The position numbers were made by a program, and so were the translations under genes. Shown here piece after piece: positions 1 to 43,254 of a stretch of DNA of 43,254 nt (within the stretch, counting starts at the first letter, position 1; each line of letters begins with the position of its first letter). The DNA comes from an uncultured bacterium (GTDB lineage: Bacteria > Patescibacteriota > Gracilibacteria > Absconditabacterales > Absconditicoccaceae), in the NCBI GenBank assembly GCA_903918675.1, contig CAIXFE010000061.1, forward strand, positions 1 through 43,254, in the 5' to 3' direction. The notes beneath the pieces are model-generated. The model saw only the letters and a list, made by a program, of their open reading frames with translations, searched no databases and was not told the DNA's origin.

Positions 1-85
1 CTTCTATACTTTGCTGGACATACAAAGTGATAGAGAAGCAAACTTACATTATGTTCTTTTGTAATATGTAGCTCGTTTTTCATAC

Positions 86-391
86 CTACCTTATAGTCAT
101 TGCTACACGCGAAGCAAGCTTCGCGGAAAATCTAGATTTTAGTCTCATAATCCCGTGCGTATCTCCAGGGTCATTTGACAAAAGAAAGACAGGGATATCT
201 CTTTCTATAGTTTCTTTAATCTTTGGTATCGCATCGAAAGGGAAAGTTCATGTAGCAAATGTGATTAAGATTACTGCGTTTGTTTTATCCTTAATTTCCT
301 TTTGAAATGCAAGATCCATATCTGGATTATCAGGATTTATTACGGCTATATTACCATAGTCGTTATACTTAAAATTTAAATCTATTATCAT
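86..391 (-). pseudogene. Possible asparaginase/glutaminase C-terminal-domain fragment
   Basis: Reading through TGA at 248: ...NAVILITFATGTFPFDAIPKIKETIERDIPVFLLSNDPGDTHGIMRLKSRF..., resembling the asparaginase C-terminal pattern. No N-terminal half is present upstream. Confidence 0.3.
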
Positions 392-429
392 ATTGCTTTT
401 GGTTTCAAAGGTAAAACACCCAACCCATC

Positions 430-810
430 TTACGTCAGTAAATTTACAATTAACCTCACCGCAGCATAAGAGAGAATAGCTATCAAGATCCCTATAAGCG
501 CTCAGGTCAATAACCCGCTTGCCTTCTTGGTTTTTGCCTCGTCTCATTGTGCAGTAACTAAATTTATTCCACCATACACCAACACTCCCATACAGATGAC
601 CCCGATAGCAAATCGAAGGTATTGATTGATAAGTTGGATGGTACTAAAAAGAGTACCTTCATCTGACTGTATTTGTGTGGGTCAGGTCACGATCACGTCT
701 TGTTGTCCTTGTTGGGGAGGCACATCTATGACCAAAGCAAATGTAGCACCAAAAGTGGCAAGCCCTATGCAGCTACAAAATATTCCATAAATAAATTTCT
801 TAATTAACAT
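430..810 (-). CDS. Small polytopic membrane protein, VirB2/TrbC pilin-like
   Basis: Code-25 read: MLIKKFIYGIF...VIVTGPTQIQSDEGTLFSTIQLINQYLRFAIGVICMGVLVYGGINLVTAQGDEAKTKKASGLLTGALIGILIAILSYAAVRLIVNLLT*. Several TGA at Gly, ends TAA. The track ORF 248..547 is a different frame. Confidence 0.65.
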
Positions 811-835
811 CAGCAATAAGTAATAGTATATAAAA

Positions 836-1678
836 CTATTGTTGGTATGTTCATCAGAGTTCAATACACTTACTGGTCATTTCAGTATCTGTGATGGCAG
901 TCCGGGTGCCGTTTCTATTACATCTATTTAATAATCTATTAGCGTCCCAAGTTCATGTATAAGAGGTGCCGAAATTTGAATTTTCACAAATATATTTTTT
1001 GAGATTGTCTCAGACAAGTAAGGATCAATTGATAAAACATCATTGGCTAGTTCATGTCGTCTGTAAGGAGCTAGCGGTCAACGAAGTAATAAGATTGATG
1101 ATGCCTAGACTGAGAAGTGCAAGTAAAATACCTCCAGCAATGTATCATAGATTCTTTGCAGTATCTTTCACTTCAGCGCCTTTAGCGGCCTCTATGATAT
1201 ACATGATACCATTGAAGATGACCATAGTGATAGATAGGACAATAGTTATTCTCAGCATCCATTTGGCTATGCTTACGATCAAAGGAGCTTGAGTAGTAGT
1301 AAGGTTATTGCCAAGGGTCGCATTATATGTTCATCACAATATTTGTTGACAGAAAGATGGCCTATCCAGTGATGATCCATATGTAGAGATTTGAGTATCC
1401 AACTCACTATCACTCACTCTTTGGTTATTTACGAAACATCACAATCCGAGACTATTTTGTACTCCCACACTTTGTCTAAGGAGTTCATTCCCTACAGCAT
1501 TTTTGGTATTCCCTAGATCTACGATAGTCTGATATGTTTTAGCAGGATAGAAGGCATTTTCCAGAAGATCTTGTTGTGCGTGAGCTCCACCAAAAAGAAA
1601 AAATAAACATCCAAGAGAAAGACTAACGTAAAGTAAGCCAGCACAAATTTTTTTTCCGTACAACAGAGATTTTGCCAT
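836..1678 (-). CDS. Secreted/membrane protein with signal peptide and TM helices, pilus-cluster associated
   Basis: MAKSLLYGKKICAGLLYVSLSLGCLFFLFGGAHAQQ... continues through several TGA (LGLGCFVNNQ, LGYIAGGILLALLSLGIINLITS) to TAG at 836. Confidence 0.6.
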
Positions 1679-1680
1679 AA

Positions 1681-2091
1681 TTAAATTTGATTAAGTAAAT
1701 TATCAGCATCTTGTTCATCTTTTTCCTGAGTAGTAGTTTCTTGTTGTTTGATCTGTGTCATCTTTTGCTGGTATCCGACCTGTTCCCATTGTTGGACGTA
1801 TTTAGTCTTGATGTCCTCTTTCTTTTGCTCATATTTTTTTTCTATCTCTTCTAGCTTCTGTTTTTCTCTCGTCAAAATATCTTTCAACTTAGCCATCTGC
1901 TCTGGATTCATCATAGGGAGGAGATTGAACCAAGATTGTTTTTCTTCCTTTGTATCCATAGATTTTGAATTTAAAATCAGGACGATAACGTCAGGCATAG
2001 ACTCCAAAAACTGATCAGCGATCGTAAATTGTTGCGCAGATTCTCGTAATGCTTCAGGGAGAAACTTTTTAATAAGATCGATACTAGCCAT
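1681..2091 (-). CDS. Hypothetical coiled-coil protein
   Basis: 136-aa ORF, charged C-terminal half, co-directional with neighbours. Confidence 0.6.
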   Translation of the reverse strand: MASIDLIKKFLPEALRESAQQFTIADQFLESMPDVIVLILNSKSMDTKEEKQSWFNLLPMMNPEQMAKLKDILTREKQKLEEIEKKYEQKKEDIKTKYVQQWEQVGYQQKMTQIKQQETTTQEKDEQDADNLLNQI

Positions 2092-2094
2092 GAC

Positions 2095-2310
2095 TTAGAA
2101 GAAGGAATTAAAATGCGTATAAAATCGTTGTGTAATCTTTTTATATCGTGGTAATTTTATAGTGTCTAAAGTTACTTGTTCTTGGGTGGGTTCAGCCGTA
2201 TGAGGTTGAGTAATCTTCCCAAGGATAGCATCTGCCTCTACAGCCTCTTTGTTGTGGTATACCTCTGCTTTCAATTGGATTACAGGGACTTTTTTCATAT
2301 TTTTTTTCAT
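2095..2310 (-). CDS. Hypothetical small protein
   Basis: 71-aa ORF between pilT and the 1681-2091 gene. Confidence 0.4.
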   Translation of the reverse strand: MKKNMKKVPVIQLKAEVYHNKEAVEADAILGKITQPHTAEPTQEQVTLDTIKLPRYKKITQRFYTHFNSFF

Positions 2311-2401
2311 ACTATCTATCTCTCTTCGAGAAAGATGCTTCGTTTGGCCTCCTCATGCATATACACTGATATTGTCCATGCTACATATAAACCAAATAAA
2401 A

Positions 2402-3478
2402 TTATACAGGCTGACTGGTGTTTACAAATAATCCTTCGACTTCGCTCGGGTCAATAATTCATTTATCGATCAATCTCTGAGTATACTTTTTCAAGGTAAT
2501 CATGCCGATCAAAGAAGAGGTATCGATGATACTATCTATCTGATCTATCTCTCTTTTTTTGATATTATTTTTCACAGAGGTTGTATTGATCATCACTTCA
2601 AAAATCCCTACTCTACTCGCACCATCTTTAGTCTTGACCAAAAATTGCGACTGGATACCGATCAAAGATTCCGCCAATCTCTCAGCTATGCTGGATTGAA
2701 TCTCAGGAGGGAAGAAAGAGATAAGTCTATTTACTGTATTAGATGCAGAGTTCGTATGAAGGGTAGAGAAAACCAAATGTCCGGTTTCAGCTAAACTCAA
2801 AACAGATTCAGCTGTCTCTCTATCACGGATTTCTCCCACGAAAATGATATTGGGATCTTCACGCATGGCTGACCTCAGCGCATTGGCAAATGATCGAGTA
2901 TCATGCCCGATCTCTCTTTGAGAGACGATACATTTCTGAGGTTGGAAAATAAATTCTATCGGATCTTCTATCGTGATCAGATTGGAATTTTTCGTTTCGT
3001 TTAGATATTCGAGCATCGCTACGAGGGAGGTAGATTTTCCACATCCGGTAGGTCCCGTGACGAGGTAGAGTCCCTTCTTTGCAGCCAGAATATTTTTCTT
3101 CACACTATCAGCGATATCAGAGAACATCAGTTCTTCTAACTTCTTCGCCATAGCATTGATCTTTCTCATGACTACTCCGATTCTTCCTGTCTTAAAGAAA
3201 GCATTGATCCTATAAGGCACTCAATTCTTAGAAATGTAAGCAAAGTCCGCTTCTTTATCTCCTAGAAATTTATCAAATCTCTGAGGATTCCCTTGAAATA
3301 ATTGCCTCAAGATAATTTCCATAGATTCATTGCTCAATTTTCCTGCCTTTTCCTCTCTGATAATTTCTCCATTGAGCCTATACGAAATACTTTCTCCTCA
3401 GGAAAGATGAAGATCAGAGATATTGGGATTTTTCTCTATCAGAGCTAAGATTTGCTCTATATCAAAGGTTTGTGCCAT
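2402..3478 (-). CDS. pilT: Type IV pilus retraction ATPase PilT
   Basis: Walker A VTGPTGCGKST, FVGEIRDRETAESVLSLAETGHLVFSTLHTNSA. TGA=Gly at LHLSGGE and SKNGVPYRINAF; reading past the apparent TGA stop adds ...RLIDKGIIDPSEVEGLFVNTSQPV* (TAA). Confidence 0.92.
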
Positions 3479-3661
3479 GGGATTAAAATAAATGATAAAT
3501 GCTTAATTTTGAATGTTGAATGATGGTGTTTTTTTGAATGTTTTGACGCTTAGTCGTTTAGTCGCTTCAGCGTTTATACGTTAATTATATCCAGAACCAC
3601 TTTTTTTGCAAATTTTGACTCCATGAAAATGAGTTATGATTGACTTTTCACATAAAAGACA

Positions 3662-3744
3662 ATTGGCCCATATTTTCACCCGGGTGCCAATGGAGGATAA
3701 TCGGCCACTTACCTACCATTTTTTCTACTTAGCACCCGGGTGCT
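3662..3744. repeat. Twin-palindrome element copy 1
   Basis: CACCCGGGTG (3677-3686) and AGCACCCGGGTGCT (3731-3744), centres 56 bp apart, with GGATAATCGGCCACTTACC and a T-rich stretch between. Confidence 0.7.
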
Positions 3745-3891
3745 GGAAAGGATATATTCAAGCAATCAAGCTCACCTTGAAAAACCATCCCATCTAGATA
3801 TGATGACAGAAATCGAATACCATACCCCCGATGAGATATCACTCAAGAAATCACTTCTCATGAGCAATTTATCTGTATAATTGATGAATTT

Positions 3892-5376
3892 ATGTTTGGA
3901 AAAAAGAAATTTCAGAAGAGGACTATAGGCGATATGCCCAGTTATAAGTCGTACAGTGATGCGCTTCACCCTGCTCGTAAACGGTCATTCATGAAGATAT
4001 TTCTCATACTCTGCTGTGTTTTTCTCGTAGTATTTATGAGTAAGTATATCGTAACCTTCGCTAAATGAGCAATTGATCAGATCACTAAGGGGACAGTAAG
4101 TGTCATCTCCAATAGCTTAGGCCAATCAATGACAGGAGATGAATATGGCAATATCAATGTGATGATCGTAGGATATGGAGGTACAGGACATGCAGGATCG
4201 TATTTAGCAGATTCTATCATGGTCGCATCATTCAATCCCAAGTTAGATGCCTTGACGATGCTTTCTATCCCGAGAGATTTAGAGGTGTACGATACAGGAC
4301 GGTGAATTAGAGGTAGAGTTAATGAAGTATTTTCTGTCTGAGTAGGAAGAAATCGCGAATTTGCTACAGGGGCAGCATTACTATCGAGTATGTTGGAGAA
4401 TATCATGTGAATCAAAATAAATTATTATGCCTTGGTAGATTTCTGAGGGTTTAAGTGACTTATAGATACCTTGGGTGGCATCACTATCGATGTCCCCGAG
4501 TCCTTTGTAGATACCACATATCCTACATTAGACAACGGATACATGACCGTAAGTTTCACTTCCTGAGTCAATCAATTCGACGGGGAGAAAGCCTTAGAAT
4601 ATGCAAGATCCCGTCATTCTACTTCAGATTTCGCGAGATCACTCAGACAACAACTTATTATAAAAGCAGTCATGGACAAGTTAATCGACAAGGGAGTAAC
4701 TAATATTACCAAAGTGAAAAAACTCTATGCCGATTATACCACTATGGTCCAGACCAACATCTCGCTCAAGGAGATCATGGGCATGGTGAAATACATGTAC
4801 AATCTCAACAATATATTTTCCTATGGGTATACTACAGAATGCTCTGAGCTCAATTACAAATATTCAACTCCAGCGTGTTTCCTCTATACTCCCGATAGAA
4901 GTCTTTTTGGTGGGGCTTCTGTCATGATCCCTGATGGCTCCACACCAGCCAACGTCTGATTTTATGATTATACTCAGAAATTTGCATCTTACGTTATCCA
5001 TCATCAAGGGTACTTGATAGAGCACCCCAAGATCGCGATCCTGAACGGCATAGACAAAAAGTTCGCTAAGCAGACGTTGAAAATATCAGATGGATTTGCC
5101 AATCAACTTGCGGTCAAACTCAAGAAATATGCCTTTGATATCTCCAATGTTCAGAATTTCACTCAGCCCATTTCATGAACGACACTCTACGTCGTTTCTA
5201 CATGAAAAGTAGATCAAACTATCAAAATGCTTCAAACTTTCGTTCCTATTTTCCACGTAGAAAAAGATACCAGTATGGTAGATCCAGCGCTCCTGAGCTG
5301 ATATGATCTGGTGTTGGTCTTGGGAAATGATTATATACCTTATTTAACAACAAATCCATTTAGTTATTACAAATAG
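3892..5376 (+). CDS. LytR-CpsA-Psr (LCP) family protein
   Basis: MFGKKKFQKR...TM...DEYGNINVMIVGYGG...DSIMVASFNPKLDALTMLSIPRDLEVYD...IDTLGGITIDVPESF...FDGEKALEYARSRHSTSDFARSLRQQ; several TGA at Gly; ends TAG. Confidence 0.88.
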
Positions 5377-5380
5377 CAGA

Positions 5381-6124
5381 ATGCAAAGACCACCACTCCT
5401 AGATAAGATATGGTACCAAAAAGAGAAGATTTTGCTATATCTAGAAAGCCTATGAGTCCCGACCACTACCATCCAAAATGAAACACTTCTCATGCAGACA
5501 TTTATCCACAAATCATTCGCCGCTGATGATAAAGATACTTTCAATCACAATGAAAGATTGGAATTTGTCGGCGATGGGATACTGGGTGCGATCATCAATA
5601 AACTCCTGTTTCTCAATCATCAAGAAATGCCAGAGTCAGAATTAACGCTCTACAAAATAGCGCTCGTCAGGGAAGAAATTTTGGCTGAAGTAGCGAAGGA
5701 TATCCACTTGGACGAGATGCTATTTATCAGTAAGGGAGAAGAAAGATCACAGGGAAGAAAGAAAGACTCTATATTATCTGATGGGCTAGAAGCCTTATTG
5801 TGATTCATCTATGTCGAGCTCGGCGCCACAGAGACAGAAATCTTTATCCAGAAATATATCTATAGCAAATTAGAAAGCATCCAGACCAAGGAAGTGAGAA
5901 GTTACAAAACGTTGATCCAAGAGATCGTCCAAAAAGAGCATAAAACCATCCCCGAATATAAAGACATCGCCGATCAGATAGATGCTAAATGAAATGCGAT
6001 CAATTACAGATCCGAGCTCTATGTCTTATCAGAAAAGAAATCCGAATGAATTTGAACCAACAAGAAAAAGGCGCAAGAGGCCGCTGCGAAGAATTATTAT
6101 ACTCAGTTAACGATGAATAGTTAG
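5381..6124 (+). CDS. rnc: Ribonuclease III
   Basis: LLMQTFIHKSFAADDKDTFNHNERLEFVGDGILGAIIN..., DGLEALLGFIYVELG, dsRBD-like C-terminus; TGA=Gly; ends TAG. Confidence 0.9.
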
Positions 6125-6345
6125 ACGGCGGGGTGTCTAATGTTTAATGTATTTGGTGGTTTTTCATATAAAAGACTCCACCATTTAGCACCAGCCTACC
6201 GGCAGGCAGGTTCAAAATTCAACATTTAGCATTAAGAAAAAATCCTCCTACTCTGTTAGTTGTTAACTATTTTTTTCCATCTTCAGCTTGAAATTATCAA
6301 GTCAATAGTTACATATCAAATCGCTTTAAACTTTAAAAAGGGACT

Positions 6346-7326
6346 ATGAAACCAAAATTTTCGATCATCAAAAGAGCGTATATCTGGGTGGCATTCGGTG
6401 CTTTACTTCTTGTCGTAGCACGAGCTTTCTTCTTCGGTAATGCTAGATTTTCTGAGGAGTTTACGGGATGAGTCCAGATAACCATAGGCACTAAGATACA
6501 AGAAGCTCAGATCAAGAAAGATATGGAATCATATCTCCTATCGCAGGGATATCAAAATACCACAGTTTCTGCACAGATCCACGCAGATACTACACAACTC
6601 TCTATCAAGACGCAGGTAGATAATGATGCAAAGGTAAATATACTCTCTAAGGATATCCAGACATTTCTACTAGATAAAAAGTATATTTCTAGTCCAAGCA
6701 TGATTTTGGAGCAATCTATCACTGGACCAAGCGTAAGTGGATATATGCAAACCACAGCCAGAAATGCGATCATTGTCTGAGTCATACTGATGGCGATCTA
6801 CATGATGTTCTCATTTGCGACCATTAGAAAATCTATTGCTCCTGGAGTTCTTGCATTGGTTACGGTAGTGACGATGATCTTTGATGTGTCTATTCCTGCA
6901 GGAGCATATGGAGTATGGATGATGTTGGACAAAACCGTCATGATTGACTCGGTATTTATCATAGCATTGCTCACCAATATGGGATATAGTATCAACGATA
7001 CCATCATCATTTTCGATAGAGTAAGAGAAAATATCCAAAATAAAGCCATCGGTAAAGGAGTTCTATTTGGCAAGATATTTGAAGATAGTTTACGGCAAAC
7101 TATGAGAAGATCATTAGGGACTGTCTTAGCTACTTTATTAGTTATCGTAGCCATGTTTATTCTCGGTACGGGAGTGATAAGACAGTTTGCGTTTACGATC
7201 GGTATGGGAGTCATTTTCGGTTCATATTCATCGATATTTATCTCTGGTCCATTAGCATATATCCTTGTCGGTATGTACAAGAAAGAAAGAAAACAAATGC
7301 TGGAATTAAAAACAAAGGACCTTTAA
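6346..7326 (+). CDS. secF: Protein translocase subunit SecF
   Basis: MKPKFSIIKRAYIWVAFGALLL...FSEEFTGGVQITIGTK (GGA TGA), ...NDTIIIFDRVREN..., ...LGTGVIRQFAFTIGMGVIFGSYSSIFISGPL. Confidence 0.9.
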
Positions 7327-7425
7327 AGAGAGTGGAAACGTTGAAATGTTGAAGCGTTGAAACGTGAGTGAGATAAAAAAATACCCACACACTCCCACCC
7401 TGCCACTTTCCAACGGTTACGATAA

Positions 7426-8199
7426 ATGCCAATCCAAACCATAATATATCAAAATAACAATTTCCTCCTTATCTGGAAACCGTCTGGCGTGCCAAGCACT
7501 TTCTGAAAAGAAAAATCTTTTCTAGATTTTATGAAAGAAAATACATCTGAACGCATATTCACGTCCGATCCCCTCTCCAAGCTGATGCCCGTCGAACTGG
7601 TTCAGTTTGTTTTTCCTCATATCAAGGACTTCCAAGAAGTCAAAAATATCGATAAAGTCTTTCTTGCTCAAGTGGACACATTTGGACAAGCGCAAGAATT
7701 TGGTTTACTCAATAGGTTAGATAATGATACAAGTGGATTCCTCTATTTTGCCAAAACACAAGAAGCTTACGATAGCTTTAAACAAGCACAAAAGACAGGC
7801 ACTATCCAAAAGTTCTACCTCGCTCAAATACAATGACAATTTAAAGTCGGCTTTTCCCCGACAGGGAGAAATTGAAAATTAGAAATTAATTATCCGATCA
7901 TGCATCGTAGCCAGGAGAAAATGATAGCTATTCGTAAACCCCAAGATATATTGAAGGGGAGATGAAAAGAGCACGAGGTCACTACACAGATAGAATTACT
8001 CTACTATGATAAGAAAAATGACGTCTCGACACTTTTAGTCACGATACACAAAGGGATTAGACACCAAATTAGAGTCCATCTAGCAAGCAGTGGATATCCC
8101 ATCGTCGGTGATCAGTTATATTCCTCCACCACCCATCGTTCCATCCCCAATCGTTCTATATCCTCTCTCCATCTTCGAAGCATCGGATTTTCTCAATAG
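7426..8199 (+). CDS. RluA-family pseudouridine synthase
   Basis: LLNRLDNDTSGFLYFAKTQEAYDSF...TIHKGIRHQIRVHLASSGYPIVGDQLYSS; several TGA at Gly; ends TAG. Confidence 0.85.
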
Positions 8200-8208
8200 C
8201 AAAAAGAC

Positions 8209-8238
8209 TTGACAATGAAAGTAAAATGTTTATAAAAG
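8209..8238 (+). promoter_or_regulatory. Candidate sigma70-like promoter for the 8279 gene
   Basis: TTGACA at 8209-8214 followed at about 17 nt by ATAAAA. Confidence 0.4.
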
Positions 8239-8278
8239 ACGAAGACAATAGGCTTTTTACATTTTTCTTCGGCGCATC

Positions 8279-9271
8279 ATGAGTGATTTTGATAGAGAAC
8301 GTCAAGACGGACACACAGTCCAGACAATAGTCCACTGACTGGAAGAAGAAAAATTATCTTTAGATTTTTATGATAAAGTATTTCAAGCAATAATAAATGA
8401 CATGATTTTCCCACCAAATTCTCCCGCTTATAGTGGTAAAATATATCCTTACATAAATACATTCGTAGATGAAAGACTCAATACAATCAAAGAATGTGAA
8501 ATTCATGAACCAGGACTTAATTTGATAAGATGATCTGTTAAATCAATGTATACCTCCTTTCTTGAGAAGAAATTAAAACCACTAAAAGAAGTAGGTCAGT
8601 TTTATATTACTTTCAAAAAGACAAAACAGATCATTTTTGATGATGTGGAAACAGAGATCCTGACAAGTAAAGGAGCGGTAATACCAATAGAATTTAAAAA
8701 GGACCGATTGAAAACAATAGAAAAGAAAAATGATGATGTAGCTGCTTTCCTTGAGATCTCATTTCAAGTGAAAAAAGAAGAGTACAATGACATTCGCGAA
8801 GAAATTAATTGATTATTATGAGTTATGGAAGGGCAGATTGATGCAATTATTTCTGGTATAAAGAGGAGAAAAGAACTCCAGACAATCTTAAAAAATAAAT
8901 GAGAAGATATTAAGGAGCTAGAAAATATATTGCATTGAGTAAGTCTTGAGGCGGTGATAATCGATATCATCGACGTCTTAAAAGACAATAATAGACCAGA
9001 AGCAGACGAAATCGCCATAACTAATATGGAAAAAAAATATGATATCAAATTAGTAAATGCAGCAGACGAAGAAAAAGGAGCGGTTCATGTAATCCAAGTA
9101 AAGGAGAGTAAGAAAAAGATCATCTTAAATGCCGTCAAAGAAATTATACCACTTTTGTCCCCAGAAGAAGAGTCATTGTTGATAAAAAGCCAAGAGAGAA
9201 TAAAAAAATTAAGAGAATTAAGTAATAAGATAACAGTGCAAAGCTTAGATAAGAAGGATGAAAATACTTAA
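8279..9271 (+). CDS. Hypothetical protein
   Basis: Single code-25 ORF of 330 aa with several in-frame TGA; ends TAA. Confidence 0.7.
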
Positions 9272-9951
9272 GCAATGATAAAGCCATAAATCTCACGAAA
9301 AATACAGAAGAAATTCATCCTTTGATAGATGATCGAAAGAAAATTATAAAAATACGAAAAACGAAAAAATTATTCCAAGCCACCTCTCAAACTATAAGCA
9401 AAAATATCGATAAAAAACATCAAAAATTGTCGAAATAAGGGAGAAAATAGCTAAGTCAACAATCTAAGAGATAGTGCTTATTAAGCCTATTATCTGCACA
9501 TTTTCTTTTCAGAAACAAAAAATAGATAGATGCTAGGCTATATGTCTATTTATTTTTTTAACTTAGGTAATTCACTGATTCATAGAATAAGCGAATAGAG
9601 TCTTAAAAAGAATTTTGGAAGAAAAAAGAGAAGAAAAATATCAAAAACAAAAAATTCACTAGTTCGTGGAATAAAAGAATTGATGTGTTGTTGATGTGTT
9701 CACTGATATAGTGAATAAATGGCAGAAACTCAGCTTGAGAATTGATGTGAAATCAGTATATAGACCTAAGTAGACAAAAAAAGTTCGCTATATCATAGAA
9801 TTTATAGTTTCTACCCAAACAAGTCCCTTGTCCACGACAGTGGGGAAATGGAATAAGGAATTGGTGTGGTAGGAACTATACCTCTCGCATCCAACCTGCA
9901 GTAATAACAGGATTGGCGGTCGAGGTATATTTATTATGTTTTAGACGACGG

Positions 9952-10407
9952 ATGGACATAGTACACCCATGACAATATCTCCAGCAGAGATTAAAAGAAA
10001 AGGGACGGACACAAAAGGATTTTGCTCGTTTATTGGGGAAAAAGGTCAGTGAAGTGAATGAATTGATCAAAGGGAAAAGAAATATCACTGTGCAATGGGA
10101 TATTTTACTTTCTACACTTTTTGGCGATGAAGAACAAAAATGGTGTAGACTCCAGCTAGCATATGATTATTATAGATGACAGCAAAATTTCGATCAGAAA
10201 AAAATTGATGCAATCAAAGTAGCGAGAGAAGAAAAAGTTTGAAAAACGGAAATATGAAAAGATGGGCACGAGGATCAGGACAGTACAGCACGTAATTTAG
10301 ATACTGCAATAAAGATCGAAAATGGAGAGTCGAGAATTAATGAATCTGATCGCATTTCGCCTAACTTTGATAAGCAAAAAGAAGATGAAATATTTAGAAA
10401 TTTTTAA
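9952..10407 (+). CDS. HigA-like XRE/VapI-type HTH antitoxin or regulator
   Basis: MDIVHPGQYLQQRLKEKGRTQKDFARLLGKKVSEVNELIKGKRNITVQWDILLSTLFG; the Gly of HPG is TGA. Confidence 0.8.
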
Positions 10408-10422
10408 TTATTTGTAAGTTGA

Positions 10423-11541
10423 ATGATCGGAAGACCAGCAATGTATAAGGGAAAAAAATTAAAAATAGCTATGGCTTGATGAGGATCATGAGGCCATGTT
10501 TTTCCTATTAAGAGCTTATTGGAATGGATCTATAAAAAGCCCCAATATGTTCAGAGAATAGATAAAATATACTGGTTTGGAACCCAGAATAGTTTGGAAA
10601 GTCAGATCTGTGAGGAGCTCAACGTCTTGGAATGAAATATAAAATTTGTCTCCATTTTGTCAGGGAAATACCGCAGGGAAACGCTCCGAATATCCAGATG
10701 GAAAAATATACGTGATGTCTTTCTGTTTGTCGCTGGGTTCTTTCAAGCTTTCTTTCGATTGCTCCGATATCGCATAGATGTGATATTTTGTAAATGATGA
10801 TATGTGGCTTTACCAGTAGTGTTTGCTGCTGCTATTTTACAAAGGACAATCATCGTCCATGAATCAGATACCCATGCATGACTAGTAAATAGAATTGCTA
10901 ATTGCTTCGCTTCAAAGATATTCACTTGATTTGATGGGGTATTTTCTAAGGCAAAAACAGTTGGCCAAATACTTTCTGATGACATTTTGGTCGAAACGCC
11001 GCATTCAAATTGAGAGCACCACAAGGCGAAAATATTGATTAATGGGTGATCTCAATGATCAAGAAAACTCTATCAAACCATATTACATATCTTACAAAAT
11101 CACACTCAGGCATGCTCAAGTTTTGATTTCTATATCATATTAGGCCTTCTCAGCCAGCAAATGGCAAAGGACTTCGAAGTATTTCCAAACGTTCACACTG
11201 TCGGATTTATTTCCCAGAGAGAGATGGGCGAACTTTACGCGATGTGCGACATTAGTATTACTCGTTGAGGGACTACTTCATTGGCCGAACAGAAATTGTA
11301 TAATATAAAGCAGATTATCATTCCTATCCCATGGACGCATGATCAATATGATAATGCCCAATGGTATGTCGACCATTACAAGGATATCATGTTGAGCCAA
11401 AAAGATATCGCTTTTGAGGAGAAATTGACGAGTGCTTTGATGAAACTAAGGACATTCAATAAAAAGGATTCCAAGAAAAATAAACAAGCGCAGATTAGTA
11501 GAACGAAAGAGATCATAGTGAAGACTATTCTGTCAATTTAG
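10423..11541 (+). CDS. murG: UDP-GlcNAc:undecaprenyl-pyrophosphoryl-MurNAc-pentapeptide transferase MurG
   Basis: KLKIAMAGGGSGGHVFPIKSLLEW (three TGA), GGYVALPVVFAAAI, VHESDTHAGLVNRIA, ILINGGSQGSRKLY, ITRGGTTSLAEQKLYN. Ends TAG at 11539-11541. Confidence 0.9.
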
Positions 11542-11607
11542 CACCCGGGTGCTAAGTGTTTAAAATGGGCTCTAATAGCCTATTTTTTTTATTCCGCACC
11601 CGGGTGC
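11538..11607. repeat. Twin-palindrome element copy 2
   Basis: TTAGCACCCGGGTGCTAA (11538-11555) and GCACCCGGGTGC (11596-11607), centres 55 bp apart; GGCTCTAATAGCC + TATTTTTTTT terminator-like hairpin between. Confidence 0.75.
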
Positions 11608-11636
11608 TCAATAAGCCAATGGACACTTTTCTTACC

Positions 11637-11694
11637 TTTGTCCATTTTTTTCGTTTTTTTATTCCATACAGTTTCAGGCGATCTGCGCAGATCG
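11637..11694 (+). promoter_or_regulatory. TTTGTCC/T-rich/N23/TACAGT promoter-like module with 5' hairpin
   Basis: TTTGTCC 11637-11643, TACAGT 11667-11672, perfect palindrome CGATCTGCGCAGATCG 11679-11694 upstream of the ATG at 11717. Confidence 0.45.
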
Positions 11695-11716
11695 GCTTTA
11701 TCTGTAAACAATCCCC

Positions 11717-14700
11717 ATGCGCTTACGCAAGCCTTTGCTGATCATAGCAACACTCTTTTTCCTAGTGCTCTGAATCTCACTTGCAGAGGAAGTGGTCCAA
11801 GAATCTCAGTCTTGAGATATAGTACAAAATGATATGACCTGATGAGAGGTAGAGTCATGATGAATCACTCCTCCTTTTCTCTGACAGGAGTGGACAGGAG
11901 TGGACACCACCGAAAGTCAGGGCACATGAACTACAGAATCGGGGGATACCACCCTCGCAGTATCAATAGAAAACCCTCGGCTTTTGGATACAGTTCCCTC
12001 AATCAATACCATGACTTCCGATATTCCAGCGCTCCCCTCTTTGCTCATCTCAGAAGTCTTTTTCGATGGAAGTGATGAACGACTGGAGATAAGTAATATC
12101 TGATCCACAGACTTTTCTGGGACTTTAGTGTTGACGGGGATAGGCATCAATACGACCATAAATAGCTTTATCCCTTCGCAGCAGTCTATCGTAGTTGCTA
12201 AATCAGGCAGAACGTTTGGATATTTCCTAGATCAAAGTGTTATCAAAAACTATGCTTCTATGTGATTTACCGACACCAAACAAATCTCTGTTTCATTATT
12301 CTTCAGTTGAATAGTATTAGATTCTTTCAATGTAGATACGGGGACGGTAGTTCATTACAATGATAAAACCACCTCACTGGAAAAAGTAAAAATAGGAGGG
12401 GAGTATATCATCACATGAACTTCTTCGGACAGATCATGGAATGTTCAATCGTGATATATCGCCAACCCATGAAAGCTCTATGAGCTTAGCCCAGACCTTC
12501 CACCAGTCTCAGAAACAGGGGAGGAAGAACAAAGCTGAATACTCCCCAAAGTAAGGATTACGGAAGTGTACTTAGATAGTGATCAGCGGTTTGAACTTAC
12601 CAACGTCGGATCAGGATCATTTTCCTGAAATCTCAGTGTTAGTTGAGCCAAAAGTTCATTACTATCACTAAATGTGAATTTAACGCCATGACAAAGCAAG
12701 GTATATGGGGACAGCTGCAGTCAGATTTTGAACACGGTAGTCATAGGCAAAACAGGCCTTAATCTATCCATATCTCAAAGTAAATCACTCTCATTGTTCA
12801 TCCTATCTTCATGAGTCGTCATAGATTCCTTCTTTGTAGATTCCGGATATGTAAAAAAATATAAGGACTATAATATCTCATTTGAAAAGGTGGGAATAAA
12901 TGATTCTCGAATTACGACCAAAGCAACTCTGGATAGGCGTTACAATAACACAACATGATTCGTGATCAATCCTGGGAAAGTATTCACCACAGGAGAGAAT
13001 CTTATAGATGTAAGTATTCCAGAGACAAAAGCGCCTGTATATACATGAGCATTACCCATAAATTGCGGTGATTTCACTCAGAGGTATGAGGCAGAAATTA
13101 GCGAGGTATTTGCAGGGAATGAAGTGTATCATCCCTACGTAGAGCTCGTATTATCGGAAGATCCAAACTATGACAGCTTTTTTCTCTCGGGTTCTGCACT
13201 CCTAGAACCCATAGAAATCTCACTAGATCAAGATTTGATCACCTTAGAAGGAAATACAACAGTGCTCATCTCAGACTCAGAAGATCGGTATAACCAGTGA
13301 TTAGATAGTCTTGATAACCCAAGGTTTGCACTGCAGAAAAATGGCTGATGGCTCTTACTTTACGGCTGAAATGGACAGAGTAGACAACTTTTGGACATCG
13401 TCTATCTCACATGAGTAACGCTAGGTAGTTCCTTATATTACAATGCTCATGACCAGGGTTGTGCCAAGGTTTTGGATGAAACAGGCGATTTCTCGCCGGG
13501 ATTTGATAGGAAATTTTTGCAGTACTTTGCAGTCTCGACCTCACCAAAAATTGAATATGTCACAGTCGGGAACGCGGTGGCCTGAACTTGTCCTATCTGT
13601 CCAGATGAGCTAAGTACGCAGCAAGAAAGCACATGAAAGGCCGTGACTCAGCAATTGATGGCCATGAGTTGAGCCATAGATAAACCTCAGATATCTTCTG
13701 GAGGATATTTAGACGTGAAGATTTTAACCGTTGATTATGATCCTCCATGATCAGATGTGGGGAATGAAAAAATTACACTAGAAGCAGATCTATCTTCGTG
13801 AGAAGATACTCTCTTACTAAGCAAACCCGACCGGTATCTGAGATTCTGAACGACCAAAAGATATCTTAGCTGACTCCTTCAAAATGGAATTCCAGTGACA
13901 CTTCAATGATCCTTTAGCTTCCCAAATAGTAGCAAAAGCTGAAATAGCATTACAGTCCAACTCCGGTATCAAAACACGCTAGTAAACAGCTATACTTATA
14001 CATTTGCTCCACCACTACCCAGAATTACAAAGCCAAAGACAAATGTACTTACAGGGACTTTCCTCGTCACAGAAGTGGTAGATGGCGATACGGTCAAGAT
14101 TTTGTATAGTGGGGCCGAGCAGAGCATTAGATTTCTCGGAATAGATGCACCAGAGACGACCTTACTGAGGAATAAGAAACTAGGTTGCTTCGGACAAGAG
14201 GCAAAAGCATATCTGACATCATTGTTGCTCGGAAAACAAGTCCATCTGGAATTCGATCCCACGCAACAGAAGACAGACAGCTATAAGAGACGATTGAATT
14301 ACGTCTACCTGGATGATCAACTCATCAATGAGATGATGTTAGCTCAAGGATACGCCAAAGAATACACCTTCAAAACGCCATATCAGTATAGAGCAGAATT
14401 CTTATCTGCGCAGCAAGAGGCGCAAGATGATTTACTTGGATTGCGAGATCCGTCAGTTTGCCCTGAAAATGCTCTACAGACAGGAAAAAATCTGACAGGG
14501 GAGTCGTGGTCTGGCTTGGATTTTTCCGGATTAACCGCCAAGATAACATATGTATTGCCAAATCCGAAAGGGAAAGACAGTAATGAAGAAATTGGGTTGA
14601 AAGTTGAGGCTGACACAGAGGAGAATTGAAAATTAAAAATTGAAAATTGAAAATTGATCTCAGGGCTCTATTTAGAGATCAATGGGAAAAAGAAAAAGAT

Positions 14701-15337
14701 TAAAGACGGTTTACCATTGGGGATAGAGACGATATTATCATGAAGTTTAGGATTGCCCAACAAAGCAAGCTGTATCGGATTGGGATATAGTGGGCGCATC
14801 TTGGATACGCTATGTTATCCTTTACCCAAAGAAGGGCAGAAAATATTTGCAGATGGGCACCAAGATTTCGATATATCACCAGAAGAAAATTCCGTTTTGG
14901 CTGATCTTACACTGCAAACTATGGGGAGCAAAATCTGCGCCATGTTTGGACCCATGCAAGTCATTTGCAAAAATGCTCCCCTCGGCAAGACAGCAGTCAA
15001 GACCGCCAACGAAAATAAATTATATGAAAAATTTATTACGATCATCGATACTTACATTAAGGACCAACGAAAAGATCTCTATTACACTCCTGATATGAAA
15101 GTCTATTTCGCACTTCTTCGATCCAACAAAAAAAACATCAAAGCAGGAATACAGGAACTGTCTACCTCACATGGAGAGGTTCCAGTCTATGATTTAGACC
15201 AGCAAATCCATATCATCGAAACTTATTCGCTTGCATACCGAGCCATGAAATGAGGACAAACCTTGTTGGATGAAAATCCCTCCGCCCTATCGGGCACCTC
15301 TCCCGCTGCGCGGGATTCCGTATGACTTCACCTTTAA
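11717..15337 (+). CDS. Large secreted protein: signal peptide, lamin-tail-domain (LTD)-like repeats, thermonuclease (SNase) domain
   Basis: MRLRKPLLIIATLFFLVLGISLAEE...; LTD-like SLLISEVFFDGSDERLEISNIGS and PKVRITEVYLDSDQRFELTNVGS; SNase VTEVVDGDTVKILYSGAEQSIRFLGIDAPET...YKRRLNYVYLDDQLINEMMLAQGYAKEY. Many TGA=Gly; single frame of 1207 codons to TAA. Confidence 0.8.
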
Positions 15338-15382
15338 AAAAGGGGAGACAAAATTCCTTTTTATCTTCTTATTCTTACAATC

Positions 15383-15757
15383 ATGAAATTTGAATCTATA
15401 GAAAACATTATCGTTTGGCAAAAGGCCAGGACTTTAGGCGTACAGACGCATGCAATTATCGAGAACGTTAAAGATGCAGAATTGAAAAGAAAGTTATGGA
15501 AAGAAACGATCACGATCATGAACACCATCGCAGAATGATATGAGAAGCCTACTAAGAAAGATTTGATCGACTCATTATATACCGCGAAATGATATTGTGG
15601 TAAATATAGATCCATGCTGCACATGGTTATGGAGTTAGGCTTCATCGACAATACAACTCATCAAAATCTGATGAATGCCTCTCTCGATGTCACCAAATTA
15701 CTCGCTGGATTTATTAAGAAATTAAAAGAAGTGAAGCCATGAACCGAAGCGGCTTAA
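15383..15757 (+). CDS. Four-helix-bundle protein (S23/IVS type)
   Basis: MKFESIENIIVWQKARTLGVQTHAIIENVKDAELKRKLWKETITIMNTIAEGYEKPTKKDLIDSLYTAKGYCGKYRSML...; TGA=Gly; ends TAA. Confidence 0.75.
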
Positions 15758-15814
15758 TAAAATTGAGAATTGAGAGATTGAGGATTGAGAGGTTAGATAT
15801 CTTTTTTATATGTT

Positions 15815-16204
15815 ATGATATACCAGGAGATGGAAGACCCAAAGAAAAAATATCAGATAGAGAACGAGTCATATGCATTTGCAATGATGGTAATTTCATG
15901 TTGCAGGCATACGGCAAAAGAGCAGAGGGAGTTTATCCTTACCAACCAACTTTTCAAAAGTGGAACGAGTGTGGGTGCTAATGTCAGAGAGGCACAAGAA
16001 GGACAAAGCAAGAAAGATTTTTTGTCCAAGATGAGCATCTCTTTGAAGGAAGCTAGAGAATCCAAATATCGAATATGTCTGCTCAGAGATTCTTGATATT
16101 TTAAGACATACCCGCTACGAGAAGATTTATTAAACAAATCTAATGAAATGATATGAGTACTTACTAAAATAATCAAAACAACCAAGCTCAAATTACAAAC
16201 ATAG
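15815..16204 (+). CDS. Four-helix-bundle protein (S23/IVS type)
   Basis: YAFAMMVISCCRHTAKEQREFILTNQLFKSGTSVGANVREAQEGQSKKDFLSKMSISLKEARESKYRICLLRDSGYF...; ends TAG. Confidence 0.8.
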
Positions 16205-16347
16205 ACAGGAATTGGGGCTGAGAGATTGAGGGTTAGAAGTTTTAATTTCTCAATCTCTCCACGTCTCAATCCCCCAATCCCATTTTGTCTTGATATAATC
16301 CCAAAGGTGAATACTATGTTCAACATTATTTTACACTCCAAGACAAA

Positions 16348-17322
16348 ATGGCGGACGCTTATCTGAAATGATATTATGGATACCAAAATTTCTGAGACGA
16401 GTTATTGTTTTTTGGGATCATTAAATGGATCCTCGATAACTATGCCTTGGACATGCTCTATGTAGAAGTGGGAGATAAAGTACGGATGGAGAAATGGATG
16501 GAGAAGAATTTCGAATCCTTCGGTTTCGCGGAGGACAAGTGAAGGAGTCTGTTGGACAAAATTAGGTTTGTAGAAAATAAATGGCATAAGATCGGTACTC
16601 ACATTCGTAGTTTTTTTGGACTCAGTCCTTACAAAAAAATGTTTAAATTTTTTGGAGGAGGAGAGGTGTTGACTGATGAAAGGAAATGCCCACATGACGG
16701 GCGAAATATCCCATTACTATTTGGCCGTACGGTAAGAAGACATCAGTTCGTTCTGCTCTGAGGGATCGCGAGTCCACATACATGCCGTACGAGAATTCTC
16801 TATAATATTTTGTTACGTAGAGCAAAGAATATAATCGTCAGAGATAAAACCTCCTTTGAAAATGCACATCACTATGTCCCAAGAAAGTCTAAAGATAATT
16901 TGATCCTTCACCAGGATTTTGCTCTAGAGATCATCCAGAGACAAGAATCTTCAGCTGATAGCAAAAGACCACTTGGAGATGCAAAGTATATCCTCATCAA
17001 TACCAATCACAAAGAATGCACGCCAGAAAACAGAGAAAAAATTCAGGCTTTCTGCAAAGAATATCCACTCCATCAAAAAATATTTTTCCCTTGTGATATG
17101 TATGATGATGCGAAAGAGTTTAAAATTCTGAAACAAGATATACCAGATCTGATCTATTATAACCGGACAGAACATAATATCCCCCGTATTCTAGATCTCT
17201 TCGCATATTGTGATGGTGGCATCTGATGCAGATTGCATTTTCTCTTACCATTGAAGATCTATAAAAAATCATTTGAAGCAATCCCTTACGCTGAGAAGAT
17301 TGAGAAAATGATCTTAAAATAA
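16348..17322 (+). CDS. Polysaccharide pyruvyl transferase family protein
   Basis: MADAYLKGYYGYQNFGDELLFFGIIKWI...FFGGGEVLTDE...LLGGIASPHTCRTRILYN...FAYCDGGIGCRLHFLLPL; TGA=Gly; ends TAA. Confidence 0.75.
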
Positions 17323-17390
17323 TATTCAAATATTTTTCGAATTTACAATTTCCAAAACAATATTCAAATATCCAAATGAAAGAATGTTTA
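17313..17390. repeat. ~78-bp direct repeat, copy A
   Basis: TTAAAATAATATTCAAATATTTTTCGAATTTACAATTTCCAAAACAATATTCAAATATCCAAATGAAAGAATGTTTA. Confidence 0.8.
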
Positions 17391-17424
17391 AAACCAAATA
17401 ATTTTTTAGTTCTTTCAATATATC

Positions 17425-17769
17425 ATGCAGTATGACTTAGAAAGCAGACTTTTGCTATTTAGTAAATCGATAATCGTGTTGATAAAACAGATAGAAAGAA
17501 TGTATATAAACGCCAATATAATAAGCCAGTTACTTAGATCATGAACCAGCATCGGAGCTAATTATAGGGAAGCAAATGGTTCAATATCAAAAAAGGAATT
17601 TACACATAAAATTTATATTTGTAGAAAGGAGGCAAAAGAAACAATCTATCGATTGGACCTCTTATGAGAGGTCATTCATAGGGAAGGTATTTATAACAAT
17701 ATATGTCAGGAAGCAAAAGAGATATCGCTTATATTCAATAAGATTGCCACAAAACTCACCAAAGGATAA
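17425..17769 (+). CDS. Four-helix-bundle protein (S23/IVS type), third copy
   Basis: MQYDLESRLLLFSKSIIVLIKQIERMYINANIISQLLRSGTSIGANYREANGSISKKEFTHKIYICRKEAKETIYRLDLLGEVI...; TGA=Gly; ends TAA. Confidence 0.8.
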
Positions 17770-17796
17770 GCCTTTTTTTGCATTTCAAGATTTATA

Positions 17797-17871
17797 AATT
17801 CTAAAATAATATTCAAATATTCTTCGAATTTACAATATTCAAAACAATATTCAAATGCCAAAATGAAAGAA
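17797..17871. repeat. ~78-bp direct repeat, copy B
   Basis: TTCTAAAATAATATTCAAATATTCTTCGAATTTACAATATTCAAAACAATATTCAAATGCCAAAATGAAAGAATGTTTA; near-identical to copy A. Confidence 0.8.
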
Positions 17872-17976
17872 TGTTTAGAACAGTCATTGCATCAAACAAT
17901 TATAACATTTATGCATTTGAAAATTCGTAAATTGTTTCGTAAATTTTAAATTTTAAAATTCGTAAATTATCATATA

Positions 17977-19698
17977 ATGTTCATCATCTTTTTCGCTATC
18001 TTCATTTTCATCCTTACGATCTGGGAAAATATATGGCTGGGCGGCATCATGTTTTGATTGATCCTCATAGGATGGCTCGTCTTCGCAATCGTAAAAAATC
18101 GTACCAACTGGTACAAAATATTCAGAAATAAGAAAAGATTGTATGAAATATTTTTTCTCTTCGTAGCATTTTTACTGGCAACTGGAAGCCGGATTTCCTA
18201 TAATTATTTTCATGAAGATAATTTTGATTTTCTTTCTACCAATCATCATATAGTCATCGAACATGATGGCAATTTTATGGGACAGGGGATGATAGAAGAC
18301 ACCTATACGCAGTGAAAATATATTTTCAATGATGGTAGATCGTCGTATGTGTTATACACCAAAAAAGAATACGCGATAGGAGACAACATATTTCTGATGT
18401 GAAGAAGGTCGTCATGAACCTTCTCAGGATCGGCTATGGAACAGGGATTTCTCTCCTTTGATTATACCAGGTGGTTAAAAATGAAATGATGGAAAGGAGT
18501 GATTTATGAAACAAATTCTTTTCCACAACAAGACGACTCGTGAAAAAATTCAACACTCTGATGGATCAAACAACTCAAGAAAGGTCTTCAGCAAAAAATA
18601 ATTTCTGCATACGGGAAAGATCGCATCTCGGGCTTAGTGCTCTGAATGTTGATCGGAGATAGATCGCAGATTCCCAAAGATGATTACCAGAGATTTATCA
18701 ATTCGTGACTGGTACATATCATCGCTGTCAGTGGAGGGAATGTCGTCATGATCACGGTTTTTCTCTGATTCGCTCTTTTCTTTCTTCCCTTTTATATAAG
18801 GATGTTCATTATTCTCATGACCGTCATTTTATATGGTCTCATCTGCGGTTTAGACTCCAGTGTTTTTCGTGCGGTCGTTACTTGAGGACTTTCACTCATT
18901 GCATTATTTCGATGAAAAGAAATTCCTATTTGGCGTCTCTTGTCCATTGCGTTTATCGGAATGCTTGTCGTCAATCCTTATTATCTTGTCTATGATGTTG
19001 GATTTGTGATGAGCTTTACCGCTGTCATTGGGATCATTTGTATCTGAAAAATCTGAAAAGAAGAATCTGAAAAATCTGAAAAAGGCTGTGTCACTCTGAA
19101 TAGACTGCCCCGCACCGGCGGGGAAATGAAGGCTATAAGTAATAAAAAATTATATCCTTCGAATTCTCTCAGGATGACAGCAATTCAAGGATGACAGAAA
19201 TTAGGACACCATATTCGAAAGAATTATCTGCAACCGAGTGTGGGAGCGACATTTGGCGTTTTCCCGATCATTATTTTCTTTATGGGAAGAATAAATTTAT
19301 TGTCTGTCCTTACCAATCTCTTTGTCCTCCCATTGCTCGCTATTGTCATGATCTATGGTTTCATCAGTGTCTATCTCTATCAATTCTTATGACGAAGTCG
19401 ACTTCTCCGGATAGAGAAGATCTTAATCTGTTATATATATAAGGTATCTGAACTTTCATCGGCGTTTGGTCTGTACCTTTCGATGGACGGATGGGTGAAG
19501 CGAGTTGTTTTAATGGGATTCTTGGGATGGTTTGTGTATTGGAAGTTGACACCTTCGGTGGTTGAAAGTTGAAGGTTGAGAAAAGAACTGAATTGAGGGC
19601 AAACTCACATCTTCGCAGGGTGCGACAAAAATGAAGAAAATGATGTGTCCCTTTGAAGGTTGAGAAAAGAACTGAGTTGAGGGCAAAATCAACAGTAG
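17977..19698 (+). CDS. comEC: ComEC/Rec2-type DNA uptake channel, competence-domain core; no metallo-beta-lactamase domain seen
   Basis: GLVLGMLIGDRSQIPKDDYQRFINSGLVHIIAVSGGNVVMITVFLGFALFFLP...GLDSSVFRAVVTGGLSLIALFRGKEIPIWRLLSIAFIGMLVVNPYYLVYDVGFVMSFTAVIGI; single code-25 frame to TAG. Confidence 0.8.
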
Positions 19699-19739
19699 TT
19701 TATAGGAAAGAAAAAAAGTTTTATTGTCCGAGTGTATGG

Positions 19740-19768
19740 GCAAACCCTCCCGACCTCCCTTAACAGGG
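19740..19768. repeat. Left inverted repeat flanking the DUF559 locus
   Basis: GCAAACCCTCCCGACCTCCCTTAACAGGG; compare reverse complement of 20307-20337, GCAAACCCCCTAAATCCCCCTTAACAGTGGG. Confidence 0.6.
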
Positions 19769-19798
19769 CGGCCAAAGGAGTTTTTATATCCTTGTCTA

Positions 19799-20290
19799 AT
19801 GGTTATGGATGATTATGGTCCTAGGTGCAAACAATATAATAGAAGCAATATTTATGATGCTAGGAGAATGAGAAAAAAACCTACTCTGGCTGAAGATAAA
19901 ATGTGGAATGGGATTCTTAAATATAGACCATTATGATATAAGTTTACTAGACAGAAACTGATAGGATCTTTCATTGTTGATTTTCATATTCTCCTTCAAA
20001 AATATATTTCATATTTTTGATTGAAGAATATGTAGTTGCCAACACAATAATTCCTCATTGTTTTTCGGACTTACTTGGTTGGCATACTATATTGTGCAAA
20101 ATTATCTCTTGCTATAGAAGTCGATGGTGAAATTCATAAAAAAAGAAAACAATATGATTTAGAAAGAAGTAATGCTTTATCAAACCAAGGAGTTTCCATT
20201 GCAAGGTATTGGAACAATGACGTATTAATAAATACAGACAGAGTATATAAAGATTTACTGCAATTTATGAAAACGCTCGCAAATAAATAA
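19799..20290 (+). pseudogene. DUF559 (Vsr-like endonuclease fold) gene interrupted by insertion
   Basis: RRMRKKPTLAEDKMWNGILKYRPLGYKFTRQKLIGSFIVDF | insert | YCAKLSLAIEVDGEIHKKRKQYDLERSNALSNQGVSIARYWNNDVLIN...; insert carries in-frame TAG and TAA. Confidence 0.75.
19985..20089. mobile_element. 105-bp hairpin-rich insertion within the DUF559 gene
   Basis: Stem 1 CATATTCTccTTCAAAAATAT-ATTTC-ATATTTTTGAtTGAAGAATATG; stem 2 GCCAAC...GTTGGC. Splits ...VDF / YCAKL.... Confidence 0.55.
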
Positions 20291-20306
20291 AAGACTTCCT
20301 TCAAGT

Positions 20307-20337
20307 CCCACTGTTAAGGGGGATTTAGGGGGTTTGC
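20307..20337. repeat. Right inverted repeat flanking the DUF559 locus
   Basis: CCCACTGTTAAGGGGGATTTAGGGGGTTTGC; inverted relative to 19740-19768. Confidence 0.6.
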
Positions 20338-20397
20338 TAAAAAAATAAAAACAAAAAATCTATCAGTCTGTACATTCTTCCCATCTGCATAGTTTAT

Positions 20398-20467
20398 CCC
20401 GCAAGGCGGGACATCCACCCCCTTCGCGACCGAAGGAAGTCCCGCGCCAAGCGGGGCAAAGGGGGAC
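20398..20467. repeat. REP-like palindromic GC-rich element
   Basis: CCCGCAAGGCGGGACATCCACCCCCTTCGCGACCGAAGGAAGTCCCGCGCCAAGCGGGGCAAAGGGGGAC, nested dyads. Confidence 0.45.
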
Positions 20468-21098
20468 AGAAATTTAAAAATCCCATATCACGCCATATTC
20501 TTCCAATAACGCAAGTACAAAAGATTGATTCAATTTCTGCGAGATATAGTAATTACAAAGCCCCTTTTAATCCAATCTAGTCACAAGTTGCTAACTATGG
20601 GTTGTCACAAAATGACCACTATGTCGTATAGCATACTAGATGGATCGTTCTTTATCAGTCGCAGAAAACACCTGAAACATCTGATAAGAACCTGAAAAAT
20701 CTGACAAACTACGGTTTGGATTATTTTTTGGCGGTTTTTTATCAGTTGGCGAGACAGTTTTACTTTAAATTCCAGTACGCTGGGATGGCAATTAGACAGC
20801 CTGTCTAATTTGTCTAAAAATGTCTTGCAATAAGTGTCCAGATTGATACTGTCAAACCAACGTTACTGTGTGGAGACACAGAGCGATGTTTGTAGACATC
20901 CGAATACCCTCACTTTACCCTCTCTTCAGAGAGGGAAGAAGCTTCTCTATCTCATCGTTTTCCGTCTTGGATGGAGACAAAAGAGATTGCGAAGCTTTGT
21001 CTCTGCAAAGAGTTGGGTGGGTGACTATCCTATAATAGTATGGATATGGAAATATTCTACTCTTGGATAGCCTTTTATATTTTATATTCTATGTACAC

Positions 21099-24000
21099 AT
21101 GAAAAATTTTAAAAAATTGTTCGCAGGTTTGGCTATCGTAGCTATGGTTGCTACTATTTTCCCAAATCTTCCTGCACATGCTAGTTACAGTGACGAATTG
21201 CAAGGTGCGTACACTTATGCCTACGGAATAGGTATAACTACGCAAGATTCTATTGATGCTGCCAACATGTATGGTACTCTTAACAGAGTAGACATGTCAA
21301 AAATGATTTCCAACTATGCAACTGAAGTATTGGGAAAGACTCCTGACACTTCATTGTCTTGCAACTTTACTGATGTAGCTAATTTGACTACAGAAATGAA
21401 AGGTTATGTAGTTGAGGCTTGCCAACTTGGACTTATGGGTCAAGGCATCACTGCTTTCAATCCTTATGGTCAAGTAACAAGAGCACAATTTGGTACAGTC
21501 TTGTCTAGAGCTTTGTATGGAGACCAATATGATGGAGGAACTCCTTACTACACTGCTCACTTGCAAGCACTTAAAGATGCTGGCATTATGAATGACATCT
21601 CAAATCCCAACATGCTTGAGATCAGAGGTTATGTAATGCTTATGATGGAAAGAGCTGCTGGTAACAACACAAACCCAGCTATTTGTGACACTCCAGAAAA
21701 TCAATTGTCTTGCTCATTAGGTTTGGATACTTGTCCAGCAGAATGTGTGACAAATGTTGTTAAGGCAGGATCATTGACTGTCTCATCAACAGACCCTAGC
21801 TACACATCTATCCCAGCTGTAGGAAATATAAAGTTCGCTACAGTTACATTTAAAGCAGGATCTTCAGATGTAAATGTATATGGAGTGACCTTTGAGAAAC
21901 AAGGGCTCTCAGATCTTGGCACTACAAAATTGTATTTTGAAAAAGATGGGGCGAGAATTAGTGGAAAAGCGAGCTTCTCTCAGAACAAAGCAACGGTTTC
22001 CTTCTCCACAGCGTTAATTGTTAAAGCATGAGGTTCAGAAACAGTTGATCTTTATGCCGCACTAAGTGGATCAACTAGTGCTCAGTATCAATTTGGGTCT
22101 ACGTCCATCGATTCTTCTGCGGAGTCTACAGACGGCACTATCACTACTCCATTGATGAGAGCAACTGATTACACTATAGCACAAGTATATATAGCAGCTC
22201 AGAATACGAGTACAGTGTCTTACAAAGTAGATGCTACTAAATTAGTTGAATTAGGTCAATTCTCTTTATACAAAACAGGCGCAACAAGTGCATGGACAGA
22301 TAAAGATGTTACATTCAAAGCTATAACACTTACTCAATCTGGAAATGCAAGTTTAGATTATCTTTCTAATCTTGGACTCTACAGAAATGATGTATTGGTT
22401 TCTACAAAGACAACTGTAAATGGTAGAAGCGTTTCATTTGTTTTGAATGATTCAATCGCATCTACAGACAGTGATACTACATACTACGTAGTTAAGTGAA
22501 AAATCACTAATGCAGACAGAGTTGGAGATTCTTACCAATTTACTGTAAGATATCCAGAAAATACAGTAGTCACAGAAGATAGTACAAACTTCAATGCTAC
22601 TATAACACCTATTGCATCACTTAATCTTGCGTATACGACTATCAATGGTGCTGATGTGAAATTCAATCAACCAGCAATGTCTTATACTAAAGATGTTGTC
22701 CCGGGGACATTGGGAGTAGTATTCTATTCAGGAACTATTTCTTCTCTCTCGGCAATAACTCTTGATACTCCTACACTTAGCTTCGATGGTGGTTCAATGA
22801 CAGGAACAAATGTTCTTGGAACTATCTACATGAAGATAGGAACTACCACATTGTCTGCAACGCCTCCATCAACAATTACAGGAAATGTTACATTTGACGG
22901 AACGGTAGTTATTAATGGAACAGTACCAGTAGTAGTATATGCTGATATCAAGAGTACGGCAACTGCTACAACAGTTAAGTTTACTAACAATATCGGATTA
23001 ACCACATTTGCTGGACCAAACACATATAATGACAATGGTCAGGCAATTTGATCTTCTATTGGAACATTATCTCCTATAACAAACAATGTAGTAGCTGCTG
23101 GTCTTCAAATGACTAACACTTACTCAAATGCTCAGAATGTACAAAAATCTGATAGAAATATCAAATTAGCTGATCTTAAATTCTCTACAACGACAGATGT
23201 AATATCAAAGATTAGTTCATTCCAAGCAACTATTACGGGACTTACTTACTCTACTGGTGGAAATACGCCAAACAATTTCCAAGGAGGTACAGTAACAGTT
23301 TATGATGCTGCTGGTAACGCTCTTGTTAGCGATACTATCGTATCTGGAACACCAACACTTCACTTTGTACTACCAAACGTAGTAAATGTATCAAAAACAG
23401 CTCCAGTTGTCTTCACATTGAAGCTAGATCAAGTATCTAATGTGGTAGTTGCAAACGACACGCTTAATCTTATCTTCTCTACAGGTGGTGTTGTTGCAAG
23501 AAACTATATAACAAACAACAGCATTTATCCATCAGCAGCAACTACAAGTTCTACCTTGACAGTTGTAGGCGCTGGTACGGTAACCACAGTAGCACAAAGT
23601 TTCTCTCCAAAGTTGGTACAATTGGATGGATCTACAGTTTCTCTAGGAACATTGAAATTCCAACCATTCAATGGAGATGTATACTTAAAGAATATCAATC
23701 TAGTTCTTTCTGGATACAGCACTACAAATATGCCTTACTCAGAAGTAACAGTTAAAGATAGTGGAACAACTATTGCAACATTGATAAACAATGGAAACAA
23801 CAACTTGTTCGCTACAAATATCAATGCAATACTTACTGCAGGTAATACTAAAACATATGACGTTGTAGCAACTCTTAAGAGTGCATCAACATCAGGTGAC
23901 TTAGGAACACCTTTCGTAATGAACCTTACAACAGGTGATTTTGAAAGTATGAATGGAGTAGTTATCCACGCTCTTCCTATGCCAGTAACCGTATCATCTT

Positions 24001-24476
24001 CTACTACATTAGTTAATGCTAAACCTACTATCAGTTATTTGAGTTCATCTAAGGGTGGAAATGCTGTTTACAAGTTTAGAATCGCTGCTAATGGTGGTGA
24101 CATCAAACTTGACCAACTTAAAATTGCTGTAGCAAACAACACAGATGCAGCTACAGGAACAGCAACATTATACCTTGGTAATGAAGGAGGAACTTCATTG
24201 GGTACTAGTACTATTGCTACAGGTAACAATACTCCAACATTCTCAAATCTTAGTGGTCTAGTAGATATCACAGATGGAACATACCAAGACTTCACATTAG
24301 TATTCCCAGTATCTACATGGTACAAAGGAACTAATCCAGGAAACATTGGTATCGAAATGAATGATATCAACTACTATGATGTATTTACTGACGCTACTAC
24401 AGCTCTACATTCTAGTTTGTTCGGTTTATATAAATGGGATATTGCTCCAGTTACAACATTAGTTACTCTACAGTAA
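21099..24476 (+). CDS. S-layer protein with SLH-like N-terminal domain
   Basis: Signal peptide MKNFKKLFAGLAIVAMVATIFPNLPAHA; SLH-like TLNRVDMSKMISNYATEVLGK... and GQVTRAQFGTVLSRALYGD...YYTAHLQALKDAGIMND; long Thr/Ser/Asn-rich beta-like region. Only three in-frame TGA. Confidence 0.85.
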
Positions 24477-24528
24477 TTAATTAGTTATCTGGACTACATA
24501 CCTTTCGCTTCATCGCGGAACTGAAAAG

Positions 24529-24556
24529 ACCTCTGGCTTCGGCTGGGGGTTTTTTC
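24529..24556 (+). terminator. Intrinsic terminator after the S-layer gene
   Basis: ACCTCTGGCTTCGGCTGGGGGTTTTTT, TTCG loop. Confidence 0.85.
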
Positions 24557-24574
24557 TAATAAGAGAAGAATGTC

Positions 24575-24625
24575 AGAGAATGAGGCAGAGAATGAGGCAG
24601 AGAATGAGGCAGCTAAAGAATGAGG
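24575..24625. repeat. Short tandem repeat, 12-nt unit
   Basis: AGAGAATGAGGC repeated three times plus a partial AAAGAATGAGG unit. Confidence 0.75.
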
Positions 24626-24637
24626 ACGAAGGTGTCC

Positions 24638-24665
24638 TTGAAAATCAGAGGAAAATCAGTATAGT
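24638..24665 (+). promoter_or_regulatory. TA-module promoter 1
   Basis: TTGAAA-N16-TATAGT followed by the dyad GTTACTTTAATAAGTAAC. Confidence 0.7.
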
Positions 24666-24696
24666 ATCGTTACTTTAATAAGTAACCAAAAGTGAG

Positions 24697-24888
24697 ATGA
24701 CTACGATAACAACTACGGTTCCCTTTGCCGTAAAAGAGCAACATATGGATATCAAAAACCTAGTAAAGAGGTATATGGATTATATTATCAAACAGGATAA
24801 AACAGCAAATAATCTAGAAATAGATTTTGGTAAAAAATGAGTGAATGCAAAGGAAATTTTACGCTACCTCAAAAAGATACATGACTAA
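24697..24888 (+). CDS. Putative antitoxin of TA module 1
   Basis: MTTITTTVPFAVKEQHMDIKNLVKRYMDYIIKQDKTANNLEIDFGKKGVNAKEILRYLKKIHD*; overlaps the toxin start by 8 bp. Confidence 0.6.
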
Positions 24889-25120
24889 ACAGCGAGAGAA
24901 AAAGCTGAAGTCATATCCTCAATATCTGAGATCTATTCTAGAGGAGCTAATAGTCAAACTCATAGAAAGGAGATTTGATAATCTTGATATCAAGGAGATG
25001 AAATGAGAATGGAAAGGTCATAAGAGATGTAGAAAATGAACTATAAGAATAATCTATGAAGATATATGTGGCGAAATAATAATAAAGAAGATCGATAGTA
25101 GATGAGACGTATATAAGTAA
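24881..25120 (+). CDS. RelE/ParE-superfamily toxin of TA module 1
   Basis: MTKQREKKLKSYPQYLRSILEELIVKLIERRFDNLDIKEMKGEWKGHKRCRKGTIRIIYEDICGEIIIKKIDSRGDVYK*. Confidence 0.7.
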
Positions 25121-25148
25121 TATATCCTCGAGTAATCGAGAAAAGAAA

Positions 25149-25187
25149 GGATCTCTTGTTCGCTTAGGCGGATGAGGGTTTTTTTCT
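25149..25187 (+). terminator. Intrinsic terminator of TA module 1
   Basis: CTCTTGTTCGCTTAGGCGGATGAGGG followed by T-run. Confidence 0.65.
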
Positions 25188-25263
25188 GTAATCGGCCCAC
25201 CACGGCGGGTAAACTTTTTTACTCCCCCTTAATCCCCCTCTGAAACAGAAGGGGAGACTTATC

Positions 25264-25291
25264 TTGAAAAAGTGAGAGAAATGAGTATAGT
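25264..25291 (+). promoter_or_regulatory. TA-module promoter 2
   Basis: TTGAAA-N16-TATAGT. Confidence 0.7.
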
Positions 25292-25321
25292 ACAACTACT
25301 TTATTTCTTCAAGAATAAAAA

Positions 25322-25534
25322 ATGGATGTACTAATCACAAAAGATGGAGAAGGATATATTGCAGAGATAAAGTGAAGAAAAGCTTTATATGCTTTCGGAT
25401 ATACTCAAGAAGAAGCAGTTAATGAACTAAAGAATGTAGTGGATATGATGGTAGATTATTATTCTGAGGAAATTAGTGTTCAGAAAAAAATAAAGAAATA
25501 TTTGGCTGGTAAACAGCTAAAGTATGCCGTATAA
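25322..25534 (+). CDS. HicB-like antitoxin
   Basis: MDVLITKDGEGYIAEIKGRKALYAFGYTQEEAVNELKNVVDMMVDYYSEEISVQKKIKKYLAGKQLKYAV*. Confidence 0.75.
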
Positions 25535-25733
25535 ATTTCTTGAGATAAAAAATAAACTAAAGAGATTGTAATTTGATATCGTTAGGCAGAAGTGATCACA
25601 TGTAATTTTCTCTAATGGTAAAACGACATTTCCTGTCCCTAATCATGGGAATAAAGATATATCTCCATGAGTAGAATCCAAAATATTAAGCTTTGTTAAT
25701 ATGAAGAGAAAAGAATTTGATGAGTTAAAGTAA
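25524..25733 (+). pseudogene. HicA-like toxin with internal TAA
   Basis: MPYKFLEIKNKLKRL[TAA]FDIVRQKGSHVIFSNGKTTFPVPNHGNKDISPGVESKILSFVNMKRKEFDELK*. HicA core is intact after the stop; TAA at 25569-25571 sits at the Gly of the usual L-G-F. Confidence 0.75.
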
Positions 25734-25764
25734 TATATTTTCCATTTTGATGAGATAATGAAAG

Positions 25765-25795
25765 GACCTCTTGGCTTCGGCTGAGGGGTTTTTTC
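25765..25795 (+). terminator. Intrinsic terminator of TA module 2
   Basis: GACCTCTTGGCTTCGGCTGAGGGGTTTTTT. Confidence 0.85.
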
Positions 25796-25870
25796 TAATT
25801 AGCGGCTTAACGGCAACTTAGCACCCGGACCTGCCTGCCGGTAGGCAGGTGAGGATGGGCTGATGATCTA

Positions 25871-25898
25871 TTGAAAAATCGAGAAAAATGAGTATAGT
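25871..25898 (+). promoter_or_regulatory. TA-module promoter 3
   Basis: TTGAAA-N16-TATAGT followed by TTACTTTAATTAGTAA. Confidence 0.7.
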
Positions 25899-25929
25899 AC
25901 AGTTACTTTAATTAGTAAAAAAAGAAAAG

Positions 25930-26130
25930 ATGACTACAGCTACTCTTACAAAAAACAAGTTTGATATCTTAAAAACCTATGGTAGTGAGATAGTAATTTC
26001 CATCAATAAAAATTTGTGGAACAAAATCTATTCCGATTATATCGAAGATCAAGATATGGAAAAGAATAAAACAAAACTTGTTAAAAAATACAGTCATTCT
26101 ATCAAATCTTGATTTGGATTAAAAATCTAA
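25930..26130 (+). CDS. Putative antitoxin of TA module 3
   Basis: MTTATLTKNKFDILKTYGSEIVISINKNLWNKIYSDYIEDQDMEKNKTKLVKKYSHSIKSGFGLKI*; position before the toxin and MTT-start like module 1. Confidence 0.6.
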
Positions 26131-26132
26131 GG

Positions 26133-26378
26133 ATGTTTATATTCACCAAAATAGCAGAAAAGACTTTGAATAAAATAGATTCTGTGGATAGAGAGTCTAT
26201 TTTATATAAGTTAAGGCAAATCAAAGAGTGAAAGATAGAGCCAGACATTTCTAAGTTACATAAATTTTGAGAAGCAAGCCACAGACTAAGGATCGGGGAT
26301 TATAGATTGATACTCAAAAAGATCGATGATTGATATGTTGTGTTAGATGTGTGACATAGACAATCAATTTATAGATAA
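26133..26378 (+). CDS. RelE-superfamily toxin of TA module 3
   Basis: MFIFTKIAEKTLNKIDSVDRESILYKLRQIKEGKIEPDISKLHKFGEASHRLRIGDYRLILKKIDDGYVVLDVGHRQSIYR*. Confidence 0.85.
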
Positions 26379-26431
26379 TTTTTAAAGTAATTGTTACTAT
26401 TAAAATACTCACTTCGGTGAGATAAAGAAAG

Positions 26432-26469
26432 AACCTCTTGTCCCGGCTTGGCCGGGATGAGGGGTTTTT
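26432..26469 (+). terminator. Intrinsic terminator of TA module 3
   Basis: AACCTCTTGTCCCGGCTTGGCCGGGATGAGGGGTTTTT. Confidence 0.85.
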
Positions 26470-26573
26470 CTTAAAAAAGGATTACAGAAGATTAGGCAGA
26501 AGATTACAGAAGATGGGGAAGAGAATAATGGAAGATGCCGGGAGCCGGGTGTGGAGAAGCTAATTGTCTTAAC

Positions 26574-26639
26574 TTTGTCCATATTTTTCTTTTTTATGAG
26601 GAATATAATGTCGGTTGCTTTATTTTATAATCAATCGAC
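26574..26639 (+). promoter_or_regulatory. TTTGTCC/N23/TATAAT module plus hairpin abutting the start codon
   Basis: TTTGTCC 26574-26580, TATAAT 26604-26609, GTCGGTTG...CAATCGAC 26610-26639, ATG at 26640. Confidence 0.55.
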
Positions 26640-27503
26640 ATGACTGATATGACCAGATTAGAAATTTCCTTATTCCAAAATCGAGAAGTAAGAAAGATAT
26701 GGCATAGAGATGAGCGGTACTTTCCAATACATGATATTGTTTTTGTCCTTACAGAGTCTAGAGATGTAAAAACGTATATCAGGGATATGAAAGGTAGGGA
26801 CAGAGAACTCGCCAAAGGATGGGGGAAAATATCATACCCCCTTTGGATAAATACTAGGTGAGGACGCCAACAACTCAATTGTTGTAATACCAAATGAGCA
26901 TTAAGAATTGTACAATCGATCGCATCACCAAGAGCTGAGCCATTTAAACAATGGTTAGCTACGCTAGGTAATGAAAGGATGGATGAGATTAACGATCCAG
27001 AGCTATGAATACAAAGAGCAAAGATAAGAGCAATAGAGATGTGGAGAAAACAAGGGCGTGGAGAAAGTTGGATCACAAAGAGATTGCAAAGCATAGACAC
27101 AAGAAACTCCTTCACGGATATATTGAAAGAGACGGGGATCAAAGACTGATTTGAGTATGCTTTACTTACTAATAAAGTATATAGTGTCTGATTATGAATT
27201 CCATGATGAGCACAGTGATACAAGGATGTGAAATGACTTAGAAAACACGATAATCTTAGGGACCATATGGATGGACTAGAGATAGCTCTGGTTGATTTAG
27301 CTGAAGCGGGATCGCAGAAAATAATAGAAGAAGTCGGAAGTGAATGATTTGAAGAAGTCCAGACTGCAGTGATAGTATGATCTGAAATAGCATGAACAGC
27401 TAGAAAAAATATAGAAGATAAGATAGGGAAGCCTATAACCTCAAAGAAGAATTATTTAACAGAGAAACAAAAAGAGAGAAGAAAGTGATTAGATGCTAAG
27501 TAA
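26640..27503 (+). CDS. BRO-N domain / DinD-like protein
   Basis: TRLEISLFQNREVRKIWHRDERYFPIHDIVFVLTESRDVKTYIRDMKGRDRELAKGWGKISYPL...GGRQQLNCCNTKGALRIVQSIASPRAEPFKQWLATLGNERMDEINDPELGIQRA; ends TAA. Confidence 0.8.
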
Positions 27504-27523
27504 ATTGGTTGCGAAGAAATCCC

Positions 27524-29074
27524 TTACTCCATCTCCACAAACATCGTTCTGCTCCTATACTGCATTGCCTCAGCGAGATGCTGGACAGTAATCTCTACCG
27601 CCCCTTCCATATCTGCGATCGTTCTCGCTAGCTTAATCGTCCTATGGACTACTCTGGGAGAGAGGATCAATTTTCTAGATGCTTCACTCAGGAAACTTTT
27701 GGATTGTTCATCTAATGTAATATATTGCTCTAAATGTTTAGGTCCCATCTGAGCATTACTAAAAATGCCGGTCCCAGCAAATCTTGTCTGCTGGATCTTT
27801 CGCGCATTGATGACTTTAGCTCTCATGGACTCTGAGGATTCACCTTTACCACGATCTAGGATCTTATCTATATTTTCCCTCGGGATCTCGAGGATCATAT
27901 CGATCCTGTCCAGCAAGGGTCAGGAAATTTTGCTCTGATATTTCTTGATATCGGTAATGCTGCAGATGCAAGCTTTCTCAGGATCTTTATGATATCAACA
28001 TTTACAAGGATTCATCGCAGCGACAAACATAAAATTCGCAGGATACTGGATCGTTCAAGCAACCCTAGAGATCACAACAGCCTTGTCTTCGATGGGTTGC
28101 CTCAATACTTCCAGCACTTCCCTAGGGAATTCAGTCAATTCGTCAAAAAACAAAATCCCCTTGTGCGCGAGACTCACCTCGCCCGGAGTCAGATTCGATC
28201 CTCCACCCGTGATAGAGATCTTAGACGCGGTGTGGTGAATCTGCCTAAACGGTCTTTTGATAATCAAGGGCGAATCTTTATTCAATTTTCCGACCACAGA
28301 ATAGATCTGACTGACTTCCAAGATTTCCTCGAACCCAAGGGGAGGGAGAATACTCTGGAGGGCCTTGCTGAGCATGGTCTTTCAACTTCCTGGGGCGCCC
28401 ACCATGACGATGTTGTGCAGCCCTGCAGCAGCGATGGCAAGCGCCCTTTTGGCTAGTATATGTCCCTTGATGTGTTCGAAGTCTAAGTCATATCATTGCT
28501 CCTTATCAAAAAGTTGCTCAATATCTTTCGCCTGGTCGATGACGACAAAAGGATCTCCATGGAGGAAGTATTGGATGATTTGAAAAAACGTTGTCAGCGG
28601 GTAAATATGGATGCCTGGCACATATTCCAATTCATAGACATTCTCTGCCGGGACAAAGAAGTGTTTATATCACTGCTTCATCGCACTGACTACGCAGGGG
28701 AGGAGCCCATTTACTCTCTTGATCTCTCCATCCAATCCAAGCTCACCGAAGAAAAGAAAATCAGCTATCTGTTCTGCATAATGGATTTTCCCCTCAGAAA
28801 GCAGAAACAACATCGCGATAGCCATCGGCACATCGAAACTCGTTCCAACCTTTTTGATATCTGAAGGGGAGAGATTCAAAACGAATTTTCTTTTGGGCAA
28901 AGTGATGCCGACATTACGAAAAGTGGCTCTCAGTCTTTCCTTCGATTCTCTAATTGCGGCATCAGGAAGCCCGATAATCTCTATCGTGGGAAGCGCTCTA
29001 TTCTCATCGGCTTCCACAGTGATTTCGTATCATTGCAGTCAGAGATTTGCAAATGTTTTTACTTTTGGAATCAT
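27524..29074 (-). CDS. YifB/ComM-family Mg-chelatase-like AAA ATPase
   Basis: [56 protein letters not shown]...[23 protein letters not shown]...[25 protein letters not shown]...[13 protein letters not shown]; ends TAA. Confidence 0.92.
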
Positions 29075-29165
29075 AATTCTTTCTGTAGAGAATAAATAAA
29101 ATGGTGTTGGTCTATCTCAATCAATAATATCCCACAGGATTTTTCCTTTTTATTTTTTCACCCTC

Positions 29166-29498
29166 TCAATAATTTTTAAAATTTTCTCTAAGTAGCTCAT
29201 TTCTTATCTGTTTGATCTTAGCAAATAGGAGAAGCGTTTCTCTTTCATTTTGTTCCTCCATCGGGCTCGCCAATGCTTCGAAAATCCTCAGTACCTTTTT
29301 CTGGATCCTCAATTTCTTGAAGACGATTTCATGATACAATTCATCATAGAGTTTCATAAAAAAAGAATTTGTCGTAATGATATCTCCAGGTCCTCTAATG
29401 TGCCTATGGATAAATGCCATGAGTCTGTAAGAAGGATCCTTGACCAAAGGAAGTTTGATGTACCTCAGTAGACGAAATTTCTCTCTCAAAATAATCAT
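29166..29498 (-). CDS. Hypothetical protein
   Basis: MIILREKFRLLRYIKLPLVKDPSYRLMAFIHRHIRG...; 110 aa, charged C-terminus. Confidence 0.5.
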   Translation of the reverse strand: MIILREKFRLLRYIKLPLVKDPSYRLMAFIHRHIRGPGDIITTNSFFMKLYDELYHEIVFKKLRIQKKVLRIFEALASPMEEQNERETLLLFAKIKQIRNELLRENFKNY

Positions 29499-29501
29499 GA
29501 C

Positions 29502-29687
29502 AAGGCGACAAGAAATAAAGCACCAGGGATTTTATGCCCATGGTATGCAAATGATTTTGCGAGAAGCGCTGCACCCCGCAAGCAGTCTATTGCGAACAGG
29601 TAGATGGATTCAAGTATATGGCTTTCTGCTCTGCGGGGTAAAAGCGCCCCTACCATATCTATCCAATAAAAGAAAAAAACGGACAAA
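29502..29687 (-). ncRNA. Candidate structured RNA or long structured leader with promoter-like module
   Basis: Minus strand: TTTGTCC (29681-29687), N23, TATGGT (29652-29657), then GGGGCGCUuuuACCCCGCAgAGCAG...CUGCUuUGCGGGGUgcAGCGCUUC nested pairing. Confidence 0.4.
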
Positions 29688-29845
29688 ACTAGGATATTTA
29701 CGAAGGGGGCAAGACCATGGGTGTGAAGCATATTTAGCGGATTTTACAAGCACTTGCAAAAAGAAGAGAAAAGTATATAAGCAATTGACACTTATATTTG
29801 AGTCGATATTTCAATCTGGGACTTTTTACCCCCTTCTCTCGGATC

Positions 29846-31648
29846 ATGAATTCTACTGCTCTCAAAAAAACGTATGCACACATCTATGAACAATTTTTCT
29901 TAGAAAATCATGTGGTCGTTTCGACGCCATTTACTATGAATCGATCCTGAGACATCCTCACCAATTATAGTGGGGTCAGCATCAAACAAAAGGTTCCTCT
30001 GCGCATCTACATGGGGTATACAAGGACAGACGCTCCGACGATCACGCTTAATAAAATTTTCTATCAAGATCTCAATGAACATAGTTTCATCCAAGCGAAT
30101 ATTCTCGAGTATGCGCCTTATTTCAATGATCTTCAAAAAGAGATAGAGCAAAAATATACCGCGCTTACAGAGATCTGTGGTGGTATGCAGATAAACATTC
30201 TTTCTGAATTACCCAGGTGAGCAGGGCTTGGATTCGGGTCTCTCATTCCGCTTCTCCTTTCCGTCTTACTTCAAAGGATCCAAAATAAGATCACTCCCGA
30301 TGATATTACAAACTTCCAAAAGCAAAACATTAACGATCTTCTCCAAGACACCTACAGTCCGTTTTCAGAAATGTTTCTGGACGCACTCAATCTAGATAGG
30401 CACATGTATGGTATGGTTTCCTCAGGTACTAAACTAACTTCATTCTTTGACACCTATTATCCTGTAGTTTCATTTTCAGAGGACTTCGACAAAAATATTC
30501 CTCACAGAGAGATGACGACAAGTAGATTCTTTGGATTTAAAATGAATGACCTTTTCAAAGAACTCAGAGAAGTACCATATAGTCCTATTGATTATGGGAT
30601 AATGTATTCAGGGAAACCAGTATTATTAGAACAGATAGCAGGTAATCAATACAAAAACAATTCCCTCTTTACCCAAGAAATAAAAACTGAATTTAAAGAC
30701 CTCTTCGGGGATCATCTCAACCAGCTTCATCCGAATGCAATCCCAAGATTTTACAAACAACTCATAGGTACAGAAGCAGACGAAATAAGTTTAACCTACG
30801 GGAAACTCATGGGAATCATCAGTCTCAAGATCCTATTTTTCATGTCTAAAATGTATCGTGATGGATATGATGAATTTAATATGCTTCAGCTCCTAGATTC
30901 ACTCAGGAAACTTAGACAAGGCGACTGTGTCACCAGAGATAGCTCTTCGGTTTTCCTAGAATTTATCAAGGATATTTTAGAAAACTTCCCCGGCTCATCT
31001 AAGTATCTTTCCTTGTCTCCTAACGATAGCACGATCATGTGAGGGTCATTGATTTTCGCTATGCCATTGGAATGATTTAGAACGGCAATTTTGGAGACAG
31101 TACAAAAAACTGCCAGAGAATTCGTATGAGCAAAAGTGATTTATGCCAACCGGATAGATGGACTGGAGCATGAGGGACTCAAAATAGAGCAGGACTTAAA
31201 ATATGGCATTTATTCGCCATTTTTGGAAAACAATAATTGTATATTAAGACGAGTAAATGGGAAAATACTTATCGCTGATTGTGAGACCTCGCTCGAAAAC
31301 TACAAAACGGGACTGATGTTAGATACCATCAACAATAAGATATATCTCAATGGAGAGAAATTAACTTCACAAGATCTCCATTCCCAATCGGCTACGATAG
31401 AGATCATGAAAGTACTGATACAAAATTTAGGCAAAGAGGTGTCTAATAAAAATCTCCCTCCTTCCGGTTATAGCAAGAATAAGAACGAAATGCTTGGTAA
31501 AATTATCATCCCTCTCATCGATCTCATTGAGCAGAAAACAGGAAAAAAACTTCCCCTCATCTGCAAGGGAAGTCTCTATGATTTTTACTTAAAGTTAAAC
31601 AAATCAGATATGGAGATCGTAGTCATTAATAGACTCGAAAGGGAATAG
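29846..31648 (+). CDS. GHMP-kinase-like protein, 600 aa
   Basis: MNSTALKKTYAHIYEQFFLENHVVVSTPFTMNRSGDILTNYSG...QINILSELPRGAGLGFGSLIPLLLSVLL... (P-x-G-A-G-L-G loop), ...NDSTIMGGSLIFAMPLEGFRTA...; ends TAG. Confidence 0.55.
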
Positions 31649-31663
31649 ACAGGATCAACCTCT

Positions 31664-32215
31664 TTAGTTTGCTTCTCCAGTTGAGGTATTGATCGTCACC
31701 ATATCTCCTTCATTTTTATGTAAAGGAATCATGATTTCCAATCCCGTTTCCAATGTCGCCGGTTTCTTTCCTGCTTGAGCTCTGTCGCCTTTAACCCCAG
31801 GGACGGTAGACTTGATTGTGTAACTCACCGTCACAGGAAGGATGACACCGATCACATTCCCCTTGTAGAGAGTGATATAACAATCCATATTTTCCTTGAG
31901 ATACCCCGTAATATCTTCCACCATGTTCTTATTGAGATCATGCATTTCTCCAGTATCATTCTCCATGAATGAATAAGTATCCCCGCTATTGTACAAGTAG
32001 ACTGCATTTTTCGTCATCACATCTGCCTGCTCCAAAAGTGTCCCAGACTTGAAGGTCAGATTCTGTACGCCACCCGTGACCAGATTCCTAAGTTTGTAAG
32101 TATAGCTTCCTTGTCTTTGCTGCATCTGCATAAATGCGAAATCTATGACCTTATACAATTGTCCATCTATTTCCAAAATGGTTCATTTTTTGATGTCGGA
32201 AGTAACGATTTTCAT
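31664..32215 (-). CDS. efp: Elongation factor P
   Basis: MKIVTSDIKKGTILEIDGQLYKVIDFAFMQMQQRQGSYTYKLRNLVTGGVQNLTFKSGTLLEQADV...; KKG is TGA. Confidence 0.88.
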
Positions 32216-32298
32216 GGTAGTAGATTAAAAATATTAAAAGATTTAGAATATTAAAAGATTCAACAATACATTTTTTAGTCTTTTAATATATTAGTTTT

Positions 32299-35200
32299 TT
32301 AATTTAATTCAAAGATCATCACTTGACTACCGCCGCCCAAACTTTGTTGGAGAAGGTTATTGAGATAATCCTGATATTGTGTGTTTTGTGCCTTATAGAG
32401 ATTGATAAGGCCTACATATTGTGTGAGGATCATCCTCTCATCTTGTGTCAATGTCTGGATCTGAGTTTGTAATTGAGTGGGGTCAGGCTGACTTTGGCTG
32501 AGGAGCGTAGCTGCCACTTGCAATACTTTATTTTCATCTATCGTCTTCCCATACACATCCGCGATATCACCGATTGCTAGACCATTAGCTAGTCTTTGAG
32601 TGAATGTATCAGCTATGAAGGTAACCAATTGCTGAGACTCAGGGAAGAATCTGGGGATAGATAACTTCGCTCTCAAGAGGATAAGATCATCTGGCGACAT
32701 CTGACCGAAGACTTTTTCCAAGGTCTGGTCGTCCAAAGTAAATGCATATTTCGTCCCTAAATTATTGGTAGAGAAAAGACTGATATAGCCATCCTTTCGT
32801 AATTGTACGAGTCTACTAATAGCTCCCTGTTCTTGAATCTTTTTAGTGATAGGATCGAGCTTAGCAAAGAACCTATCGAATAGAGATTCATTTCCTTCTC
32901 CCATGACGACGGTTCAGATATTTGGATCTATCACAAGATATTTAACGTTATCATTACTCAATCTCTGATATGATTTACATGAATTATCATCAGACGTTTG
33001 TTCCCAGAATCGATCCAGCATACCATCACTTCTTATATTGTGCTGATTTTTGAGGAAGTATTGGATATACGTCCCTGCTATCAAAACACCATCTTTATTT
33101 GGTCTATTGGCTACGTAATCAATGAATTTATTATAATTTGGGAACTGAAGATCAAAGACATTCTTCCATCCATATTTACTTTGAACGTCTTGAGTTTGCT
33201 GGAGTTGATCGGTAAGCGTTGTCGTTTCTCCATTTCCCATCTTGTACCATTCAAAAGGACCACTAGCTCCTTGAGATGATATTCTCACAAAGTTCAATAC
33301 AAACTGGATAATAGTCCAAAGAGCAAAAAGGCATAAAAATACATAGATCATATTTTGTTTGTTCTTATTGTCTTCATCTCCCTCCATCATGTCTTTCAAG
33401 AAAAGGACTACGGTAAGGACTGTCCACATAATCAAACCGATACCATACCAGACGATACCTCCACCAATCACCCACCAGATTGCCCATCCGATAGTAGTCA
33501 CAGCGGACAACGCGATCAGATTTCTTTCTTTCTTAATAATCGAATAGATCAGACTCATGACTATAAAGATCAGCATAAATAGCCAAACAAATCCGATATC
33601 GGTATAGTAGCTACTTAGATTTTGAAGTGATCGATTAAATACCACATTGAGTGGAATAAGATATCTGTAAGGTACTTCTATCTTGCCTGCTGAGGTCTCA
33701 ATAGAATGATCCTGATAGTACTGTCTCAATGCTACTATATTGTCTCTAAATTCAGCTGGATTGATAGCTCCGGAGATCGTTGAGGCTTTAGCTGCGTAAG
33801 CAGCCAGTGCTCCACTTAGCAAATCATGCGCTGTTCCCTTGGGATTCACTTCAGCGAAAAGTGTCTTCAGTACGGGGAGATTGAAGTTGTCTATAGCATT
33901 CGCTTCTTTGCAGAGTAACTTCCCGTCATGACTGAGTCCATAACAGGTATCGTTGATAGGATAGATAAGCCTGAGAAGATGATATCCCAAACTCAAGCCA
34001 CTTCCTTTATCTACCTCTTTTCGTCCATATCCTACATATCTTCATACATCCTCATTCCCAGAAACAGCTTTTTTTAAATTTTGATTGAGATCTCCTGAAG
34101 AGAAAGTCTGCTGCTTGCATGCATTCAAAGAAAGAGAGCTAGTCTGTTGATTGAGAGTTACTTGATCGGTGCTGGTTTGTGGGACAGTAGAACCTGAATT
34201 AGTCGCGGCCAGTAAAATACTAGGTTTCTGATTTGCTCCAAGTAATAATGATCTCGTCCAATTGCCAATAGTCAAACTACCATCATTGATTCCTTTGACC
34301 AACACATTAGGTCCTTTGAATACAATAAGCGTAGCTAAACACACAGCCGCCCAGATCAAAATATAATTTACATACCCCTTCTTCTCTTGCCGGATATGTT
34401 TATAATTTTTCCACAACATCTTAATAAGGGCTATAATGATGATCAAAATCCCAATGAGAGCGATATACTTCCCTGGTCAAGTACGTAGGAGATCTGGTGC
34501 ATTATTTACTTGTAAAACTCCCATCATCCCGAGTGCGACGATACCAATTCACACTGACAAAAGAACATCTATTCGTAAGCCTATCATCAATATCCCAAAA
34601 AGTGCAATATCCAAAAACGCCGTAGGTTTAGCCATACTCGCTAACGCAAAGAAAAATCATGAAACGGCTACGTATTTCAGTGCATCTTTATGCACTAATG
34701 TTCCCTCTTTATGCGAATCGGAAATGAACTTCAAAAAGATAAATCCAGAAAGTATAGCTAAGATCGTCAATGCCATTACTCCAAGATCTGTCTTATTATC
34801 TACGAAGACCAAGAATGCGCCCATACCACTCGTCAACCAAAACAATATTCCTGTCCATCCCAAAGAGAAAGAAAGCTGACTGCTGTTTTCTTTCAGCTCT
34901 TTTTTTCAGAAAAAATGAAGCACCTCATTTACCAATCCAAGACCAAAGATCAGGACAAACATACTGCTGAGAAAATTCATAGCTACCGCAATAGTATCTG
35001 GAGAGAGCCAAAACCAGCTCTTGATAGGCTCGATAAGACTAAACCAGAAAGCGATAAACATATGCCAAAGATAAGGAGCTGCGGCAGCTGGGCCTATGTT
35101 GCCTCGAAGTACACCAAAATTTTCTGCGATGACTTTGGGGATATACATATATTCATGATTTGCATCCCAGGCAGTAGAATAAGGGATGAAAGAAAGCTGA

Positions 35201-35901
35201 AATCCAAAGAGATAATAGATGATAGAAATCCCTAATAAGATAAGCCCTACTCGCTTCCATCGATTCTGTTTGAGCTGGTGTAATTTAAATCCATCAAACA
35301 TCGAGCTTACTATAGGTTTATATATAGCCAGTTCATTTTTCATATACCAGACAAGACCACCAAGTCCCAAGAAAAGGATCCAAGTAAGCCATCCATAGAA
35401 TATTCCCAACATAGCAAAGATATATATTATCAAGAGGAGCACGCCAATACCCAATCAGAAATTGATGATCATCTCTTGTCGTCTTGTATCTTTAAACTTG
35501 ATCCATTTATTGGATATCCATGTCCCCAAAGCGAGAGCTCAGAGGATAAAATACATCCCCAAAAAATACAAGAGTAGGGTATTGATACATAAGATAAGAA
35601 ACCCAGCAGATCATCCTACGATACCTCACTTTATCATCACAAATGCCACGCCAAATATCAAAAGCGCCGCCGGCAGCATCCATATAAAGAATTTTTTCAG
35701 AGAAAACAATTTGGACTTCATGATATACCAGAGTGGTATCAGACTGGCGATGATTGCTCGGATGACTAATTCTCGATTTGCTCGGGATCCAAGCATGTCC
35801 TTATAGTAGGTATGATTTACCATGAACTCTTGAAAAATAGAAATGCCAAGCACACTCAGCACGATAATGCCGATAATCAGAAAGACCTTTTTTAATTTCA
35901 T
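32299..35901 (-). CDS. Large (~1200 aa) polytopic membrane protein, possible GT-C glycosyltransferase
   Basis: Six track ORFs join in one frame through several TGA: MKLKKVFLIIGIIVLSVLGISIFQEF...AFVMIKGGIVGGSAGFLIL...SFIPYSTAWDANHEYMYIPKVIAENFG...ELN*. Confidence 0.65.
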
Positions 35902-36010
35902 GGATCACGATGTTATAATTTAAAAAATTGTGGATATGATTTTATAGTCTATAAAGTCAAAAGTCTGTAAAGTCAAAAGTCTGTAGAGTCTAAGGTCTAA
36001 GTTCTAAGAT

Positions 36011-37702
36011 CTATTTCTTTCCATCATAAAAGAGATGCAACAACAACTTCGTCAAAGGCACATTGAAAAGTAAGGTCAAAACCATCGTCGTCAACATCAT
36101 AGATCCAAAACCCTTAAACATATTTGTTCCCATAGTAAACAAAATCAACGCAATCAATCCTGTACTCAATTGTCCATCTCTGATCGCTGTCCAACTTCTA
36201 TTTTTAGCTGTATCAATTGCTGATTCTCGACCTTTGCCTTCTTTACGTTCTTCGCGCAGTCTTTCATACATCAAGATATTGGCATCTACAGCCATACCTA
36301 TAGATAAAATGATAGCGGCAATTCCACTGAGGGAAAGTGCATAATCTATAAGCTTCATAAATGCAAACAATACGGAAAAGAAAGCGAGCAATACCAATGA
36401 GGTAAGAAGCATCTTCTTCCATCCATACATAAACAACATGAGCAAAGCAATAGCAAGGAATCCAGCCAATCATGCTCGCAGCGCTCCCGTGAGTGCACTG
36501 ACTCCTAATGTTGGGCTTATTTTCTCTTCTTGCATCAGGATCAATGGCGCAGGCATAGCTCCATCATTCAGTGCTGTCGCTAACTTTTGAGCGCTATCAC
36601 TGGTAAAATTTCCGTTGATTTCAGCTGTTCCTCCACAGATTTTACTTTGGATAGTAGGCGCAGTAAGTAGATTTCCTCCTACGAAAATAGCCATAGGTTT
36701 GCCAATGTTTGCTTCAGTAATACTACAGAAGATATCTTTCCCTTGATCATCGAGATTGATCGTGACTACAGGTTCACCGACCTCTGAAGTGCTTGTCCCT
36801 GCATATCTAAAATAAGCGCCATTGAGTAAATCGTTTTTACTATCTGTAGCAGCTATCCATGTCTCTCTGTCCTGGACAAAGATGTCTTCGATATCATAAA
36901 TGGTTTCCTGTTTACCAGACAAGTTTGCTGTGGTCTTGGAATTGAGACGGAAAAATGTAAATCCAACGAGATTTACGCCAGTCTGCACTGCAGATTTTCC
37001 TTGTGACGCAATGGTAGTATATTTACCATCTATCAAAGAAGAAAGTTGCCCGGGGGTAGCTTTAGCTAGCAAGGAAGGATCATTCTGGTACAGATCAGGA
37101 AGTTGGTTTAACGTCACTCCTGTATAATGAGTATAGAAGATATTCTCAGACATTCTACCATCTACGAGTTTTTGCATGGCATCAGGAGTTTTGCTGACCT
37201 CAGTTAAGATACTTTGTGCCAAAGTTTTTCTCTGCTGAATGCTTGCAGCTGTAGGAGTTTGAGGATTCTGAAGTTTAAATTCTAGTTCGAGTGTCTTCCC
37301 GATCAGGTCTTTGGCCTGGTCTAGATCTGCGATTCCTCAGATCTCTACTACGATATAATCTTGATTATCCATATTCTGTATATAGGCTTTGTAGTCGCTT
37401 ACTCCAAGTTTAGATATCCTTCCATCAATTTTTTGGCTGATAATGTTCTCGATATTCTTCTCGACAGAAGCAAGCTCTGTAGCATTGGTATAGGCCTGTG
37501 CATACTTATCAAAAGAAATTTTATAGGTCAATCTTGTTCCTCCTGAGACATCGAGTCCTTTTCTAAATTGCTGTGTTCACTGGAGTGTTAAGATAAATTT
37601 TCTCACCCCTGTAGTGGCATCGAATGATCTCCCGACGAAGAAGATGATAAAGAGTGACACAAGGCAGATACCCAAAAACAGGATTTTTTTGTTGATCTTC
37701 AT
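36011..37702 (-). CDS. secD: Protein translocase subunit SecD
   Basis: MKINKKILFLGICLVSLFIIFFVG...FRKGLDVSGGTRLTYKISF...AAIILSIGMAVDANILMYERLREERKEGKGRESAIDTAKNRSWTAIRDGQLSTGLIALILF; TGA=Gly; ends TAG. Confidence 0.9.
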
Positions 37703-37858
37703 GATATGTAATTCAAAAATATAAAACAAGACGCTAGCCACAACTATTTGTGGCAACGTCGGTTTTATCCCATTTTTCTGTGGGATAAAAAAATCTGACC
37801 TAAAGTCGGTAGACATGGTAGTCTTTTGGGCGAGTAATTCAAGAGAGACATGAGCTAC

Positions 37859-37928
37859 TTTGCTCCCGGGAGCAAAATTATGAAAATGTAGATAAGTAGC
37901 CACTTATCACCGATCTGCTCCCGGGAGC
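37859..37928. repeat. Twin-palindrome element copy 3
   Basis: TTTGCTCCCGGGAGCAAA (37859-37876) and GCTCCCGGGAGC (37917-37928), centres 55 bp apart; GATAAGTAGCCACTTATC hairpin between. Confidence 0.75.
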
Positions 37929-37939
37929 TGATGGACAAA

Positions 37940-39232
37940 TTATCCCAATTTCACTATCTTAAATACTTTTTTACCTTTTCTCAGGAGCAAAACACCATTT
38001 ATGAAATCATCCTCTTTTATGATCATTTGGGGATCATCAACTTTCACCTCATTGCAATATAATGATCACGATTGTAATAATTTTTTAGTTTCTCCATTTG
38101 ACTCTGTCAGTCCAGATTGTACAAAAAGATCCAATCCTCTGCACTCTGCACCCTGCACTCTGCACTCACTTCAACCAATTTCATGCATCAACGCATCAAT
38201 ATCTTCCTTCTTAAATCATTTGATAATCTCCATCCTATCTCCATCATTAAACAATACCTCAGAAATTTTAGAGGCTTGATCGACAGCGTCCTTATCGAAA
38301 ATGACTTCGATCACCGCCTTAGCAAGCTCTTTCTGCCCGTATCTCAACTCTGGTTTTTCATTATGTTTCTTTACGATATCTGAGACATGGTCGAAATCCA
38401 GTAAGGTCAAAACCTTCAAATATTTCTCTATATCCTGATCTGCGACGTTCATGAAGTATTGATACACGAAATACGGACTGGTCTTTTCATGGTCAAGCCA
38501 AATCGAGTTCCCTTCAGACTTCCCAAACTTTTTCCCCATAGCATCTGTGATCAAAGGGATCGTCAATGCATACGCTTCTTTATCATGTTTTTTTCTGATC
38601 AATTCTATCCCTGTCGTCACATTCCCCCGCTGATCAGATCATCCCAACTGCAGCTTCACACCTTCATTATGGAAGAGGTATTCAAAATCATATGCCTGGA
38701 TTAGCATGTAACTAAATTCCGCATACGAAATAGATTTATCAGGATCGGTAATTCTCTTTTTGACAGACTCTTTGGCGATCATCGTATTGACCGTCATATA
38801 TTTTCCAACCTCGGTCAGGAAATTTAAATAACTCATTCACTTATAGAAATCGTAGTTGTCGACCATCTTGTAATCGAATTTAAGATTGAATTTTTTCTGT
38901 AAATGTTTGAGGAAGGTATCTAACCGATCGTAAATACGTTGTTCGTTATGTCTGAGTTGGTCCTCGCCCAGGAACGTTCTTTCTGCGTCTTTGAGGCTGG
39001 GATCTCAGATCATCCCTGTCGCTCATCACACGAGAAAATAACAAGTATTTCCGTACTTCATCAGATTGACCGCAGCCATGATGGCGCACATATTCCCTAG
39101 TTGAAGAGAATCAGATGAGGGATCAAAACCAACATAAAATTTTTCTCCTCCTTTGGTATACAGATCAAATAATTTCTCATCAGAAAACTGGTAGAGGAGT
39201 CCACGTTGTTCTCGTTCTTCGCGCAAATGCAT
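37940..39232 (-). CDS. tyrS: Tyrosyl-tRNA synthetase
   Basis: KFYVGFDPSSDSLQLGNMCAIMAAVNLMKYGNTCYFLVGGATGMIGDPSLKDAERTFL...VGKYMTVNTMIAKESVKKRI...QLGGSDQRGNVTTGIELIRK...KFGKSEGNSIWLD; C-terminal S4-like domain; ends TAA. Confidence 0.93.
38137..38168. repeat. Short tandem repeat (CTGCACT) inside tyrS
   Basis: CTCTGCACTCTGCACCCTGCACTCTGCACTCA on plus, encoding SECRVQGAECRG on minus. Confidence 0.8.
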
Positions 39233-39380
39233 GGGAAAAATGATGAAATGATAAAATGCTGAAGTGATGAAATGCGACTGAACGCATGTGAAGGAGTCCC
39301 GCTCTAGCGGGAATGAAGTGATAAAATGATAAAGTGTCGTGACTATAACGATTTTGACCAGAAAAAAAAGAACAATCAAA

Positions 39381-40166
39381 TTATTTCCTAAAATGCTCAA
39401 TGCAATCATCATATCCTTCTTGAAATATTTTCCTTAGCGCCTTCTCCTTGATATCCATCACTCCTACGGGCAAGGGCTTGTAAAAGAGATGATCCACGAG
39501 TGGGAATTTTTCCAATGTCTGAGCTCTCAGAAGGATCTCGAATGAAATATTCAATGCATCGAAAATAGTTTTCAGTGACTGATTCTCTTTAAATTTATTG
39601 AGTGCGATACCGACGATCTGACTTGAAGGAAATTTTTTCTTTGCCTTATCTGCAGGAAAATTATTTATCAGTCCCCCATCCATCAAGAGCATATCTTTGA
39701 AGGGGACGGGCTCAAATATACCCGGGATAGACATGCTTCCTAATAGTGGTTCTACGAGTTCATCTTTTTCAAAAATTACAAATTCTGCCTTCTTCATGTC
39801 CGTCGTACCTATATACAGTGGGATGGCTAACTCCTGAAAGGTTTGTGGGAGGTCTTGGGAAAAGTTTTTTCTGAGGAATTTGTTACTCAACAATCACTTC
39901 TTGGGAAGGAGATTAAATTTTCTTATTCCGAAAGAAAAGAAATCTACAAATTTTTCATAGGTCTCTCGAGCAGTATATCCCGCAGCGATATATGATCACA
40001 CAATGGCTCATGCACTGACTCCGTAGATCGCTCTAATATTTTTATTCAATCAAAGTTTCTCCATTCCATGCAAAATGCCGAGAGCATATGCTCATCTCGC
40101 TCATCATCAGGAGATGACGAGGACAAAATCTTTGGAAGATGAAAATCTAGAAAAGAAATTACGCAT
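39381..40166 (-). CDS. Patatin-like phospholipase
   Basis: KDFVLVISGGGARGYALGILHGMEKLGLNKNIRAIYGVSAGAIVGSYIAAGYT...LLMDGGLINNFPADKAKK; GGGARG written TGA TGA TGA GCG AGA TGA. Confidence 0.9.
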
Positions 40167-40322
40167 GGTAAAAAAAGACGTTATAAAACGTCTTCAATAT
40201 AAATATTTATAAAGAAAAAACAAATCTAACCGATAGTGGAGAAAGGAGCTTTTGTGGTATCTGTCTTGATGATAATCTGATTGTTCGTTTTGAGCTAAGA
40301 GCTGCCAAGAAGTGATGGACGG

Positions 40323-40751
40323 CTAATCGCCAAAATGCAATGAATTTAAAATCCTTTGAATGTAAGCATTGTCATATCCTCATACAGACATAATATAAAT
40401 TACATTATTATCTACAAAACAGAGATCTGATTCTGCTCGTTTTCTCTCCGTGATATCAATTTCTGGAGCTGCAGGGACATAAAAAATAAGATTGGTGATA
40501 TATATATTTTTCCCTTGTATGACTTTTTCTATCGTTTTGTTGGATATGACGCCTTCATCATATCTATCAAGCGCACACCTATCCTTATCGTTCTGGCCTA
40601 TTCTTCATCAATCTACAGCCGTTGTGGTAAGTGTAAGATACTTCTCTTTAGTCACGTCTGTAAATGAAAGTCGCTCCATGCCATTATTAGTATATTCTCG
40701 CGATAGTAGGTATTTGGGTATGCTTATGCTAAAAAATCATTCGTAAATCAA
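40323..40751 (-). CDS. Hypothetical protein
   Basis: Code-25 ORF from TTG: LIYEGFFSISIPKYLLSREYTNNGMERLSFTDVTKEKYLTLTTTAVDGGRIGQNDKDRCALDRYDEGVIS...; ends TAG. Start uncertain. Confidence 0.45.
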
Positions 40752-40791
40752 TTTATTTCAAGAAATTAAAATAGTATATTTAACTCAAGAA

Positions 40792-41028
40792 ATGGATGTT
40801 CACGATCCAATATCTCATTGGAGCAATTGATTTGATGATGCATTAAACGAATGATTCTCGCTTATTCAAGTGGTTGTTGCATGAGAAATAACTGTTCAGA
40901 ATTGAGGATGTGAAGAAGTGTTAGATGAACACCCAAACAGCATGGTGCATACAGAAGACAGAAAAATAATAAAAAAATATTTCATGAGTGGGCTTTGTAA
41001 AGTAATAAAAAATATAGAGGGAAAATAA
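40792..41028 (+). CDS. Hypothetical small protein
   Basis: MDVHDPISHWSNGFDDALNEGFSLIQVVVAGEITVQNGGCEEVLDEHPNSMVHTEDRKIIKKYFMSGLCKVIKNIEGK*; several TGA=Gly. Confidence 0.55.
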
Positions 41029-41040
41029 GCCCTCTATATT
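41011..41040. terminator. Perfect hairpin between convergent genes
   Basis: ATATAGAGGG-AAAATAAG-CCCTCTATAT. Confidence 0.7.
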
Positions 41041-41090
41041 CAGTTATGAATGAAAAACAATAAAAAGAATACTTTTATTGATCATACAAA

Positions 41091-42062
41091 TTAATTTGCA
41101 TTGAAGTAAAATTTCACAGAGGTACTTGCATTGTTGGTAACGTTTCGTAAGTTAGTATGGGCATGCGGTGAGCTAGCGCCCGTCATCCCCACGGTTCCAA
41201 TCTTAGTGATGCCAGCCCGAACATATTTACCAACATACAGACTACTTTCTATGGCATTTAAATGTCCTACATAAAATCTGTAGGTGTTTCCACTGGTTTC
41301 TTGAACAATAGCTACATATTTACTCTGTCCAAGTGTAGTAGTGTATGTGCCATACGCTGATACATATCCATCCAATGGAGATCTGACTTCTGCTCCAAGA
41401 TCCTGGTTCCCATTACCACGATTCCAGTCATCAGAATAATACTCACTGGTGCCTGTATGATATCCATCGCCCCAGCCATCTCCATTGCCACCCTCTTCGC
41501 CACCTCTCCATGATTGAAGAATCCCATTGGCGATTACGGTTCTGCAGCTGCTAGCCCAACCGGTTCCATAGCTTGACCCATCCGCTCCAAATGGCCAGGA
41601 AATTGAGCTTATCCCAGTCGAAGAAAAAACATTATTGGTATTGCATAAGGTATAGGTATTGGAACTGATATTAGCTTTGCTGACGCTATACACATACCTC
41701 CAATCATACCATCCATTGATGATTATTTTTTGTGAGAGAGTCCAATAATTGCCTGTTCTGGACATCGGTAAATAGGTAGTAGTCCCGGTAGCTTTTTCAT
41801 ACAGTTTCACAGACAAAGCCAATGCACCAGAGACATCAAGTACCTTAAAAGCATAATACGTTGAATTGGGTTTCCCAAATTGAGGGATGACCATTGATTC
41901 AGTCATAGAAGTCAAAGTTTTTGGATGATTCCCAAATGTAGAAGAGTCCACACCGATAGCAGATATGCTACCATTGGAAGAAGAAGTACCCTGATCTTTT
42001 TGGCAAGCAGCCATGGCAAACAACAGGATCGAGACCAACGAAATGATAACAAGTTTTTTCAT
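41091..42062 (-). CDS. Lipoprotein with M23-type peptidase domain
   Basis: Lipobox MKKLVIISLVSILLFAMAAC; DWNRGNGNQDLGAEVRSPLDGYVSAYG...YVGHLNAIESSLYVGKYVRAGITKIGTVGMTGASSPHAHTNLRN. No in-frame TGA. Confidence 0.75.
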   Translation of the reverse strand: MKKLVIISLVSILLFAMAACQKDQGTSSSNGSISAIGVDSSTFGNHPKTLTSMTESMVIPQFGKPNSTYYAFKVLDVSGALALSVKLYEKATGTTTYLPMSRTGNYWTLSQKIIINGWYDWRYVYSVSKANISSNTYTLCNTNNVFSSTGISSISWPFGADGSSYGTGWASSCRTVIANGILQSWRGGEEGGNGDGWGDGYHTGTSEYYSDDWNRGNGNQDLGAEVRSPLDGYVSAYGTYTTTLGQSKYVAIVQETSGNTYRFYVGHLNAIESSLYVGKYVRAGITKIGTVGMTGASSPHAHTNLRNVTNNASTSVKFYFNAN

Positions 42063-42239
42063 AAAAATAATTTTTTGTTTGTTGTTGATAAATTGTTTTT
42101 GTACTAATTAATTTGGTGAATAATTTTTGTTTATTTCTCACGGGCACAAATGAAAGAATGTAAGGTTGTGAGCCTCCTTGCATCCTTGGAGATATATTGG
42201 GATTTTGTTTTACTTAGTTAAAGTCTAAACTCTACAATC

Positions 42240-42384
42240 TAAATTCCATAGTTCTAGGAGAGGAAACGTCTGATGTATATAGCCATATACTGATCCCTGT
42301 TTCACGGTGAGGCGAAGCAATGACGCGACCCTCTCCAAAACCGCGGCGATTGTACTCCAGAAAAAATAGAAAAATATGGACAAA
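42240..42384 (-). ncRNA. Candidate structured RNA
   Basis: TTTGTCC (42378-42384)-N23-TACAAT (42349-42354), then GGAGAGG...CCTCTCC closing stem with CGTC/GACG and GTATAT-GGCT-ATATAC inside. Confidence 0.35.
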
Positions 42385-42544
42385 TCGAAGACAAAAAAGT
42401 ACAGACTATCATTAGCATAATTTCGACGTCATAAAAGGGTCTCGCCTTGCTCAACCTTTTATTGCGTCTCAAATAAAAAATATGGACAAACAAAGGACAG
42501 AGAATATCCTGGTTGGCACACCCTTTTAATACATCTCAAATAAA

Positions 42545-42575
42545 AAAAACGGACAAATCAGAGACAGTCCGTAAC
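42545..42575 (-). terminator. Intrinsic terminator
   Basis: Minus: ACGGAC-TGTCTCTGATTT-GTCCGT-TTTTTTT. Confidence 0.6.
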
Positions 42576-42621
42576 CCCGCAGTTTAGTGCGCGGGTCTTA
42601 AAGTAGAAATTGAGAAAAAAA

Positions 42622-43059
42622 TTATATTACTAGTCGTACGACCAAAAGGACAATATCTAAGATCAATTCTCGTACAGAAAAATGTTTAAAAGGTCATTTG
42701 GTTTTGATTTTGGTATAGGGGTAAAACGGGAAATATTCTGAATCATCGATCAGATCAGCCATTAGGTGGACAAAATATGCGAGAGCGATGACATACAACA
42801 CCGAGCTATGAAATACGAATCCAGCGATCGCTATCACGGGAGGGATAAGGATATTGTGCAGATAATTTTTTTCGTAAGAAACTCATTCCTTTCACATAAA
42901 AGTCCTCAGCATTTTCTTCGGCTTCAGGAATAATCAGGATTTAATATAGGGGACGATATGGTCCGAATCTATAAGGAGTGATGTAGCTATGGCTGCCTCA
43001 TAATTCCCAGTAACTTTACCTATGATCATTCCCATGAGTACATGAGATACTACAAACAT
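42622..43059 (-). CDS. Integral membrane protein, YdjM/DUF457-like
   Basis: MFVVSHVLMGMIIGKVTGNYEAAIATSLLIDSDHIVPYIKSGLFLKP...YLHNILIPPVIAIAGFVFHSSVLYVIALAYFVHLMADLIDDSEYFPFYP...; ends TAA. Confidence 0.6.
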
Positions 43060-43088
43060 CTATGTATATATTAGAAAGAATAAAGTCT

Positions 43089-43254
43089 TTAATTGAATAC
43101 AATATTCCCCTTACTCTCGAAAGTCCCGAGATCATCTTCATCTTCACTTTCTTTCTCTACCCTTTTTTCACATTTTTCACAGCGTTTGACGAAGGGCTCG
43201 TTAAGCAAGATTGCCTGAGCGACCATATCTTCGATATCTATCGTCTCATCATTA
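43089..43254 (-). CDS. YceD/DUF177-like C-terminus (truncated by window edge)
   Basis: ...NDETIDIEDMVAQAILLNEPFVKRCEKCEKRVEKESEDEDDLGTFESKGNIVFN*; CxxC-type motif and acidic tail. Confidence 0.4.
   Translation of the reverse strand, partial: NDETIDIEDMVAQAILLNEPFVKRCEKCEKRVEKESEDEDDLGTFESKGNIVFN

Follow-up and report, generated by a model that had tools for sequence, protein, structure and literature searches.

The paired CCCGGG palindromes upstream of the LytR-CpsA-Psr (LCP) gene belong to a repeated doublet that is, very probably, a REPIN-like miniature mobile element, i.e. a non-autonomous, non-coding unit of 73 bp in which two end palindromes (P) enclose a central one (Q), copied in trans by an HUH/Y1 transposase of the RAYT/TnpA-REP type. 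The window (the whole stretch analysed, 43,254 nucleotides) is contig C61 of genome G000, a 1.39-Mb draft, 92% complete, in which TGA is read as glycine (code 25). All genomes compared here are draft MAGs, with genes called as simple open reading frames under the same code. The earlier note had read the element mainly as a dimeric-protein or looping site, or an attenuator; its description of a defined, repeated, dyad-symmetric, non-coding element of fixed spacing is borne out, and a mobile, RAYT-associated palindrome doublet explains these features better.

Architecture and distribution of the doublets

In copy 1, two exact CACCCGGGTG palindromes lie at 3677-3686 and 3733-3742 (the second has the longer form AGCACCCGGGTGCT) with 56 bp between their centres, just as first described. 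Copies 2 and 3 (11542-11606 and 37863-37927) show the same layout with a spacing of 55 bp. The full unit of copy 1 spans ~3673-3746, i.e. 74 bp, compared with 73 bp in copies with a 61-bp core; the extent first proposed, 3662-3744, was slightly offset. Such pairing is far above chance: CACCCGGGTG with at most one mismatch occurs four times in the window (0.18 expected), six of the nine CCCGGG hexamers found there make up the three pairs, and random placement yielded one CCCGGG pair at 54–57 bp in 0.6% of 200,000 trials and two pairs in none. The features, in window coordinates, are the following.

3673..3690, no strand: left P palindrome of copy 1 (TTTTCACCCGGGTGCCAA)
3694..3718, minus strand: central Q of copy 1 in its asymmetric form, GGTAGGTAAGTGGCCGATTATCC on the minus strand
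3729..3746, no strand: right P palindrome of copy 1 (CTTAGCACCCGGGTGCTG)
11538..11610, no strand: copy 2, complete P-Q-P doublet
37859..37931, no strand: copy 3, complete P-Q-P doublet with P variant CTCCCGGGAG, between SecD-like and TyrRS genes
2402..3478, minus strand: neighbour gene, outside the element, type II/IV secretion (PilT/PilB-like) ATPase, code 25
3892..5376, plus strand: neighbour gene, outside the element, LCP protein, code 25

Copy 1 thus occupies the spacer between the divergent T2SS/T4P ATPase and LCP genes. Near copy 2, a gene at 11717-15337 encodes a protein of 1206 aa with an internal staphylococcal-nuclease domain.

We collected 62 doublets from six genomes of the genus by exact CCCGGG. 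Each consists of P, an 18-bp palindrome (TTNNCACCCGGGTGNNAA), the central palindrome Q (RGCTYAWTRAGCY) and a second P, with P centres nearly always 55 bp apart. The core measures exactly 61 bp in 45 of the 62 doublets and 56–63 bp in the others; aligned 61-bp cores show P, then a loose spacer, then Q, either as RGCTYAWTRAGCY or in an asymmetric form containing GNAGGYAATRAGC. The resemblance noticed earlier between the interior of copy 1 and the reverse complement of copy 3 (GTAGGTAAGTGGCC / GTAGATAAGTAGCC) is real and corresponds to this asymmetric form of the common centre. The second P variant is CTCCCGGGAG, and the choice of A/T variant is correlated inside each P and also from one P of a doublet to the other. 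Folded as single-stranded DNA, the units reach z scores of -4 to -8 relative to shuffles, mostly through pairing of P with P. Across copies we found no excess of compensatory pairing in the spacer or centre, and an Rfam search of the element gave no matches, and an RNA element or riboswitch was rejected on these grounds; together with the position of the dnaK copy upstream of its promoter, these results also speak against the attenuator that had been considered. Nor does an oriented model of Q show any consistent direction relative to genes, as a directional element linked to gene orientation would. A DNA uptake sequence was likewise discarded, given that k-mer counts contain no short motif repeated hundreds-fold and CCCGGG leads them only via these elements.

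A genome-wide search for pairs, as the earlier note had proposed, recovered 13 doublets in G000 and none with a reversed-pattern control. Among nine genus members, the pattern search detected CCCGGG pairs in seven (27 in G005, 13 in G000, 9 in G009, 6 in G007, 5 in G003, 3 in G008 and 1 in G010) and none in G004 and G006. All 62 collected doublets are intergenic, although ~75% of those loci is coding sequence; with none of them inside a called gene and identical spacing in 45, the random spacing and background frequency within genes that would have spoken against the element are not what we see. In G000 an intergenic P is nearly always part of a doublet, the ~11 singlets being mostly in or near coding sequence, and the ratio of singlets to the 13 doublets is under the REPIN limit of 2. 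Gene contexts comprise 28 '--', 10 '++', 15 divergent and 6 convergent arrangements, many of the '--' doublets lying within 20 bp of the 3' end of the upstream gene. The neighbours in G000 (T4P ATPase, LCP, SecD, DnaK, topoisomerase I, DnaG, FtsK, RNase Y, a YadA-head adhesin and others) are a mixture of housekeeping and surface genes, and a coherent regulon was rejected on these grounds. Insertion linked to tRNA genes was also rejected, no tRNA being present across nine scanned loci. In G005 a further motif, AAAGGACAAAAGTAGGACAA, recurs 10–40 bp outside P (L032:13355-13400, 14141-14180 and 14948-14990; L037, L040, L046, L051, L058), and a shorter form of it, AGGACAAAAGT, is found in G007 and G009.

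Recent copying and neighbouring RAYT genes

Evidence of movement comes from G005. Five of its copies, spread over two contigs and present in both orientations, are 85–89% identical within the element and ~30% identical in their flanks, identity dropping no more than 6 bp beyond the CCCGGG ends; the best pair is 97% identical across 73 bp. Near-identical copies with unrelated flanks in both orientations identify the 73-bp doublet as the unit copied to new places. Movement among the copies of G000 itself was not seen. The statement that the element fits no IS class therefore overlooked its mobility, visible in these recent 73-bp copies and in the doublets that bracket RAYT genes.

Contig C37 of G005, which holds several doublets 0.2–2 kb apart, carries a gene for an HUH/Y1 protein between two of them. 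RAYT genes also adjoin doublets in G007, G036, G002 and Vampirococcus lugosii. Relatives of these proteins were collected throughout the family with PF01797 and a profile built from the proteins themselves. They are ~160–190 aa long, with invariant HFH, Y and N columns (the Y-N motif), and their best family match is NF047646, 'REP-associated tyrosine transposase' (3e-19 to 3e-10), at scores under its curated cut-off; a PDB search returned a single match, E. coli TnpA-REP (4er8, E = 1.5e-10). Flanking CCCGGG palindromes accompany 9 of the family's 14 strong RAYT loci, that of V. lugosii included, and within ~300 bp of the RAYT genes CCCGGG reaches 3.8 per kb vs 0.19 per kb elsewhere in those loci. 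In G002, G036 and G049, the CCCGGG pair retrieved by the blind pattern search proved to be adjacent to a RAYT gene. The arms outside CCCGGG vary by host: CACCCGGGTG in the genome of the window, GACCCCGGGGTC in G034 and G036, and CGCCCGGGCG in V. lugosii. No CCCGGG was present at the RAYT loci of G024, G025 and a separate clade (G045, G046:C1, G047).

In G000 we detected no RAYT of this clade, beside the doublets or elsewhere, so its copies may be orphaned. One candidate location, the 638-bp interval between two P sites on contig C30, gave no match and lies within an open reading frame. A different Y1/RAYT-like gene exists at G000:C4:16970-17272 (L104; NF047646, E = 2e-16), with no CCCGGG around it. 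RAYT genes of this clade were not found either in the doublet-bearing G003, G008, G009 and G010, and MAG incompleteness is unlikely to be the cause in every one of these genomes. E. coli strains devoid of a RAYT still keep their REPINs (PMC8049555).

From this linkage we infer that a RAYT/TnpA-REP copies the doublet in trans, now or in the past. In the single-stranded state, on the lagging-strand template, P and Q would give either a single long hairpin of P paired with P or several small hairpins in a clover; paired recognition of both P ends by the RAYT would keep the spacing fixed while the spacer drifts. Copies persist solely between genes. Some were at their promoter-proximal sites already before the species separated and have remained there, where they may have acquired a second function in cis, as a terminator, an insulator or a protein site.

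Our survey of 45 RAYT loci indicated that many in Patescibacteria are flanked by repeated palindromes of their own. At the patescibacterial loci L145-L178 these are lineage-specific, often of an ACC...GGT type (GACCGGTC, AACCCCGGGGTT, GAACCCGGGTTC), and others in this set use AGTTCGAACT or AGTCCGGACT. Such lineage-specific flanking palindromes could serve to define the co-evolution of RAYTs and their repeats.

Comparison with REPINs and related systems

The REPINs of Pseudomonas and E. coli (PMC3116915) are the closest counterpart: they too are extragenic inverted palindromic repeats at a fixed distance (in SBW25, two repeats with 71 bp between 16-mers), occur mostly as doublets linked to a RAYT, have a spacer less conserved than the ends and fold into hairpins or clovers. 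Unlike them, the repeat described here is a perfect self-palindrome centred on CCCGGG with no GTAG foot, its copies number tens rather than hundreds, no excess of compensatory changes was seen in its spacer and its host belongs to a code-25 SR1/Absconditabacteria lineage. Since the aligned copies contain no conserved GTAG or CGTC tag or foot beside P, the element is not a canonical REP, and we limit our claim to a REPIN-like doublet of a RAYT.

The layout also agrees with that of published REPtrons and TIRtrons. Tagless repeats are a feature of TIRtrons (TIRYT), in which the Y1 transposase has terminal inverted repeats on either side in place of GTAG REPs (PMC3733652). Their repeats, sometimes self-complementary, flank a RAYT-like gene and are found again at other places in the genome, as dimers or in clusters, a resemblance that does not extend to the sequence, which here is unrelated to the GGGGWSAS consensus, and the proteins here are ~160–190 aa. 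The NCBIfam scan, a general rather than HTH-specific search, showed in our proteins no C-terminal HTH extension of the kind typical of subclass 2.1 (PMC6006769). With IS200/IS605 (IS608) TnpA they share the HUH/Y1 chemistry family (PF01797 matches), but the element carries no internal transposase and the proteins fit the REP-associated model rather than IS200. In the open-licence literature we found no paper that links Gracilibacteria, Absconditabacteria or the candidate phyla radiation to REPINs or RAYTs, and the doublets would thus extend this domesticated pair of transposase and repeat to reduced-genome bacteria.

Orthologous sites and alternative explanations

Several doublets occupy the same site in different species. 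Upstream of dnaK in G000, G003, G007 and G009, the doublet always lies 13–14 bp before the same promoter block, ATAGCACC; at this site G010 retains a degenerate P and G004 a weaker remnant. A CIRCE-like inverted repeat (TAGCACC...GGTGCT) follows the doublet directly at the dnaK promoter in L068, L079, L080 and L083. The pilT/LCP spacer contains a doublet in G000 and G008, with most genus members lacking it, and three genomes have one at the same position in the murG intergenic region. Interiors at orthologous sites are alike above background only in the closest species pair, G007/G009; at the others they are saturated with P intact, a conservation that is partly ascertainment as the copies were found via exact CCCGGG. 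Intact P around saturated interiors goes beyond the simple decay of a mobile element and is unexpected where no RAYT is detectable. This sequence pattern is the main support for a putative secondary cis or host function, at which it hints. One possibility, to which we give rather little credence, is that the doublets were first mobilised by a RAYT and then domesticated in the genus as putative cis-regulatory protein sites, with host selection keeping P-55 bp-P after transposase loss; this Absconditabacteria lineage would then have a regulatory network of transposon origin, at dnaK, pilT/LCP, murG and other genes.

The same persistence can be read as that of an operator or upstream activating site, bound as double-stranded DNA by a global regulator specific to the genus. 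Dimers would sit on both P, with an additional, third contact at Q setting the 55-bp phasing, and the targets would include the pilT/LCP, dnaK, topA, dnaG, secD and ftsK promoters; we consider this reading improbable. The symmetry of P, the co-varying A/T variants within and between P, the lack of hairpin-type covariation in Q and the intact P around saturated interiors agree with an operator, as do the constant dnaK position in four genomes (with the remnants in G010 and G004) and the shared intergenic sites at pilT/LCP and murG. It does not account for recent copying into unrelated flanks in both orientations, for RAYT genes bracketed by doublets, for the lack of the element at pilT/LCP in most genus members, for the whole absence of the family from G004 and G006, or for neighbour genes that form no coherent regulon.

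Copy 2 brings up another role, since its centre (11562-11586) is an intrinsic-terminator-like hairpin followed by a T run, only 2 bp past the stop codon of the MurG-like gene, and is a plausible exapted terminator. That exaptation at gene ends, as a bidirectional terminator or RNA-stability hairpin, explains the old REPIN copies is very unlikely: REPs elsewhere hold such roles, and the many '--' copies close to upstream 3' ends fit, yet copy 1 sits between divergent promoters with no terminator-like site, divergent settings outnumber convergent ones (15 vs 6) and the dnaK doublet is upstream of its promoter. Integron attC-like or Xer-type recombination sites bounding gene cassettes, an idea evoked by the closely spaced copies on G005:C37, have a next to negligible probability, as its RAYT and local copying account for that cluster, the G000 copies are scattered singly among housekeeping genes and the repeated unit is the 73-bp doublet rather than a gene cassette.

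For the preferred reading, a REPIN-like element moved by a RAYT, the genus provides a natural test of host benefit from REPINs, because doublets are kept in sister species with and without a RAYT and some of them lie at the same promoters.

The pilT/LCP spacers of G007 (L087) and G009 (L093) contain a second intergenic repeat family, TTTTATCACATAGGAATT...ATTCCTATTCAGC...GCTGGATAAAAACGACGTT..., present there in two copies in G009.
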